Below, piece by piece: positions 1 through 64,000 of a DNA stretch of 64,000 bases. The stretch's first letter is position 1; every line of letters starts with the position of its first letter. A program made the position numbers and the translations under genes. Source of the DNA: Phaeobacter sp. A36a-5a. Lineage in GTDB: Bacteria > Pseudomonadota > Alphaproteobacteria > Rhodobacterales > Rhodobacteraceae. Location of the stretch: positions 186,001 to 250,000 of the forward strand of contig NZ_JBBLYU010000002.1 in assembly GCF_037911135.1 (NCBI RefSeq). The letters are read 5' to 3'. The notes beneath the pieces are model-generated. The model was not told the origin of the DNA and searched no databases. It saw only the letters and a program-made list of their open reading frames with translations.

Positions 1-28
1 TCTGAAGGGTAGGGATGGAGGCGATCAT
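1..28 (-). CDS. possible start of a GNAT-type acetyltransferase, truncated by window edge
   Basis: An ATG lies six bases after the ffh stop codon on the same strand and stays open to the window edge, giving only MIASIPTLQ. The run IPTLQ resembles the start of RimJ/RimL-type N-acetyltransferases (which often begin with IPTLETERL), so this may be the next gene of the ffh operon. Nine residues cannot establish a family; this is a guess from position and a short match. No strong ribosome binding site is visible beyond the A-rich end of ffh. Confidence 0.25.
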
Positions 29-33
29 GCGGC

Positions 34-1563
34 TTATTTCTTCTTGCCGAAACCGGAGAGGCCGCCGGGCAGCCCCATGCCACCCCCAAGACCACCAAGC
101 CCGCCGAGACCGCCGGGCAAACCGCCCTTGCCGCCCATCGCCTTGGCCGCCGCTTCCAGCGCATTTGGGTCCATCTGGCTCGGATCCATGCCGACCATTT
201 CGGGCATGCCACCTTTGCCGAACATGCCTTTCATAGCCTGCTTCAGCATCTTGCCTTTGCCCATCTTACCCATTTTCTTCATGACGTCGGCCATCTGGCG
301 ATGCATTTTCATGAGCTTGTTGAGGTCAGAGACCTGCATGCCGGATCCTGCTGCAATCCGTTTCTTGCGAGACGCCTGGAGCAGGGCAGGATTGGCGCGT
401 TCTTTCTTGGTCATCGACTGGATCATGGCGATCTGCTGACGCAGAACCTTGTCGTCGAACCCCGAATCCTCAACCTGCTTGGCCATCTTCGCCATGCCAG
501 GCATCATCTGCATCATGCCCTGCATGCCGCCCATCTGGATCATCTGCTCAAGCTGCATCTTCAGGTCATTCATATTGAATTGACCCTTCATCATGCGCTT
601 CATCATGCGCTCAGCCTGTTCGGCCTCGATGGTTTCTTGGGCCTTTTCGACCAGTGCAACGATGTCGCCCATGCCGAGGATCCGGCCCGCGATTCGATCC
701 GGCTCGAAGGTTTCGATGGCGTCCATTTTCTCGCCGAGACCAACAAAGCGGATCGGCTTGCCGGTGACAGCGCGCATCGAAAGCGCCGCACCGCCACGGC
801 CGTCGCCATCCATCCGGGTCAGGACCACACCGGAGATGCCAATTTTGGCATCGAATTCTTCGGCCACTTCAACGGCGACCTGACCTGTCAGCCCGTCAAC
901 AACAAGCAGGGTTTCGCGGGGGGAAACGACATCACGGACGTCTTCGACCTCCCGCATCAACACTTCGTCGATCTGCAACCGGCCCGCCGTGTCGAGCATA
1001 TAGACGTCGTAACCACCAAGCGCCGCCTGCTGTTTGGCGCGTTTGGCGATATCGACGGGTTTCTGGCCTGGAACGATGGGCAGCGTGTCGACACCGATCT
1101 GTGTGCCCAGCACAGCCAGCTGGTCCATCGCGGCAGGGCGATAGACGTCAAGCGACGCCATCAGGACGCGCTTGCCTTCTTTATCTTTCAGGCGCTTGGC
1201 AAGCTTGCCGGTGGTCGTGGTCTTACCTGACCCCTGCAAACCGACCATCAGGATCGGCGCGGGAGGATTGTCGACCTTCAGCTGTCCGGGATCTTCGTCG
1301 CCGCGCAGCACGTCAACCAGTGCGTCATGGACGATCTTTACAACCTGCTGGCCCGGGGTGACCGATTTGGTGACGGCTTGGCCCGTTGCCTGCTCCTGTA
1401 CGCGCTTCACAAAATCGCGGGCGACCGGCAGGGAGACATCTGCCTCGAGCAGCGCGACACGGACTTCGCGCAGGGCGGTCTTTACATCTTCTTCAGAGAG
1501 CGCGCCCTGTTTGGTCAACCGGTCGAAGACACCGGATAGGCGTTCGGATAGATTTTCAAACAT
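34..1563 (-). CDS. ffh: signal recognition particle protein Ffh (SRP54)
   Basis: This is the GTPase of the signal recognition particle. It binds 4.5S RNA and signal peptides of nascent membrane proteins and delivers ribosomes to FtsY at the inner membrane. The 509-residue product has the N-terminal four-helix N domain, a G domain with P-loop GLQGSGKTTTTGKLA near residue 107, the G3 motif DTAGRLQ and G4 TRMDGD, and a methionine-rich M domain (repeated MM and GMQ runs from about residue 325). The C-terminus is a glycine/leucine tail ending in FGKKK, common in alphaproteobacteria. The ATG start gives the canonical MFENLSERL beginning. Transcription runs leftward out of the window. Confidence 0.97.
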   Translation of the reverse strand: MFENLSERLSGVFDRLTKQGALSEEDVKTALREVRVALLEADVSLPVARDFVKRVQEQATGQAVTKSVTPGQQVVKIVHDALVDVLRGDEDPGQLKVDNPPAPILMVGLQGSGKTTTTGKLAKRLKDKEGKRVLMASLDVYRPAAMDQLAVLGTQIGVDTLPIVPGQKPVDIAKRAKQQAALGGYDVYMLDTAGRLQIDEVLMREVEDVRDVVSPRETLLVVDGLTGQVAVEVAEEFDAKIGISGVVLTRMDGDGRGGAALSMRAVTGKPIRFVGLGEKMDAIETFEPDRIAGRILGMGDIVALVEKAQETIEAEQAERMMKRMMKGQFNMNDLKMQLEQMIQMGGMQGMMQMMPGMAKMAKQVEDSGFDDKVLRQQIAMIQSMTKKERANPALLQASRKKRIAAGSGMQVSDLNKLMKMHRQMADVMKKMGKMGKGKMLKQAMKGMFGKGGMPEMVGMDPSQMDPNALEAAAKAMGGKGGLPGGLGGLGGLGGGMGLPGGLSGFGKKK

Positions 1564-2026
1564 GCCTGCGGCCTCCTATGCCGGTTTCGAAGTGGACGCC
1601 CCACATGTAGGGAGCAAATGGTCCATGCACAATCGCCCCCACGGGCGTAACACGCTGGTGGGGGGCGATCCCTGACACGGGCAGGGACCGGAAGACTCAT
1701 CATGGCTCCCGGATTTGCAGCATGCGTTACGCCTTTGTCCGGAGTGAGTCAACCCGGCGCGCCCAGACAGAGCGAGGGGGAGGCTGCCATGCGCTGGGTG
1801 CAACGGTTGACGTGAGCCACCTCCCTGAGGGAATATCGCAGGGAGACGGCACCTCGGCGACCACCTTCACAGGCGCTTATTCGGGTGTTCCCCCATATGA
1901 CGAAACTACGGTGTCGAGTAAGCGGCACCACGCGAGAGGCAGTTATTCTCAAGGCATCTGTTGCGGCAATCTAATGCCGCATTCCTTCATCGGGCGGCTT
2001 TGCAGCCATTAGAAGGATCATGACAG
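1564..2026. other. 463-bp hairpin-rich gap between ffh and the EF-G paralogue
   Basis: No convincing protein gene is present. The gap holds several strong inverted repeats: 1632-1642 with 1658-1669 (one bulged G, plus a nested GCGT/ACGC), 1748-1754 with 1805-1811 enclosing 1759-1766 with 1794-1801, 1821-1827 with 1839-1845, and 1962-1968 with 1975-1981. This density is unusual for a divergent promoter region and suggests one or more structured RNAs. I looked for the conserved motifs of SRP RNA, RNase P RNA and the tmRNA tag and did not find them. Confidence 0.6.
1740..1990 (+). ncRNA. candidate structured RNA (strand and ends uncertain)
   Basis: Three separated stem-loops lie in 250 bases. 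The first is two-part: GTCAACC/GGTTGAC outside and GCGCCCAG/CTGGGTGC inside, with one G-U pair. The second is CTCCCTG/CAGGGAG with an 11-base loop. The third is TGCGGCA/TGCCGCA with a six-base loop, followed on the plus strand by TTCCTTC, a weak terminator-like end. On the minus strand the second stem reads CTCCCTGCGATATTC, which loosely recalls the 5' part of 6S RNA, but I could not fold a complete 6S shape. The strand is therefore tentative. Confidence 0.35.
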
Positions 2027-3997
2027 ATGCGTGTATTTTCGATCATCGGCCCCTCCCAATCCGGTAAAACGGAGTTGGCAACGGCACTGGCGACACTTCA
2101 GGAGCCTGGGCAAAAACCACAGCACGCCACGGGCGTTGCAGATCTGAGAGCCTTCCAGTTCATGGAGGAAAACTGGGGGGTGATTGATATCGCCGGCGGG
2201 GTTGAAAACCTGGCCATCGCCGGGCCCGCTTTGGCCGCCAGTGATGCAACGGTGGTCTGCGTGCCTGCTGATCCCGCCGCCGGGGTCTTGGCCGCGCCCT
2301 ATCTGCGTATGGTCGAAGAGGCGGGTGTTCCCGCCTTTCTTTTTATCAACCGTATGGATCAGGCCGCAGGGCGGGTGGCGGATATTGTTGCTGCGCTACA
2401 AACCTATTGTCGGCACAATATCGTACTGCGTCAGATCCCTATGCGGGCGGGTGGTGAGGTGATCGGGGCAGTAGACCTGATCTCCGAGCGGGCGTGGAAG
2501 TATCAGGAGGGGCAGCCCTCGGCCCTTGTGGCCTTCCCTGACAGCATCCATGCACGCGAGCGTCAGGCGCGCGGAGAGATGCTGGAGGCGCTGGCGGACT
2601 ATGACGACGATCTGCTGGAGCAATTGATCGAGGATCGCAAGCCGCTGACCGAAGCGGTCTATGATGTCGCCACGCGGGTATTGCAGCACAATGACCTGAT
2701 CCCTGCGTTGCTGGGGTCGGCGCTGCATCGCAACGGGATTGTGCGGCTTATGAAATCCCTTCGGCATGAGGCCCCGGCAGTTGATGTTGCTGCGCAGCGG
2801 TTGGCGGGGGACGGAACGCCCCTTGCAGTGGGCTGCATCGGTGACCTCGTCAAACATCTTGGCAAGACAGTTGTGGTCCGCGCGCTCAGCGAACCTGTCG
2901 GGATCGGCGCACAGGTCGGTGGCGGCAACCTGGGGGCGATGACCCAACTGAACGGTGATGGCGGGCTTGCAAAGAACGGGGCAGGCGTCCAGACGCCTTC
3001 ACGATCTGCGGGGAATGGCAGCAATGGTGCCTCATCTGATGCCGGTGAGTTGGCGCCAGGCGATATCGCGCAGGTGGTCAAGTCTGATCATCTCAGTCTT
3101 GGATATACCTATCTTAAAGACCACGCTGCGGAACTGCCGGACTGGGCGCAGCCACGCCCGGCAAGTTATCAACGGATCCTCACCCCTTTACATGATCGCG
3201 ATGATGTCCGCCTTACCTCTGCACTGGAAAGAATTGCTGAGGTAGATCCGGGGCTGCGAGTTGATCAGGATGAAATGAGCGGTCATGCGCTGCTCCACCT
3301 CCAGGGGCCGTTGCACCTGCGCCGGATTCTGTCGCTGCTAAAAGGGTCGTTTGGCATTGAGGTCAGTGACGAACCGGTGCCACCCGCCCTTCGGGAGACG
3401 ATCACCCGTCCTGCCACAATCCATCATCGCCACCGCAAGCAGTCCGGGGGGGCGGGCCAGTTTGCGGATGTCGTGCTGAGCATCGCCCCCGCAGCGCGCG
3501 GATCAGGGTTTCAGTTTACAGATGAGGTCAAGGGTGGTGCCGTACCCAAAGGGTATATTCCTTCAGTCGAAGCCGGCGCGCGAGAGGCTCTGCAAGCGGG
3601 TGTCAACGGTCACCCTGTGGTCGACGTGAAGGTAACCCTGCTGGATGGCAAACACCACTCCGTCGACAGTTCCGATTTTGCTTTCCGCACCGCTGGCAAA
3701 TCTGCGGTGCGTGAGGCATTGGCGCAGGCCGGGTCTGTGGTGCTGCAACCGATTATGCGCGTGGAAATTCACGTACCCTCCGTCTTTACCGGCGGGCTGG
3801 TCCCCGTGGTGAGCGGAATGCAGGGGCAGATCCTGGGCTTTGCCGCCCATCCAGATGCCGCCGGGTGGGATGTGTTTGAAACCCTACTGCCTGTCGCCGC
3901 GCAGGAGCAGCTGTGCAACAGCCTGGCCAGTGCGACCCGCGGTACGGCGTGGTTCTCAAGCGGTTTCGATCATTATGAGGAGGCACGGCGGGTGTAG
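2027..3997 (+). CDS. elongation factor G-like protein with degenerate GTPase motifs
   Basis: This 656-residue protein is collinear with EF-G but is a divergent paralogue, not the ribosomal operon fusA. It keeps a P-loop (GPSQSGKT, residues 8-15), the G4 motif NRMD (108-111) and a conserved domain IV signature (HRKQSGGAGQF). The G3 motif is DIAGG (54-58) instead of DTPGH, so the catalytic histidine is glycine. Only about 39 residues separate the P-loop from G3, roughly 25 fewer than in E. coli EF-G, so switch I is largely missing. A low-complexity Gly/Ser/Asn insertion sits in domain II at about residues 303-342. An AGAAGGA ribosome site at 2011-2017 supports the start. Translocation activity is doubtful; a ribosome-associated or regulatory role is inference. 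Confidence 0.8.
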   Translation: MRVFSIIGPSQSGKTELATALATLQEPGQKPQHATGVADLRAFQFMEENWGVIDIAGGVENLAIAGPALAASDATVVCVPADPAAGVLAAPYLRMVEEAGVPAFLFINRMDQAAGRVADIVAALQTYCRHNIVLRQIPMRAGGEVIGAVDLISERAWKYQEGQPSALVAFPDSIHARERQARGEMLEALADYDDDLLEQLIEDRKPLTEAVYDVATRVLQHNDLIPALLGSALHRNGIVRLMKSLRHEAPAVDVAAQRLAGDGTPLAVGCIGDLVKHLGKTVVVRALSEPVGIGAQVGGGNLGAMTQLNGDGGLAKNGAGVQTPSRSAGNGSNGASSDAGELAPGDIAQVVKSDHLSLGYTYLKDHAAELPDWAQPRPASYQRILTPLHDRDDVRLTSALERIAEVDPGLRVDQDEMSGHALLHLQGPLHLRRILSLLKGSFGIEVSDEPVPPALRETITRPATIHHRHRKQSGGAGQFADVVLSIAPAARGSGFQFTDEVKGGAVPKGYIPSVEAGAREALQAGVNGHPVVDVKVTLLDGKHHSVDSSDFAFRTAGKSAVREALAQAGSVVLQPIMRVEIHVPSVFTGGLVPVVSGMQGQILGFAAHPDAAGWDVFETLLPVAAQEQLCNSLASATRGTAWFSSGFDHYEEARRV

Positions 3998-4132
3998 CCG
4001 GTCTATGGCAGACTGACCAACCAACATTGAAACGCCGGCGAAACTATGATGTTACCCCTTGCGTCCTTGTGGGTTTCTTATTGATCTGCTGACATCACGT
4101 GATTTGCAGAACGATAACAGCATGAGGCCGCA

Positions 4133-4660
4133 ATGGATGCATCAACCGAGCTACAGGACAGCCTACCGGTTTCCTGCGATAAACTGCTGGCGCAGCTGGA
4201 TGTCTGGGGCATCGGCTACCGGTTGCACCGCCATCCACCGCTGCGCACGGTTGAGGAGGCAAAAGCGGTCGAAGCGGAGTTCGTAGAGCCGGGGAAGACC
4301 GCATTGCGGTTGAAGAACCTTTATTTGCGGGACAAGAAGAAACGCAACCACCTGATCAGCTTGGAACAGGACCGCGACGTCGATCTGAAGCGTCTCGCCG
4401 CTGAGCTGGGGCTGGGGACGCTGTCATTCGGCTCGGCAGAGCGGCTGTTTCAGACCCTCGGTGTGCGCCCAGGAGCGGTGACGCCGCTTGCGATGATCAA
4501 TGGTGTCGAAAGAGATGTGCATTTCTACATGGACAAGGCTGCCCAGCAGGTCGACCTGATCTACATGCACCCGCTGGTTAATGATCGGACGGTCGCGCTG
4601 AGCCGTCCGGCCTTTCTCGATGTGATGCAGCGTTTGGGTGTGGCGATCACCTGGGTCTGA
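4133..4660 (+). CDS. YbaK/ProX-type aminoacyl-tRNA deacylase (PrdX-like)
   Basis: The 175-residue protein matches the free-standing editing domain that hydrolyses mischarged Ala- or Cys-tRNA(Pro). The N-terminal part (YRLHRHPPLRTVEEAKAVE), the central KNLYLRDKKKRNHL block and the late LVNDRTVALS segment fit the PrdX/ProX subgroup. Such proteins act in trans in the cytosol and proofread errors of prolyl-tRNA synthetase. The ATG is preceded by GAGG at five bases. It stands alone between the EF-G paralogue and a LysR gene. The substrate (Ala versus Cys) cannot be read from the sequence. Confidence 0.85.
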   Translation: MDASTELQDSLPVSCDKLLAQLDVWGIGYRLHRHPPLRTVEEAKAVEAEFVEPGKTALRLKNLYLRDKKKRNHLISLEQDRDVDLKRLAAELGLGTLSFGSAERLFQTLGVRPGAVTPLAMINGVERDVHFYMDKAAQQVDLIYMHPLVNDRTVALSRPAFLDVMQRLGVAITWV

Positions 4661-4767
4661 ACTGCTCAAACTCTGGCTGACCTTTGCGCAATTGCGAACC
4701 TTTCTCTGGCCGTCCTTGGTGGAATGTGCATGTTTGCAGTAAGTGGGGCGCAAGTTGAGAGATAGCC

Positions 4768-5646
4768 ATGGAGAACTGGGACGAGGTACGCACTGCCTAT
4801 CAGGTCGCGCGCATGGGGACGGTCAGCGGCGCCGCCGAAGTTTTGGGGGTTCACCATGCCACGGTCATTCGCCACGTCGATGCTATTGAGGCGCGGTTGG
4901 GCGTGAAGCTGTTCCAACGCCATGCCCGTGGCTACACACCGACAGAGGCCGGGCAGGATCTGCTGCGCGTGGCGCAGGCCACAGATGATCAGTTTGGCCA
5001 GCTTGTCGGTCGGCTCAAGGGGCACGGCGATGCTGTCTCGGGCGAACTGGTCGTGACATCGCTGTCGTCGATGTCGGCGCTTCTGGTTCCTGCACTGACC
5101 GAGTTTCAGCGTCAGCATCCGGAGCTGGTGATCCGGTTCCTGACCGGCAGCCGCCTGTTTCGCCTGGAATACGGTGAGGCGCATGTGGCGATTCGTGCCG
5201 GATCTCCGCCTGAGCAGCCTGACAACGTGGTTCAGCCGTTTATGCGTCAGCAACATGGGCTTTACGCCAGCAGGTCCTATCTGGAGCGGTTCGGCCCCTT
5301 GAACGGGCTTGAGGATATGCCCAATCATCGCTTCATTTGTAACGATGATATCGACAGCCGCGCGCCTTACTCCCGCTGGCTGCGAGCGCATGCCCCCGAG
5401 AGCGCGCTGTCGTTCCGCTGCGTCAATGGGGCGTCGATACAGGACGCGCTCTTGGCCGGGGCGGGGATCGGTTTTCTGACCAAATGGGAAGCTGCGCGGC
5501 ATCCCGAGCTGACACAGATCATGGAGCCGCTGCCCGAGTGGAGTGGCGATTTGTGGCTGGTCACCCATGTGGATCTGCACCGCACCACCAAGGTTCAGAG
5601 CTTCCTCAGCTTTCTGAAAGCAGAAGCCAAGGCCTGGGCCGAATGA
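4768..5646 (+). CDS. LysR family transcriptional regulator
   Basis: The 292-residue protein has an N-terminal winged helix-turn-helix (about residues 8-62: SGAAEVLGVHHATVIRHVDAIE) followed by a periplasmic-binding-like effector domain (about 92-290). Its stop codon overlaps the start of the next gene, a DMT transporter, as ATGA, so the two are probably co-transcribed. A regulator in the same operon as its transporter suggests control of that export function and possibly itself. The ligand is unknown. The start codon is preceded by a GAGAG site. Confidence 0.9.
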   Translation: MENWDEVRTAYQVARMGTVSGAAEVLGVHHATVIRHVDAIEARLGVKLFQRHARGYTPTEAGQDLLRVAQATDDQFGQLVGRLKGHGDAVSGELVVTSLSSMSALLVPALTEFQRQHPELVIRFLTGSRLFRLEYGEAHVAIRAGSPPEQPDNVVQPFMRQQHGLYASRSYLERFGPLNGLEDMPNHRFICNDDIDSRAPYSRWLRAHAPESALSFRCVNGASIQDALLAGAGIGFLTKWEAARHPELTQIMEPLPEWSGDLWLVTHVDLHRTTKVQSFLSFLKAEAKAWAE

Positions 5647-6569
5647 CACCGGCCCATCGTGGCCATCTGGCTATGCTGCTCTTCTCGGCGTTGGTGGCCG
5701 GATCGTTTTCGCTTGGCTCCATGGTCGCCAACGACATCGCTCCGATGGCCCTGAACGCGGCGAGGTTCATAATTGCTGCGGTTGTGATTGGCATTGCCGC
5801 CCAGGTGACTCATGGCCTGCGGCGACGGAATTTTCAGGCGCCCTGGCGCTTCATCCTTCTGGGCGGCTTCTTTGCGGTCTATTTTGTTCTGATGTTCTAT
5901 GGCCTGCAAACGGCAGCGCCGGTCAGTGCGGCCGCCGTCTTTACGCTGACACCGGTTCTGAGCGGCATTTTCGGCTGGCTGCTGTTGCGCCAGGTTACGA
6001 GCTGGCGGATGGCGTTGGCTTTGGCGATCGGCGCGGCGGGCGCGATCTGGGTCATATTTCGTGGTGATCTGGCGGCGATCTGGGCGTTTGAGGTCGGTCG
6101 CGGAGAGGTGATCTATTTCTGGGGCTGCGTGGCTCATGCCGTCTATACGCCGATGGTGCGGCTGCTGAATCGCGGGGAACCTGCGGTGGTGTTTACCTTT
6201 GGTATGCTGGTTGCCGGGGCCATCATCCTGGTGGTGGTGGGTTGGGCTGATATCCGCGCGACGGATTGGGTCGGGCTGTCACCGCTTGTCTGGCTGGTTC
6301 TGCTTTATGTGGCGCTGATTGCCAGTGCCGCGACCTTTGTCTTGCTGCAATACGCGACGCTTCATCTGCCGTCCGCCAAGGTGATGGCCTATACCTATCT
6401 GACGCCGAGCTGGGTCATCCTGTGGGAAATCGCATTGGGTCGACCGGCTCCGGGCGGTATCGTGGCGCTGGGCGTGCTCTGCACGATCTGGGCGCTTTGG
6501 CTTCTGCTGCGGGAAGGTCGCCCACCGATGGCAGCGGCAGAGGCTGGCGGATCGGCGTCAATCCGATGA
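5643..6569 (+). CDS. EamA/DMT family transporter
   Basis: An inner-membrane protein of 308 residues with about ten hydrophobic segments and the two-repeat layout of the drug/metabolite transporter superfamily. Early glycine-rich LVAGSFSLGSMVA and the second-repeat run VLLQYATLHLPSAKVMAYTYL are typical. I chose the ATG at 5643 because it overlaps the LysR stop by four bases, an arrangement of translational coupling; a longer upstream reading would lie inside LysR. Substrate is unknown (members export amino acids or metabolites). Its 3' end overlaps the opposing ArsR gene by 12 bp. Confidence 0.85.
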   Translation: MTPAHRGHLAMLLFSALVAGSFSLGSMVANDIAPMALNAARFIIAAVVIGIAAQVTHGLRRRNFQAPWRFILLGGFFAVYFVLMFYGLQTAAPVSAAAVFTLTPVLSGIFGWLLLRQVTSWRMALALAIGAAGAIWVIFRGDLAAIWAFEVGRGEVIYFWGCVAHAVYTPMVRLLNRGEPAVVFTFGMLVAGAIILVVVGWADIRATDWVGLSPLVWLVLLYVALIASAATFVLLQYATLHLPSAKVMAYTYLTPSWVILWEIALGRPAPGGIVALGVLCTIWALWLLLREGRPPMAAAEAGGSASIR

Positions 6570-6905
6570 CAGATCGTTCGCCGGGGTTCCGAGTTCGGTT
6601 TCCAGGAACCGCTCGAACGCATCCAGATTGACGGGCTCGTACTGACCAAACCCCTGCATCCAGACACTGGCGGACCGCATGGCATCCGGTTGTAGCTTGC
6701 ACCATTTGACCCGGCCCCGTTTTTCCTGCGCGATCAAACCGGCGCGGCTCAGGATCGTCAGGTGTTTGGAGATTGCCGCCAGCGACATGTCAAAGGGATC
6801 CGCAACGTCTGTAACAGCCATATCATCCTCCAGCAGCATGGTCAGAATGCTGCGTCGTGTTGGATCCGCAAGCGCGGCAAAGACAATATCAAGGGGGTCG
6901 CTCAT
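6558..6905 (-). CDS. ArsR/SmtB-type winged-helix regulator
   Basis: The 115-residue product is nearly all winged helix: ALADPTRRSILTMLLEDD then SLAAISKHLTILSRAGLI, the recognition helix pattern of ArsR-type repressors. It lacks the ELCVCDL metal site, so it is probably not a metal sensor; similar proteins respond to redox or pair with SRPBCC or transporter genes. A longer start at the TTG at 6947 is possible, but the ATG at 6905 gives the conserved MSDPLD beginning and has AGGTG upstream. It diverges from the DMT gene starting at 7002, its likely target. Confidence 0.85.
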   Translation of the reverse strand: MSDPLDIVFAALADPTRRSILTMLLEDDMAVTDVADPFDMSLAAISKHLTILSRAGLIAQEKRGRVKWCKLQPDAMRSASVWMQGFGQYEPVNLDAFERFLETELGTPANDLSSD

Positions 6906-7001
6906 TCTGACACACCTAAACCGCAGAATGCGGGTCGACAATCCCAAGCTGTGAACCCCATAACTCCCGGGTCAGAGATTGCAGCACCGGAGAGACGTGA
7001 C

Positions 7002-7895
7002 ATGGCACTGAAATATTGGGCGGCGATCTTTGTGCTGGGCATCGGTTGGGGCATGTCCTTCATGTTCAACGCTGTGCTGCTGCGCGAATTGGGGCCGCTG
7101 TCGGTTTCGATGGGCCGTGTCGGCTTTGGGGCGCTTGGATGCTGGATCTATGTTTTGGCGGCCCGCAAGCGGGTGCCGGAGCAACCGTCGCGCTGGTTGG
7201 CTTTGTTTGGCTTCGGCGTATTGAGCTACGCTGCGCCCTTTGCCTTTTACGCACTGGGTCAGCAGCATATTGCCAGCGGCGTGGCCGGGATACTCAATGC
7301 CTTTACCCCGGCGCTAGCAGTTGTTGTGGCGCATTTCTGGCCGGGTGGAGAGCGGGCGACAGTGCTGAAATCAATGGGTGTGATGTTTGGGTTCCTCGGT
7401 ATTCTGGTGCTGTCGTTGCCGCTTTTGCAAGGGGGGCGGCAGTCCGAGATATGGGCCGTGCTCGTGACGCTTTGTGCGCCGCTGTGCTACGCGTTCTCAG
7501 TCAATATTGCCCGGCAGTTTCGCGATATGGATCCGGTGGTCCTGGTTGCCATCGCCCTTACCGGAGCAACAGCCGCGATCGCGCCGCTTGCGATCTGGGC
7601 CGAAGGCGTGCCTGTCATCACACGGCTGGAGACCTGGGGTGCGCTGCTGGTGATTGGCTTCATTCTGACCTCCGCCGCCTTTATCCTGTTCTACTGGGTT
7701 CTGCCGCGGGTGGGGCCAACCAATATTACCCTGCCCACCTTGATTGCGCCGGTTTCGGCTTTGGTGATGGGGGCCTGGGTGCTTCAGGAACCTCTTAAAG
7801 TGGAGCATCTGGCGGGCATGGCTGCGATCTTGCTCGGGCTGGTGATGATCGACGGCCGTTTGGTTGGCAAAATCCGGCGCAAACCCGCGCTCTGA
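7002..7895 (+). CDS. EamA/DMT family transporter
   Basis: A second, unrelated-looking member of the drug/metabolite transporter superfamily: 297 residues, about ten membrane segments, starting MALKYWAAIFVLGIGWGMSF. The second repeat carries the usual ITLPTLIAPVSALVMGAWVL. The ATG follows GGAGAG by seven bases. It is divergent from the ArsR regulator, with 96 bp between, suggesting repression from that spacer. A TCAACC/GGTTGA hairpin with a TTTT loop (7902-7917) follows the stop but has no clear U tract. Substrate unknown. Confidence 0.85.
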   Translation: MALKYWAAIFVLGIGWGMSFMFNAVLLRELGPLSVSMGRVGFGALGCWIYVLAARKRVPEQPSRWLALFGFGVLSYAAPFAFYALGQQHIASGVAGILNAFTPALAVVVAHFWPGGERATVLKSMGVMFGFLGILVLSLPLLQGGRQSEIWAVLVTLCAPLCYAFSVNIARQFRDMDPVVLVAIALTGATAAIAPLAIWAEGVPVITRLETWGALLVIGFILTSAAFILFYWVLPRVGPTNITLPTLIAPVSALVMGAWVLQEPLKVEHLAGMAAILLGLVMIDGRLVGKIRRKPAL

Positions 7896-8042
7896 GGAAA
7901 ATCAACCTTTTGGTTGAATATGAGTTTTCAGGGTGAGTTTCACGGGGCCGCTACGAAAAGTCATCCGCGGCCAAGAGGGGTTGTCTTTAATATTTATTAT
8001 TTTCAGTATCTTGCGCGTCCTGCCGCAGTGCAATCTGCGTTG

Positions 8043-8070
8043 TTGACTCTGGACCTAGGACTCCTTAGCA
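8043..8070 (+). promoter_or_regulatory. possible promoter of the F0 ATP synthase operon
   Basis: TTGACT at 8043-8048 and TTAGCA at 8065-8070 are 16 bases apart and lie about 32 bases before the first F0 gene. The -10 box is a poor match, so this is only the best candidate in the 206-bp gap. Confidence 0.25.
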
Positions 8071-8101
8071 CCGCATCAGAATTCACGTGAGGATGGCGCC
8101 C

Positions 8102-8437
8102 GTGTCACAAGAGCCGGAAAAGCAGCGTTTGGCGCAGCTCGAGGCCAGGCTGGCAGAGGCGCGTAAGGCCCATGAGCCCAAGCCGCGTGTGGACGAACAT
8201 TATTCGACGGCAAGCGATGCCTGGAGAATGGTGATTGAATTGGTGGCCGGTCTGATGATCGGCTTTGGCATCGGGTACGGTTTGGATCTTCTTTTTGGGA
8301 CCATACCGATCTTTCTGGTGCTGTTCACAATGCTGGGTTTGGCGGCCGGGGTAAAGACAATGCTCCGCAGCGCGCAAGAGATCCAGGAAAAGAAACTGGC
8401 CGAAATGGCCGAACAAGATGCGCAAGACCGGGATTGA
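8102..8437 (+). CDS. atpI: AtpI, ATP synthase accessory protein I
   Basis: A small protein (111 residues from this start) with a basic coiled N-terminus and two membrane helices (VIELVAGLMIGFGIGYGLDLLF and IFLVLFTMLGLAAGVKTM). AtpI helps assemble the c-ring in the inner membrane and is usually the first gene of alphaproteobacterial F0 operons. I prefer the GTG at 8102 because TGAGG lies nine bases upstream; the ATG at 8093 has that same sequence directly abutting it, which is too close. Starts at 8087 or 8093 would add five or three residues. Next gene: atpB after 27 bp. Confidence 0.9.
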   Translation: MSQEPEKQRLAQLEARLAEARKAHEPKPRVDEHYSTASDAWRMVIELVAGLMIGFGIGYGLDLLFGTIPIFLVLFTMLGLAAGVKTMLRSAQEIQEKKLAEMAEQDAQDRD

Positions 8438-8464
8438 TCCCCCGGCGACAGGAGAAACGGGACA

Positions 8465-9268
8465 ATGGGCAAACTAATCTTTGGTGCAGCTTTTCTGCTG
8501 GTACTTGCGTCTGGGCTGTTCTTTGCGCCCGCTATTCCGGGGCTCCAGATTCACCCGACTGACCAGTTCCTGGTAAAGCCGCTGGGTGGCGCAGCAGAGC
8601 TGAACTTCTACACCCCGACCAACGTGACCCTGTGGATGGGGCTGGCGATTGTCGCAATCTTCGCTCTGATGGTACTGGGATCGTCCAAGCGCGCGATTGT
8701 TCCGTCGCGCATTCAGTCGGTTGCTGAACTTGCCTACGGGTTCATCTACAAGATGGTCGAAGACGTCACCGGTAAAGACGGTCTGAAGTTCTTCCCCTAC
8801 ATCATGACCCTTTTCATGTTCATCCTGACCGCGAACATGCTGGGCTTGATCCCCGGCAGCTTCACCACCACCTCGCATTTTGCAGTAACTGCGGTTCTGG
8901 CGATGCTGGTTTTTGTGACCGTGACCGTGACCGGCTTTGTGCTGCACGGCACCAAGTTCCTGGGCCTGTTCTGGGTCAGCTCCGCACCGTTGGCGCTGCG
9001 CCCGGTGCTCGCGATCATCGAACTGATTTCCTATTTCGTGCGCCCCGTCAGCCATTGCATTCGTCTTGCAGGTAACGTGATGGCTGGCCACGCGGTTTTG
9101 AAGGTATTCGCAGGTTTTGCAGGCGCATTGGGCCTGTTCAGCTTCCTGCCGATCTTTGCCATCACCGCGGTTTACGCACTCGAAGTTCTCGTGGCCTTCA
9201 TTCAGGCCTACGTGTTCACAATTCTGACCTGCGTGTACCTGAAGGACGCGCTTCATCCGTCGCATTAA
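8465..9268 (+). CDS. atpB: ATP synthase F0 subunit a
   Basis: The 267-residue membrane subunit that forms the proton half-channels next to the c-ring. The signature helix carries the essential arginine in [14 protein letters not shown] (about residue 200), and the C-terminal [22 protein letters not shown] is canonical. A cysteine replaces the usual serine just before that helix. An AGGAG site precedes the ATG. Part of the F0 operon atpI-B-E-b'-b; the F1 genes lie elsewhere, as usual in alphaproteobacteria. Confidence 0.97.
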
Positions 9269-9325
9269 GTCGCGGTTAGGTCCGAACAACAAGATCCTCA
9301 ACTTCCAATCGTAAGGAGATACACA

Positions 9326-9550
9326 ATGGAAGGCGAACTCGCACACATCGGCGCTGGCCTGGCTGGCATGGGTACTGGTATTGCTGCACTGGGTGTTGGC
9401 AATGTTGCTGCTAACTTCCTGGCAGGCGCTCTGCGCAACCCCTCCGCGGCTGCTTCCCAGACCGCAACCCTCTTCATCGGCATCGCATTTGCAGAAGCTC
9501 TGGGCATCTTCTCGTTCCTGGTCGCTCTGCTGCTGATGTTCGCCGTCTAA
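9326..9550 (+). CDS. atpE: ATP synthase F0 subunit c
   Basis: The 74-residue proteolipid of the rotating c-ring, with two membrane helices joined by the polar loop RNPSA. The proton-carrying acid is a glutamate in [15 protein letters not shown] (residue 56), as in other alphaproteobacteria, where E. coli has aspartate. A strong AAGGAG lies seven bases before the ATG, which fits the high synthesis needed for a multi-copy ring subunit. Confidence 0.97.
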
Positions 9551-9636
9551 GACCCTTCGGAACCATTTTCCTTACGGCCGGGCGGTGTGGACGACTGCGC
9601 CGCCCGGTGTAACGGCAAGTTCCCTAGGAGGACGAC

Positions 9637-10182
9637 ATGGCAACTCAGACGCAGGACGCAGGTCACGGTGCCGCAGAGGCTGCCCACGGTTCGGGCGGCA
9701 TGCCGCAGCTGGACTTCTCGACCTATTCGAACCAGATCTTCTGGCTCGTGGTCACGCTCGTCGTGATCTATTTTATCCTGTCGCGCATCGCGCTGCCCCG
9801 CATTGCGGCAGTGTTGGCCGAGCGTCAGGGAACCATTACCAACGACCTCGCCGCGGCTGAAGACCTGAAGGCCAAAGCCGTTGAGGCCGAAACCGCTTAC
9901 AATCAAGCTCTGGCGGATGCCCGTGCCGAGGCTCAGCGCATCGCTGCTGAGACCCGTGCGGAAATCCAGGCAGATCTGGATGAGGCCATTGCCAAGGCAG
10001 ACGCACAGATATCGGCCAAAGCAACGGAATCAGAAGCCGTCATCGCCGAGATCAAGGCCGGTGCCATCGCCAGCGTCGAAGCCGTCGCTGTAGATACCGC
10101 CGCCGAAATCGTCGCCGCATTTGGTGGCAAGGCAGACGAAAAAGCCGTCGCAGCCGCGGTTGCCGACCGGATGAAAGGATAA
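9637..10182 (+). CDS. atpX: ATP synthase F0 subunit b' (second b-type stator subunit)
   Basis: The 181-residue b' subunit pairs with b to form the peripheral stalk. It has an N-terminal extension rich in Ala/Gly/His, one membrane helix ([20 protein letters not shown], about residues 31-50) and a long charged coiled coil. Two different b-type genes are typical of photosynthetic bacteria and alphaproteobacteria, whereas E. coli has one. The ATG follows AGGAGG. The b gene starts four bases after its stop. The symbol varies between databases (atpX, atpG, atpF2). Confidence 0.93.
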
Positions 10183-10186
10183 GAAC

Positions 10187-10747
10187 ATGCGCTCAGTATT
10201 GGCTCTTGCTCTGACCTTTGGTGCCACCAGCCCCGCGTTTGCGGCGTCTGGCCCGTTCCTGTCGATGAGCAACACCGACTTTGTCGTGACGCTCGCGTTC
10301 CTGCTGTTCGTCGGTATCCTGCTCTATGCCAAGGTGCCCGGTCTGCTGGGGGGTCAGCTTGACGCCCGTGCGGAAGGCATCAAGAAGGACCTCGAAGAGG
10401 CCCGTGCCCTGCGTGAAGAAGCCCAGACCATTCTGGCGTCTTACGAACGTAAGCAGCAGGAAGTTCAGGCGCAGGCCGACCGGATCGTTGCTTCGGCACG
10501 TGAAGATGCTGCCAAGGCGGCTGAGCAGGCCAAGGCGGATCTGGAAGTCTCGATCGCCCGTCGTATGACGGCTGCCGAGGAGCAGATCAAGGCAGCGCAG
10601 GATTCTGCGGTGAAAGAAGTACGCGATCAGGCCATCCTCGTTGCTATCGCGGCGGCGGATGCTGTGATTTCGAAGCAGATGACAGCGACAGAAGCCAACA
10701 AGCTGATCGACGCTGCTATCGCTGACGTGGACGCCAAGCTGCACTAA
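10187..10747 (+). CDS. atpF: ATP synthase F0 subunit b
   Basis: The 186-residue b subunit of the stator stalk. The first about 20 residues (MRSVLALALTFGATSPAFAA) look like a cleavable signal, as in other Rhodobacteraceae b subunits. The membrane helix follows (FVVTLAFLLFVGILLYAKVPGLL), then a long coiled coil with RAEGIKKDLEEA and a C-terminal part that contacts F1 delta. It is the last gene of the F0 operon and is followed by a strong terminator. Confidence 0.95.
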   Translation: MRSVLALALTFGATSPAFAASGPFLSMSNTDFVVTLAFLLFVGILLYAKVPGLLGGQLDARAEGIKKDLEEARALREEAQTILASYERKQQEVQAQADRIVASAREDAAKAAEQAKADLEVSIARRMTAAEEQIKAAQDSAVKEVRDQAILVAIAAADAVISKQMTATEANKLIDAAIADVDAKLH

Positions 10748-10772
10748 CCTGCACTTGTTATCGGCGCGTATT

Positions 10773-10804
10773 AAAAAAACCCGGCTCATGTGGCCGGGTT
10801 TTTT
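10773..10804 (+). terminator. rho-independent terminator after the F0 operon
   Basis: ACCCGGC and GCCGGGT pair around a seven-base loop (tcatgtg), flanked by an A run and followed by six T. It is symmetric, so it could act on both strands, but only the plus-strand operon ends here. Confidence 0.92.
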
Positions 10805-10942
10805 GTTCGCCCAGCTGTGGGCTTGGCCATTGGAGTGGGGCGGTTGCTGACCTAAATGGTGGATCGGGCGCGGGCCGAACGATAGAAGTGAGCCAAGATC
10901 CCGAGCCGGAGCTCGGGCCTCCAAGTCCCGAAGGAGACTCAC

Positions 10943-11692
10943 ATGCGCGCCCACCCGACGGCTATTGTCAGCCCCAATGCCAAGATTCACCCAAGCGTGG
11001 AAATCGGTCCGTTCTCGATCATCCATGACAATGTCGAGATCGGTGAGGGCACAAGCATAGGAAGCAATTGCGAACTCGGCGTTGAAACCCGGCTTGGGGA
11101 TGGGTCGCCGCTGCGGATCTCGGCACGCTCCAACATACGTTCACACAGCGTTTTCTATGAAAGCTCGACTTTTGGAGAGGGGCTGGTGACCGGTCATCGT
11201 GTCACCGTCCGTGAACTGACCTCGGCCGGACGCGGTTTCCAGATAGGCACTCTGGGCGATATTCAGGGTCATTGCACCGTTGGTGATTACGTCCGGCTGC
11301 ACAGCAATGTCCATATCGGCCAAAAGAGCGTCATCGACGATTATGTCTGGATCTTTCCCTATGTTGTGCTGACCAATGACCCCCATCCGCCCAGCGAGGT
11401 ATTGCTTGGTGCTCGGATCAAGTCATTTGCTGTGATTGCCACGATGACCACTGTCCTCCCCGGGGTGACTGTCGGCGAGGGTGCCCTGGTTGGAGCCTGT
11501 AGCGCAGTCACGAGAGATGTTGCAGATCATCGGATCGCGGTTGGGAACCCGGCGGTCGACAGGGGGGATGCGAATAAGGTCCGGCTGAAAGACGGCACCG
11601 ATCGGCCAGCCTACCCGTGGAAGTCGCATTTCCACCGAGGATACCCCGAAGAGGTCGTGGCGGAGTGGCTCGCGTCCATGCCCGAAGCCTGA
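10943..11692 (+). CDS. left-handed beta-helix (hexapeptide repeat) acyltransferase
   Basis: The 249-residue protein begins with hexapeptide turns (IHPSVEIGPFSIIHDNVEIGEG) and has more coils around 70-190, including the loop FPYVVLTNDPHPPSE typical of sugar N-acetyltransferases of the WbbJ/PglD type. Such enzymes are usually trimeric and acylate amino sugars of cell-surface polysaccharides. The C-terminus (YPWKSHFHRGYPEEVV) is specific and not recognised. A GAAGGAG site precedes the ATG. It stands alone, so the sugar substrate cannot be inferred. Confidence 0.75.
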   Translation: MRAHPTAIVSPNAKIHPSVEIGPFSIIHDNVEIGEGTSIGSNCELGVETRLGDGSPLRISARSNIRSHSVFYESSTFGEGLVTGHRVTVRELTSAGRGFQIGTLGDIQGHCTVGDYVRLHSNVHIGQKSVIDDYVWIFPYVVLTNDPHPPSEVLLGARIKSFAVIATMTTVLPGVTVGEGALVGACSAVTRDVADHRIAVGNPAVDRGDANKVRLKDGTDRPAYPWKSHFHRGYPEEVVAEWLASMPEA

Positions 11693-11725
11693 CCCCGGCC
11701 GTGCTGAATGGGGTCGGCGCCTGGC

Positions 11726-12496
11726 TCAGGATTTGCTGATTTCGTGCTCAAGCCTCTGCTTGGCGATTTCCGCGTTGCGCAGGGTGCGCTGATGGTCGCT
11801 GAGCGCCTGTTTCACGTAATCCAGATGGGTTTCGACCGCCGCCCGCGCTGCATCCGGGTCGCGCGCCTGCAAAGCGGCGTTGATGGCGCTGTGCTGCGCG
11901 AGCAGGGCCTCGCGCGTGGTGTGCTGTTGGAACATGATCTGGCGGTTGTAGAAGACCCCCTCCCGCAGCAGGTCAAACATCGACCGCATCATATGCAGCA
12001 TGACGACATTGTGGCTCGCATCCATGATCGCGGAATGGAACTGCGCGTCCAGAGCTGCCGCTTCCTCTGAAGTGGCAGGATCACCGGCCTGTTCCATCTT
12101 TTCAAAGATGGTCTGAATGACCTGAAGATCATAGTCGGAACCGTATTTGGCCGCGCGCTCCGCCGCGAGGCCTTCCATGTCCCGGCGAAAGCTGAGGTAG
12201 TCGAAGACGGCCTCATCATGGCTGGCAAAGAGCTGCACCAGGGCAGGCGAAAAGGCTGAGCCGAGCACATCGGCAACAAAAACACCGGCACCGGCCCGCG
12301 ACGTGAGCAGGCCTCGGCTCTGCAATTCTGCCAGTGCGTCCCGTAGGGATGGCCGCGATACGCCCAGACGCTCCGCCAGTTCGCGTTCCGCAGGCAACCG
12401 CTCGCCCGGTGTCAGGATGCCTCGCAGAATGAACTGTTCGATCTGGCGCACCACTGAAGCAGAGAGTTTTTCGGGCTGAACTTTTTGAAAGGGCAT
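11726..12496 (-). CDS. GntR family regulator, FadR/FCD subgroup
   Basis: The 256-residue protein has an N-terminal winged helix (GERLPAERELAERLGVSRPSLRDALAEL, about residues 30-58) and an all-helical FCD ligand domain (about 90-240) with the metal-binding pattern of Asp and three His, visible as DAQFHSAIMDASHN and later ETHLDY. FCD regulators sense organic acids such as lactate, pyruvate or glycolate. I chose the ATG at 12496 because AGAAGG lies upstream and the product then begins at the DNA-binding domain. A dyad just upstream suggests autoregulation. No obvious target operon is adjacent. Confidence 0.88.
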   Translation of the reverse strand: MPFQKVQPEKLSASVVRQIEQFILRGILTPGERLPAERELAERLGVSRPSLRDALAELQSRGLLTSRAGAGVFVADVLGSAFSPALVQLFASHDEAVFDYLSFRRDMEGLAAERAAKYGSDYDLQVIQTIFEKMEQAGDPATSEEAAALDAQFHSAIMDASHNVVMLHMMRSMFDLLREGVFYNRQIMFQQHTTREALLAQHSAINAALQARDPDAARAAVETHLDYVKQALSDHQRTLRNAEIAKQRLEHEISKS

Positions 12497-12522
12497 GATG
12501 ATTGCCTTCTGAGGTGCGTTAT

Positions 12523-12541
12523 TGGTCAAAACATATGACCA
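12523..12541. promoter_or_regulatory. candidate GntR operator (TGGTCA-N7-TGACCA)
   Basis: A perfect 6-bp inverted repeat with a seven-base spacer, 26 bp upstream of the GntR start. FadR-type regulators recognise GT/AC-centred dyads of this size, so it is a good candidate autoregulatory site. Confidence 0.5.
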
Positions 12542-12655
12542 CGCGGCAGGTGCGGCTGCAAGAGGGCGGCATCCATTCGGCAGACAACCTGCGCGTTCCA
12601 TGCTAGCTGTGAGAGCAAGACCGAAGAATTTGTCACAACCGTCACGGTGATACGC

Positions 12656-12982
12656 ATGTTCGACCCGGCCAGATCCACGGTTCTATTCCGCTCGATTTTT
12701 ACATTCCTCCTTGTCGTATTACTTGCCGCCTGCGATACCGCAAGTCCGCATTTTCGGGGCCAGACCGTGCAGAGGATTGCCGTGGACGGCAGCGTTTTTG
12801 ATGTCAGGATGCGCGGTCGGTTGGCAGAAGCCGTTCGCGTCAACCCACAGTATGCGCCGCGGCTTGGACCGATCAGAGGTCGGGCGGCCCGTGCCATGGA
12901 ATTGGCCAGTGGGTGTAGCGTGGGCTATGTACTGGGCGATCAGGCCGTGCTGGTCGGGCGATTGGACTGTGTAGCCGGTTAA
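12656..12982 (+). CDS. small predicted lipoprotein, function unknown
   Basis: The 108-residue product has a hydrophobic signal (LFRSIFTFLLVVLLAAC) ending in the lipobox LLAAC, so it is probably processed by LspA and anchored in the outer or inner membrane. The rest has no motif I recognise; the only further cysteines are near the end (GCSVGY and RLDC) and might pair. A GTG at 12647 is an equally possible start. It is followed by smc, with a DnaA-box match between. Confidence 0.6.
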   Translation: MFDPARSTVLFRSIFTFLLVVLLAACDTASPHFRGQTVQRIAVDGSVFDVRMRGRLAEAVRVNPQYAPRLGPIRGRAARAMELASGCSVGYVLGDQAVLVGRLDCVAG

Positions 12983-12997
12983 GCGGGAAATAGAAAG

Positions 12998-13006
12998 TTA
13001 TCCACA
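12998..13006 (+). promoter_or_regulatory. single consensus DnaA box
   Basis: TTATCCACA, the exact high-affinity DnaA box, occurs once, about 110 bp before smc. One exact 9-mer is expected by chance about every 130 kb counting both strands, so this may be accidental. Confidence 0.35.
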
Positions 13007-13116
13007 ATATATGGTGGCGATATCGCGCTGAGCTAGCGGATTTGGGGGGCGGCCACATTGACAGTGGTGTAACAAACCCATGACACTTGGACCCCAATGA
13101 ATCACAGGATATCGGC

Positions 13117-16100
13117 TTGCGCTTCTCGAAACTCAGACTGAATGGCTTCAAGAGCTTTGTGGACCCAACGGATCTGCTGATCGCGGATGGCCTGACTGGG
13201 GTTGTCGGGCCAAATGGCTGCGGCAAATCGAACCTGCTCGAGGCGCTGCGTTGGGTGATGGGCGAAAACCGCCCGAAGGCCATGCGCGGCGGTGGCATGG
13301 AGGACGTGATCTTTGCGGGGACAAGTTCCCGGCCTGCGCGTAACTTTGCTGAGGTCAGCCTGCAAATCGACAATAGCGAGCGGCTTGCGCCGTCCGGATT
13401 CAACGAAAGTGACAATCTGGAAATTCTGCGCCGCATCACCCGTGATGTTGGCAGTGCCTACAAGACCAATGGCAAGGATGTGCGCGCCCGCGACGTGCAG
13501 ATGCTGTTTGCTGATGCCTCGACCGGCGCACATTCGCCAGCGTTGGTTCGACAGGGACAGATTGCCGAACTGATCAATGCCAAACCGAAGGCCCGGCGGC
13601 GTATTCTGGAGGAGGCTGCAGGTATTTCGGGACTCTACCAGAGGCGGCATGAGGCTGAACTGAAGCTCAAGAACACCGAACAGAACCTGCTGCGCGTGGA
13701 TGACGTGATCGAGCAACTGGCTGCTCAGCTTTCACAACTGGCCCGTCAGGCCCGACAGGCGCAGCGCTATCGTGATATCGGTGAGCAGCTGCGCCGGGCG
13801 GAGGGGATGTTGCTGTATCGCCGCTGGCGCGAGGCCGATGACGCGCGGCTTGAGGCAGAAGATGTCCTACGCGCGCGTGAGACGCAGGCCGCCAAGGCCG
13901 AGGCGCTGGCCCGTGTCGCAGATGGGAAGCGACTAGAAGCAGAGGGTGCATTGCCGCCTCTGCGCGAGGAAGAAGCGATCGCAGCGGCGGTCCTGCAACG
14001 TCTGTTCGTGCAGCGCGATGCGCTGAGCGATCAGGAGGCACAGGCACGCCAGACAATCGAGACGCTGACCAACCGTGTGGCGCAGTTGGGCCTTGATATC
14101 GAACGTGAAAGCGGGCTGAACCGGGATGCCGGCGAGACAATCGAGCGGCTGGACTGGGAACAGCGCGAATTGGCGCGGGCGGCCATTGGCCATGATGACC
14201 GCATGGCCGAAGCCGTTGAGCGATCCCGCGAGGCCGGATCTGTTCTTCAGGCGCGCGAAGAGCATCTGACGAGTTTGACCGAAGATGTGGCACGGCTAGC
14301 CGCGCGCCACCAGTCCGCGCAGCGCCAGGTTGAGGATTGCCGTCGCGCACTGAGTCGTGCGGAAGAGGAAGGCGGCAGTTCCCGCGAGGCGATGGCGGCC
14401 GCCCGCGAAACACTGGCCGAAGCCGAGGCCGCATTTGCAGCGGCAGTCGACGCTGAAGAAGAGGCGCGCGCGGCTGCAGAACTGGCAGATGAAACCCTCG
14501 CGGCGGCGGATGAAGCCCGCAATGACACCCAGTCGCGAGAAGCAGAGGCCCGTGCTCGCCGCTCCGAAGCTGAAGGAGAGCTGGGTGCGCTGCGTGCTGA
14601 GGTGACGGCCCTTGCGAAGCTGGTGGAACGTGACACTGCCGAGGGCGGGCATGTTCTGGATGAAATGCGTGTCGCCGCCGGTTATGAAAAGGCACTCGGG
14701 GCGGCGCTGGCAGATGATCTGCGTGCGCCTCTTGCTGAGATCGACGGGCCAAGTGGATGGGTTACCCTGCCGCCTTATGACGGCGATGCGGCTCTGCCTG
14801 CGGGCGCTGTGCCGCTGTCTCTGCATGTCAGCTGCCCGGCAGCGCTGCAGCGCCGGATTTCGCAGGTTGGTCTGGTCGACGGTGATGCCGCAAGAGACCT
14901 GCATTCGCGCTTGTTGCCGGGGCAGCGTCTTGTGACATTGGAGGGGGATCTCTGGCGCTGGGACGGGTTCCGCGCCTGGGCGGAGGATGCACCCAGTGCT
15001 GCAGCGCTGCGTTTGGAGCAGATGAACCGTCTCGAGACGCTGAAACAGGACATGGAGCATGTAGGAGCGCGTGCCGATGGCGCCAGGGCGGCACATGAGG
15101 TCCTGATGCGAAAGCTTGAGGAGGTGACCGCCGCTGATCAGGCCGCCCGTCAGGCGCGCCGGGTCGCGGATCAGCGCGTCGCCGATGCTGCGCGTGCGCT
15201 GAGCAGGGCCGAAAGCCATCGCAACCTCTCCGAAGGTAAACTCGAAACTCTCAGCATTGCAGTGACCCGCCATGACGAGGATGCAGCGGCGGCAAAGGCG
15301 CAGCTGGCTGAGGCTGAGACTGCGGTGGAGGGCCTTGAAGACCTCTCCGAAGCGCGCGCCAAGGTCGAGGATGTGAAGCAAGCGGTCGAAGCCGCGCGGA
15401 TCACTATGCTGACGCATCGATCAACGCAGGATGAATTGCGTCGCGAAGGCGAGGCTCGGACCGCACGCGGACAGCAGGTGACCAAAGAGCTCTCCGGCTG
15501 GCGTCATCGTCTGGACAGCGCCGAGAGGCGCATTGCCGAGCTGACCGAGCGTCGCGCGGCAACAGAAGACGAGCTGGAAGAGGCCCATGCGGTTCCAGCT
15601 GAAATTGCGGAGAGACATGACGAACTGAATGCCGCGATTGAAGAGGCAGAGGCGCGCAAGGCTGCCGCGTCGGACGCGCTGATCGGCGCTGAAACCGTGT
15701 TGCGCGATGCCGTGCACGCCGAGCGCGAGTGCGCGCGCCTTGCGTCAGAGGCACGTGAAGCACGAGCCCGCTCCGAAGCGCGTTGCGATGCCGCCCGTGA
15801 GGCGGTGGGACATGCGGAGGCGCGGATCCGTGAGGAACAGCAGACCGTGCCGGACGACCTGTTGGCCCGCCTTGATGCTACGCCTGAAGACATGCCCAAT
15901 GCAGAGGAGCTGGAAGCGGAGGTCAACCGTCACAAGCGCCAGCGCGATGCGCTGGGAGCCGTCAATCTGCGCGCCGAAGAAGACGCCCGTGTGGTGCAGG
16001 AAGAGCATGACCAGCTGGTCACCGAGAAAGCCGATCTGGAAGAGGCGGTGAAGACGTTGCGCGCAGGGATCGCCAGCCTCAATCGTGAGGGACGTGAACG

Positions 16101-16572
16101 GCTTCTGACCGCCTTTGAGGAGGTGAACGCCAGCTTTACCATGCTGTTCACCCATCTGTTCGGCGGCGGCGAGGCCAATCTGGTTATGGTCGAAAGTGAC
16201 GACCCGCTGGACGCCGGGCTTGAGATCATGTGCCAGCCACCGGGTAAGAAGCTGTCAACGCTCTCACTGTTGTCCGGCGGAGAACAGACTCTGACCGCTA
16301 TGGCCTTGATTTTTGCGGTGTTTCTGTCGAACCCGGCACCGATCTGTGTGTTGGACGAAGTCGACGCACCTCTGGATGATGCCAATGTCACCCGTTTCTG
16401 TGATCTGCTGGATGAGATGTGCCGACAGACCGACACCCGTTTTCTGATCATCACGCACCACGCGGTGACCATGGCGCGGATGGATCGGTTGTTTGGCGTG
16501 ACCATGCAGGAGAAAGGCGTGAGCCAGCTGGTGTCTGTCGATCTCAAGAAGGCCGAATCTCTGGTCGCCTGA
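13117..16572 (+). CDS. smc: chromosome segregation ATPase SMC
   Basis: SMC dimers with ScpA/ScpB load near the origin and organise the chromosome. The 1151-residue product has the N-terminal Walker A (GPNGCGKSN, about residues 32-40), long coiled-coil arms rich in Ala/Glu/Arg, a hinge around 500-640, and the C-terminal signature LSGGEQ and Walker B CVLDEVDAPLDD. I place the start at the TTG at 13117, giving MRFSKLRLNGFKSF, because AGGA lies seven bases upstream; the open frame extends to a TTG at 13087 without a good site. No stop or frame break is seen. Confidence 0.95.
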   Translation: MRFSKLRLNGFKSFVDPTDLLIADGLTGVVGPNGCGKSNLLEALRWVMGENRPKAMRGGGMEDVIFAGTSSRPARNFAEVSLQIDNSERLAPSGFNESDNLEILRRITRDVGSAYKTNGKDVRARDVQMLFADASTGAHSPALVRQGQIAELINAKPKARRRILEEAAGISGLYQRRHEAELKLKNTEQNLLRVDDVIEQLAAQLSQLARQARQAQRYRDIGEQLRRAEGMLLYRRWREADDARLEAEDVLRARETQAAKAEALARVADGKRLEAEGALPPLREEEAIAAAVLQRLFVQRDALSDQEAQARQTIETLTNRVAQLGLDIERESGLNRDAGETIERLDWEQRELARAAIGHDDRMAEAVERSREAGSVLQAREEHLTSLTEDVARLAARHQSAQRQVEDCRRALSRAEEEGGSSREAMAAARETLAEAEAAFAAAVDAEEEARAAAELADETLAAADEARNDTQSREAEARARRSEAEGELGALRAEVTALAKLVERDTAEGGHVLDEMRVAAGYEKALGAALADDLRAPLAEIDGPSGWVTLPPYDGDAALPAGAVPLSLHVSCPAALQRRISQVGLVDGDAARDLHSRLLPGQRLVTLEGDLWRWDGFRAWAEDAPSAAALRLEQMNRLETLKQDMEHVGARADGARAAHEVLMRKLEEVTAADQAARQARRVADQRVADAARALSRAESHRNLSEGKLETLSIAVTRHDEDAAAAKAQLAEAETAVEGLEDLSEARAKVEDVKQAVEAARITMLTHRSTQDELRREGEARTARGQQVTKELSGWRHRLDSAERRIAELTERRAATEDELEEAHAVPAEIAERHDELNAAIEEAEARKAAASDALIGAETVLRDAVHAERECARLASEAREARARSEARCDAAREAVGHAEARIREEQQTVPDDLLARLDATPEDMPNAEELEAEVNRHKRQRDALGAVNLRAEEDARVVQEEHDQLVTEKADLEEAVKTLRAGIASLNREGRERLLTAFEEVNASFTMLFTHLFGGGEANLVMVESDDPLDAGLEIMCQPPGKKLSTLSLLSGGEQTLTAMALIFAVFLSNPAPICVLDEVDAPLDDANVTRFCDLLDEMCRQTDTRFLIITHHAVTMARMDRLFGVTMQEKGVSQLVSVDLKKAESLVA

Positions 16573-16630
16573 ACCCTTGTTCAACAAGGCCGCTGGTTCT
16601 ATCGTCGCCGCGACAATGACAGGATTTGCA

Positions 16631-17098
16631 ATGAAATTTCTTTCTCTACTGACAGCCGCAGCCCTGGTCGCCATTCCTGATCTGGGGCACGCTGAAAATA
16701 TCCTTGCGAAGGATGCAACCACGCTTGCGAATTTTTTTGAGACTGAAGGGGTCGATTTTGAGGTCACAACTGACGATGTGGGCGACCCCAAGCTAAAGGT
16801 CGACTATTACGGCAATGACTTCTCAATCTATTTCTATGGCTGCGAGAACAATAGGAACTGCGATGCGATACAGTTCTTTTCGGGCTACCAGACGGATGGC
16901 GGCGTGCGTGTGGCGAAGATCAACGAATGGAACACGGAGAACCGCTTTGGCCGTGCTTATATCTCGGACGAGGGATCCGCTCGGGTTGAGCTGGACGTCT
17001 ATCTTGGCAAAAGCGGGATGAACCCGGACGATTTCGCCGAGCTCTTGAGCTACTGGTCCAGGATCATACAGGAATTCGAAGAATTCATTGATTGGTGA
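16631..17098 (+). CDS. exported YbjN-domain protein
   Basis: The 155-residue protein starts with a signal peptide (MKFLSLLTAAALVAIPDLGHA, cut after about residue 21). The mature part resembles YbjN proteins, which share the fold of type III secretion chaperones: repeated LDVYLGKSGMNPDDFAELLSYW-type segments and a central cysteine pair (CENNRNC) that could be a disulfide in the periplasm. The ATG at 16631 follows AGGA by six bases; an in-frame ATG at 16616 is possible. Function is unknown. Confidence 0.65.
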   Translation: MKFLSLLTAAALVAIPDLGHAENILAKDATTLANFFETEGVDFEVTTDDVGDPKLKVDYYGNDFSIYFYGCENNRNCDAIQFFSGYQTDGGVRVAKINEWNTENRFGRAYISDEGSARVELDVYLGKSGMNPDDFAELLSYWSRIIQEFEEFIDW

Positions 17099-17161
17099 CC
17101 CAGAAGGTTTCGTCACCGAAACGTGACAGATCAGGCTCTGAAATACCGCTAGGCTGGCTGC

Positions 17162-17545
17162 ATGAGATACCCCATGTTGCTGGCCTTTTATGTTTTCCTT
17201 GCTGCAGTTGCCGGCTTCGGTACCGTGTCGGCCCAAGACGGTGCGATGCGCAGCGGAGATCGACCTTTTGATGCCGAGGCCTTGGCGGCGCTGCCCGGAC
17301 GTTCCTTTGTCTTTTACGATGATGGCGAGGCGCTGTTCGGCTCGGATGGGGCCTACGCCTACACATATTCTGCGAAGAATGGCGGAGGTACGGCCTGGGG
17401 CAGCTACAGCGTCAAGCCGGACGGCCTCATATGCGTAACCTTTGTCAACGGCGCCTCACGCTGCGATCAATATGTGACAAACCGTGACCGCACGGTGGTA
17501 ATCACCTCCGACGGTCAGAGGTTCCCGGTGCGCTCGATCCGGTGA
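17162..17545 (+). CDS. small secreted protein, function unknown
   Basis: A 127-residue product with a signal peptide ending at VSAQDG (about residue 25). The mature part is a compact beta-rich sequence with FVFYDDGEALFGSDGAYAYTY and two cysteines (LICVTF and SRCDQY) likely bridged. I recognise no family. It lies 63 bp after the YbjN-type gene and points the same way, so the two may be co-transcribed. The opposing lytic transglycosylase gene ends 25 bp downstream. Confidence 0.6.
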   Translation: MRYPMLLAFYVFLAAVAGFGTVSAQDGAMRSGDRPFDAEALAALPGRSFVFYDDGEALFGSDGAYAYTYSAKNGGGTAWGSYSVKPDGLICVTFVNGASRCDQYVTNRDRTVVITSDGQRFPVRSIR

Positions 17546-17570
17546 ATATCAGGGGTGCTGCACCAGCTGA

Positions 17571-18743
17571 TCAGAGACGCGACAGCAGCGTTTCGGTCGG
17601 CCAGGCGTCGGCTGGTAAGCCCAGGCGCTCCTGCTCTTTTTGCACCGCGATCCGTGTCTTGGCGCCAAGGATGCCATCCACATTGCCGACGTCATGGCCC
17701 CGCGCGATGAGTTTGCGCTGAAGCTGTTCCATCTGCTTGGCCACAAGACCTGTATCAGGTGCGCCCGCATCATAGGGGGCGGCTCCTGACAGGCGGGTGG
17801 CGAAATATGCCGCCGTCAGCACATAGGTAAAGCTCTGGTTCCACTCGAAATAGACGTCGAAGTTCGGATAGGCCAAGAAGGCAGGCCCTTTGTGACCCTG
17901 TGGCAGAATGAGTGCAGCCTTGGTGCCGGTGGCTGCCAGCCGACCGGACCGGGACCGCACGCCCAAAGCCCGCCAATCGCCGACTGTCTGCTTGTGATGA
18001 ACACCACTCAGGCGGAGGTCCAGATCTTCGGGGATTGTCACCTGCTGCAACCAGGGTTCGCCGGGCCGCCAGCCCAAATGCGACAACATCTTCGCCCCGG
18101 ACATCAGCGCATCGGGAGCGGAGGTCTTGAGGCTGACGAGGCCGTCACCATCCGCATCGACCCCGTTTTCGAGGATATCGCCGGGCAGCATCTGCACCAT
18201 TCCGATTTCGCCCGCCCAGGCGCCGGTGGTGCGGCGTGGATCAAAGTTGCCCTGACGAAACAGTTCCAGCGCCGCAAACACCTGCGGGCGGAACAGCTCA
18301 GGTCGGCGGCAGTCATGGGATAGGGTTACAAGGGCGTTCAGCGTGTTGAAATCCCCTTGAACGGCGCCATAGTCGGTTTCGAAGGCCCAGAACGCAAGCA
18401 GCACGCTGCGATCTATGCCATAGGTCGTCTCGATCCGGCGGAAGGTCGTATCATATTTGCGCGCCATCGCCAGACCCCGGTCCAGCCGGTTTTTGGAAAT
18501 CAGGCGCCGCGAAAATTCGATGAACGGTTTTTGGAATACACCCTGCGCGCGGTCCGCTTTCAGGACCGACTGATCCTGCCGAACACCTTCGAAGAACCGG
18601 TTCACCGTAGCGCTATCATATCCGCCGGTCAGCGCTTCTTCTTTCATCAACTGGACGAAATTGCGAAATCCGCCGCCACATTGTGCTTGGGCCTGAAGAG
18701 GGAGCAGGAATGAGACGAGGGCGAGAAGGCTGGGGCGCAACAC
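17571..18743 (-). CDS. lytic murein transglycosylase (MltB-like) with peptidoglycan-binding domain
   Basis: The 390-residue enzyme cleaves the MurNAc-GlcNAc bond of peptidoglycan to give 1,6-anhydro ends. It has a signal peptide (LLALVSFLLPLQAQA), an SLT_2 catalytic domain with the general-acid glutamate in FWAFETDYGAVQGDF (E122), the MVQMLPGDIL segment, and a C-terminal PG_binding_1 domain (about 330-390; GHDVGNVDGILGAKTR). There is no lipobox, so it should be a soluble periplasmic form. The start is GTG with AAGGA upstream. Confidence 0.9.
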   Translation of the reverse strand: MLRPSLLALVSFLLPLQAQAQCGGGFRNFVQLMKEEALTGGYDSATVNRFFEGVRQDQSVLKADRAQGVFQKPFIEFSRRLISKNRLDRGLAMARKYDTTFRRIETTYGIDRSVLLAFWAFETDYGAVQGDFNTLNALVTLSHDCRRPELFRPQVFAALELFRQGNFDPRRTTGAWAGEIGMVQMLPGDILENGVDADGDGLVSLKTSAPDALMSGAKMLSHLGWRPGEPWLQQVTIPEDLDLRLSGVHHKQTVGDWRALGVRSRSGRLAATGTKAALILPQGHKGPAFLAYPNFDVYFEWNQSFTYVLTAAYFATRLSGAAPYDAGAPDTGLVAKQMEQLQRKLIARGHDVGNVDGILGAKTRIAVQKEQERLGLPADAWPTETLLSRL

Positions 18744-18782
18744 GGTTGGCGTGTCCTTTTTGAGAGTGCTGCCCCTTGTTAG

Positions 18783-19694
18783 CTACAATAGCGCGGCAAT
18801 GGCAACCGTTAGCGCAAGCCCCAGCGCCCAAGACATCCAAAGCAGGCGAACGCAACGGGTGATACTATGGGCACTGGCGCTTTTCGAGCCGACAGCATTG
18901 ACCCAAGGAAAATCCTGCATTTTTCCATCGTAGGAGCGGGGCCCGGCCAGCGCGACCTGAAGCGCGCGTGCCATCGCAGCCTCGGGCCAGCCTGCATTCG
19001 GGGAGCGATGGCGGCCTGCGTCCTGTGCAATTTCGGGCCAGCTTGGCAGCACGCGGCCAACGGCTGCGATCATCAACGCTGACAGCCGCGCCGGTATCAG
19101 GTTCAGCGCGTCATCCAGCCGTGCAGCTGCCCAACCAAAATTTCTGTGGCGCGGCGTTTTATAGCCAATCATGCTGTCGGCTGTATTGGTGATCTTGTAG
19201 ATCATCAGCCCGGGCAGGCCACCGACAAGAAACCAGAATGCGGGGGCGATCACCCCGTCGGAGAAATTTTCGGCACCGCTTTCGATGGCTGACCGCGCGA
19301 TCTGCGGGGTTGTCATGCCGGTGGTATCGCGGCTGACGATCATAGAAACCGCCGTACGACCCTCTGCGAGATCGTGGCGCAGGCCGTGGGCAACAGCTTC
19401 GACGTGTTCGCAAAGCGATCGTTGTGCCAGCAGAACTGCAGCTACCAGAAACTGCATGACCGGCCCAAACAGCGACAGAACCCAGCCAAGCCAGCCTGCC
19501 CCCAGAACCAGAAGGACGATGGCCAGAACACCTTTGGCCCTGCGTTGTTTGCCGGTGTTGAGCGACCGGTCGGTAAGCTCAACCGCACGACCCATCAACA
19601 CCGCAGGGTGCGGCAGCCGCGTCCAGAGCCAGCGTGGTTCGCCAAAAACAGCATCCAGCAGCAAGGCCGGTATCAGCAGTTCCGCAGTTGTCAC
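18783..19694 (-). CDS. cbiB: adenosylcobinamide-phosphate synthase CbiB (CobD in Pseudomonas naming)
   Basis: This inner-membrane enzyme attaches the aminopropanol phosphate arm to adenosylcobyric acid late in cobalamin synthesis. The 303-residue protein shows the family's [22 protein letters not shown] opening, the central SRDTTGM and [14 protein letters not shown] motifs, and [26 protein letters not shown]. It overlaps the upstream gene for the amine-arm supplier by four bases (ATGA), so the two consecutive steps are translationally coupled. No cobalamin riboswitch is visible upstream. Confidence 0.93.
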
Positions 19695-20653
19695 AGAGCC
19701 GCCTCAAGCCTCGCCCAGCCATCCCCTGTGGGCAGGCCGAGACGCAGATAGTTTTTTGAATAGGGGAAAATACGCGTCCAGATATGTGCACGTGCAAGCT
19801 GGGTTTGCCAGGCCGCAGCGTCGTCCACATCATATAGGCGGAACAAATCGGTGCCACCGACAATCTGGGCGCCCTTGGCGATGAGCATCTGATCCAGGCG
19901 CTCGGCATCCTGCCGCAGCCTCAGCCGTGTGGTGGTGGCCCAGTCCTCGTCCCGCAACGCCTGCGCGCCGATGCGCAAGGCCGGACCGGAGACCGCCCAG
20001 GGGCCTTGCCAAGCTGCCAGACCGTCGATCAGGCAGGGGTCGCCGATAGCAAAGCCAAGCCGCAGGCCCGCGAGGCCCCAGAATTTGCCGAAACTCTTGA
20101 GGATGATAACGCCCGGGCGATCTGCAAGATGAATAAGGCTGTCCTCAGGGCAGACATCGCAAAAACTCTCATCAATCACGACCAGCGGGGCCTGTGCATC
20201 CTCAGCACTCCACCGGCGTCCGTCGGGATTGTTTGGATGGACCAGAACCCGCGCCTCTGCCGGGCCCCCGGTGACTGTCTGCCACCCGTGAGTGGTAAAG
20301 GCAGCGGCATGTTCGTTATAGGTCGGTGGCGTGATCTGCACCCACCGTGGGTCAGCCAAGGCCGGAATGGCGGCAATCAGCGCCGAGGCGCCTGGGGCAG
20401 CGAGGATTTTTGCATCTTTCGGCACCTTCCAGAAAGCGCGCGCTGCGGCAACCAGATCGGCCTGTGCCGCCTTGTCGGGCAGGGCACCCCAATCCGCAGA
20501 TGTCAGGCCAGTGATCGGATATGGCACGGGGTTGATCCCGGTCGAAATATCGACCCAATCTCTGGCTTCACCACCATATTCCGAAATAGCGGCACTAAGG
20601 TTGCCGCCGTGGTCCCGCTGAGGGACCTCTGTCAGATCCAGCATGCCTGTCAT
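19691..20653 (-). CDS. cobC: threonine-phosphate decarboxylase-type aminotransferase (CobC)
   Basis: A PLP enzyme of the aspartate aminotransferase fold that makes (R)-1-amino-2-propanol phosphate for the lower arm of cobalamin. The 320-residue product has HGGNLSAA near the start, the [10 protein letters not shown] block, VHPNNPDGR, and the PLP lysine in [17 protein letters not shown]. The start at 20653 was chosen for AAGG upstream and the family-like MTGMLDL; an ATG at 20644 is also possible. It is the first gene of a two-gene cobalamin operon with cbiB. Confidence 0.9.
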
Positions 20654-21052
20654 CTTGGGCCTTAACAAATGAACCAGAACCGAGGGCCAAGAAAACCGCT
20701 GACCCAATACCGCCGTATGGAGCAGCAATGACGAGAAAGCAACCATAGCCCCATGCAATCAACAATTCGCTAATCTCGGGGAGATTGCGGCGCGGAAAAT
20801 CTCGCTATGGGTGTGCTTGGCGAATGCCCGACAATGGGGACGTAATATCTCGTTTGCCGGAAACCGGCTGTCCGGGAGCAACTGTCGATTCCCGCATCGA
20901 CGGTTTTGATCGCCGATCACAGCGGCAAGGAACATCCATGGGCGACAATCCGTGAACCAAGTGAGGATTGTCGCCCGCGCATTCGGCGTACCACGAATGC
21001 GCGGTTGCAGGCAGGCACGGCAGCAACCATGCGACAGTGGCAGGCTGACAGG
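20654..21052. other. 399-bp gap with strong inverted repeats, no gene seen
   Basis: It lies between two minus-strand genes. It contains a 10-bp stem at 20880-20889/20896-20905 (one G-U pair) followed on the plus strand by TTTTG, a GCCGG-AAA-CCGGC hairpin around 20856-20868, and a perfect 12-bp inverted repeat at 20940-20951/20965-20976 with a 13-base loop. The last lies about 75 bp after the stop of the hydroquinone reductase gene and may help end its transcript, but it has no U tract. Confidence 0.5.
20940..20976. repeat. perfect 12-bp inverted repeat
   Basis: GGGCGACAATCC and GGATTGTCGCCC are exact complements around a 13-base loop. It is long for chance and could be a transcript-end hairpin or part of an RNA. 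Confidence 0.7.
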
Positions 21053-22027
21053 TCAGTCGCGGCCGTGAGGCGCCATCCAGTCGATCTGCGGGTTGATCGG
21101 GATGATCCGATGCGGGTTGATGGTCTCATGGCTGTAATGATAGTGGCGCACGATGTGATCCATTCCGACGGTGCCAGCCACGCCGGGCCATTGATACAGC
21201 GCGCGAGTATAGGCCCAGAGATTCGGATAATCGATCAGCCGTCGCCGATTGCATTTGAAATGCAGGTGATAGACCGGATCAAAACGGACAAGGGTGGTGA
21301 ACAGCCGCCAGTCTGCCTCGGTCAACGCGTCGCCAAGCAGGAAACGATGTTCGGACAGGATGTCTTCCAGCCAGTCGAGGGTCTCGAACAGCGGCTCAAC
21401 AGCGGCGTCATAGGCCTCCTGCGTGGTGGCAAACCCGCATTTGTAAACACCATTGTTCAGCGTGGAATAGACCCGATTGTTCACGGCTTCGATCGGTTCG
21501 CGCAGTTCTTCGGGCCAGTAGTCATCATCATTGTGGCTGATGCCGTCGAAGGCGCTGTTGAACATGCGGATGATGTCGGCGCTTTCATTGGAAACGATGG
21601 TATTTTGCGTTTTGTCCCAGAGGATTGGCACGGTGACCCGACCGGAATACTGTGGGTCGGCGCGGGTGTATATCTGGTGGAGATGATCATTCCCGAACAG
21701 CGTGTCACCCGTCGCGCCGTGGTCGTCCTTGGCAAAACTCCACCCTGAGTTCAGCATATCCGGGTGTACGACCGAAACGCTGATATGATCTGCCAGCCCT
21801 TTGAGTTGGCGGAAGATGAGCGCACGATGCGCCCATGGGCAGGCCAGCGAGACATAGAGATGATAACGCCCGCTCTCCGCGGCAAAGCCTCCTTTGCCGG
21901 TTGGCCCGGCCAGACCATCTTTGGTGATCCAGTTTCGAAATTGCGCCTGCGAGCGTTTGAACGCGCCACCGGTTGATGCTGTGTCGTACCATTGGTCGTG
22001 CCAAACGCCATCAATCAAGAGGCCCAT
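21053..22027 (-). CDS. glutathionyl-hydroquinone reductase (YqjG/PcpF family)
   Basis: The 324-residue enzyme is a xi-class glutathione transferase that reduces glutathionyl-hydroquinones. The N-terminal thioredoxin-like part has the catalytic cysteine in SLACPWAHR (C63), and the helical C-terminal part has the family pattern TEADWRLFTTLVRFDPVYHLHFKCNRRR. The ATG at 22027 has CAGGAG upstream and gives the family length; earlier starts would add a basic stretch without a site. It acts in the cytosol, probably in quinone or aromatic detoxification. Confidence 0.93.
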   Translation of the reverse strand: MGLLIDGVWHDQWYDTASTGGAFKRSQAQFRNWITKDGLAGPTGKGGFAAESGRYHLYVSLACPWAHRALIFRQLKGLADHISVSVVHPDMLNSGWSFAKDDHGATGDTLFGNDHLHQIYTRADPQYSGRVTVPILWDKTQNTIVSNESADIIRMFNSAFDGISHNDDDYWPEELREPIEAVNNRVYSTLNNGVYKCGFATTQEAYDAAVEPLFETLDWLEDILSEHRFLLGDALTEADWRLFTTLVRFDPVYHLHFKCNRRRLIDYPNLWAYTRALYQWPGVAGTVGMDHIVRHYHYSHETINPHRIIPINPQIDWMAPHGRD

Positions 22028-22338
22028 CACCGTCTCCTGTATGCTGTGAATACATATGTCGAGAGGTAACCTAGGTTGAGCGGGGGCGCGCGCCCATCGC
22101 AGTTTACGCGCATTATCCCTGCGCCAGTGCACAGCTGCGACAAGGGGCGTATCCAGCCTGCAACGCGCAGATCAAAAGTGGTGCTGCGCGCAAGATGTGG
22201 AAATGACTCAAAAAGTTCACTTGATTTTATCCTTTCCAAGTTCACACTTGTGGTGAACCGGGCAAAACGCCCGCTCGCGCTGGAACAATTATCGCCATGC
22301 GATGACGCCAGCGTTTGCCAGATCGAAAGGTCACTGCG
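22028..22338. other. 311-bp divergent promoter region
   Basis: It separates the minus-strand hydroquinone reductase from a plus-strand unknown gene. No ORF is convincing. The notable element is GTTCAC-N7-GTGAAC at 22240-22258, with a further GTTCAC at 22215-22220, in a locally AT-richer stretch that probably holds promoters. Confidence 0.5.
22240..22258. promoter_or_regulatory. inverted repeat GTTCAC-N7-GTGAAC, candidate operator
   Basis: A perfect 6-bp dyad with a seven-base spacer. A direct copy of the left arm lies 25 bp earlier at 22215-22220. The binding protein is unknown. Confidence 0.35.
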
Positions 22339-22701
22339 ATGACGACATTTGTTCCGAAGTCTGTGCTGGACGCGCTGGATGCCGCGCGGCTGGATGGAAT
22401 GAAACGCAAGAGCCGCCTGCGCGTGGCTGTAGACGATCACATGTTTCCGGTCTTGCGCATGTGGAAAGACGGCTTTTCGATCGAGGCAGCAGATGCACCG
22501 CAGCTGCGGGGCCTGGTTGATCTGTTTGACGGCAGTCGGCATCTGTCCCAATGCCTGATCGTTGCCTCTGATGAGGAGGGCGGCGAAATGCGGTATGAGT
22601 TCAAACGCGCAACACCGGCCTCGGACAAGGCACCATTGGATTTCTACCGTGCTCCGGACGCGCCGGTGGGGCTGATTGCACAGGATGACCTGCGGCTCTG
22701 A
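22339..22701 (+). CDS. conserved small cytosolic protein, PilZ-like at best
   Basis: The 120-residue product has no signal or membrane segment. A basic patch MKRKSRLRVAV is followed by MWKDGFSIEA, LRGLVDLFDG, QCLIVAS and MRYEFKR. This order of short strands faintly resembles PilZ domains (basic N-terminal motif, later GxVxL), but the RxxxR and D/NxSxxG signature is not clean, so c-di-GMP binding is only a possibility. AAAGG lies eight bases before the ATG. It is followed by a bidirectional terminator. Confidence 0.6.
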   Translation: MTTFVPKSVLDALDAARLDGMKRKSRLRVAVDDHMFPVLRMWKDGFSIEAADAPQLRGLVDLFDGSRHLSQCLIVASDEEGGEMRYEFKRATPASDKAPLDFYRAPDAPVGLIAQDDLRL

Positions 22702-22740
22702 GCCGGGCGAATTTGCTTGGGTATATTGATATTTGATTGG

Positions 22741-22776
22741 AAAACGGGGGCCTTAAATAGAGCCCCCGTTTTTTTC
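22741..22776. terminator. bidirectional rho-independent terminator
   Basis: AACGGGGGC/GCCCCCGTT stem, T run on the right and A run on the left. It sits between two converging genes (ends 22701 and 22822) and can serve both. Confidence 0.9.
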
Positions 22777-22821
22777 TCCTCGGTCTCGCGTATCTGAGCG
22801 AGACCGATTTTCCACCCGGCA

Positions 22822-23994
22822 TTATTGAAGGTCGGCGAATGCCCTGCGCAGACGCTCGCAGGCCTCTTCGACCCGTGCGCGCTGGGTGCCTAGGTTGAAC
22901 CGCAGGAAGCTGCCGCCACCAGTTCCAAAACTGGGCCCGTGGTTGGCAGCAATCTTCGCGTCGTTTTCAACCCGTGCGGTGAACTCCTCGCGGCTCATGC
23001 CAGTGCCGGAGAAATCGACCCAGGCCAGATAGGTCGCTTCCAGCCGGGTTGAATGTAGACCGGGGATCTCGTTCACGGCGGCATCGAAGATCTGCCGGTT
23101 GCGGTCCAGATAGGGCACCAGTTCATCCACCCAGGCGGCGCCTTCCGGAGAGTAGGCGGCAGCCGTTGCCCATTGGCCGGGAGAGTTCGGCGACAACGCC
23201 AGCGCCAGCATCCGGCGGGAGAATTTTGCGCGCAGATCGGGATCGGGAATGATGACCTGGCCGGTGTGCATACCGGCAAAGTTGAACGTCTTGGACGGCG
23301 CGGTCAGCATCAACAGGCGATCGGTGATATCCGGTGCCGCGTTTTGCATCGGGATATGAGTTGCACCGTCGAATACCAGATCGTGATGAATCTCATCGGA
23401 GAGCAGGATCAGATCGTGCCGCTTGGCAAAATCGGCAACGCTGCGCAGTTCATCCTGGGTCCAGACACGGCCGACCGGGTTATGGGGAGAGCAGAGGATG
23501 ACCATCTTTTCCGAACCGGTCATCTGCGCATCATAGGCCGCAAAATCCATTTCGTAGCGCCCATCGTTGACGGCAAGTTCGCATTCGACCACCTCACGTC
23601 CGGCGTTGCGAATGACCTTGGCGAAGGCGTGATAGACTGGCGTGAACAGCACAATGCCGTCACCCGGTTGCGTATAGGTATCCAGACACATACCGACGCC
23701 GTTCACTAGACCGGTTGTCGTGAAAATCGCGTCGGGGTCGACCGACCAACCGTGACGGTTCTGCATCCACCAGCAGATTGCGGACCGGTAGGGGCTGTCG
23801 CAGTTCACATAGCCATAGACACCATGGTCGGCCATTTCCCGCATCTTGTCGGTCACGACCGATGGCACTGCGAAATCCATATCGGCCACCCACATCGACA
23901 GACCTTTGTCTCGTGGCACGCCATAGAGATCCTCCATCATGTCCCATTTGATGCAATGTGTATTCCGGCGGTCAATGATCTTGTCAAAATCCAT
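22822..23994 (-). CDS. patB: PatB/MalY-type C-S lyase (PLP aminotransferase fold)
   Basis: The 390-residue enzyme belongs to the MalY/PatB group that cleaves cystathionine or other cysteine S-conjugates to thiol, pyruvate and ammonia. Features are MWVADMDFAVP near residue 33, YGYVNCDSPYRSAICWWMQNRHGW, LCSPHNPVGRVW, LLSDEIHHDLVF and the PLP lysine in TAPSKTFNFAGM. The ATG at 23994 gives the usual MDFDKIIDRRNTHCIKWD start. The natural substrate cannot be fixed from sequence; in roseobacters such enzymes take part in sulfur amino-acid metabolism. Confidence 0.88.
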   Translation of the reverse strand: MDFDKIIDRRNTHCIKWDMMEDLYGVPRDKGLSMWVADMDFAVPSVVTDKMREMADHGVYGYVNCDSPYRSAICWWMQNRHGWSVDPDAIFTTTGLVNGVGMCLDTYTQPGDGIVLFTPVYHAFAKVIRNAGREVVECELAVNDGRYEMDFAAYDAQMTGSEKMVILCSPHNPVGRVWTQDELRSVADFAKRHDLILLSDEIHHDLVFDGATHIPMQNAAPDITDRLLMLTAPSKTFNFAGMHTGQVIIPDPDLRAKFSRRMLALALSPNSPGQWATAAAYSPEGAAWVDELVPYLDRNRQIFDAAVNEIPGLHSTRLEATYLAWVDFSGTGMSREEFTARVENDAKIAANHGPSFGTGGGSFLRFNLGTQRARVEEACERLRRAFADLQ

Positions 23995-24091
23995 GTCTGA
24001 ACTCCCGTTGTTCAGGGGCGAAGCTAACGGCAATCCAGCGACACGCAAGGGGGCCGTTGCAGGGCGGGCGTCAATGGCCTAAATCAGCGGC

Positions 24092-24613
24092 ATGAAACGA
24101 CCGATCCTGATCCATCCTGATCCCCGCCTCAAGAAGGTATGCCCAGCTGTTCCCGACCTTTCGGACGCATTGCGCACGCTGGCCGACGACATGCTGGAAA
24201 CCATGTATGCTGCGCCGGGTATCGGCCTTGCCGCGCCGCAGATCGGCGTGCTGGACCGCCTTATCGTGCTGGATTGTGTCAAGGAAGAGGATGGCCCGGC
24301 CCGCCCTCTGGTCATGTTCAACCCAGAAGTGGTTGCAGCATCGGATGACATCAATGTCTATGAGGAAGGCTGCCTGTCCATTCCCGATCAATACGCCGAG
24401 GTGACACGCCCCAAGGTGGTTGACGTCGAATGGATGGATCGCAACGGCAATCCCCAGCGGGAAACCTTTGATGGTCTTTGGGCGACCTGCGTCCAGCATG
24501 AGATCGACCATTTGAACGGCAAGCTGTTCATTGATTACCTGAAACCGTTGAAACGGCAGATGATCACACGGAAAATGCAGAAACTGAAGCGCGAGCGCGG
24601 ACGCGGTAGCTGA
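24092..24613 (+). CDS. def: peptide deformylase
   Basis: Removes the N-formyl group from nascent proteins. All three family motifs are intact in this 173-residue copy: GIGLAAPQ (43-50), EGCLS with metal ligand C94, and HEIDH (136-140) with catalytic E137. It is the first of three consecutive deformylase-like genes followed by fmt, which makes formyl-Met-tRNA, so the whole formylation cycle is encoded together. This is the best candidate for the main cellular deformylase. Confidence 0.96.
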   Translation: MKRPILIHPDPRLKKVCPAVPDLSDALRTLADDMLETMYAAPGIGLAAPQIGVLDRLIVLDCVKEEDGPARPLVMFNPEVVAASDDINVYEEGCLSIPDQYAEVTRPKVVDVEWMDRNGNPQRETFDGLWATCVQHEIDHLNGKLFIDYLKPLKRQMITRKMQKLKRERGRGS

Positions 24614-24685
24614 CGTTGGGCGGGTGGCTCCGTCTGTGGACAAGATGGCGTACGTTGGCTGCTTTGACCCGGAAAGGTGGACAAG

Positions 24686-25195
24686 ATGACGGTTCTCCAG
24701 ATCAGGGCTTGGCCCGACCCGGTGCTGAGTAGCCCAGCTACGCCGGTGACTGACCCGTCAGAGGTTGCGGATCTGGTGCGCGATATGCTCGATACCATGT
24801 ATGCCGCGCCGGGTCGTGGACTGGCCGCGCCCCAGGTCGGTGTTCTGGCACGGGTATTTGTTATGGATACGACCTGGAAGGAAGGCACGCGCGACCCGCT
24901 GGTCTGCCTGAACCCAGAGATCATCGCCCTTTCCGATGAGATGGCGACACGCACCGAGGGGTGCCTGTCGATCAGGGGCCTCAGTCTCGATGTGACGCGC
25001 CCAGCCTGGGTAGATCTCGGTTGGACCGACATGAAGGGCGTGCGCCATCAGCGCCGGTTTGACGGGTTTGCTGCGGCTTGCGTGCAGCATGAATACGATC
25101 ATCTTGATGGTCGTGTCACTTTTGACCGGGTGGACCCAGAGGCGCGCGCTGCGGCCCTTGCCACCTATGAAACTAATCTGGAGACACCCCGATGA
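24686..25195 (+). CDS. second peptide deformylase paralogue
   Basis: A 169-residue deformylase with complete metal and catalytic residues: TEGCLS with C93 and HEYDH with H135, E136 and H139. Motif I reads GRGLAAPQ, with arginine where isoleucine or valine is usual, so substrate handling may differ. The ATG at 24686 follows GGAAAGG by eight bases; a GTG nine bases earlier falls inside that site. Its stop overlaps the third paralogue as ATGA. Probably active; a specialised role is inference. Confidence 0.88.
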   Translation: MTVLQIRAWPDPVLSSPATPVTDPSEVADLVRDMLDTMYAAPGRGLAAPQVGVLARVFVMDTTWKEGTRDPLVCLNPEIIALSDEMATRTEGCLSIRGLSLDVTRPAWVDLGWTDMKGVRHQRRFDGFAAACVQHEYDHLDGRVTFDRVDPEARAAALATYETNLETPR

Positions 25196-25689
25196 CCGTG
25201 CGCCCCTGCCTGCCCTGGCCCGACAAGCATCTGCGCAGCCGCGCCGAGGACGTGAGCGAAATCACCGAGGATACGCTGACCCTCTGGCAGGATATGATCG
25301 ACACGATGGAGGCAATGCCCGGTGTTGGCTTGGCCGCAAACCAGATCGGCGTCCTGCAGCGACTGGCAGTTGTCGACGGCTCCAGCGAACGAGGGCGCGC
25401 TGTCCGGCTGGCGAATCCCGAAATCCTGCATGCTTCGGTCGCGCTGCGGGAACATGAGGAGGCCAGTCCCAACCTCCCCGGCGTCTCGGCCAAAATCAAA
25501 CGACCGCGCGCGGTGACCGTGCGATATATGGATGAAACCGGCGCGGTGGTCGAACGGGATTTCGTCGGGATCGAGGCCACCAGCGTGCAACATCAGATCG
25601 ATCACCTGAATGGCCGTATGTATTTTGACCGGCTGTCGAAGGTGAAACGCGATATGCTGATCCGCAAGGCGAAGAAGCTGAATGGCTGA
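25192..25689 (+). CDS. deformylase-like protein lacking catalytic residues
   Basis: This 165-residue paralogue keeps motif I (GVGLAANQ, 44-51) and overall alignment, but motif II is EEASPNLP instead of EEGCLSIP, replacing the metal-binding cysteine with S92 by ungapped alignment. Motif III is HQIDH (134-138), replacing the catalytic glutamate with Q135. One metal ligand and the general base are therefore lost, and hydrolysis is unlikely. The gene is intact, translationally coupled to the second paralogue, and followed by fmt, so it is probably expressed and not a decaying remnant. A binding or regulatory role is inference. Confidence 0.88.
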
Positions 25690-25760
25690 GACACGTGCGG
25701 GGACAAACCCGCGGTTCGGGGCCTGTTTCAGGCGAATGGATTGAGAGTAAGGGGCAGCGG

Positions 25761-26666
25761 ATGCGTATTGTTTTCATGGGGACGCCGGAGTTTTCGGTTC
25801 CGGTGCTGGATGCCCTGGTTGACGCGGGTCATGAGATTGCTGCGGTCTACTGCCAACCGCCCCGTCCGGCCGGGCGCGGCAAGAAGGATCGACCAACGCC
25901 CGTTCATGCCCGCGCGATTGAACTGGGTCTTGATGTCCGTCACCCGGTCAGCCTCAAGGGGGCCGAGCAGCAGGCCGAATTCGCGGATCTACGGGCGGAT
26001 GTCGCGGTGGTCGTGGCCTATGGTTTGATCCTGCCACAGGCGGTGCTGGATGCCCCCATACACGGCTGCCTCAATATCCACGCGAGCCTGCTGCCGCGTT
26101 GGCGCGGAGCGGCACCCATTCACCGCGCCATCATGGCGGGCGACAGTCAAACTGGCGTCTGCATCATGAAGATGGAGGCGGGGCTTGACACCGGCCCGGT
26201 CCTGCTGCGCGAAGCGACCGAGATTGGCCCGGAGGAAACCACCGCCCAGCTCCATGATCGGCTGTCGGAAATGGGGGCAGACCTGATCGTCCGTGCCCTG
26301 GACGGGCTGTCTGACCTGACACCTGAGGTGCAGCCGGACGCGGGCGTGACCTATGCCCATAAGATCGACAAGGCCGAAGCCCGCATCGACTGGCAACGCT
26401 CCGCGGTGGAGGTTGATCGGACGATCCGCGGGTTGTCTCCGTTTCCCGGTGCCTGGTGCGAGATCGAGGGTCAGCGCGTAAAACTGTTGGCATCCCGCGT
26501 TGTCGACGGGGCCGGCGTGGCGGGAATCGTTCTGGACGATGCGCTGCGGGTTGCCTGTGGTGAGGGCGCGGTTGAGCTGTTGCGATTGCAGCGGGCAGGC
26601 AAGGGAGCACAGGAACGCGAGATTTTCCTGCGTGGCTTTCCCGTAGCGCGCGGCACACAGCTTTAA
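25761..26666 (+). CDS. fmt: methionyl-tRNA formyltransferase
   Basis: Transfers a formyl group from 10-formyl-tetrahydrofolate to initiator Met-tRNA. The 301-residue protein starts [16 protein letters not shown], has the loop for tRNA recognition ([13 protein letters not shown]), the catalytic N-H-D set in [17 protein letters not shown] and GLDTGPVL, and the C-terminal OB-like domain. AAGGGG precedes the ATG. It follows the three deformylase genes, as def-fmt pairs do in many bacteria. Confidence 0.96.
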
Positions 26667-26677
26667 GGGAGGCGGGT

Positions 26678-26914
26678 ATGTTTCTGGCCCTGTTCGGCAG
26701 CGTCGTTATTGCCGGGATCGTCGGCTACCTGGCGGAGCGCACCGGTTTTACCCACAATGGGTATCTCTCGTCGATCATCATCTGCGTTGGCGGCGCGTTC
26801 CTGTTCCATTTTGTGGTGATCATGTTTGGCGTCGGCTTTCGCGCACCGGGTTGGAACGCCATCGCCGCATCCGTCGGCGCGTTGGTCATCGTGCCGTTTC
26901 ACTGGCGCCGCTGA
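26678..26914 (+). CDS. GlsB/YeaQ/YmgE-type stress membrane protein
   Basis: A 78-residue protein with three hydrophobic segments and a small glycine-rich pattern (FGSVVIAGIVGYLAER, then ICVGGAFLFHFVVIMFG), like the transglycosylase-associated (GlsB/YeaQ) family. These inner-membrane proteins are linked to general stress but have no proven activity. GGGAGG lies upstream, 11 bp after fmt, so it is likely the last gene of the def-fmt operon. It faces the TRIC-type gene across a 20-bp gap. Confidence 0.7.
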   Translation: MFLALFGSVVIAGIVGYLAERTGFTHNGYLSSIIICVGGAFLFHFVVIMFGVGFRAPGWNAIAASVGALVIVPFHWRR

Positions 26915-26934
26915 ACCTTCCTGCCGACTGTTGC

Positions 26935-27558
26935 TCAGCTGCGCGGCGGGCGTGAACGATAAACTGGCAGATGCCAGCCAAATGCGATTGAGCCCGCCCG
27001 CAAAACCCAGCAGACCACCGCGCAGGCCACAAGCGCCCAGCGGGTCGGCAGGCCAAATGCCATGCTGACCACCGCCGTAATCGCGCCTGCCATGGCGCAT
27101 GAGATATAGAGCTCGCCCTGTTTCAGCACCAGCGGCACTTCATTGCAGACCACATCACGCATCAACCCGCCCAGGGTGCCTGTTGCCATGCCCATCAGCA
27201 CAACGATCACCGGCGTCTGGCCGGTTAGCAAGGCAGCGCCGGTGCCCGCCGAAACTGCGATTGCCAGTGCAAAACTGTCGAGCCAGACAATCCAGCGCAG
27301 CCGACTTTCCACCAAATGGGCGGTGAAGAAGACAATCACCGCAGTCACCGCCGCCAACAGGATTATCGTAGAATCGCCGATCCAGAACACTGGGTTGCGA
27401 TCCAGCAAAAGATCCCGCACCGTCCCTCCGCCGACGGCGGTCAGGCAGGCCACGAAAGCAAAGCCGACAATGTCGAGCTGTGCCCGGCTGGCCACCAGGG
27501 CGCCGGAGGCCGCAAAGACCAGAACGGACGCATAGTCCAGAAGGGTAAGGATGGTCAT
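26935..27558 (-). CDS. TRIC/UPF0126 family membrane channel
   Basis: The 207-residue protein has seven hydrophobic segments in two repeats, each with a GGG(T/L)xRD loop: [16 protein letters not shown] and [15 protein letters not shown]. This is the signature of the trimeric intracellular cation channel (UPF0126, YadS) family; bacterial members are thought to pass K+ or small solutes such as glycine. It is the last gene of a minus-strand operon; its start overlaps rnhA by four bases. Confidence 0.88.
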
Positions 27559-28022
27559 GCCTTTGCTTTGCCAGTCTTGAACGGGGCCATGCCTGCACGC
27601 GCAAGTTCATCGGCGCGTTCGTTCTCGGGATGGCCTGCGTGGCCTTTGACCCATTCCCACGTGACCGTGTGACGGCGCTGCGCCTCGTCCAGACGTTGCC
27701 ACAGCTCAACGTTTTTCACGGGTTTCTTTGACGCGGTCTTCCAGCCATTTCGTTTCCAGCCGTGGATCCAGCCGGTGACACCGTTTTTGACGTAGGCTGA
27801 ATCGGTCACCACGGTGAGGGTAGAGGGGCGCGCCAGGCTTTCCAGGGCATTGATCGCTGCCAGCAGTTCCATCCGGTTGTTGGTGGTCTCGGCTTCGCCG
27901 CCCTGCAGTTCCTTTTCCTTGACAACAGTGTCGCCGTCCATTGCGCGAAGCAAAACCCCCCAGCCACCCGGGCCAGGATTGCCGGAGCAGGCGCCATCCG
28001 TGTAGGCGAAGAGATCAGCCAT
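27555..28022 (-). CDS. rnhA: ribonuclease HI
   Basis: Degrades the RNA strand of RNA-DNA hybrids. The 155-residue enzyme shows the four catalytic acids in order: [38 protein letters not shown] and NERADELAR. The family histidine is in the HAGHPENE loop. It overlaps the methyltransferase upstream by eight bases and the TRIC gene downstream by four, within one operon. Confidence 0.95.
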
Positions 28023-28614
28023 GACAGGCCACCGAAATCCAGCGCGCCATGGCGCCGTCCAGCCCTGCGTTTTCGCCGGTGGTGCGGTTGTCCGGGGTGA
28101 ACCCAGCAGTGCGCAATAGATCGATCAATTCGTCTTCCTCGTAGTAGGTATAATATCGCCCAAGGGCATCGCGGGCCTCGCCCTTACCGAGCTTTAGCGC
28201 GATGTAAAAGGGCCGACCTGACCGCAGCGCCTGCCGGATGGCCCTCAGGTGACGCGGAAAATCGGCACGCGGCGCATGTAGCAGACTGAAATTGGCCCAG
28301 ATGCCATCATAGATGTCGCACCCCGACAGCTCATCAAAACTAGCGAGACACGTCTCAACACCCGGCATCTGTTCCGCCAGTGCGATCATTTCCACGGAAG
28401 CATCCATCGCCACAGGGCGCAACCCGGCTGCGGCCATAACCGCGCTGGAGGTGCCGGGACCGCAGCCCAGATCCAGCACCCGTGCGTTCGGCGGGCAGGC
28501 AGCGATGAACTCGTGCAGGCGTGGGTCTTCTCGCAGGTGTGTCTGGTTCCGGTCAGCATAATCCGCTGCCTTGTTGTTGTAGATCTCCAGTGTCTCGCGG
28601 TCAGGCCCGCTCAC
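28015..28614 (-). CDS. class I SAM-dependent methyltransferase
   Basis: The 199-residue protein has motif [20 protein letters not shown], the acidic loop VAMDAS, and later [13 protein letters not shown], all typical of the Methyltransf_11/25 fold. The start is a GTG at 28614 that overlaps the DUF3429 stop as GTGA; a longer reading would lie inside that gene. The substrate is unknown. Small-molecule methylation is more likely than RNA or protein, given the size and lack of extra domains. Confidence 0.82.
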
Positions 28615-29063
28615 AGGTAGACACCGACGGCGAGGCTGGCGACCACGATGCCGGTCAGCAGCAGGCGCAGCTGCATCCACCATGATGGGGTCAGACGCCA
28701 AACGTAAAAGGCATAATCCAGCAGCAACAGGCCGGCAAAGCCGTAGATCAGGTTTATGCCCGCGCTGGTCGGTCCACCGCCGGTCATGAAGAATGCCCAA
28801 AGCGCTGGCAGCACCGACAGGGCATAACCAGTTGCCGCCTGCATACCCGATGTCTTGGTCGCAAATCCCCAGAGCACGCCGGACATGAAGCTGAGGATCA
28901 CAGAGCCGTAGAACAGCTGCACATAGGGGCCGACAAACCGCGCCCCAAGATGGCTGGCACCCCAGACCTGCAACGCCGGGATCTGCGTGGTGAGTGCTCC
29001 CCAGACGAATGGGATCAGCCCGGCCAGCCCCAAGACCAGCGGTGCCGGTGGTATCCTGCTCAT
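28611..29063 (-). CDS. DUF3429 membrane protein
   Basis: A 150-residue protein with four to five membrane helices and the family pattern PPAPLVLGLAGLIPFVWGAL, FYGSVILSFMSGVLWG and LDYAFYVWRLTPSWW. DUF3429 proteins are common in proteobacteria but have no known activity. It starts at an ATG overlapping the LysE stop as ATGA and ends overlapping the methyltransferase start, so it is locked into this operon. Confidence 0.8.
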   Translation of the reverse strand: MSRIPPAPLVLGLAGLIPFVWGALTTQIPALQVWGASHLGARFVGPYVQLFYGSVILSFMSGVLWGFATKTSGMQAATGYALSVLPALWAFFMTGGGPTSAGINLIYGFAGLLLLDYAFYVWRLTPSWWMQLRLLLTGIVVASLAVGVYL

Positions 29064-29677
29064 GCCCGTTCCATCGCCAATCGGGCCGCCAGCGCGGCAA
29101 ACAGCGCAGCAAAGCTGCGATTCAGCCATTTGATCACGGTGTCCGACCCCAGGATCAAGCTTCGCGCCTGCGCTGCAAAGAGCCCGTAGAACACAAAGAC
29201 ACCAAAAGTCATGGCCATGAAAATCAATCCAAGCACGACCATCTCCTGTGTCGCTGTTGCGGCCGCGCCTGACAGGAACGGCGGGAGAAGCGCCAGAAAA
29301 AACACCGAAAGTTTCGGGTTCAGGATGTTGATCAGGGCGCCGCGCTTGGCGATCCTTAGACCATGATCCGGAGCAGCAGGCGCGCCGGACAATGACAGCG
29401 CGCCGTCAGTTTTCAGCATTTGCCAGGCCAGATACAGAAGATACAGAACGCCCGCAATCTTCACCGCCTGAAACAGCACCGCCGAGGTGTGCAGAACCGC
29501 AGCCAGCCCCAGTGTCGCAGCCACAAGATGGGGCACGATGCCAAAGGTGCAGCCGACCGCTGCCCAAATCGCGGCACGCCGCCCCTGACCAAGACCAAGC
29601 GCCAGCGTGTAGAGCACACCGGTCCCTGGCGCGAGGACGACGACAAATGCGGTGATCAGAAATTGCAGTGAAATCAA
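29060..29677 (-). CDS. LysE/RhtB family amino-acid exporter
   Basis: The 205-residue inner-membrane protein has the RhtB pattern: FVVVLAPGTGVLYTLALGLGQGRRA near the start, LYLLYLAWQML, and NPKLSVFFLALLPPFL. These carriers export amino acids such as threonine or homoserine, or related metabolites. I chose the TTG at 29677 because AAAGGAG lies eight bases upstream and the product then starts MISLQFL; a TTG eight codons earlier overlaps that ribosome site. First gene of the five-gene operon. Confidence 0.85.
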   Translation of the reverse strand: MISLQFLITAFVVVLAPGTGVLYTLALGLGQGRRAAIWAAVGCTFGIVPHLVAATLGLAAVLHTSAVLFQAVKIAGVLYLLYLAWQMLKTDGALSLSGAPAAPDHGLRIAKRGALINILNPKLSVFFLALLPPFLSGAAATATQEMVVLGLIFMAMTFGVFVFYGLFAAQARSLILGSDTVIKWLNRSFAALFAALAARLAMERA

Positions 29678-29807
29678 TTGACCAGCTCCTTTGATAGACA
29701 AGGTGGTTCAGGCCAAGGGTAATCGGCTGCCGGTCAGTTGCAAGACAAAGAAATCCGCAGACCGGCAAAGCGGCTGCGTCATTATCGTTTGCAGGGGACA
29801 AGCCGCC

Positions 29808-30758
29808 TCAGGCTGTTTCCCGCAGAACCCGGGGAACTTTGAACTCAACCCGTTCAATCGCGGTTTCCACCAGCTCGACTGTTACCTCGAACCGCTCGCG
29901 GAAGGCATCGATGACTTCGTTCACCAAGAGCTCGGGCGCAGAGGCTCCAGCGGTGATCGCGACCGAGGAAATTCCCTCAAGCGCGCGCCAATCAATGTTT
30001 TCGGCCCGTTGTACCAGCTGTGCATATTGGCATCCCGCCTTGGCGCCAACTTCGACCAACCGTCGTGAGTTCGATGAATTGGGAGCGCCGACAACCAATA
30101 GGGCATCTGCCTTCGGGGCGACTTCCTTGACGGCCTCCTGGCGGTTGGTGGTGGCATAGCAGATGTCTTCCTTGTGAGGGCCGACAATATTCGGAAACCG
30201 AGCCTGAAGTGCTGCAACAATATCCTTGGTGTCATCGACCGACAGGGTCGTCTGGGTGACATAAGCGAGATTGTCAGGATCGCGAACCGTCACCGTGGTG
30301 ACATCATCCGGGGTTTCCACCAGCAGCACTTCTCCCTCGGGCAGCTGTCCCATGGTGCCAATGGTTTCAGGATGCCCCTTGTGACCGATCATGATCATCT
30401 GGAGCCCGTTTTCCGCATGGCGCTGCGCCTCGATATGGACCTTCGACACCAGCGGGCATGTGGCATCGACATAGATCATCTCGCGCCGGTCTGCCTCGGC
30501 CGGGATCGACTTCGGGACGCCATGCGCTGAAAAGATCACCGGCCGATCATCGGGGCATTCATCCAGCTCTTCAACGAAGACGGCCCCTTTGTCGCGTAGC
30601 CCGTCGACCACATATTTGTTGTGCACGATCTCATGGCGCACATAGACAGGCGCCCCCCATTTCTCGAGCGCCATTTCGACGATCTTGATCGCCCGGTCGA
30701 CACCGGCACAAAAGCCGCGCGGCGCGGCGAGATATAGCGTGAGGGGGGGCTTGGTCAT
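29808..30758 (-). CDS. ispH: 4-hydroxy-3-methylbut-2-enyl diphosphate reductase
   Basis: IspH (LytB) makes IPP and DMAPP in the last step of the MEP isoprenoid pathway. The 316-residue protein has the three iron-sulfur cysteines in RGFCAGV (C17), DATCPLV and [11 protein letters not shown], plus HGVPKS and SSNSRRL substrate motifs. AAGGAG lies upstream and overlaps the stop codon (TAAGGAG) of a small upstream ORF, suggesting coupling. It is a cytosolic [4Fe-4S] enzyme. Confidence 0.96.
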
Positions 30759-30768
30759 TGCGGTCTCC

Positions 30769-30894
30769 TTATCGCTCAGAGCTAGGGCTTTCTGTCGGCG
30801 AGGTCCAGCCCCGTGGCAATTGATTAAGCGGCGGTCCCCGGGACAAGGAAACCAAAAACAGCGCAAGCAAAAGCCCGCAAACAATGAATATCAC
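30769..30894 (-). CDS. possible 41-residue single-pass membrane protein upstream of ispH
   Basis: Between the NYN gene and ispH, a GTG opens a frame starting [18 protein letters not shown], one membrane helix, followed by a polar tail rich in Pro, Ser and Glu (from RGPPLNQ to SSER). The stop TAA is part of TAAGGAG, the ribosome site of ispH, an arrangement expected of translational coupling. Against it: no good ribosome site before the GTG, and the frame stays open upstream, so the true start is uncertain. Function unknown. Confidence 0.4.
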
Positions 30895-30947
30895 TGCTGC
30901 GGGCCATGTCTGGGTCGTGGTGGCCTCCGGCAGGCCACAGATCTGTA

Positions 30948-31517
30948 TCAGCCGGTGGCGGCTGATACGGAGCGCGGGTCACTTTGTTCGCGGGGAGGGC
31001 GGCCGATCACGTCCTTCAACTCTTCCAGCTCGATGAAATTATCGGCCTGTCGGCGCAGCTCGTCCGAGATCATTGGCGGCTGGCTGCGGATGGTGGAGAC
31101 AACGGAGACGCGCACACCCTGCCGCTGCAGGCTGGCGATCAACGGGCGGAAATCACCATCACCGGAGAACAGCACGATATGGTCCACGCGGGGAGCAAGT
31201 TCCATGGCATCGACCGTCAGCTCGATATCCATATTCCCCTTCACCTTACGCCGACCCATGCTGTCGGTATATTCCTTGGCTGGTTTGGTCACCATGGTGA
31301 AACCGTTGTAATGCAACCAGTCAACCAATGGCCGGATCGGAGAGTACTCATCATTTTCCAGCAGAGCTGTGTAGTAAAACGCGCGCAACAACTTGCCCCG
31401 GCGCATGAATTCCTGCCTGAGCAACTTGTAATCGATGTCAAACCCAAGCGCCTTTGCTGCCGCATATAGGTTCGATCCATCGATGAACAGCGCGAGCCGT
31501 TCGTCCTTGTAAAACAT
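30948..31517 (-). CDS. NYN-domain (LabA/DUF88-like) putative nuclease
   Basis: The 189-residue protein has the PIN-like NYN fold: ALFIDGSNLYAAAKALG at the start, then KGNMDIELTVDAMELA and IVLFSGDGDFRPLIASLQRQG, which carry the conserved acidic cluster for metal-dependent RNA cleavage. LabA-type proteins are found widely; the RNA target is unknown. The ATG at 31517 follows AAGGA by eight bases. It is divergent from folK. Confidence 0.85.
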   Translation of the reverse strand: MFYKDERLALFIDGSNLYAAAKALGFDIDYKLLRQEFMRRGKLLRAFYYTALLENDEYSPIRPLVDWLHYNGFTMVTKPAKEYTDSMGRRKVKGNMDIELTVDAMELAPRVDHIVLFSGDGDFRPLIASLQRQGVRVSVVSTIRSQPPMISDELRRQADNFIELEELKDVIGRPPREQSDPRSVSAATG

Positions 31518-31656
31518 CAAATATGTCCTTCCGGTAGGTCCGTCCCAGCAGTGAGGTTCCGTGAGTGAATGCTGAAATACGCTAAAACGGGTGGACTTAA
31601 TGTAGGTTATTTGACATTTGCCGCAAGTGTATCGGGATTAAGAAACGAGGGCAAAA

Positions 31657-32226
31657 ATGACCGAATTCCGGTCAGAGGCGCTTATCGCCATGGGGGGAAA
31701 CCTGCCTATCGGCGAACAGTCGGTTAAGCATACCCTCATAGGGGCTGTTGGGCAGTTGTCCGAATCAGACATCAGGCTAAGGGCAATCTCGCGCTTCTAT
31801 CAAACGCCTTGCTTCCCGGCGGGCTCGGGTCCTGACTATGTGAACGCAGCGATTGCGATCGGCACAAACCTGCCCCCGCGTGAACTGTTGGAACTGTTGC
31901 ATGAGGTGGAGGCGGATTTTGCCCGCCGACGTGTGCAGCGCTGGGGCATGCGGACACTGGATCTGGATCTGGTCGCTTATGACGATCTGGTCTGTCCGGA
32001 TGTGGCGACCTTCGAACGGTGGAGGGATCTGCCACTGGATCTGCAGATGAAAGAGGCGCCGGGCCAGTTGCTGTTGCCGCATCCCAGGCTTCAGGATCGT
32101 GGCTTTGTGCTGGTGCCTCTGCGCGATGTTGCACCTGATTGGCGCCATCCGATTCTGGGTCAGACCGTGCGTCAACTCTGTGCGGCGCTGCCAATGTCCG
32201 ATTTGACCGAGATTTCGCCGGTCTGA
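31657..32226 (+). CDS. folK: 2-amino-4-hydroxy-6-hydroxymethyldihydropteridine pyrophosphokinase
   Basis: FolK pyrophosphorylates the pterin precursor in folate synthesis. The 189-residue protein has ALIAMGGNLP, SRFYQTPCFPAGSGPDYVNAAI, the RRRVQRWGMRTLDLDL block with the metal-binding aspartates, and LLLPHPRLQDRGFVLVPL. Compared with E. coli it has an insertion around FERWRDLPLDLQMKEAPG. A GAGG site precedes the ATG. First gene of a long plus-strand housekeeping run. Confidence 0.93.
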   Translation: MTEFRSEALIAMGGNLPIGEQSVKHTLIGAVGQLSESDIRLRAISRFYQTPCFPAGSGPDYVNAAIAIGTNLPPRELLELLHEVEADFARRRVQRWGMRTLDLDLVAYDDLVCPDVATFERWRDLPLDLQMKEAPGQLLLPHPRLQDRGFVLVPLRDVAPDWRHPILGQTVRQLCAALPMSDLTEISPV

Positions 32227-32251
32227 GCCGCCAATGCGCCCCATTCGGCGC

Positions 32252-32280
32252 TTGTCAAGAGAAAGCTTTGGTTTTAGAAG
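32252..32280 (+). promoter_or_regulatory. candidate sigma-70 promoter of rpoZ
   Basis: TTGTCA at 32252-32257 and TAGAAG at 32275-32280, separated by 17 bases, lie 40 bp before the rpoZ start. It is the best promoter match in this gap. Confidence 0.45.
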
Positions 32281-32319
32281 TCACCCTTCTGGACTTATTT
32301 TTGATTTGGAGAGTCGCCC

Positions 32320-32673
32320 ATGGCCCGCGTGACGGTTGAAGACTGCGTAGACAAGGTTCCCAACCGCTTTGAGCTGGTGATGCTCGCAGCGCATCGCGCT
32401 CGTGAGATTGCCGCTGGTGCGCCGCTCACGGTTGAGCGTGACAACGACAAGAACCCCGTCGTGTCCCTGCGTGAGATCGCTGATGAAACGCAGAGCGCCG
32501 ACTCCCTGCGTGAGCGTCTGATCGAAAGCAACCAGACCCAGATCGAGGTTGATGAGCCGGAGGATGACTCCATGGCCCTGCTGATGGGCGCGGAAAGCGA
32601 CAAGCCTGCCACGGATGATATGTCGGAAGAGAAACTGCTGCGTGCGCTGATGGAGGCGCAAGGGCAAGGTTAA
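32320..32673 (+). CDS. rpoZ: RNA polymerase omega subunit
   Basis: The 117-residue omega subunit begins [28 protein letters not shown], the universal signature, and has an acidic C-terminal extension ([12 protein letters not shown] to [10 protein letters not shown]) common in alphaproteobacteria. Omega helps beta-prime folding and forms part of a ppGpp site in E. coli. It lies 40 bp before the ppGpp synthetase/hydrolase, the rpoZ-spoT order also seen in E. coli. Confidence 0.96.
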
Positions 32674-32713
32674 GACGTCGCAAGACATAATGAGCTGAGG
32701 CTGCGGACCGGAA

Positions 32714-34846
32714 ATGATTTCACCAGAAGACCTGATTGCTCTGGTCCGCAACTACAATCCCAGGACCAATGCGGACAGGATCGCTGATGCTTATGCGTTC
32801 GGCGAACAGATGCACGACGGGCAGTTTCGCCATTCGGGTGAGGCGTATTTCACCCATCCCGTGGCGGTTGCTGCCATCTTGACAGAGCAGCGGCTGGATG
32901 ACGCCACGATCATCACGGCGCTGCTGCACGACACCATCGAAGATACCAAGGCGTCTTACGACGAAATCGCCAGCCGCTTTGGCAAAGAGGTGGCGATGCT
33001 TGTTGATGGTGTAACCAAGCTGACCAATCTCCAGCTGTCCAGCCGCGAAACCAAACAGGCAGAAAATTTCCGCAAGCTGTTCATGGCAATGTCCAAGGAC
33101 CTGCGGGTTATCCTCGTGAAGCTTGCCGACCGTCTGCACAACATGCGCACCATCAAAGCGATGCGCCCGGAGAAACAGGCCCAGAAAGCCCGTGAAACCA
33201 TGGATATCTACGCGCCACTGGCTGGTCGCATGGGGATGCAATGGATGCGCGAGGAGCTGGAGGATCTGGCCTTTCGCGTGCTCAATCCAGAAGGTCGCCA
33301 GTCAATTATCCGCCGCTTTGTCACGCTACAGCGGGAAACCGGCGATGTGATCCATCGGATCACCGGGGACATGCGGGCCGAACTGGAAAAGACCGGGATC
33401 GAAGCCGAAGTTTTTGGCCGCGCCAAGAAACCCTATTCCATCTGGCGTAAGATGCAGGAAAAGGATCAGGGCTTTTCGCGACTGTCCGATATCTACGGGT
33501 TCCGCATTATCACAACGAGCGAGGAAGACTGTTACCGGGCCCTGGGCGCCATACATCAGCGTTGGCGTGCTGTCCCTGGGCGGTTCAAGGATTACATCAG
33601 CCAGCCAAAGTCCAACGGCTATCGGTCGATCCATGCAACCGTCTCCGGGCGCGACGGCAAGCGGGTAGAGGTGCAGATCCGCACCCGGCAGATGCACGAT
33701 GTGGCAGAAACCGGTGTGGCGGCCCATTGGTCCTACCGCGATGGCGTGCGCTCTGAGAACCCCTTTGCGGTTGATCCGGCCAAATGGATTGCGTCCCTGA
33801 CGGAGCAGTTTGATGCGGAGGAGGATCACGATGAATTCCTCGAAGCCGTCAAACTGGAGATGTATTCCGACCAGGTGTTCTGCTTCACTCCCAAAGGCGA
33901 TGTGATCAAGCTCCCAAAGGGCGCGACTCCGATCGACTACGCCTATGCCATTCACACCCGTATCGGCCACGCCTGCGTCGGGGCAAAGGTGGATTCGATC
34001 CGCGTGCCGCTTTGGACACGCCTGCGCAATGGCCAGTCGGTCGAGATCATCACTGCTGAGGGCCAGACCCCGCAGGTAAGCTGGCTGGATATTGCAACCA
34101 CCGGCAAGGCGCGTACCGCGATCCGCCGTGCCCTGCGCGAGGCTGACCGCGCCCGGTTCGTGAAACTGGGCCACGAGTTGGCGCGATCCGCGTTTGAACA
34201 TGTCGGGCGCAAGGCCACTGACAAGGCGTTGGAGACGGCGGCCCGTGCGCTTCGCGTCAGCACGGTCGATGAATTGCTGGCCCGTTTGGGGGCTGCGGTA
34301 CTCACCGCGCATGATGTGGTTCAGGCGGTCTATCCGGAACTGGCCGCTGACAACAGCGATGAGGTTTCGCCGCGTCGTGCGGTGATTGGCCTTGAGCCGG
34401 GGCAGAGCTTCGAGCGGGCCCCCTGCTGCCAGCCACTGCCCGGCGAACGGATCATCGGCATCACCTATCGTGGCCGGGGTGTTGTGGTCCATGCTGCAGA
34501 TTGCGACGCTTTGGGAGAGGTCGAGGATCAGCCCGAACGCTGGGTCGATCTGCACTGGCACAGTGGGACCCACCCCGCAGTCTACGGCGTGACGCTGGAG
34601 CTGACGATTGGCAATGACGCCGGTGTCCTGGGACGCATTTGCACATTGATCGGCGAAAAAAAGGCCAATATCTCCGACCTTGAATTTGTCGATCGGAAAC
34701 CAGACTTTTACCGGCTGATGATTAATGTCGAACTGCGGGATGTAGAGCAGCTGCATTCGCTGATGTTGATGCTGGAAGCAGAGAGCGATGTCGCCGCCGT
34801 TGCACGGTACCGCGATGTGCCGGAAAGCCGCCCAAAGCTCGGGTAG
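32714..34846 (+). CDS. spoT: bifunctional (p)ppGpp synthetase/hydrolase (Rel/SpoT)
   Basis: The 710-residue stringent-response enzyme has an N-terminal HD hydrolase domain (HSGEAYFTHPVAVA, LLHDTIEDT with the HDxxED core), a synthetase domain (GFRIITTSEEDCYRALG and GRFKDYISQPKSNGYRSIH), TGS (about 390-450) and a C-terminal ACT domain (about 635-705). The RFKD loop is the form found in bifunctional enzymes, as opposed to the EFDD of synthesis-only RelA. It is probably the only long RSH of the cell, as in most alphaproteobacteria. Confidence 0.95.
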   Translation: MISPEDLIALVRNYNPRTNADRIADAYAFGEQMHDGQFRHSGEAYFTHPVAVAAILTEQRLDDATIITALLHDTIEDTKASYDEIASRFGKEVAMLVDGVTKLTNLQLSSRETKQAENFRKLFMAMSKDLRVILVKLADRLHNMRTIKAMRPEKQAQKARETMDIYAPLAGRMGMQWMREELEDLAFRVLNPEGRQSIIRRFVTLQRETGDVIHRITGDMRAELEKTGIEAEVFGRAKKPYSIWRKMQEKDQGFSRLSDIYGFRIITTSEEDCYRALGAIHQRWRAVPGRFKDYISQPKSNGYRSIHATVSGRDGKRVEVQIRTRQMHDVAETGVAAHWSYRDGVRSENPFAVDPAKWIASLTEQFDAEEDHDEFLEAVKLEMYSDQVFCFTPKGDVIKLPKGATPIDYAYAIHTRIGHACVGAKVDSIRVPLWTRLRNGQSVEIITAEGQTPQVSWLDIATTGKARTAIRRALREADRARFVKLGHELARSAFEHVGRKATDKALETAARALRVSTVDELLARLGAAVLTAHDVVQAVYPELAADNSDEVSPRRAVIGLEPGQSFERAPCCQPLPGERIIGITYRGRGVVVHAADCDALGEVEDQPERWVDLHWHSGTHPAVYGVTLELTIGNDAGVLGRICTLIGEKKANISDLEFVDRKPDFYRLMINVELRDVEQLHSLMLMLEAESDVAAVARYRDVPESRPKLG

Positions 34847-34879
34847 CCGTTCAGTAGGATTTGGGAAGGACGCGAACCT

Positions 34880-35533
34880 TTGGTATTCAGGCGCCGTGAT
34901 AGACGTCCGCCTCTGCGCGCGGTTGCCGATTTCCTGTGGCCGCGGGGCGGGTGGGGGCGCGCGTTTCACTATGTGAAGCATCGTGTGCGTCGTCTGCCCG
35001 ATTCGCCGGAGCGGATCGCCCGCGGTGTCTGGGCGGGGGTATTCACCACCTTTACCCCATTCTACGGGATGCATTTCGTTGTGGCCGCGATTATCGCGCG
35101 GCTGATGAACGGCAATATCCTCGCCGCCCTCAGCGGCACGTTTTTTGGCAACCCGCTCACCTATGTGCCGATCGGCGTTGCCTCTCTGCAGACCGGCCAC
35201 TGGATCCTTGGGACAGAGTTCGACGCCGATGTCGACAAGTCTCTGGTCGGGAAATTTCTGGCCGCCGGGAATGATCTTTTTGACAACCTGATCGCTTTGG
35301 TAACTGATCGTCCGGCGGATTGGCAGGGGCTGACCCTGTTCTACCACGATGTGTTCTATCCTTATCTCGTCGGTGGCGTGATCCCCGGCCTCATCACTGC
35401 AACCGTCTGCTATGTGCTGAGTGTACCGGTCATCCGCGCCTATCAGCAGCGCCGCCGCACCAAGATCAAGGCTAAGTTCGACGTCATCAAGAAACGCGCC
35501 TCGCTGGACGCCGCAGACGACAGCAGCAGCTAA
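34880..35533 (+). CDS. DUF2062 membrane protein
   Basis: The 217-residue protein has a basic N-terminus, two or three membrane helices and the family core FTTFTPFYGMHFVVAAIIARLMNGN with ALSGTFFGNPLTYVPI. DUF2062 proteins are common next to spoT and pdxJ in alphaproteobacteria, but their role is unknown. The start is a TTG with GAAGGA nine bases upstream; no ATG in frame gives this N-terminus. The C-terminus is a lysine-rich cytosolic tail. Confidence 0.8.
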   Translation: MVFRRRDRRPPLRAVADFLWPRGGWGRAFHYVKHRVRRLPDSPERIARGVWAGVFTTFTPFYGMHFVVAAIIARLMNGNILAALSGTFFGNPLTYVPIGVASLQTGHWILGTEFDADVDKSLVGKFLAAGNDLFDNLIALVTDRPADWQGLTLFYHDVFYPYLVGGVIPGLITATVCYVLSVPVIRAYQQRRRTKIKAKFDVIKKRASLDAADDSSS

Positions 35534-35632
35534 GCCGCTGCCAAACTGCGCGATTTGGCGGTTTCCGGGCTTGCCCTTGCCAGCGCAACCCCTAGTGTCA
35601 GGCAAAAGGCACTCAATTGGGAACTGCGATCC

Positions 35633-36394
35633 ATGGCACAGACTTCCTCGCACAACACAGGCCTGCGGCTTGGCGTGAACATTGACCACGTGGCCACCGT
35701 TCGCAATGCACGCGGCGGCCAGGTACCTGATCCGGTGCGCGCTGCCAAGCTGGCCGAGGAAGCCGGAGCCGACGGGATCACCGCTCATCTTCGCGAAGAC
35801 CGCCGTCACATCACTGATCGCGATATCGACGGGCTGATGGAAGCGTTGAGCGTGCCTCTGAACTTTGAGATGGCCGCGACCGAAGAAATGCAGAAGATCG
35901 CCCTGCGCCACAAACCCCATGCGGTTTGTATCGTGCCGGAAAAGCGGGAAGAACGCACGACCGAGGGGGGGCTGGAAGTGGCCCGCGAGGAAAACAAACT
36001 CGCCCATTACATCGCGCCGTTGCGCGATGCCGGGTGCAGGGTGTCGATCTTCATTGCCGCTGACCAGCGGCAGATCGAGGCGGCACATCGCATCGGTGCT
36101 GAGGTGATCGAGCTGCATACGGGTGCCTATTGTGAGGCTCATGCCGAGGGCGATTTTGCCAAGCGCGATGCCGAGCTGGCAGCCCTGCGCGAAATGTCCA
36201 GCTTTGCCCATTCCCTGGGGCTGGAGGTTCACGCGGGCCATGGTCTGACCTATGATTGTGTGCAACCGATCGCGGCCTTTCCAGAGGTGCGCGAACTGAA
36301 CATCGGCCATTTCCTGATCGGCGAGGCCATCTTCAGAGGGTTGACCCCGGCCATCGCCGAAATGCGCCGCCTGATGGATGAGGCGCGCGTCTAG
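35633..36394 (+). CDS. pdxJ: pyridoxine 5'-phosphate synthase
   Basis: Condenses 1-deoxyxylulose 5-phosphate with 3-amino-1-hydroxyacetone phosphate to pyridoxine phosphate. The 253-residue TIM barrel shows [30 protein letters not shown], the catalytic glutamate region [11 protein letters not shown] and [15 protein letters not shown], and [11 protein letters not shown] for phosphate binding. It starts at 35633 and sits 59 bp before acpS, a pdxJ-acpS pair known from E. coli too. Confidence 0.96.
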
Positions 36395-36453
36395 GACAGC
36401 CACCGACGCCCACGGGTCTTGCCAGTTCCGGTCAGATCGCCTTTGATCGGGGC

Positions 36454-36885
36454 ATGATATTGGGCGTTGGCACTGACTTGGCAAATATCGAGCGTATTCA
36501 GCGCACTTTGGACCGGTTTGGTGACCGGTTCAAAAACCGTGTTTTCACCGAAATCGAACAGCGCAAGGCCGAGCGGCGCATGGATGTCGCCGGAACCTAT
36601 GCCAAACGCTGGGCTGCCAAGGAGGCCTGCTCCAAGGCACTCGGCACCGGGTTGCGGATGGGAATCGCCTGGAAAGACATGGCCGTTTCCAATCTGCGCA
36701 GCGGCCAGCCGGTCATGCATGTCACCGGCTGGGCCGCAGATCGGCTGGCAAAGATGACTCCCCCGGGTCACGAGGCCATCATCCATGTCACATTGACTGA
36801 TGATCATCCCTGGGCGCAGGCTTTTGTCGTCATCGAAGCGCGCCTAATCACCAGTGAACCGCTTGCGACGCCGGGCGATGCTTGA
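36454..36885 (+). CDS. acpS: holo-[acyl-carrier-protein] synthase
   Basis: AcpS attaches 4'-phosphopantetheine from CoA to the ACP serine. The 143-residue enzyme begins [15 protein letters not shown] with the Mg-binding aspartate and has [12 protein letters not shown] and the second signature [15 protein letters not shown]. It follows pdxJ closely and precedes lepB-rnc-era. Cytosolic trimer. Confidence 0.95.
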
Positions 36886-36948
36886 CTTACCCGGAGCGGC
36901 CCCGCATGTAGCGCCGGACCCTTGTTTACAGTTAGACCGGAGAGCCTG

Positions 36949-37785
36949 ATGACGGCCAAAGCAACAGTCGGAAGTTCGATCCTTGAGACGGTCAAGACCA
37001 TTGTCTACGCCCTGCTGATCGCAGGTGTATTCCGCACCCTGTTCTTTCAGCCGTTCTGGATCCCTTCGGGCTCGATGAAGGAAACCCTGCTGATCGGCGA
37101 CTTTCTGTTCGTGAACAAAATGGCTTACGGCTACTCTTCGGCGTCCTGCCCCAGCCTGAAATTCCCCAGCGTCGGCATCGACATCGACAGCAGCGATATC
37201 TGTGGCTTCCTTGACGGTGATAACTCGCGCATCTGGGCCGATGAACCCGAACGCGGCGATGTCGTTGTCTTTCGTCACCCGGTAAACCAGAACGATTTCA
37301 TCAAGCGGCTGGTTGGCTTGCCGGGGGACAAGATCCAGGTCAAAAACGGCGTCCTGCATATCAATGGCGCGGCTGTTGCCCTGCAGGATGCAGGCGAGTT
37401 CGAGGAGCTGATGGCGCCGCAGGGACCTGCCGGATCTTATCCTCTTTGTGAAAACGCCCCTGTGGGTGAAGGGGCAACCTGCACGAAATCCCGCCAGATC
37501 GAAACTCTGCCGGGCGGCAGTCAGCACGTTGTGCTCAACATCGGCAATCAGGGTATGGATCACACAGGCATTTATCAGGTGCCTGCTGGTCACTATTTCT
37601 TCATGGGTGACAATCGCGACAATTCCTCCGACAGCCGACTGCCGCAATCGGCCGGTGGTGTCGGCTATGTGCCTTTCGAAAATCTCATTGGTCGCGCAGA
37701 TCGGATCATGTTCTCCTCGGCTGGCCGGTCGATGCTGTTTTTCTGGACCTGGCGCGCGGATCGCTTCTTCAAGGGGATCGAGTGA
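36949..37785 (+). CDS. lepB: signal peptidase I
   Basis: Cleaves Sec and Tat signal peptides at the periplasmic face. The 278-residue protein has one N-terminal membrane helix ([20 protein letters not shown]), the catalytic serine in PSGSMKETL (S42) and the general-base lysine in [13 protein letters not shown], then box [14 protein letters not shown] cysteine-containing insertion lies before the lysine box, and a second pair of cysteines follows ([13 protein letters not shown]). A GGAG site supports the start at 36949. Its stop overlaps rnc as GTGA. Confidence 0.96.
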
Positions 37786-38468
37786 AACTCTCTAAAGAAA
37801 TGCGCGCGTTTGAGACGCGGATCGGCTATCATTTCTCCCAGCCGGCACTCTTGGTGCGCGCCCTCACACATGCCTCGGTCTCGTCTCCGAACCGGCAGGA
37901 CAACCAGCGGCTTGAATTTCTGGGCGACCGGGTTCTGGGGTTGGTGATGGCGACGGCGTTGTTGGATACGGACAAGACCGCAACCGAGGGCCAGCTGGCG
38001 CCACGTTTCAACGCCTTGGTGCGCAAGGAAACCTGTGCCGATGTGGCACGGGAGATTGATCTGGGGGCCGTGCTAAAACTGGGCCGCTCCGAGACCATGT
38101 CAGGCGGTCGACGCAAACTGGCCTTGCTGGGGGATGCAATGGAGGCGGTCATCGCCGCAGTCTACAAGGACGGTGGTTTTGAGGCCGCGCAGCAGTTGAT
38201 CCTGCGGCTCTGGGGCCATCGAATTGGCCGGGTCGAGGCGGATGCGCGCGATCCCAAGACCACATTGCAGGAATTTGCTCAGGCGCGCGGAGAGCAGCCG
38301 CCCACCTATGTACTGGTTGAGCGCAAGGGTCCCGACCACCAGCCGGAATTTACCATCTCCGTGCAGCTGCAGGACGGCACCGAAGGCCGCGCAACCGCCG
38401 GATCAAAACGTCAGGCCGAACAGGCCGCAGCCAAATCTCTGTTGGCTCGATTGGAGCAGGAAAAATGA
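37782..38468 (+). CDS. rnc: ribonuclease III
   Basis: Cleaves double-stranded RNA in rRNA precursors and mRNAs. The 228-residue enzyme has the signature [15 protein letters not shown], the second acidic cluster [17 protein letters not shown], and a C-terminal dsRNA-binding domain (about 155-225; [12 protein letters not shown] to [15 protein letters not shown]). The start is GTG, coupled to lepB. It overlaps era by four bases: lepB-rnc-era is a conserved operon. Confidence 0.96.
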
Positions 38469-39370
38469 CCACACGCGCCGGCTTTGTTGCCCTGATTGGT
38501 GAGCCCAACGCGGGCAAATCCACCCTTCTCAACCGTATGGTTGGGGCAAAGGTGTCGATTGTAACCCATAAGGTGCAGACCACTCGCGCCCGCATCCGCG
38601 GTGTCGCCATGGAGGGGGAGAGCCAGATCGTCTTTGTCGACACGCCTGGTCTGTTCCAGCCGCGGCGGCGTCTGGACCGCGCGATGGTTGCTGCCGCCTG
38701 GGGTGGAGCTGCGGACGCTGATGTGGTTGTTCTGATGGTTGAGGCGCATCGTGGTATCACCGAAGGGGTAGAGCGCATCCTGGAAGGTTTGGAGAACATC
38801 GGCGAGGGGCGCAAGATTGCCCTCGCAATCAACAAGATCGACCGTGTTCAATCCGAAGTGCTTCTTGGCCTGACCAAGGAACTCAACGACCGCTACCCCT
38901 TTGCCGACACATTTATGATCTCGGCCGAGAAGGGCCACGGTGTCGACCATCTGCGCAGCTGGCTGGCGGAGCAGCTGCCAGAAGGCCCGTGGCTCTACCC
39001 AGAGGACCAGATCGCCGATCTGCCAATGCGGATGATCGCCGCAGAGATGACCCGCGAGAAACTGACCCTGCGCCTGCACCAGGAACTGCCCTACCAACTG
39101 ACGGTGGAAACTGAAAACTGGGAAGAGCGCAAAGATGGCTCCGCCAAGATCGACCAGATCATCTATGTCGTGCGCGATGGTCACAAGGGCATCATTCTGG
39201 GCAAGCGTGGCGAGACCATCAAGGCTGTGAGCCAAGCGGCGCGCGCTGAGCTGGAAGAGTTCCTGGACCGCAAGGTGCATCTCTTCCTGCAGGTGAAGGT
39301 CCGCCCGAACTGGCTGGAAGAATCCGAGCGCTATTCCGAGATGGGCCTCGATTTCAAGGACGGGAATTGA
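38465..39370 (+). CDS. era: GTPase Era
   Basis: Era binds the 3' end of 16S rRNA and is needed for 30S assembly. The 301-residue protein has G1 [10 protein letters not shown]2 around TTRARI, G3 DTPGLF, G4 NKID and G5 SAEKG, then a C-terminal KH domain with [18 protein letters not shown]. Its start overlaps the rnc stop as ATGA. All GTPase motifs are intact. Confidence 0.97.
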
Positions 39371-39376
39371 TCCCAT

Positions 39377-39706
39377 ATGGCGCGGCTGACCGCCAGTTTC
39401 TGGGTGCAGGCCTATCTCACCCGATTGCGGCTCGCCGACATCCCTGCCTTTGTGACCTCTCATGGTGATGACACAGCGGGGGCCGTATTGGTGAAGCTGA
39501 ACACGCTGGACCGTCGGGCGCAGGCTCTGCACCGCTCCTATGACCTGATGAGCGGCTTGCGCAGCTGGGTCACTCTGGCCGAGGGGGATGAGGCGGATGT
39601 CGATGCCGCCATCGCCAAACAGCGCAGTTTCGACCTTGACCTCTGGGTAATCGAGGTCGAAGATCGCGATGGGCGGCATTTGCTGGACGAGCCGGGGCTA
39701 GATTGA
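39377..39706 (+). CDS. DUF1491 family protein
   Basis: A 109-residue cytosolic protein matching DUF1491: [40 protein letters not shown] and the late [20 protein letters not shown]. The family is restricted mostly to alphaproteobacteria and often lies between era and recO, as here; its role is unknown. It starts seven bases after era and recO follows two bases after its stop, so it is part of the operon. Confidence 0.8.
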
Positions 39707-39708
39707 TC

Positions 39709-40434
39709 ATGGAGTGGCGCGACGAAGGCATATTGCTGACGATGCGCCGCCATGGGGAAAGTGCTGCCATCGTGGATGCGTTTACCGTCGAACACGGGCG
39801 TCACTCCGGGATCGTCCGCGGTGGCGCGGGGCGCCGGATGGCGCCGGTGTTGCAGCCGGGTGCCCAACTGGACCTGACCTGGCGCGCGCGGCTCGAAGAC
39901 CATCTTGGCAGCTATCAGGCTGAGCTGATCCGCAGCCGCGCCGCCACGGCAATGTCCAGCCGATTGGCGCTTGCCGGGCTGAACGCGGTGACGGCGCTGC
40001 TCGCCTTCTGCCTGCCTGAACGCGAACCGCACCCGGACCTGTATCTGCGCAGCGCGCAGCTTCTGGACCTTCTGGGGCGTGACGATATCTGGCCGCTGGC
40101 CTATCTGCGCTGGGAAGTTGCGCTGCTGGAGGAGATGGGCTTCGGCTTGGATCTCGATCACTGCGCCGTCACTGGCAGTCGACATGAGCTGATCTATGTC
40201 TCCCCCAAAAGCGGGCGAGCGGTGTCGCGCGCTGGGGCGGGGGAATGGGCCGACCGCATGTTGCCCTTGCCGGACGTGTTACTGGGACGTGGAGGGGCCG
40301 AGACGCAGGACATCGTGGCGGCTTTGTCCACCACGGGCTTCTTTCTGGAACACAGGCTTGCACCATCGCTGGGCAACATCCCGCTACCAGAGGCGCGGGG
40401 GCGCTTTTTGGATGTGCTCAGTCGGCAGCCTTGA
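39709..40434 (+). CDS. recO: DNA repair protein RecO
   Basis: RecO loads RecA onto SSB-coated single strands in the RecFOR route. The 241-residue protein begins [22 protein letters not shown] (N-terminal OB fold), with [14 protein letters not shown], and a helical C-terminal domain including [25 protein letters not shown]. The cysteine zinc-finger motif of some RecO proteins is reduced to one Cys here, as in other alphaproteobacteria. An in-frame TTG two codons earlier is a weaker start. The 3' end overlaps the opposing META gene by 17 bp. Confidence 0.93.
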
Positions 40435-40822
40435 AAACCATCTCGCGCCCGGTGTCATTTGACAGGATCATGACGTCGCCCTTGATCTCCACGATCTGCA
40501 TCTGCTGCAAGGCGTCGAGAACCGCCACCTCTTCTCCGAGAGCCGGACAAACACGGCGCGTGGTCGCCATCTGCGCTAGGTCAAACCACGGGTAGGGGAC
40601 GTCCAGCCGTGCGGTGAAACGATTGCAGGGCAGGGCGCCGGACACGTTCTCCCCGCGATCAAAGGACAGGGTTGTGGCGTCTTTCACAATATGGCCGTCG
40701 ATCTCCTGCAGCTGCCATAGCACGCCACGGCCGCCGTAGCCGCGCAGGGTTTCATCACCGAAACAGCCCGTTAGGGGCAAAGCGCAAGTCAGGGTGACGA
40801 GAGAGAAAAACTTGGTCCGCAT
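40418..40822 (-). CDS. META/HslJ-domain lipoprotein
   Basis: The 134-residue product has a signal peptide with lipobox LTGC (cysteine about residue 20) and a META-type domain: [33 protein letters not shown] and [21 protein letters not shown]. HslJ-type proteins are outer-membrane lipoproteins associated with heat and novobiocin tolerance in E. coli; the function here is not known. The conserved cysteines (PCNRF and VCPAL) fit a disulfide. Confidence 0.78.
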
Positions 40823-40877
40823 CGCCGCACGCTACTCGATGAGGGGGCGAGGTCAACCAACCAGGGAGGTGCAAAGA

Positions 40878-40909
40878 TAAAAAAGACCCGGCGCGAAACG
40901 CACCGGGTC
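40878..40909 (-). terminator. rho-independent terminator of mcd
   Basis: On the minus strand GACCCGG pairs with CCGGGTC, with a GCG/CGC extension and AAA-type loop, followed by a T run. It lies 33 bp beyond the mcd stop. Confidence 0.88.
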
Positions 40910-40941
40910 AGAGGAGTGTCCAGGGGAGTTAATGACTGAAC

Positions 40942-42627
40942 TCAGGCCAAGAGGCGTCTCGCGATGACTTGCGCCTGAATTTCTGCAGCGCCTTCAAAGA
41001 TGTTGAGAATGCGGGCATCGCAGAGCACGCGGCTGATCTTGTATTCCAAGGCAAACCCATTGCCTCCGTGGATCTGCAGGCCGTTGTCGGCAGCCGCCCA
41101 GGCAACACGTGCGCCAAGCAGTTTTGCCATGCCCGCCTCTAGGTCACAGCGATGGCCGTTGTCCTTTTCCCAGGCGGAGAAATAGGTTAGCTGACGCGCG
41201 ATCATGATCTCTACCGCCATCATCGCCAGCTTCGATGCCACACGCGGGAAGGCGATCAGCGGCTTGCCGAACTGCTTGCGGTCCTGGGCATATTGCATAG
41301 CGATATCCAGAGCCGATTGCGCAACACCGATGGCGCGGGCTGCGGTCTGGATACGGGCGGATTCAAACGTTTCCATCAGCTGTTTGAAACCTTTGCCCTC
41401 TTCACCACCGAGGAGGTTCTCACGCTTCACGTGAAACCCGTCAAAGCCCAGCTCGTATTCCTTCATGCCGCGATAGCCCAGAACCTCGATCTCGCCACCG
41501 GTCATACCTTCGGTTGGGAACGGGTTTTCATCGGTGCCCGGTGTTTTTTCCGCAAGGAACATCGACAGGCCACGGTGATCTGTGCTGTCGGGGTCGGTCC
41601 GCGCGAGGAGGGTCATCACATGGGTCCGGGCGGCATGGGTGATCCATGTCTTGTTGCCGGTGATCTTGTAGTCGCCATTGTCATCCTTCACCGCGCGGGT
41701 GCGAAGAGATCCAAGATCAGAGCCTGTATTCGGCTCGGTGAATACCGCCGTCGGCAGGATTTCCGCGCTGGCAATCTTGGGCAGCCAATTGGCTTTCTGT
41801 TCTTCAGTGCCGCCTGCGATGATCAGCTCGGCGGCAATCTCGGAGCGGGTGCCAAGGCTGCCAACACCGATATAGCCGCGCGACAGCTCTTCGGAGACAA
41901 CACACATCGACGCCTTGGAGAGACCAAAGCCGCCGTATTCTTCGGGAATGGTCAGACCAAAGACGCCCATCTCGGCCAGTTCCTCGATGATCTCCATCGG
42001 AATCAGCTCATCCTTCAGATGCCAGTCGTGGGCGTTTGGCTCGACCTTTTCGACCGCGTAGCGACGGAACTGGTCGCGGATCATCTCCAGTTCTTCGTCC
42101 AGACCTGAGGCGCCGAACATCACCGATCCGGCCTGTTCCTGCATCAGCTCAACCAGCCGGACGCGCGCTGCCTGCGTGTTGCCGCTGTCACAGAGCGTCA
42201 TGACAGCAGGGGCCATCAGCATCCGCTGGCTCTCTTGCGACAGGCCCAGATCCTGCAAACGCAGGATTTCGCCCTGGTTCATCTGGATGCCGCCGTAGAT
42301 CTGCCAGAGGTATTCGCCAAAACCGATTTGTAGCAGCAGGTGCTCCATCTCGCCAAACTTGCCATTTGAGTGCAGGTCGCTGGCCCAGCGGTGCATCTGG
42401 CGCAGGCTGTAGGCGTAGGTCGAGAGCCAGGCGAGGCCATGGGCGGCGGTCTGGTTGGCCTCGACCAGCGCGCCAGAGACCCGTCCGCCTTCGCTGACCT
42501 GATCGCGGACGGTGCTACGGGCCGCCTCCAGCAGCTGGTCAACCGGTTCCAGCGCAGCAGCGGTCAGCGCCAGCAAATCAGGAATAAGTGTTGGTTGCAT
42601 TTGCGGGTCCTGTCCGTCGTGGGCCAT
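40942..42627 (-). CDS. mcd: (2S)-methylsuccinyl-CoA dehydrogenase (acyl-CoA dehydrogenase family)
   Basis: The 561-residue flavoprotein is an acyl-CoA dehydrogenase with a long N-terminal helical extension (about 150 residues before the usual EMIRDQFRRYAVEKV start), the size and layout of methylsuccinyl-CoA dehydrogenase of the ethylmalonyl-CoA pathway. Family motifs include FTEPNTGSDLGSLRTRA, GNKTWITHAA, DRKQFGKPLIAFPRV and QIHGGNGF. It oxidises methylsuccinyl-CoA to mesaconyl-CoA and passes electrons to ETF (etfBA lie about 11 kb away). AAGGA precedes the ATG. Substrate assignment rests on architecture; a different acyl-CoA is possible. Confidence 0.82.
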   Translation of the reverse strand: MAHDGQDPQMQPTLIPDLLALTAAALEPVDQLLEAARSTVRDQVSEGGRVSGALVEANQTAAHGLAWLSTYAYSLRQMHRWASDLHSNGKFGEMEHLLLQIGFGEYLWQIYGGIQMNQGEILRLQDLGLSQESQRMLMAPAVMTLCDSGNTQAARVRLVELMQEQAGSVMFGASGLDEELEMIRDQFRRYAVEKVEPNAHDWHLKDELIPMEIIEELAEMGVFGLTIPEEYGGFGLSKASMCVVSEELSRGYIGVGSLGTRSEIAAELIIAGGTEEQKANWLPKIASAEILPTAVFTEPNTGSDLGSLRTRAVKDDNGDYKITGNKTWITHAARTHVMTLLARTDPDSTDHRGLSMFLAEKTPGTDENPFPTEGMTGGEIEVLGYRGMKEYELGFDGFHVKRENLLGGEEGKGFKQLMETFESARIQTAARAIGVAQSALDIAMQYAQDRKQFGKPLIAFPRVASKLAMMAVEIMIARQLTYFSAWEKDNGHRCDLEAGMAKLLGARVAWAAADNGLQIHGGNGFALEYKISRVLCDARILNIFEGAAEIQAQVIARRLLA

Positions 42628-42773
42628 GAATCACATCCTTTTCAGCTGGCTCAGTGGTAAATCATTTTGCAGTTGCAGCGCAACAAAAATACCCGAGGGC
42701 ATTATGATTGGATCAAAAATTACGTAACGATTTTGCGCGCGCGGCGATGGAAACCTGTGCTAAGGGTTTGATC

Positions 42774-43562
42774 ATGTCCGATAATTCGATCCTTACCGTT
42801 TTCCTCTCTGCGGGTCTTACCCTGGAAAACTTGATCTTTGCGTTTGCGATTGCAGCACTTGCCGGCACGGTCAAGGGGATGGTTGGTTTTGCCATGCCGA
42901 TGATCCTTGTTTCAGGACTTAGCCTGTTCTTACCGCCCGATATTGCGCTTGCCGGGTTGATCCTGCCCACGCTGGTGACCAATGGGATGCAGGCCCTGCG
43001 GCAAGGGGTAATGGCGGCCTGGGAGTCGATTCGGCGGTTCAGGATCTTTCTGCTTGTGGGTCTGATCTTTCTGCTGGGCAGTGCGCAGCTGGTCCGCGTA
43101 TTGCCACAGGACTTCATGCTGATCCTGATAGGCGGGCCGGTCACCCTGTTTGCTTTGTTGCAGCTGTTTGGGATTCCAATCCCCATTTCCAGCGCCACAC
43201 CGCGTATTGAGGCAACGGTGGCTGCTGTCGCCGGCTTCATCGGTGGCTTCTCCGGTATCTGGGGGCCGCCCACGGTGGCCTATCTGACGGCGCTTGGAAC
43301 CGAAAAGCGCGAGCAGATGCGGGTACAGGGAGTCATTTACGGGCTGGGCGCCGTGGCGCTGCTGGTGGCGCATATCGGGTCCGGCGTCATGAGAGCCGAG
43401 ACCGCGCCCTTTTCAATGTTGCTGATCCCTCCGGCGATTCTGGGAATGTGGATCGGCGGACGGTTGCAGGATCGGATCAATCAGGTCACCTTTCGGCGGG
43501 TAACTTTGGTTGTATTGCTGCTGGCGGGGGCAAATCTGCTGCGGCGGGGCCTCATCTCATAG
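42774..43562 (+). CDS. TauE/SafE family membrane transporter
   Basis: A 262-residue protein with about eight membrane helices in two repeats, each with the glycine pattern typical of TauE/SafE: AALAGTVKGMVGFAMPMILVSG and AAVAGFIGGFSGIWGPPTVAYL. Members export organosulfonates, sulfite or sulfoacetate; in roseobacters they often accompany taurine use. No sulfur genes are adjacent, so the substrate is open. The ATG at 42774 has no strong ribosome site. Confidence 0.82.
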   Translation: MSDNSILTVFLSAGLTLENLIFAFAIAALAGTVKGMVGFAMPMILVSGLSLFLPPDIALAGLILPTLVTNGMQALRQGVMAAWESIRRFRIFLLVGLIFLLGSAQLVRVLPQDFMLILIGGPVTLFALLQLFGIPIPISSATPRIEATVAAVAGFIGGFSGIWGPPTVAYLTALGTEKREQMRVQGVIYGLGAVALLVAHIGSGVMRAETAPFSMLLIPPAILGMWIGGRLQDRINQVTFRRVTLVVLLLAGANLLRRGLIS

Positions 43563-43619
43563 GCTCTAACACCATCACTTGAGCCTGTATGATCCGAACG
43601 GGCAGACGAAGGACGGCAT

Positions 43620-44519
43620 ATGGTGAAGAGATTTGGCGCGGAACAGTTGGCCACTGCATCTATTGTCGTTGCGCTGCTGGTGCTGGCGCTGAAGGCGCTG
43701 GCCTGGTGGATGACCGGATCAATTGCCCTGTTTTCCGATGCGATGGAGTCTCTGGTCAATATCGGTGGTGCTATAATGGCGTGGTTCGCGGTTCGCTACG
43801 CCAATCGCCCGCCTGATGCTGGTCACCCCTTTGGCCATCACAAGGCCGAGTATTTCTCGGCGGTGCTGGAAGGGATCATGATTATCGTCGCGGCCCTACT
43901 GATCCTGCATGAGGCGATAGAGGCGCTGCGCACCCCGGCGCCATTGGTGTGGAGCCCGTTGGGGCTGCTGGTGAATGCCGGGGCGATGCTGGTCAATCTC
44001 TGGTGGGCGCGGGTTCTGATCGGGCGTGGTACGGCCTTGGCCTCGCCTGCCTTATCTGCCGGTGGGCGCCACCTGATGAGCGACGTCTGGACCTCTGCCG
44101 GGGTTCTTTGCGGCCTTGGTCTTGCGCTTGCGACAGGCTGGCCATGGCTGGATCCGCTTCTGGCGCTGCTTGTGGCAGTCAATATCCTGCGCGAAGGGTA
44201 CCGCGTCGTAGCCAGTTCTGTTGGCGGGTTGATGGATCAGGCCGCGCCATCCCACGAACGCGAGGAGATTGCCGAGATCATCCACCGGACCGCGCAGGGT
44301 GCCTTGCAGGTGCACGGTCTAAAAACCCGGCGCGCCGGGCAGGCGGTTTTTGTCGAGTTCCATATGGTTGTCGCAGGAGAGATGACCGTGCGGGCGTCGC
44401 ACGCGATCTGTGATCGTATCGAAGAGGCGATCCGCGTCTCCCTGCCTACAGCGCAGGTTACGATCCACGTGGAACCGGAACACAAACTGGAAGATGGCGG
44501 GATCAAACCGGGGCAGTAG
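43620..44519 (+). CDS. cation diffusion facilitator (CDF) transporter
   Basis: The 299-residue protein has six membrane helices and a C-terminal cytosolic domain (about 210-290). The family motifs are present but varied: FSDAMESLVNIG in helix 2, GHHKAEYFSAVLEG, and GGRHLMSDVWTS in helix 5 with the H-xxx-D metal pair. In helix 2 the two usual site-A aspartates align to E and N, a variant seen in other alphaproteobacterial CDF proteins. It exports a divalent metal such as Zn, Fe or Mn; the ion is not clear. GAAGGA precedes the ATG. Confidence 0.85.
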   Translation: MVKRFGAEQLATASIVVALLVLALKALAWWMTGSIALFSDAMESLVNIGGAIMAWFAVRYANRPPDAGHPFGHHKAEYFSAVLEGIMIIVAALLILHEAIEALRTPAPLVWSPLGLLVNAGAMLVNLWWARVLIGRGTALASPALSAGGRHLMSDVWTSAGVLCGLGLALATGWPWLDPLLALLVAVNILREGYRVVASSVGGLMDQAAPSHEREEIAEIIHRTAQGALQVHGLKTRRAGQAVFVEFHMVVAGEMTVRASHAICDRIEEAIRVSLPTAQVTIHVEPEHKLEDGGIKPGQ

Positions 44520-44540
44520 ATCGGTCATTGCCAGACACGA

Positions 44541-44569
44541 AAAAGCCCCGGCCATGGACCGGGGCTTTT
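44541..44569. terminator. bidirectional terminator between CDF gene and pckA
   Basis: AAAAGCCCCGG / CCGGGGCTTTT with a short loop sits between converging gene ends (44519 and 44590), with A and T runs serving both strands. Confidence 0.92.
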
Positions 44570-44589
44570 CTGATCTGACTGTGGTCGGC

Positions 44590-46188
44590 TTAGCTGATCG
44601 CGGCTGCCTTCACATCATCGTCGATGTAGGGCAGGTACTGCTCGAAGTTGTCGGAGAACATCTGAACCAGCTTCGCAGCCTGCGCGTCATATGCGGCCTG
44701 ATCGTCCCAAGTCCGGCGCGGATCCAGCAGAACCTCGGCCACGCCCGGAACGGTCACAGGTACGTCAAAGCCAAAGTTGCCATCCTTGCGGAACTCAGCC
44801 TCGGCCAGCGAACCATCCAGGGCGGCGGTCAGCAGAGCGCGGGTTGCGCGGATCGGCATCCGTGAACCGATACCATAGGCGCCGCCGGTCCAGCCGGTGT
44901 TTACCAGCCAGCAGGTGGCGCCGTGCTGGGCGATCTTCTCACGCAGCAGGTTGCCGTAAACCTCCGGGCGGCGCGGCATGAAGGGCGCGCCAAAGCAGGT
45001 GGAGAAGGTCGGCTCCGGCTCGGTCACGCCGCGCTCTGTGCCCGCCACCTTGGAGGTGAAGCCGGACAGGAAGTGGTACATCGCCTGCGCTGGGGTCAGC
45101 CGCGCGATCGGAGGCAGCACTCCGAAGGCATCGCAGGTCAGCATGATGATATTCTTCGGGTGGCCGCCACGGGCGCTTTCCGAGGCGTTGGAGATATAGT
45201 GCAGCGGGTAGGCGCAGCGCATATTGGCCGTCAGGCTGTCGTCGTTGAAATCTAGCTTCTTGGTCTCTGGGTCGAACACCATGTTCTCGATCACGGTGCC
45301 GAACTTGGAAGTAGTGGCGTAGATTTCCGGCTCTGCCTCGGCATTCAGGTTGATGGTCTTGGCATAGCAGCCGCCTTCAAAGTTGAAGGTGCCGTTGTCG
45401 GCCCAGCCATGTTCATCGTCGCCGATCAGCACCCGGTCGGGGTCTGCGGAGAGGGTGGTCTTGCCGGTGCCGGAGAGGCCAAAGAACACGGCGGTGTCCA
45501 CAGGGTTGCCCTTGGCGTGGTTGGCGGAGCAGTGCATCGGCATGATGCCTTTTTCCGGCAGCAGGTAGTTCAGCAGCGAGAAGACGGATTTCTTGTTCTC
45601 ACCGGCATATTCCGTACCGCCAATCAGGATCATCTTGCGATCGAAGTTCATCGCAATCACGGTCTCACTGCGACAGTTGTGGCGCTCAGGGTTCGCCTGG
45701 AAGCTCGGGCAGTTGATCACGGTGAAGTCGGCGATGAAATCATCCAGATCCTCACGATCCGGGCGGCGCAACATGGTGCGGATGAACAGCCCGTGCCAGG
45801 CCAGTTCGGTGACCATGCGCACATTGATCGCATGGACAGGGTCGGCCCCGCCGACCAGATCTTGCACGTAATAATCTTTGCCCTGCATATGGACGAGCAT
45901 GTCCTCGTAGAGCGCATCAAAGCCCTCTGGGCTCATCTCGGCGTTGTTTTCCCACCAGATGGTATCAGCGACGCTGTCGGTTTTCACCACGTGCTTGTCC
46001 TTGGGGGAGCGGCCGGTGAACTTGCCGGTGGTCACCAGGAAGGCGCCGCCGTTGCCAAGAGTACCTTCGTCGCGCTTCAGAGCTGCCTCGATCAGAGCTG
46101 GCTCCATGAGGTTGTAATAGACGTTCCCCAGTCCTTCGATACCTTGATCTTCGAGGCGGAATTGCGGGTTAACCCGTCCAGATGCCAT
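44590..46188 (-). CDS. pckA: phosphoenolpyruvate carboxykinase (ATP)
   Basis: Converts oxaloacetate and ATP to PEP and CO2, the entry step of gluconeogenesis. The 532-residue enzyme has [17 protein letters not shown], the metal-binding [17 protein letters not shown], the kinase P-loop [21 protein letters not shown], and the ENMVFDP and [10 protein letters not shown] segments. The ATG at 46188 has AGGAG upstream. It diverges from chvI; in rhizobia pckA is likewise next to chvI and its expression depends on ChvI. Confidence 0.97.
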
Positions 46189-46536
46189 GTGTTCTTTCTC
46201 CTGTGTCGACCATTGAAGGCCGCAAACAATAAAAGCCGCGCCCTGGGGCAGAGATCGGCACAACCGGCCGATGTGGGTGGTCTTAACATGAGGTTTTACT
46301 GGCTGAACAGAACGGTTTGACGCAGTTAGCGCCATCAAGGCGATGTTTAGCGCAACCATTTTTTTTAAAGACAATTTGCGAGGGTAGATGCCGGAATGTT
46401 CAGCGCCTGCTAAGGTATTTTTGTCTCAATTGAGGCGAAACTGTGTCGAGATTCCTCAATTGGCATTGATTCGCCGAGGTAGAACGGCGATGAACGTCTA
46501 AAAAACGCAAAAAAGAGCAGATTAGGGGCCAATCAG
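46189..46536. other. 348-bp divergent control region between pckA and chvI
   Basis: It holds no gene but has AT-rich blocks (near 46350-46365 and 46500-46515) and the repeat described at 46425-46462. The centre of the gap is a probable site for promoters of both transcripts. Confidence 0.6.
46425..46462. repeat. two CTCAATTG boxes 30 bp apart, candidate regulator sites
   Basis: CTCAATTGAG at 46425-46434 is a perfect 10-bp palindrome; CTCAATTG recurs at 46455-46462. The spacing of 30 bp start to start is close to three helical turns, so bound proteins would lie on the same face. ChvI or another regulator is the likely ligand. Confidence 0.5.
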
Positions 46537-47238
46537 ATGTCTAAGATTGCTTTAGTCGATGATGATCGGAATATCCTGACTTCGGTCTCGATGACCCTTG
46601 AGGCTGAAGGCTTCGAGGTTGAGACCTATAATGACGGGCAGGCTGCGTTGGACGCGTTCAACAAGAAGCTGCCCGATATGGCCGTCCTTGATATCAAGAT
46701 GCCACGGATGGACGGCATGGACCTGTTGCAGCGACTGCGCCAGAAGACCCAGATGCCGGTGATCTTCCTCACCTCCAAGGATGATGAGATCGACGAGGTT
46801 CTGGGCCTGCGCATGGGCGCTGATGACTACGTCAAGAAACCGTTTTCGCAGCGGCTGCTGGTCGAACGCATCCGCGCATTGCTCCGCCGTCAGGAGGCGA
46901 TCAGCGGCGATGCAGTGGCCACCACCACCGAAAACAAGGTGATGGAGCGTGGCAACCTGCGGATGGATCCCCTACGCCATTCTGTCAGCTGGAAGGGGCA
47001 GGATGTATCGCTCACGGTGACTGAATTCCTGCTCCTGCAGGCACTGGCACAGCGACCGGGTTTCGTCAAAAGCCGCGACCAGCTGATGGATGTCGCCTAT
47101 GACGATCAGGTCTATGTGGACGACCGGACCATCGACAGCCACATCAAACGCTTGCGCAAGAAAATGCGCAATGCGGACCCTGAATTCTCGGCGATTGAGA
47201 CCCTTTATGGTATCGGGTACCGTTACAATGAAGAGTAA
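46537..47238 (+). CDS. chvI: ChvI-type response regulator
   Basis: The 233-residue regulator has an N-terminal receiver domain with the phosphoacceptor in [14 protein letters not shown] (about D52), the acidic pair at IALVDDDRN, and an OmpR-type winged helix ([31 protein letters not shown]). It pairs with the sensor 33 bp downstream. In alphaproteobacteria ChvI controls exopolysaccharide, acid and envelope responses and carbon metabolism including pckA. AGGGG precedes the ATG. Confidence 0.93.
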
Positions 47239-47271
47239 GCCCTGCTCAGGGTCAGGCGGAGTACAACGCCG

Positions 47272-48984
47272 ATGCGCGATTCTGGCATAACCCGCCCACG
47301 GCGGGATAGTGATGTTGTTCTGGGCGATGATTGGGTCGCGCCGGAGCAGAACGTCGCGCGTGAACTTCAGGACCGGCGGGCCCGTCGCGGCGTCCTGACG
47401 CTGCGGGCGTCGCCGCTCACACGCAGGATCATCACGCTGAACCTTATTGCGCTGATCATTCTGGTGTCGGGTATCCTCTATCTCAATTCCTCGCGTCAGA
47501 GCCTTGTGCTTCAGCGCGCAGGTGCCCTGGCGGCCGAAGCGATGCTGATCTCGGATGTGTTTGAGGCACAGCTGCCTGAACTGGGCACCGTGAGCCTTGC
47601 GGTCGGCGACGGGATAGATCCGGTAACGACCCTTCAGAACATCAGCCTGCGGGCCGGTGCGGAAGTGTTTGTCTTTGACACAGCAGGGACGCTGATTGCC
47701 CAGACCAAGGGGATCGAACAGGGCGGCGCGCTGGACCTTCTCAATGACGCCAGCCCATCAGCAACCCTGATCAGCGATGCTCTGGCGGCTGTTTGGTCCT
47801 TTGTGGGCGGACTGTTGAAGTCGGACACGCCGGAGACCCCCGCCCAGCCTCTTGAGGACCAGCTGCGCGCTATGGTGCAACAGGCGCTGGTAGGCGGGAC
47901 AGAGGTAAAGGCCGTTGTTGATACCAGCGGCGGTACGGTCTTCTCCGCTGCCACGCCGATCCTGTTTCAGGGAGAAGCGATCGGCGTTGTCACGCTGGCC
48001 TCACCAACCGGCGAAATCGACGCATTGGTTCGCGGCGAGCAGGAGCGCGTCCTGCAGATGTTTGTGGTCGCGCTGGTCGTATCCATCGGGTTGAGCCTGG
48101 TGCTGGCCTCCACGATCGCAAACCCGCTCGCAGACCTCGCAGAAGCCGCAGAGCTGGGTCGCGATGGCGACTCCCGAAAATCAAAGCCTGGGCGCATTCG
48201 CATTCCCGATCTGAGCGCCCGCCCGGATGAAATTGGCCGTCTCAGCCGCGCCCTGCGTGGTATGGTCAAGGCGCTCTATAATCGCATCGACAGCAATGAA
48301 CAGTTTGCCGCAGATGTGGCTCATGAGATCAAGAATCCGCTGGCCAGCCTGCAATCGGCGGTCGGTACGCTACGGATGGTCAAACGCGAAGATCAGCGTG
48401 ACAAGCTGCTGGATGTCATCGAACACGACGTGCGGCGTCTGGACCGGTTGGTCAGCGATATCTCCAATGCCTCGCGGCTGGACGCTGAGCTGGTGAAAGA
48501 GGAGGAGGAGAGCTTTGATCTCCTCCATATGCTTGGCAACCTCAATCAATTCCTTGGCGAGGATGCGCGCGGCAAGGGGATCGACTACATCACCGACCTG
48601 CCAAAGACACCGATAACAATTCAGGGGCTGGAGGCCCGGCTGGCGCAGGTCTTCGTCAACCTGATCACCAACGCGATTTCCTTCTGCGAGGACGGCGATG
48701 CCATCCGCGTCTGGGCGCGCCGTCGCGACAACCGCGTTCTGGTCGTGGTTGAAGATACCGGTCCCGGCATCCCCGATCAGGCCCTGAGCAAGGTGTTCAA
48801 ACGCTTCTATTCACAACGGCCCGTTGAGCATTTTGGCAATAACTCGGGCCTTGGTCTGGCGATTTCCAAACAGATCGTCGAAGCACACGGTGGTGTGATC
48901 TGGGCCGAGAATATCCGCCCGACCGAAGCTGACATCACCTCGGAACCTCTGGGGGCTCGGTTTGTCGTCGGCCTCCCGGTCTGA
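47272..48984 (+). CDS. chvG: ChvG-type sensor histidine kinase
   Basis: The 570-residue kinase has a first membrane helix (IITLNLIALIILVSGILYL, about residues 54-72), a large periplasmic domain, a second helix (FVVALVVSIGLSLVLASTIA), a HAMP linker, the phosphoacceptor DVAHEIKNPLASLQSAV, and an ATPase domain with NLITNAISFC and VEDTGPGIP. In rhizobia the ChvG homologue ExoS is held off by periplasmic ExoR; no exoR gene is in this window. It is followed three bases later by the short HprK. Confidence 0.93.
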   Translation: MRDSGITRPRRDSDVVLGDDWVAPEQNVARELQDRRARRGVLTLRASPLTRRIITLNLIALIILVSGILYLNSSRQSLVLQRAGALAAEAMLISDVFEAQLPELGTVSLAVGDGIDPVTTLQNISLRAGAEVFVFDTAGTLIAQTKGIEQGGALDLLNDASPSATLISDALAAVWSFVGGLLKSDTPETPAQPLEDQLRAMVQQALVGGTEVKAVVDTSGGTVFSAATPILFQGEAIGVVTLASPTGEIDALVRGEQERVLQMFVVALVVSIGLSLVLASTIANPLADLAEAAELGRDGDSRKSKPGRIRIPDLSARPDEIGRLSRALRGMVKALYNRIDSNEQFAADVAHEIKNPLASLQSAVGTLRMVKREDQRDKLLDVIEHDVRRLDRLVSDISNASRLDAELVKEEEESFDLLHMLGNLNQFLGEDARGKGIDYITDLPKTPITIQGLEARLAQVFVNLITNAISFCEDGDAIRVWARRRDNRVLVVVEDTGPGIPDQALSKVFKRFYSQRPVEHFGNNSGLGLAISKQIVEAHGGVIWAENIRPTEADITSEPLGARFVVGLPV

Positions 48985-48987
48985 CCC

Positions 48988-49425
48988 ATGGCTGCGACGC
49001 CGACCTGTCGGCTTCACGCCAGCTGTGTCGCGGTGGCGGGGCAGGGTCTGTTGATCACGGGCGGCTCCGGCAGTGGAAAATCGACACTGGCCCTGCAAAT
49101 GATGGCGCTCGGGGCGGAACTGATCGCGGATGATCAGGTGATCATAACTGCCAGCGATGACGCTCTGGTGGTCAGCGCGCCGGAACCATTGCGCAATATG
49201 ATCGAGGCGCGCGGGTTGGGCCTGCTGTTCGCCCGGGCAGCAGACCAGGCGCATTTGGCCGGTGTCGTCGATCTGGATCATGTTGAAACCGAACGCCTGC
49301 CGCCCCAGATTGAAACCACGATCCTCAACCGGCCAATCCGCCAGCTGCGTCGTGTCGACGGCCCGCATTTCGCCCCTGCGCTGCTGCAGTTTCTCAAACA
49401 CGGAGCCTTGAATCCCGATGCCTGA
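48988..49425 (+). CDS. hprK: short-form HPr kinase/phosphorylase
   Basis: The 145-residue protein is the C-terminal catalytic half only of HPr kinase, as in other alphaproteobacteria. The P-loop is [15 protein letters not shown] and the downstream LIADDQVII holds the capping/acid site. It phosphorylates or dephosphorylates a serine of HPr; the HPr gene of this operon indeed has serine at position 46. Its end overlaps rapZ by eight bases. Confidence 0.9.
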
Positions 49426-50308
49426 CCCGGATGCTGTCCCTGATCCAACGGCGGTGCCGATCGTTCTGGTGACAGGCCCGTCCGGTGCCGGGCGCACCAC
49501 GGCCATCAACGTGCTGGAGGACCTCGGTTTTGAGGCGATTGACAATCTGCCTTTGCGCCTGCTGCCCGGTCTGGTGGAGACCAACAGCCTGACCCGACCG
49601 ATGGCGCTGGGTCTGGACAGTCGCAACCGGGATTTCTCCCCCGCCGCCTTGCTTGATGTTATCGACATGCTGGCTGCGCGCCGGGATCTGCATCTGACCG
49701 TGCTCTACCTAGATGCCGACCCCGATGTCCTGCTGCGACGCTACTCGGAGACCCGGCGCCGACATCCGCTTGCCCCGGCCGAGGATCCTGAGGTCGGGGT
49801 GCTTCGCGAGATTGATCTGATGCTGCCGATCCGCGACCGTTCCGACCTGTTGCTTGATACCTCGGAGATGAACATCCACCAGCTGAAGGCGGATATCGAA
49901 CGCCGCTTTGCCCCCGAAGGGCGGGCGCTGGCGGTTTCCTTGCAGAGCTTTTCCTACAAACGCGGCGTGCCACGCAGCATTGATATGGTGTTCGACTGCC
50001 GGTTCCTGCGCAATCCCTATTGGGAGAAAGACTTGCGAAGCCTAGACGGGAGGGATCCGAAGGTGCAGAGCTATGTCCAGGAAGACAGCCGCTATCAGCC
50101 GTTCTTTGACCGGGTGCTTGATCTGATCCGCTTGCTGTTGCCTGCGTATCGAGAAGAGGGTAAATCGCATCTCTCTATAGCATTTGGATGCACCGGAGGG
50201 CAGCACCGCTCGGTCACGATGGCAGAAACCCTGGCCAAGGACCTTGCGGAAAACGGGCAGCAGGTGTCAATTAGACACCGCGAGCTGCACGGCCAGCGAC
50301 AGAAGTGA
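49418..50308 (+). CDS. rapZ: RapZ/YvcJ-family nucleotide-binding protein
   Basis: The 296-residue protein has the family layout: N-terminal P-loop domain with [39 protein letters not shown], and the C-terminal signature [13 protein letters not shown](T)MAE. In E. coli RapZ guides RNase E to GlmZ and controls GlcN6P synthesis. The P-loop reads GPSGAGRTT, with arginine at position 26 where lysine is usual, so ATP hydrolysis may be weak. It lies between hprK and the PTS genes, its standard context in alphaproteobacteria. Confidence 0.9.
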
Positions 50309-50317
50309 GGGACCGGC

Positions 50318-50725
50318 TTGATCGGAATCGTGATCGTTGCACATGGGGGGCTGGCCAGAGAATATCTGGCCGCCGTGGAACATGTTGTGGGTCCTCAGGT
50401 CTGCCTGGAGGCGATCAGCATAGGCCCAGAAGACGACCGGGATGAGAAGCAGCGCGAGATCTGCCGTGCTGCCGATGCCGTCGACAGCGGCGGCGGTGTC
50501 GTTGTGGTCACGGACCTGTTTGGCGGTTCTCCGTCGAACCTCAGCCTCTTGGCCTGTACGCCACCAGATCGCCGGATCCTCTACGGGGCCAATCTGCCGA
50601 TGCTCATCAAACTGGCAAAATCCCGCCATCTGCCTGTTGCGGATGCGGTCAGGCATGCCATGGAGGCGGGCCGCAAGTACATTAACGCCCAAAATATCAA
50701 CCCCGAAGGGGAGCAAGCGCACTAA
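50318..50725 (+). CDS. PTS EIIA component, mannose family (regulatory)
   Basis: The 135-residue protein begins MIGIVIVAHGGLAREYL with the phosphorylatable histidine at position 9 and has VTDLFGGSPSNLSL. It is a mannose-class EIIA without EIIB, EIIC or EIID genes nearby, so it should take phosphate from HPr for regulation and not for sugar import. The start is TTG with GAGGGA upstream. The HPr gene begins on the base after its stop. Confidence 0.9.
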   Translation: MIGIVIVAHGGLAREYLAAVEHVVGPQVCLEAISIGPEDDRDEKQREICRAADAVDSGGGVVVVTDLFGGSPSNLSLLACTPPDRRILYGANLPMLIKLAKSRHLPVADAVRHAMEAGRKYINAQNINPEGEQAH

Positions 50726-50995
50726 ATGGTTCGTAAAACGCTGAAAATCGTCAATGAAAAAGGACTGCACGCGCGCGCCTCAGCGAAGCTGGTCGAGGTG
50801 GTCGAGGGCTTTGATGCCACGGCCGAAGTCTCGCGGGACGGGCTGTCGGCCTCCGGGGACAGCATCATGGGGCTTTTGATGTTGGCAGCCTCAAAAGGAA
50901 CGACTATTGACATCGAGACCTCGGGCCCGGATGCAGAGGCGCTTGCCTCGGCGTTGGACACGCTTGTTGCTGACAAGTTCGGCGAAGGCTACTGA
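50726..50995 (+). CDS. ptsH: HPr phosphocarrier protein
   Basis: The 89-residue protein carries both phosphorylation sites: H15 in NEKGLHARASAK and S46 in GDSIMGLLMLA. The serine site fits the linked HprK. Together with the EIIA it forms an incomplete, regulatory PTS typical of alphaproteobacteria; enzyme I is not in this window. The ATG directly follows the EIIA stop. Confidence 0.93.
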   Translation: MVRKTLKIVNEKGLHARASAKLVEVVEGFDATAEVSRDGLSASGDSIMGLLMLAASKGTTIDIETSGPDAEALASALDTLVADKFGEGY

Positions 50996-51029
50996 GGCTC
51001 ATTCAAAGCTACGGAACAGGACAAGGCAC

Positions 51030-51920
51030 TTGGCGGATACTGCGCATGATCGCGACGCTGGCGCGACGCCAGGGACCGAAGAGACCGGCGAGATCTATGA
51101 CCGCCGGACTCTCACCTACGCCAATTCCTTTGACGACCGCTGGACGTCTTTTGCGATCCGCGCCATCGAATGGTGCACGGGCAAGCTGACGATCCTCAGG
51201 ATGGTGCGCCGGTTCGAGCGCAGCAACGCCGAATACCGGGGCCAGAAATTCTGGCGCGGTGCCCTCAATGTCATGGGAATCGATCTGGAAACACCGCAGG
51301 AGCAAATCCTGCGCATCCCGCGAGAGGGGCCGGTGGTGGTGGTTGCAAATCACCCGCATGGGATGGTCGATGGGATGATCTTTGCGGATCTCATTGGCAG
51401 GGTGCGTCAGGATTATCGCATCCTGACCCGCTCCGTGCTGACCGGCCTGGACGAGGCGGCAACCTCTTTTATGATCCCGGTCCCGTTTCCCCATGACCCC
51501 GAAGCACAAAGCAAGATGGTCGAAATGCGGGCCAAAACGATGGCACATCTGAAAGAGGGGGGCGTGGTCGCGCTGTTTCCCTCCGGTGTGGTGATGTCCT
51601 CGGACAGCTGGTTCGGCCCCGCAATCGAGCGGGAATGGAACGTGTTCACCGCCCAGCTCATTCGCCGCTCCGGCGCGCGTGTGGTGCCCATCTTTTTTCC
51701 GGGCAGCAATTCTCGCTGGTACCAGATTGCCAATCAGGTCTCGCCGATCCTGCGTCAGGGGTTGTTGCTGCATGAGATCGTGCGATCCTGCAACAAGCCG
51801 CAGAGCCCGGTTGTCGGAGAACCCCTTAGCGATGCGCAGATGGAAAAGCTGCAGAGCGATCCGCGCGGCTTTATGGCCTGGCTGCGCGAACATACGCTGT
51901 CGCTCGGTAAGCCGGGCTAG
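51030..51920 (+). CDS. lysophospholipid acyltransferase-like protein (hemolysin-type LPLAT)
   Basis: The 296-residue protein has the PlsC-like fold of the LPLAT superfamily: VVVVANHPHGMVDGMIFADL for the catalytic His/Asp box, and FPSGVVMSS for the acceptor box. The His-to-Asp spacing differs from the HX4D of PlsC: the first histidine gives HX5D and the second HX3D, as in the hemolysin-type subgroup. It probably acylates a membrane lipid such as an ornithine lipid or lysophosphatidate. The start is a TTG with AAGG nearby; no in-frame ATG precedes the core. It follows HPr by 34 bp. Confidence 0.75.
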   Translation: MADTAHDRDAGATPGTEETGEIYDRRTLTYANSFDDRWTSFAIRAIEWCTGKLTILRMVRRFERSNAEYRGQKFWRGALNVMGIDLETPQEQILRIPREGPVVVVANHPHGMVDGMIFADLIGRVRQDYRILTRSVLTGLDEAATSFMIPVPFPHDPEAQSKMVEMRAKTMAHLKEGGVVALFPSGVVMSSDSWFGPAIEREWNVFTAQLIRRSGARVVPIFFPGSNSRWYQIANQVSPILRQGLLLHEIVRSCNKPQSPVVGEPLSDAQMEKLQSDPRGFMAWLREHTLSLGKPG

Positions 51921-52040
51921 AGCCGCCGCGCGTCATCTTCTGGCTGGAAATATCCCGGGGGATGAGCAGGCTTCCCGGAAACCGTCTGGCAGACGGTTTC
52001 GCCTGCGAAGGGGGCAGCGCCCCCTTTCTGAGATATCCGC

Positions 52041-52916
52041 CTATCGCGTCGGCACTGGGATCTCGCCCCGGTAATCATAGAACCCGCGTTGCGTTTTCCG
52101 GCCCAGCCAGCCTGCTTCGACATATTTCGTCAGCAGCGGGCAGGGGCGGTATTTGGTGTCCGCCAGACCATCATGCAGTACATTCATGATGGCAAGACAG
52201 GTATCCAGACCGATGAAATCAGCCAGCTCCAATGGTCCCATCGGATGATTGGCGCCCAGCTTCATCGACTCATCAATGGATTTCACGGATCCCACGCCTT
52301 CATACAGGGTGTAGACCGCCTCATTGATCATCGGCATCAGGATCCGATTGACGATAAAGGCGGGGAAATCCTCCGCGCTTGCTGCGGTCTTGCCCAGTTT
52401 TTCCACCACCGCGTGACAGGCCGAGAAAGTGGCCTCATCTGTGGCGATGCCGCGGATCAGTTCGACCAGCTGCATGACCGGCACCGGGTTCATGAAGTGA
52501 AACCCCATGAAACGCTCCGGTCGGTCGGTCCGGCTGGCCAGTCGGGTGATCGAGATCGACGAGGTGTTGGAGGTGAGAATCGTGTGCGGCAGCAGATGCG
52601 GCAGCAGATCCTCGAAAATGGCCTGCTTCACCGTTTCGCGTTCTGTCGCCGCTTCGATGACCAGATCAGTCTTGCCGACATCCGCCAGCGTTAACGTTGT
52701 CGAAATGCGCCCTAGTGCAGCGTCAACATCCGCCTGCTCAATCTTGCCCTTGCTGGCCTGCCGGGTCAGGTTCTTCTTCACCGCATTCACGGCACTGTCC
52801 AAGGCCTGTTGGCTTATGTCATTCAAAACAACATCATAGCCTGCCAGCGCCATCACATGTGCGATGCCATTGCCCATCTGGCCTGCACCAATCACGCCTA
52901 TTTTCTGGATGTCCAT
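52041..52916 (-). CDS. hbd: 3-hydroxybutyryl-CoA dehydrogenase
   Basis: A 291-residue NAD-dependent enzyme that interconverts acetoacetyl-CoA and 3-hydroxybutyryl-CoA. The Rossmann motif is IGVIGAGQMGNGIAHV; the catalytic residues are in GFHFMNPVPVMQLVELI and FIVNRILMPMINEA; the C-terminal helical domain has LGANHPMGPLELADFIGLDTCL. It fits C4-acyl-CoA flux in butyrate, polyhydroxybutyrate or ethylmalonyl-CoA metabolism. It stands alone on its strand. Confidence 0.93.
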   Translation of the reverse strand: MDIQKIGVIGAGQMGNGIAHVMALAGYDVVLNDISQQALDSAVNAVKKNLTRQASKGKIEQADVDAALGRISTTLTLADVGKTDLVIEAATERETVKQAIFEDLLPHLLPHTILTSNTSSISITRLASRTDRPERFMGFHFMNPVPVMQLVELIRGIATDEATFSACHAVVEKLGKTAASAEDFPAFIVNRILMPMINEAVYTLYEGVGSVKSIDESMKLGANHPMGPLELADFIGLDTCLAIMNVLHDGLADTKYRPCPLLTKYVEAGWLGRKTQRGFYDYRGEIPVPTR

Positions 52917-53071
52917 CGCTCATGCCTCTTGGGAGTTTTCCGGCGGATCATACTGGCGGGTCCGTGGGCGGCACAAGGCCGATTGGCCGGGTTTTTAGGC
53001 AAAGTTGAGCATTAGCAATTCGTCAACGGATCTCGGATTAAGTGAGTCTCGGGTGAAATTTGGTGGGTATT

Positions 53072-53893
53072 ATGAGCTATGAACTCAAGAGCGCGACAGC
53101 GCTTGCGGGCGAGCCTTGCAGCTATGCGGGCTCGAAATTATTGGTCCGCGGGCCGGCGCGTAATCTGACTGAACCATATTTGGCATTTATCGGCGGCACA
53201 GAGGTCTTTGGACGCTTTGTCGAACGTCCCTTCGTGGCCGAAGCAGAAACGATTCTACAGCGCCCCTGCGTAAACCTTGGCAGCGTGAATGCCGGGGTCG
53301 ACAGCTTTTTGAGCGATCCGGATATTCTGGATATTGCCCGCAAGGCCGAAGCATCTCTTGTCCAGGTGCTGGGGGCACAGAATATCTCCAACGGCTATTA
53401 CAAGGTTCATCCCCGGCGCAATGACAGGTTCTTATGCGCTCATGAGCCGCTGCGGGATCTGTATCCGGAAATGGATTTCACGGAGTATCACTTTAACAAG
53501 CACCTGCTGAGCGCGCTCCGATCTTGTTGCAGAACCCGTTACGAAACCGTTCGCGATCATCTGCAAGAGACCTGGGTTGACCGTATGGGAGAGCTGATCG
53601 CGGCGCTTAATGGGGAGGTGACTTTGCTCTGGATCCATTACGACGTCGATCATCAGGCCCTGTTTGGACATGAGCCTGCGCTGGTTGACCGGCCGATGGT
53701 GGATGCACTGCGTGCGCGTGTGCTCGGGGTTGTTGAGATCCCTGTCCATACCGCGCGGGATGCCGCAGACATTGACGGCATGTTCTACGGACAGCTTGAC
53801 CTGCCGTCGGCCCAGCGAATGGTCGGCCCGAAGGAGCATGTTAGAATTGCGGCGCAGGTGGCGCAGTATCTGCAACCCCGCCTCAGAAACTGA
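53072..53893 (+). CDS. DUF6473 family protein
   Basis: The 273-residue protein has the DUF6473 pattern: CSYAGSKLLVRGPARNL, YLAFIGGTEVFGRFV, CVNLGSVNAGVDSFLSD and late WIHYDVDHQ. The layout recalls SGNH or sulfotransferase-like folds found with surface polysaccharides, but no activity is known. The family is common in Rhodobacteraceae, often in several copies. The ATG at 53072 gives the usual MSYELK start. It is followed by a strong terminator. Confidence 0.7.
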   Translation: MSYELKSATALAGEPCSYAGSKLLVRGPARNLTEPYLAFIGGTEVFGRFVERPFVAEAETILQRPCVNLGSVNAGVDSFLSDPDILDIARKAEASLVQVLGAQNISNGYYKVHPRRNDRFLCAHEPLRDLYPEMDFTEYHFNKHLLSALRSCCRTRYETVRDHLQETWVDRMGELIAALNGEVTLLWIHYDVDHQALFGHEPALVDRPMVDALRARVLGVVEIPVHTARDAADIDGMFYGQLDLPSAQRMVGPKEHVRIAAQVAQYLQPRLRN

Positions 53894-53926
53894 TCGCGAC
53901 CCGAAAGGTTGTTGGAAACAAAAAAA

Positions 53927-53952
53927 AGCCCGCGACAGATGTCGCGGGCTTT
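53927..53952. terminator. bidirectional terminator
   Basis: AAGCCCGCGAC/GTCGCGGGCTT with a four-base loop, A run left and T run right, between converging ends at 53893 and 53974. Confidence 0.93.
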
Positions 53953-53973
53953 TCACATGTTTACGCGATGCGC

Positions 53974-54900
53974 TTACAGTTTTTCGATCAGCTCGGGCAC
54001 GGCCTGGAACAGGTCGGCCACCAGGCCGTAATCGGCAACCTGGAAGATCGGAGCCTCTTCATCCTTGTTGATCGCAACGATGATCTTGGAGTCCTTCATG
54101 CCTGCCAGGTGCTGAATTGCGCCGGAGATCCCAACCGCAACATAAAGCTCAGGCGCCACGACCTTGCCGGTTTGACCCACCTGCCAGTCGTTCGGTGCAT
54201 AGCCCGAATCCACGGCCGCGCGGGAGGCGCCAACCGCCGCACCCAGCTTGTCGGCCAGGTTTTCGATCAGTTTGAAGTCCTCTTCGGACCCAACACCACG
54301 ACCACCGGACACAACAACACCGGCCGAGGTCAGCTCGGGGCGATCGCTGGCGGCGACTTTGTCCTCGACCCATTCGGACAGGCCGGGGTTTTCGGCAGCG
54401 GAAATGGTGTCAACGGAGGCGGAGCCGCCGTCACCAGCCGCGTCGAAGGTGGATGTCCGGAACGAGATCACCTTTTTGGCGTCGCGCGACTTTACGGTCT
54501 GAACCGCGTTGCCTGCGTAGATCGGACGCTCGAATGTGTCGCCATCGACAACACCGGATACGTCCGAAATGACCATCACGTCCAGCAGGGCTGCAACGCG
54601 GGGCAAGACGTTCTTGGCGTCAGTGGTCGCAGGCGCCACGATGTGCTCATAGTCGGATGCCAGCGAGGCGATCAGCGCAGCAGTCGGTTCCGCCAGACGG
54701 TGGCCGAGCGAGGCGTCTTCAGCAACCAGAACCTTCGACACGCCTGCAATCTTGGCGGCTTCTGCACCGGCTGCTGCCGCAGAGGCGCCAGCGGCCAGAA
54801 CGGTCACGTCGCCCAGCTTGCTTGCCGCGGTCACGGCTTTTGCGGTTGCGTCCAGCGCCAGGGCGCCATCGGTCACTTCGGCAAGGAGAAGAACAGCCAT
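53974..54900 (-). CDS. etfA: electron transfer flavoprotein, alpha subunit
   Basis: The 308-residue subunit binds FAD and passes electrons from acyl-CoA dehydrogenases to ETF-quinone oxidoreductase. The C-terminal FAD domain shows VVSGGRGVGSEEDFKLI, AVGASRAAVDSGYAPNDWQVGQTGK and LYVAVGISGAIQHLAGM. It overlaps etfB by one base (TAATG). It should serve mcd in this window and other flavin dehydrogenases. Confidence 0.97.
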   Translation of the reverse strand: MAVLLLAEVTDGALALDATAKAVTAASKLGDVTVLAAGASAAAAGAEAAKIAGVSKVLVAEDASLGHRLAEPTAALIASLASDYEHIVAPATTDAKNVLPRVAALLDVMVISDVSGVVDGDTFERPIYAGNAVQTVKSRDAKKVISFRTSTFDAAGDGGSASVDTISAAENPGLSEWVEDKVAASDRPELTSAGVVVSGGRGVGSEEDFKLIENLADKLGAAVGASRAAVDSGYAPNDWQVGQTGKVVAPELYVAVGISGAIQHLAGMKDSKIIVAINKDEEAPIFQVADYGLVADLFQAVPELIEKL

Positions 54901-55658
54901 TACACAGCCCCCGCTTCTTTGAGTTTACCGACCAACTCATCCACGGAGCCCACGATGATGCCTGCGGCACGGGCTGCGGGTTCAGTGGTGGAGATGATTT
55001 CCAGACGCGGGGAGACATCGACGCCGTAGTCGGCGGCGGTTTTCTCGTCCAGCGGCTTTTTCTTGGCCTTCATGATGTTCGGCAGCGAAGCGTAACGCGG
55101 CTCGTTCAGGCGCAGGTCAACGGTGACGATGGCGGGCATCTTCACCTTGATGGTCTGCAGGCCGCCGTCCACTTCGCGGGTCACAACGGCGCTATCGCCA
55201 TCGATGTCCAGCTCAGAGGCAAAGGTGCCCTGCGACCAGCCCAGAAGCGCCGACAGCATCTGACCGGTGGCATTCATGTCGTTGTCGATCGCCTGCTTGC
55301 CTGCCAGAACCAGGCCGGGCTGCTCTTCCTCGACCACTTTGGCGAGGATTTTGGCAACGGCCAGCGGCTCGATGTCGGTATGCACGTCATCTGCTGCAAC
55401 AACCAGGATCGCGCGGTCGGCACCCATGGCGAGCGCGGTCCGCAGGGTTTCCTGCGCCTGCTTCACACCGATGGAGACAACGACGATCTCATCAGCTTTG
55501 CCGGCTTCCTTGAGGCGGATCGCCTCTTCGACGGCGATTTCGTCAAACGGGTTCATCGACATTTTGACGTTGGCGAGATCGACACCGCTGCCGTCCGCTT
55601 TGACGCGGACCTTCACGTTGTAGTCAATCACGCGCTTGACAGGCACAAGTACCTTCAT
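54900..55658 (-). CDS. etfB: electron transfer flavoprotein, beta subunit
   Basis: The 252-residue partner of etfA binds AMP. It begins [20 protein letters not shown] and has [18 protein letters not shown], the [23 protein letters not shown] signature and the recognition loop [21 protein letters not shown] that docks on dehydrogenases. AAGGAG precedes the ATG at 55658. First gene of the etfBA operon. Confidence 0.97.
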
Positions 55659-55968
55659 TTTGCGTTCTCTCCTTAACAAACGGTAAGCCGCCGGGGCGAC
55701 TCTCCTCCATGCTCTCGCGATGTTGATAGCGGCTTAGATTGCGCCGCAACAGGGCAAAATCGTCACGTTACCGCCCTCCGACGTCGCGTCTGACGGTTTG
55801 CATTAGCAGTTTTGCAGGAATGTTTCGCCGATAATGCTGCACTGCCGCAGCGGCAGCTATACCGGTGCTTGATCTCGATGGGACAGGTTGCCGCAGCGCT
55901 ATGCGATCACCGACCAGCTCTGCCACGCGCCGCTCGGCCGGGCGCGTGGGGTATTGTCATTGCGGCGC
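55659..55968. other. 310-bp gap upstream of etfB, no gene seen
   Basis: It presumably holds the etfBA promoter. It contains a CTGCCGC-A-GCGGCAG palindrome (55842-55856) and a perfect 9-bp inverted repeat CCACGCGCC/GGCGCGTGG at 55923-55931/55941-55949. The latter lies about 20-45 bp past the stop of the adenosyltransferase gene and may stop its transcript, though no U tract follows. Confidence 0.5.
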
Positions 55969-56541
55969 TTACCGATTGGCGCCGGGCACCCAGAGCACAT
56001 CGCGCGCGCCGTTGTCATTGGCAGCACGCGACGCAACAAAGAACCAGTCGGACAGCCGGTTGAGATATTTCACCGCTGCCGGATTGATGTCCTCCTGCGT
56101 GGCAAGCTCGGTTGCCAGACGTTCGGCGCGGCGCGCCACGGTACGACATACATGGAGATGTGCGGAGAGAGCTGCGCCGCCGGGCAGCACAAAGCTGCGC
56201 AGAGGCGCGAGATTGGCGTTCATGACATCAATTTCCGCCTCCAGACGCGCAACCTGTGCATCGGCAACACGCAGTGGCGGGTATTCGGCATTGGCATCTT
56301 TGTCCATTTCAGGTCGGCAGAGGTCCGCGCCCAGGTCAAACAGGTCATTCTGAATACGCGCCAGCGCCGCGTCCATCTCACCATCGGCCTCCAGTCGCGC
56401 CACCCCGACAAAGGCATTCAGCTCGTCCGAGGTGCCATAGGCATTGACCCGCGCGGAATGTTTGGCAACGCGGTCTCCATTGCCAAGAGCGGTGTCGCCC
56501 TTGTCGCCGGTACGGGTGTAGATCTTGTTCAATACGACCAT
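55969..56541 (-). CDS. cob(I)alamin adenosyltransferase, PduO type
   Basis: The 190-residue enzyme transfers the adenosyl group of ATP to cob(I)alamin, giving coenzyme B12. The N-terminal signature is IYTRTGDKGDTALGNGDRVAKHSARVNAYGTSDELNAF; later come FVLPGGAALSAHLHVCRTVARRAER and NRLSDWFFVASR. It can serve the ethylmalonyl-CoA and methylmalonyl-CoA mutases. It starts three bases after the HIG1-type gene, so the two form an operon. Confidence 0.95.
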   Translation of the reverse strand: MVVLNKIYTRTGDKGDTALGNGDRVAKHSARVNAYGTSDELNAFVGVARLEADGEMDAALARIQNDLFDLGADLCRPEMDKDANAEYPPLRVADAQVARLEAEIDVMNANLAPLRSFVLPGGAALSAHLHVCRTVARRAERLATELATQEDINPAAVKYLNRLSDWFFVASRAANDNGARDVLWVPGANR

Positions 56542-56544
56542 GAT

Positions 56545-56751
56545 TTACTGACCTCCCTGAGCGCGAAGATAGACATATCCGAGGATGAACACCACGGCGA
56601 GGAACTGAAACAGGATGCGCAGGCGCATCATCTTGTTGGCATTTCTGGCATTGAAGGCGCCGCCGGCGCCGAAGCCACCAATGCCGATTACCAGCACGAT
56701 GACGGTTGCGGCGATCGCAGCAATCGCCAGGATGTAGAGCGGATCGCCCAT
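56545..56751 (-). CDS. HIG1-domain (hypoxia-induced) small membrane protein
   Basis: A 68-residue protein with two membrane helices flanking the loop NARNANKMMRLRILFQF, the pattern of the HIG1/RCF1 family, whose members associate with cytochrome oxidase in mitochondria and alphaproteobacteria. AAGGA lies upstream of the ATG at 56751. It is co-transcribed with the adenosyltransferase. A role in respiratory supercomplexes is inference from the family. Confidence 0.75.
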   Translation of the reverse strand: MGDPLYILAIAAIAATVIVLVIGIGGFGAGGAFNARNANKMMRLRILFQFLAVVFILGYVYLRAQGGQ

Positions 56752-56818
56752 CTTCTCATATTCCTTGTTTCTTGCCGCGACAGCCGCCGCCTTCATGGCA
56801 GGGCCCGCCGCGCATCAG

Positions 56819-57649
56819 CTATCTAAGCCGCGCGAGGATACGGTCAATCGCGCGCGTGGTCAGGATGCGTTTTAGCACACCTCCGATATGGGTCGGCACG
56901 GTGACATAGTAACGCGGACGTGGCCGTCGGCTCTCGCAGGCATGGATCAGTTTGGCCGTGACTGAGGATGCCGGGAGTTCGAACCTGTCTGGTCCATTGC
57001 TTTCATAGAGCCGCTTCAGAAGGCTGGCCTCATAGCGGTCGCGCAGGGCGGAGTTCTCCCAATCGACGTATTTCTCGAAATGGGGAATGGCCTTTTCGCG
57101 GATCTTCGACGTCACAGGGCCGGGCTCGATCAGAATGACCTTGATGCCGCTGTCGCGCAGCTCAACCCGCATGGTATCGGTCAGCCCTTCGATGGCGTGT
57201 TTGGTCGCCACATAGGCGCCGCGCCAGGGGAAGCTCACAAAACCGAGGATCGACGAATTCTGAACGATCCGCCCGTGCCCCTGTGCGCGCATCACCGGGA
57301 TGACGTTGCGGGTCAGCTCGTGCCAGCCAAAGACATTGCTTTCAAAGATGCTGCGCAGCCCTTCGGTCGAGACGTCCTCAACAGCGCCGGGCAGCCCGTG
57401 CGCACCATTGTTGAACAATACGTCCAGCGTGCCGCCGGTGCGCTCCAGCACCTCTGCCAGACCGCTGCGCAGGCTTTCTGCATCTGTGTAATCCATCAGC
57501 GGGCTGACAAATCCCTGCGCGCGCAGCCTGTCGCAGTCGACCGGTTTGCGGCAGGAGGCGAACACGGTCCAGCCACGTTCGCGCATACCATGCGCAGCAT
57601 CCAGACCGATCCCGGAGGAACAGCCTGTGATCAGGATCGTTTTCTGCAT
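56819..57649 (-). CDS. SDR family oxidoreductase
   Basis: A 276-residue short-chain dehydrogenase with the cofactor motif TGCSSGIGLDAAHGM, NNGAHGLPGAV, the catalytic serine in VQNSSILGFVSF and YVATKHA for Tyr/Lys. Arginine in FASCRKP after the second strand suggests NADPH use. The C-terminal extension (VTAKLIHACESRRPRPRYYV) is typical of a membrane-lipid or retinol-type SDR group. Substrate unknown. Confidence 0.88.
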   Translation of the reverse strand: MQKTILITGCSSGIGLDAAHGMRERGWTVFASCRKPVDCDRLRAQGFVSPLMDYTDAESLRSGLAEVLERTGGTLDVLFNNGAHGLPGAVEDVSTEGLRSIFESNVFGWHELTRNVIPVMRAQGHGRIVQNSSILGFVSFPWRGAYVATKHAIEGLTDTMRVELRDSGIKVILIEPGPVTSKIREKAIPHFEKYVDWENSALRDRYEASLLKRLYESNGPDRFELPASSVTAKLIHACESRRPRPRYYVTVPTHIGGVLKRILTTRAIDRILARLR

Positions 57650-57682
57650 AAAACCCCTCGCGCGGTCACCTGTACCGGCGCT

Positions 57683-58396
57683 TTATGGGCGTTTCTTGCT
57701 CACCAGGGAAGCCGCAATCCAGCCAACCTTGCCGTCTTTTACGGTGCGCAGGTGCAGCCAGCCGGTGCCAATGTCCTCAACAACCGTGACTTTCTCGCCG
57801 TTGCTGAGCCGATCCAGGATCGGGTAAACCGTGCCGGGGCCTGTCCGCATGTTGACGCGGGTTGCAGTGATGGTGCGGATGTCTTCTGCGGGTTCGGCCG
57901 GGTTCAATTCGGCGGCATCCGCTTCGAGCGCGGCCTGAATCAGGGGTTGCCCCGACAGCCCATCCGACAGCGAGGCCAGCTGCACCGTTGCCGTATCGCC
58001 CGAACCCGGTATCCGCGCAGAGGCGGGCGCCGCAGCCTGGGCTACGGAAAATGCAGCGTCACTGTTGCTCAGCCCCTCACCAACGGCTGCGATCTGCGCC
58101 ATCGCGACACGCGAACGCAGATTGGGGTCTGCGGAGGGGCGCGGCGATTTTGCGTTCATTGAGGTTGTAGCTGCGGTCTGTGGCACGCGCAGGGCCACCT
58201 TGCTGACCAGCGATTCTGCGGTCACCGCGGTGCGGCGCGCTGCGGTGTCGCTGGTGTCGACATCACTGCCAAAAGCAGCCTTGGCGATGTCGATGGCAGC
58301 AGAGGGGCCTTTGGGCGGCTCAAAATCAGCGCCGCCACTGGCTTCGTAAAAACCCCAGCCCAAAAACAGAAATGATGCGATAACAAAGCGTGACAT
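57683..58396 (-). CDS. exported SH3-domain protein
   Basis: The 237-residue product has an N-terminal hydrophobic segment (FVIASFLFLGWGFYEASG), a long Ala/Ser/Pro-rich linker (about residues 35-170) and a C-terminal bacterial SH3 domain (VNMRTGPGTVYPILDRLSNGEKVTVVED to GWIAASLV). Such SH3b domains bind peptidoglycan or other wall parts in the periplasm. The ATG at 58396 follows GGGGGGA by seven bases. Function unknown; a cell-wall sensing or anchoring role is likely. Confidence 0.78.
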   Translation of the reverse strand: MSRFVIASFLFLGWGFYEASGGADFEPPKGPSAAIDIAKAAFGSDVDTSDTAARRTAVTAESLVSKVALRVPQTAATTSMNAKSPRPSADPNLRSRVAMAQIAAVGEGLSNSDAAFSVAQAAAPASARIPGSGDTATVQLASLSDGLSGQPLIQAALEADAAELNPAEPAEDIRTITATRVNMRTGPGTVYPILDRLSNGEKVTVVEDIGTGWLHLRTVKDGKVGWIAASLVSKKRP

Positions 58397-58709
58397 ATAC
58401 AAATCCCCCCCAGGATCAGCCTGAAAACCTGTGCAAATTCATGATTATCGAGCATTCGCTCGGCTGCAGGTAATACGCACCCGCTGCACAGATTGTTCCT
58501 GCTTAACTTAGATCTTACAGCAGTTTTTCGAGTCGTAGTAGGGGAGAGGTGGCGACTTTCTCCCCCAAGCCAGCTTTGTCGGTCGTACGGGCGGTGGTCG
58601 GGCGACGGGCAGACCCTGCCGGTTGTGGTCGGGTCGATATATGGGGGTAACTCCGCATTTTCGCACGGCCCCGCTTTACCAAGACCGGAGGGGGCAGTAT
58701 CACCAGAGC
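58397..58709. other. 313-bp divergent region between SH3 protein and parC
   Basis: No convincing gene or strong hairpin is visible. It should carry the promoters of both neighbours. A GGAGG-like stretch (58686-58694) lies 15 or more bases before the parC start, which is too far for a normal ribosome site. Confidence 0.5.
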
Positions 58710-61058
58710 ATGACCGACCTGGTAGATGATCAAGACACCCCCGATTCCCCCGCAACCGGAGAAATACTGGAGCCGCTGCGCCGTGCGATTGGCGAGCGGT
58801 ACCTGACTTATGCTCTCAGCACCATCATGCACCGGGCGCTGCCCGATGCCCGCGATGGCCTGAAACCGGTGCACCGCCGCATTCTCTACGCGATGAGCCG
58901 CCTGCGTCTCACCTCAACGGGCGGCTTTTTGAAATCGGCCAAGATCTCCGGCGACACCATGGGTGATTTCCATCCCCACGGCGACGCGGCGATCTACGAC
59001 GCGATGGCGCGTCTGGCGCAGGATTTCAACGTCCGCTATCCGCTGGTCGACGGGCAGGGCAACTTTGGCAACATCGACGGCGATAACCCGGCGGCCTCTC
59101 GTTACACCGAGGCACGGATGACCTTTGTGGCCGAGGCGATGCTGGACGGGCTGAGCGAGAACGCCGTTGATTTCCGTGACAATTACGACGGGCGTTTGAC
59201 CGAACCGGTTGTTTTGCCCGCAACCTTCCCGAATATCCTGGCCAATGGTGCGGCCGGTATCGCGGTGGGCATGGCGACCAATATCCCGCCGCATAATATC
59301 GGCGAACTGATCGATGCCTGCCTGCATCTGATCAAGACCCCGGATGCCCGTGATGACACGCTGTTGAACTACGTGCCGGGACCGGACTTTCCGACCGGCG
59401 GCGTGATTGTCGAGCCACGCGAAAATATCGCCAAGGCCTATAACACCGGGCGCGGATCCTTCCGTCTGCGCTGTACCCATGAGGTTGAGGATCTGGGCCG
59501 TGGCCAGTGGCAGATCGTCATTACCGAAATCCCCTATCAGGTCCAGAAATCCAAGCTGATCGAAAAGATCGCCGAGCTGATCCAGACCAAGAAGATTCCG
59601 ATCCTGGCCGATGTTCGGGACGAATCAGCCGAGGATATCCGCATCATTCTTGAGCCGAAGTCCAAGAATGTGGATCCCGAAGTGCTGATGAACATGATGT
59701 TCCGCAATTCGGATCTGGAAATCCGCTTCAGCCTGAACATGAACGTGCTGATCGACGGCGTGACCCCCAAGGTCTGTTCGATGAAGGAGGTGCTGCGCGC
59801 CTTCCTTGATCATCGTCGCGACGTGTTGCAGCGCCGGTCGCAGCACCGGATGGACAAGATCGATCACCGGCTCGAGGTTCTGGAAGGGTTCATTATCGCT
59901 TTCCTCAATCTGGATCGCGTGATTGATATCATCCGTTATGACGATGATCCCAAGGCCGCGTTGATGCGCGAGAACTGGGCGCTGGATCACCCGCGCGCCT
60001 ACACCGAAGCCGATTATATCTCGCCCGCCGCCGGGCCTGGAGAGCTGAGCGAAGTCCAGGCCGAAGCGATCCTGAACATGCGGTTGCGCAGCCTGCGTCG
60101 CCTGGAAGAGATCGAACTGGTGCGCGAACGCGATGCCCTACAGGAAGAACGCGCCGGTCTGGTCGAATTGCTGGCCTCCGAGGAGCTCCAGTGGAGCCGC
60201 ATCGCCGAACAGCTGAAGGACACCAAGAAGCAGTTTGGCAAATCCTATGAGGGCGGTCCGCGTCGCACCCGCTTTGCCGAGGCGGGCGAAGTCGAAGATG
60301 TGCCGCTCGAAGCGATGATCGACCGCGAACCGATCACCGTGGTCTGCTCGCAGATGGGCTGGATCCGCGCCATGACCGGCCATATCGACCTGGGCCGGGA
60401 ATTGAAGTTCAAGGATGGCGATGGCCCTCGCTTCATCTTCCATGCAGAAACCACGGACCGGCTTCTGGTCTTTGCGTCCAACGGGCGGTTTTATACGATT
60501 TCCGCGTCCAACCTGCCCGGCGGGCGCGGCATGGGTGAACCCCTGCGCCTGATGGTGGATCTGCCGAATGAGGTCGAGATTGTCGATATCCTGATCCACA
60601 ATCCAGACGGTCGCCTGCTGGTCGCCTCGGATGCGGGCAACGGCTTTATCTGCGCCGAGAAAGATATCGTTGCCCAGACACGCGGCGGCAAGCAGGTGCT
60701 GAACGTCAAGGATGACGACCGTGCCAAGATCTGCATCCCCGTGATCGGCGATCACGTTGCAGTGGTGTCTGAGAATGGCAAATTCCTGGTCTTCGCGGTT
60801 GAGGAAATGCCCGAGCTGTCCCGTGGCAAGGGCGTGCGGTTGCAGAAATACAATATGGCCCGTGGCAAGCAGGGGTCGCTGGAGCTGGATGGCGGTTTGA
60901 GCGATGTCACCACGTTCAACTGGGATGACGGTCTCAGCTGGGAAATGGGCGGTGGCAAGACCCGTCATGAAACCGATCTGGGCCAGTGGTTGGGCAAGCG
61001 CGCAGGTGTCGGCAAACGGCCGCCCTACGGGTTCCCGCGCAACTACAAGTTCAAATAG
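58710..61058 (+). CDS. parC: DNA topoisomerase IV subunit A
   Basis: ParC with ParE decatenates daughter chromosomes. The 782-residue protein has DGLKPVHRRILYAM, the QRDR region HPHGDAAIYDAM, the catalytic tyrosine in PAASRYTEARM, the primary dimer interface and coiled coil, and a C-terminal beta-pinwheel that is shorter and less regular than in GyrA (no GyrA box). In the QRDR the serine equivalent to E. coli S80 is alanine and E84 is aspartate. The ATG at 58710 gives MTDLVDDQD. Confidence 0.96.
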   Translation: MTDLVDDQDTPDSPATGEILEPLRRAIGERYLTYALSTIMHRALPDARDGLKPVHRRILYAMSRLRLTSTGGFLKSAKISGDTMGDFHPHGDAAIYDAMARLAQDFNVRYPLVDGQGNFGNIDGDNPAASRYTEARMTFVAEAMLDGLSENAVDFRDNYDGRLTEPVVLPATFPNILANGAAGIAVGMATNIPPHNIGELIDACLHLIKTPDARDDTLLNYVPGPDFPTGGVIVEPRENIAKAYNTGRGSFRLRCTHEVEDLGRGQWQIVITEIPYQVQKSKLIEKIAELIQTKKIPILADVRDESAEDIRIILEPKSKNVDPEVLMNMMFRNSDLEIRFSLNMNVLIDGVTPKVCSMKEVLRAFLDHRRDVLQRRSQHRMDKIDHRLEVLEGFIIAFLNLDRVIDIIRYDDDPKAALMRENWALDHPRAYTEADYISPAAGPGELSEVQAEAILNMRLRSLRRLEEIELVRERDALQEERAGLVELLASEELQWSRIAEQLKDTKKQFGKSYEGGPRRTRFAEAGEVEDVPLEAMIDREPITVVCSQMGWIRAMTGHIDLGRELKFKDGDGPRFIFHAETTDRLLVFASNGRFYTISASNLPGGRGMGEPLRLMVDLPNEVEIVDILIHNPDGRLLVASDAGNGFICAEKDIVAQTRGGKQVLNVKDDDRAKICIPVIGDHVAVVSENGKFLVFAVEEMPELSRGKGVRLQKYNMARGKQGSLELDGGLSDVTTFNWDDGLSWEMGGGKTRHETDLGQWLGKRAGVGKRPPYGFPRNYKFK

Positions 61059-61186
61059 GATCAGATGTGGCTGCCCTGCACCTGTGACCTCAGCGCCACC
61101 CGGTGGAACCGTAGGGCCATGACGGCTTTACCGGTTCCGTACCGCGCGGCTATCTGGGGATGTCTTCTAACTGAAATGAGACTGCT

Positions 61187-61798
61187 ATGATCCGGATCTT
61201 TACCCTCCTGACCGCCATGGTCGCTGTCGCCGCCTGTACCGCCGCTGCGCCGGACGAACCGCTGGAGGAACTCGGGAACTTCAGGCTGGGTCATAACATC
61301 GTCATCGCATCCAAGGTTCAGATGGTGCCGGGGTCGCGGAAAGTCTCAAAAGAGGAATGGGTCGATATCCTCACCAATGAGGTCAATGCCCGCTTCAGCC
61401 AGTATCAGGGCGACAAGATCTATCATTTCGGGATCAGCGTTGAAGGGTATTTTGTCGCCCCCGGCGGCGTACCCCTCGTGCTCAGCCCGAAATCGGTTCT
61501 GGCGGTCAATGTGACCGTTTGGGACGACGCCGCAGGTGCCAAACTGAACAAGGTCGTCAAGAAATTCACCGTCTTTGAGACAACAACGGCAGACAGTTTC
61601 CTGGTGGGATCCGGTCATGCCCGGACCCGCGAAGAACAGATGCGGGGACTGGCGCGCAACGCCGTGGGCCAGATCGAGGATTGGCTGGTCGAGCAGCGCA
61701 AGGATGAGGGCTGGTTCGGGCCCGAACAGACCTCCGGACAGGTTGACCAACCGCGCACCACCGGGGTGACAGAACCACCGGTAGCCGCGGCGGGCTGA
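61187..61798 (+). CDS. predicted lipoprotein, function unknown
   Basis: The 203-residue product has a signal peptide with lipobox VAAC (cysteine at residue 17). The mature part is a mixed fold with VLAVNVTVWDDAAGAKLNKVVKKFTVFET and a Pro/Thr-rich end. I recognise no family; similar lipoproteins occur in roseobacters. It lies between parC and tuf with its own leader. Confidence 0.65.
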   Translation: MIRIFTLLTAMVAVAACTAAAPDEPLEELGNFRLGHNIVIASKVQMVPGSRKVSKEEWVDILTNEVNARFSQYQGDKIYHFGISVEGYFVAPGGVPLVLSPKSVLAVNVTVWDDAAGAKLNKVVKKFTVFETTTADSFLVGSGHARTREEQMRGLARNAVGQIEDWLVEQRKDEGWFGPEQTSGQVDQPRTTGVTEPPVAAAG

Positions 61799-62074
61799 TT
61801 CCGCCTCACGCGCGCGGTGGATCCAGATCCGTTTCCGCCAGGCTCTGACCGGCCGACCCCCTGACACCGACATGGCCGATCATGCCCGATGCAATGAACC
61901 CTGTTGCCATTCCCCTGTGGCGGCAACTCTGTGGCCTGTGGTTCATGATCTGGCGGTGATTTGCGACAGGACGCACAGGAACGGGTTGATTTTCACCTAT
62001 AAACCAAATAAGCCGCGCGCGCAGAGGAAATTCGGGTCGGGTTTCGACCCCCAATTCAAAAGGGCGCCTACAGA
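61799..62074. other. 276-bp leader region upstream of tuf
   Basis: No gene is evident. An AT-rich stretch at about 61985-62015 (TTGATTTTCACCTATAAACC) likely holds the tuf promoter, but spacing of the boxes is not standard. No tRNA gene is present, unlike some tuf loci. Confidence 0.45.
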
Positions 62075-63250
62075 ATGGCTAAGGAAAAGTTTGAACGTAC
62101 AAAACCGCACGTCAACATCGGCACCATCGGCCACGTTGACCACGGCAAGACCACGCTGACCGCAGCGATCACCAAGTATTTCGGTGACTTCAAAGCCTAC
62201 GACCAGATCGACGGCGCACCTGAAGAGAAAGCCCGCGGCATCACCATCTCGACCGCGCACGTGGAATATGAGACCGAAGGCCGTCACTACGCCCACGTCG
62301 ACTGCCCCGGCCACGCTGACTATGTGAAAAACATGATCACCGGTGCGGCGCAGATGGACGGCGCGATCCTGGTTGTGAACGCTGCTGACGGCCCGATGCC
62401 GCAGACCCGCGAGCACATCCTGCTGGGCCGCCAGGTTGGCATCCCGAAGATGGTCGTGTTCATGAACAAAGTGGACCAGGTCGACGACGAAGAGCTCCTG
62501 GAGCTGGTCGAAATGGAAATCCGCGAACTGCTGTCTTCCTACGACTACCCGGGCGACGATATCCCGATCATCGCAGGGTCCGCTCTGGCGGCGATGGAAG
62601 GCCGTGACGACGCGATCGGCGCCGACAAGATCAAGGAACTGATGGCGGCTGTTGACGATTACATCGACACGCCTGAGCGCGCTGTTGACCAGCCGTTCCT
62701 GATGCCGATCGAAGACGTGTTCTCGATTTCCGGCCGTGGCACCGTTGTGACCGGTCGTATTGAGCGCGGCGTGATCAACGTTGGCGACTCGATCGAGATC
62801 GTTGGTATCCGTGACACCTCCACCACCACCTGTACCGGTGTGGAAATGTTCCGCAAGCTCTTGGACCGTGGTGAAGCAGGCGACAACATCGGCGCGCTGC
62901 TGCGTGGTGTTGACCGTGACGGCGTTGAGCGTGGTCAGGTTCTGTGTAAGCCGGGTTCCGTGAAGCCGCACACCAAGTTCGAAGCTGAGGCCTATATCCT
63001 CACCAAGGAAGAAGGCGGTCGTCACACCCCGTTCTTCGCGAACTACCGTCCGCAGTTCTACTTCCGGACCACCGACGTGACCGGCACCGTGACCCTGCCC
63101 GAGGGTACCGAGATGGTTATGCCCGGCGACAACCTGAAGTTCGACGTTGAACTGATCGCGCCGATCGCGATGGAGCAGGGCCTGCGCTTCGCGATCCGCG
63201 AAGGTGGCCGCACCGTCGGCGCCGGCGTTGTGTCGAAAATCACCGACTAA
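62075..63250 (+). CDS. tuf: elongation factor Tu
   Basis: EF-Tu brings aminoacyl-tRNA to the ribosome. The 391-residue protein has G1 GHVDHGKTT, switch [16 protein letters not shown]3 DCPGHADY and G4 NKVD, all intact, followed by domains II and III. Codon use is the most biased in the window (GGC, CTG, ATC, GAA), fitting very high expression. It stands alone here, with no secE, rpsJ or fusA, so it is one of the usual two tuf copies or a lone copy. Confidence 0.98.
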
Positions 63251-63254
63251 GGTC

Positions 63255-63273
63255 GAGTTTCCAACGGAAACTC
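63255..63273 (+). repeat. perfect 8-bp hairpin right after tuf
   Basis: GAGTTTCC-AAC-GGAAACTC begins five bases after the tuf stop. It has no U tract and may act as a 3' stabiliser ahead of the terminator. Confidence 0.6.
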
Positions 63274-63346
63274 TGGCCTGTGGTGAGTGGTGACAGGTGG
63301 TTTTCCGCAGGGAAATCACCGACAGCCCGCACGGGTGAGAAAATAG

Positions 63347-63376
63347 AAAGGCCGCTCCAACCGGGGCGGCCTTTTT
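63347..63376 (+). terminator. rho-independent terminator of tuf
   Basis: AAAGGCCGCTCC/GGGGCGGCCTTT with a four-base loop and a T run, about 100 bp after the tuf stop. A and T runs on both sides may also serve the opposing gene ending at 63437. Confidence 0.9.
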
Positions 63377-63436
63377 CTATGCGATGACGCTGGAACAGGG
63401 CAGGGGGCGACCTGACCGCCAGGCCTTTGGCCATGT

Positions 63437-64000
63437 CTATCTGCGCGGAGGCTGCCCGACGGCCCGGTCGGCCGTGTCCGTAATCTTGTCCAGCGAAGCC
63501 TGCAGGCTCAGCCGCAGCGTCTCAACCTGCTCATCGCTTGGCTTCTTCGGCACCTCATCCGTCCATTCCTGACAGAGGAGAACACCACGTGAGAACGGCA
63601 GAGGCAGCATCTGCTGATCCCAGGTTGGCAGCTTAATCACTTTCCGTTCTGCAAACGCGACAGTGAACACACGGCATCCGGTCATCCGCGCCCAAGTGAT
63701 CGGTACGCCCGAGGATATGCGAGCCGGCCCTCTTGGTCCGTCAGCGGCAATGCCGATAGAACACCCCTCCTTGGTGCGGCGCAGGACTTCGCGGGACAGC
63801 GCCACATGGCGTTTGTGGCTGGACATCGGGATGGTCTCAAACCCCAGACGCACCAGAATCTGTCCCGCCAGCCGTCCGGCGCGGGCGGCGGAGGTCAGCG
63901 CGCAGATCCGGCCCAGAGAGGTGTCAAAGAGATAGGGGGCCATGATCAGTCGCTGGTGCCAGAGCACAAAGATCACCGGCTCTCCAGAGGCGACACAGGC
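63437..64000 (-). CDS. DUF374 lysophospholipid acyltransferase family protein, truncated at window edge
   Basis: The C-terminal 187 codons of a gene whose start lies beyond the right edge. The segment has VLWHQRLIMAPYL, MSSHKRHVALSREVLRR, GIAADGPRGPARISS and TGCRVFTVAFA, the pattern of DUF374 acyltransferases linked to lipid A or Kdo metabolism. GPRGPA is the substrate-binding box. An internal GTG at 63976 is not the real start because the frame continues to the window end. Confidence 0.8.
   Translation of the reverse strand, partial: ACVASGEPVIFVLWHQRLIMAPYLFDTSLGRICALTSAARAGRLAGQILVRLGFETIPMSSHKRHVALSREVLRRTKEGCSIGIAADGPRGPARISSGVPITWARMTGCRVFTVAFAERKVIKLPTWDQQMLPLPFSRGVLLCQEWTDEVPKKPSDEQVETLRLSLQASLDKITDTADRAVGQPPRR

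Follow-up and report, generated by a model that had tools for sequence, protein, structure and literature searches.

A conserved third copy in the peptide deformylase gene cluster of Rhodobacteraceae has lost catalytic residues and might be kept as a pseudoenzyme at the ribosome

In peptide deformylases (PDFs) a Cys and two His residues bind the metal, a Glu serves as the general base, and the backbone NH of the motif II Leu (Leu91) helps to hold the formyl oxygen. What use might a bacterium have for a PDF gene in which the Cys, the Glu and the Leu have all been replaced? The question is raised by a stretch of 64,000 nucleotides from Phaeobacter sp. A36a-5a (contig NZ_JBBLYU010000002.1, positions 186,001 to 250,000 of the forward strand; referred to as the window), which carries def1, def2, def3 and fmt in this order on its + strand. 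In window coordinates, the features on which the argument turns are:

24092..24613, + strand: def1, a canonical PDF (reading frame with motifs EGCLS and QHEIDH)
~24686..25195, + strand: def2, a second PDF with intact catalytic residues, an Arg in motif I and no basic C-terminal helix (start codon GTG 24677 or ATG 24686)
25192..25195, + strand: the 4-nt overlap, ATGA, of the def2 stop and the def3 start
25192..25689, + strand: def3, encoding a PDF-like protein of 165 aa without the metal Cys and the catalytic Glu
25459..25476, + strand: Def3 motif II, E90-A-S92-P93-N94-L95 (EGCLSI in Def1); E90, S92 and P93 in 160/160 sequences
25588..25605, + strand: Def3 motif III, Q133-H134-Q135-I136-D137-H138 (QHEIDH in Def1); H134, Q135 and H138 in 159/159 sequences that reach the motif
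25639..25686, + strand: residues 150-165 of Def3 (150-164 in the model), a basic C-terminal helix corresponding to the one by which E. coli PDF docks on the ribosome
25761..26666, + strand: fmt, methionyl-tRNA formyltransferase, the downstream neighbour, named by eye from the sequence

The PF01327 profile matches exactly three proteins in the genome of this strain, and these are Def1, Def2 and Def3. An earlier note, made from the letters of the window alone, had described the third copy as intact and overlapping its neighbour and the other two copies as intact, and so they are: the def3 frame opens with an ATG and is whole, it shares the ATGA with def2, and the motifs read EGCLS and QHEIDH in Def1 and EGCLS and QHEYDH in Def2. 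From the end of def3 to the start of the fmt frame there are 71 nt, and the four genes lie so close together that they probably form one operon. Inside it, 1 promoter-like and 2 terminator-like sites were found, not above the level of shuffled sequence, and a search for known RNAs gave zero Rfam matches at the locus. The arrangement recurs among 110 Def3 loci from different genomes, the window's own included: in 80 of them the start of def3 shares 4 nt with the end of the def gene before it (54/60 behind def2, and 26/50 behind def1 where def2 is missing), and fmt lies downstream of def3 in 88 (as detected by a motif search inside the fetched stretch), mostly at a distance of at most 250 nt.

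Motif II of Def3 reads EASPNLPG in full, as compared with EGCLSIPD in Def1, and motif III reads QHQIDH as compared with QHEIDH. Ser92 thus stands at the position of the metal Cys and Gln135 at that of the catalytic Glu, as had been noticed previously, and to these replacements we can add Leu to Pro93, Ser to Asn94 and Cys to Ser131. In the 110 loci the fixed or nearly fixed sites at which Def3 differs from Def1 include Trp32, Met42, Ala59, Ala74, Ser92, Pro93, Ser131 and Gln135, and the two proteins have in common the motif I glycines, Gln51, Glu90, Arg104, Asp137, both motif III His residues, Arg153 and Lys162. An active PDF is recognized by a motif II EGCLS with the metal Cys and by a motif III HExxH with the general-base Glu; Def3 has Ser and Pro in the former and, with both His in place, Gln in the latter.

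These replacements are not peculiar to the window. A sample of 198 Rhodobacteraceae genomes from 197 genera was searched with Def3, and the protein was counted as present in 164, a number that takes in one genome with a 225-bit match alone (G135) and another in which only residues 1-46 are present, close to the end of a contig (G098). We read 162 sequences, made up of the 110 loci, 39 further ones, 11 of the weaker matches and two more (G158 and G160) that show EASPN and QHQIDH. Among the first 160, which represent 159 genera, Gln51, Glu90, Ser92 and Pro93 occur in every one, as do the motif I residues G44 and G46, and His134, Gln135, His138 and Ser131 occur in all 159 that extend to motif III, the remaining one ending with its contig. 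Over the 162 sequences, then, Ser92 and Pro93 do not vary, nor does Gln135 in the 161 long enough to include it, and no orthologue keeping the Cys or the Glu was found among the 162, although such orthologues had been proposed in the earlier note as the sign of a recent mutation and were looked for. A further set of loci from named genomes (Phaeobacter, Leisingera, Ruegeria, Roseovarius, Marivita and others) has EASPN in 80/80 and QHQ in 80/80, these being the best 80 of 582 confirmed stretches, that is, the closest matches and so a less diverse set. A recent mutation or a sequencing error is ruled out by such fixation (160/160 sequences, 80/80 named loci), and the substitutions are ancestral.

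Residue 94 (25471-25473) varies within narrow bounds, being Asn in 144, Cys in 15 and His in 1 of the 160 sequences; a weak tree implies 10 changes, 5 of which are forced by well-supported branches. The position appears to tolerate only residue types that can bind metal or form hydrogen bonds.

Fixation of this kind is matched by constraint on the remainder of the protein. Pairwise identity averages 0.706 for Def1 (n=110), 0.687 for Def3 (n=110) and 0.505 for Def2 (n=60), and the median dN/dS by the Nei-Gojobori method is 0.154 for Def1 and 0.180 for Def3 over the same 1585 pairs of named loci. For the 216 pairs in which all three copies are present, the medians are 0.173, 0.200 and 0.402 for Def1, Def3 and Def2, respectively; many pairs are close to saturation at synonymous sites, which inflates the absolute values, and it is the comparison between copies that holds. 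Identity and dN/dS together indicate that Def3 is constrained nearly as strongly as Def1 and more strongly than the catalytically intact Def2, and the purifying selection that the earlier note had thought worth looking for in the third copy was thus detected.

Def3 was not found in 34 of the 198 family genomes, of which 8 are less than 90% complete and 6 have no PDF match at all, so that some of the absences may be assembly gaps. Taken together they imply that Def3 is dispensable in some lineages. In one genome (G157, locus L247) def1 is intact, and def2 and def3 are present only as broken remnants. The Def3 matches of two other genomes (G187 and G058) contain one internal stop codon each, and the remaining listed matches, those remnants aside, contain none. 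A Def3-like gene, assigned by similarity alone (67.5% identity), lies at 1086133-1086612 of NZ_CP039965.1, a 1.58 Mb plasmid record of Pseudorhodobacter turbinis with three matching places in all.

The framework of the enzyme has been preserved around the altered site. Def3 scores 138 bits against PF01327 (cut-off 22.8) and 122.7 against TIGR00079 (cut-off 103.95), and a search of PHROGs returned one general deformylase family. Its AlphaFold2 model (mean pLDDT 94.8) superimposes on E. coli PDF 1xen with a Z score of 27.2 and an rmsd of 1.2 over 163 residues, and Foldseek concurs, so Def3 is predicted to carry the full PDF fold. The idea that Pro93 distorts its strand was dropped, as the control model of Def1 has the identical break in the motif II strand.

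The C-terminal helix deserves separate comment. The contacts of E. coli PDF with the ribosome (L149, K150, R153, K157; K160, R163) are given in the sections of PMC12690207 used here. At the positions of K150, K157 and K160, which are residues 152, 159 and 162 of Def3, a Lys or Arg is found in 110/110 Def3 and 110/110 Def1 sequences, and in Def2 most often an Ala; the tail carries a median net charge of +8 in Def1, +6 in Def3 and -1 in Def2. Def3 lacks the full set of six contacts, since the counterpart of R153 is Met in 98/110 sequences, that of L149 is mostly Val, and that of R163 falls at about the end of the protein or beyond it. The R153 counterpart is likewise Met in 94/110 Def1 sequences, and for this reason, and because of where the R163 counterpart falls, docking of Def3 on the ribosome can be inferred as far as that of Def1 and no further. 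Def3 may bind nascent chains there.

Def2 differs from its neighbours in another respect: where E. coli PDF has Ile44 in motif I, 60/60 Def2 sequences have an Arg (GRGLAAPQ in the window), and we take this position to be part of the substrate pocket. With this Arg and without the basic helix, Def2 is possibly an enzyme with a changed substrate or one that works free of the ribosome. In one of the 60 (L017) the Cys of Def2 is replaced, as are the first His and the Glu of motif III.

The substitutions in Def3 are most simply read as a loss of deformylase chemistry, and the three catalytic losses combined (Cys ligand to Ser, general-base Glu to Gln, motif II Leu to Pro) make it very unlikely that the protein deformylates. 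To be counted against its inactivity are the PDFs of T. brucei, which have altered motifs and are active (cited in the sections of PMC12690207 used here), and the joint retention of two His, a Ser and Gln51 in Def3, which would allow metal binding or some other chemistry. Def3 retains the fold, both motif III His residues, the Gln and the glycines of motif I and the basic helix, and in the parts of PMC8712518 and PMC8185961 consulted, PDF and methionine aminopeptidase are described as competing at the ribosome tunnel exit. The retained helix and the overlap with the def genes lead us to favor the tunnel exit as the place of Def3. We give about an even chance to the reading that Def3 is a non-catalytic PDF pseudoenzyme that is kept by selection, sits at the tunnel exit and tunes deformylation. 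Such a protein would occupy the dock common to PDF and methionine aminopeptidase, beside Def1 or in turn with it; it would perhaps hold N-formyl-Met ends uncut, and would thereby tune when nascent chains get deformylated.

Several other explanations have to be weighed against this one. Def3 might be an obligate subunit of a heterodimer whose other half is the active PDF encoded just upstream (Def2 in the loci that have it, otherwise Def1), and its part would be to help that enzyme bind the ribosome or to regulate it. Consistent with this are the presence of Def1 in every classified Def3 locus (110/110, 80/80 named and 50/50 further loci), the overlap of def3 with whichever PDF gene precedes it, the complementary make-up of Def2 (an intact site without the basic helix) and Def3 (the reverse), and the decay of def2 and def3 together in G157. 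E. coli PDF, however, is a monomer, and Def1 has a basic helix of its own. Def2 is missing from 50/110 Def3 loci, from 46/80 of the named and from 26/50 of the further ones, and hence is not the needed partner; the suggestion in the earlier note that Def3 is kept as a partner of the second paralogue does not survive this co-occurrence, by which a Def2 partnership is rejected as the main reason for the retention of Def3. We regard the heterodimer as unlikely, without dismissing it. Somewhat less likely still, in our estimation, is that Def3 catalyzes something else on a substrate that is not formyl-Met, either with a metal held by the two His and Ser92 or residue 94 or through a Ser-His reaction that needs no metal. 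The invariance of Gln51, the motif I Gly pair, H134, H138, S92, P93 and S131 wherever these positions are reached is more than a scaffold seems to need, and the restriction of residue 94 to Asn, Cys and His, all of ligand or hydrogen-bonding type, points the same way. On the other hand, the general-base Glu and the metal Cys are gone from every sequence read, no candidate substrate has come to light, and the motif II strand pattern is equal in the Def3 and Def1 models, which therefore give no sign of a rebuilt metal ligand.

That Def3 protects against natural inhibitors of PDF, as a decoy or a resistance factor, strikes us as improbable. Actinonin and other hydroxamate inhibitors hold on to the metal, and the ligand set of Def3 is broken; moreover, an occurrence in 164/198 genomes and an overlap with core genes suit a housekeeping role better. 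The proposal draws on the retained motif I of the pocket and on accessory PDFs of Vibrio, which are tied to inhibitor resistance according to the sections of PMC12690207 used here. That Def3 is an unselected relic in the course of being lost can hardly be credited: the 34 genomes without it, the remnants in G157 and the internal stops in G187 and G058 are what such decay would leave, but a dN/dS near that of the active Def1 and the invariance of the new residues already refute it for most lineages.

Where did Def3 come from? All the trees group the Def3 sequences into a single clade, with SH-aLRT support of 100 in a quick tree that was used solely for this statement and with supports of 97/91 and 100/100 in the others. 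Its nearest neighbor differs by tree. In the tree computed without the long rows it stands beside Def1 at 91/91, and two other trees leave it without a resolved neighbor or place it beside a long-branched row. The position beside Def1 is what a local duplication with a long stem after it could leave. Of 289 genomes sampled across the class, only the 4 that belong to Rhodobacteraceae have Def3-grade matches (above 280 bits) among the matches listed; the best listed match outside the family scores 180 bits, and the 26 outside loci listed are all canonical, with EGCLS and QHE. A class-wide Def3 family was rejected on these grounds; a rare or divergent copy may exist outside Rhodobacteraceae. We infer that Def3 arose once, early in Rhodobacteraceae, on the basis of the single clade formed by the genomes that have it.

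Comparable replacements were nevertheless met with elsewhere in the Alphaproteobacteria. Among the genomes of the 289-genome sample that lie outside the family, 35 have at least 2 of the matches listed, and 34 of these (G296 was left out) were searched with PF01327; from them, 20 lower-scoring accessory copies were fetched, picked by rank and not at random. In 9 of the 20 (group A) motif II is of the EGSVS or EGSLS type, with Ser for Cys, the second motif III His is Gln and the motif I Gln is His. In 4 of the 20 (group B) motif II is EASLS, again with Ser for Cys, the second motif III His is Tyr and the motif I Gln is Met. The remaining 7 retain the Cys. The loci are:

Group A: L284-L286, L288, L289, L293, L298, L299, L301
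Group B: L295, L300, L302, L303

Both groups retain the basic C-terminal tail (8 of the 9 sequences of group A were aligned). When 240 genomes of the class were sampled, with genomes that supplied the profiles among them, group A was found in 7 (five above 260 bits, G296 by a 211-bit score alone and G230 by sequence) and group B, by score, in 4 (G364 by score alone). Relatives of group A, identified by similarity alone, lie on plasmid records of hosts that include Mesorhizobium, Aminobacter, Sinorhizobium and Acuticoccus. For accessory PDFs of this kind UniProt has entries named 'peptide deformylase-like'.

Def3 and groups A and B are separate clades in the best tree. AU tests of a common origin rejected none of the combinations, the p values being 0.12 for Def3 with A and 0.147 for Def3 with B in the earlier tests, and 0.152 for all three, 0.101 for Def3 with A and 0.145 for Def3 with B in those run later. 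Because a single origin is not rejected, recurrence of the Cys-to-Ser change in Alphaproteobacteria is likely only. A broader and more tentative proposal, which we consider possible but doubtful, is that Alphaproteobacteria have repeatedly made a spare PDF into a non-catalytic factor of the tunnel exit by changing the Cys to Ser, losing one more motif III residue and keeping the docking helix. On this view no other case seen is as widespread as Def3, which would act as a reader or place-holder for nascent chains that begin with N-formyl-Met and would set the timing of deformylation and Met removal.

The gene cluster seen here is that of the Rhodobacterales PDF clusters described by Lamberioux et al. 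2025 (PMC12690207), who report that 98.1% of the reference species of this order have clustered PDF genes and 62.5% have three, and who call the rationale for the clustering elusive; the sections of their paper used here do not mention lost catalytic residues in one of the clustered copies. What was elusive gains a concrete form when one clustered copy turns out to be conserved and to lack the catalytic residues, and Def3 would place a pseudoenzyme in a translation step that is usually regarded as pure catalysis. Since Def3 passes the equivalog cut-off of TIGR00079, such proteins may be named and counted as active deformylases in surveys. In the open-licence PMC literature we found no paper that describes Def3, and a report elsewhere may exist; PMC3024229, in the part consulted, mentions only the PDF pair of B. 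subtilis, and the main text of the essential-gene paper on R. sphaeroides (PMC5513736) yielded no transposon data on def3.

Among known systems, the canonical type 1B PDF (PF01327, E. coli Def) shares with Def3 the full-length fold, motif I, both motif III His residues, the basic C-terminal helix and the def-fmt neighborhood, but Def3 has Ser92 for the metal Cys, Gln135 for the Glu, Pro93 for the Leu and Ser131 for the Cys. Group A (EGSVSMPG/QHEIDQ) resembles Def3 in the change of Cys to Ser, in the loss of a second motif III site and in the retention of the basic tail; it differs in that it has lost the second His and not the Glu, in that its motif I Gln has become His, and in its separate place in the best tree. 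The type 3 PDFs of S. aureus and S. pneumoniae are accessory proteins with crucial motif residues replaced and are weakly active or inactive, as described in the sections of PMC12690207 and PMC5591237 used here. Going by these descriptions alone, they are like Def3 in being accessory PDFs with replaced motif residues, whereas Def3 is altered in motif III as well and overlaps the gene of an active PDF.
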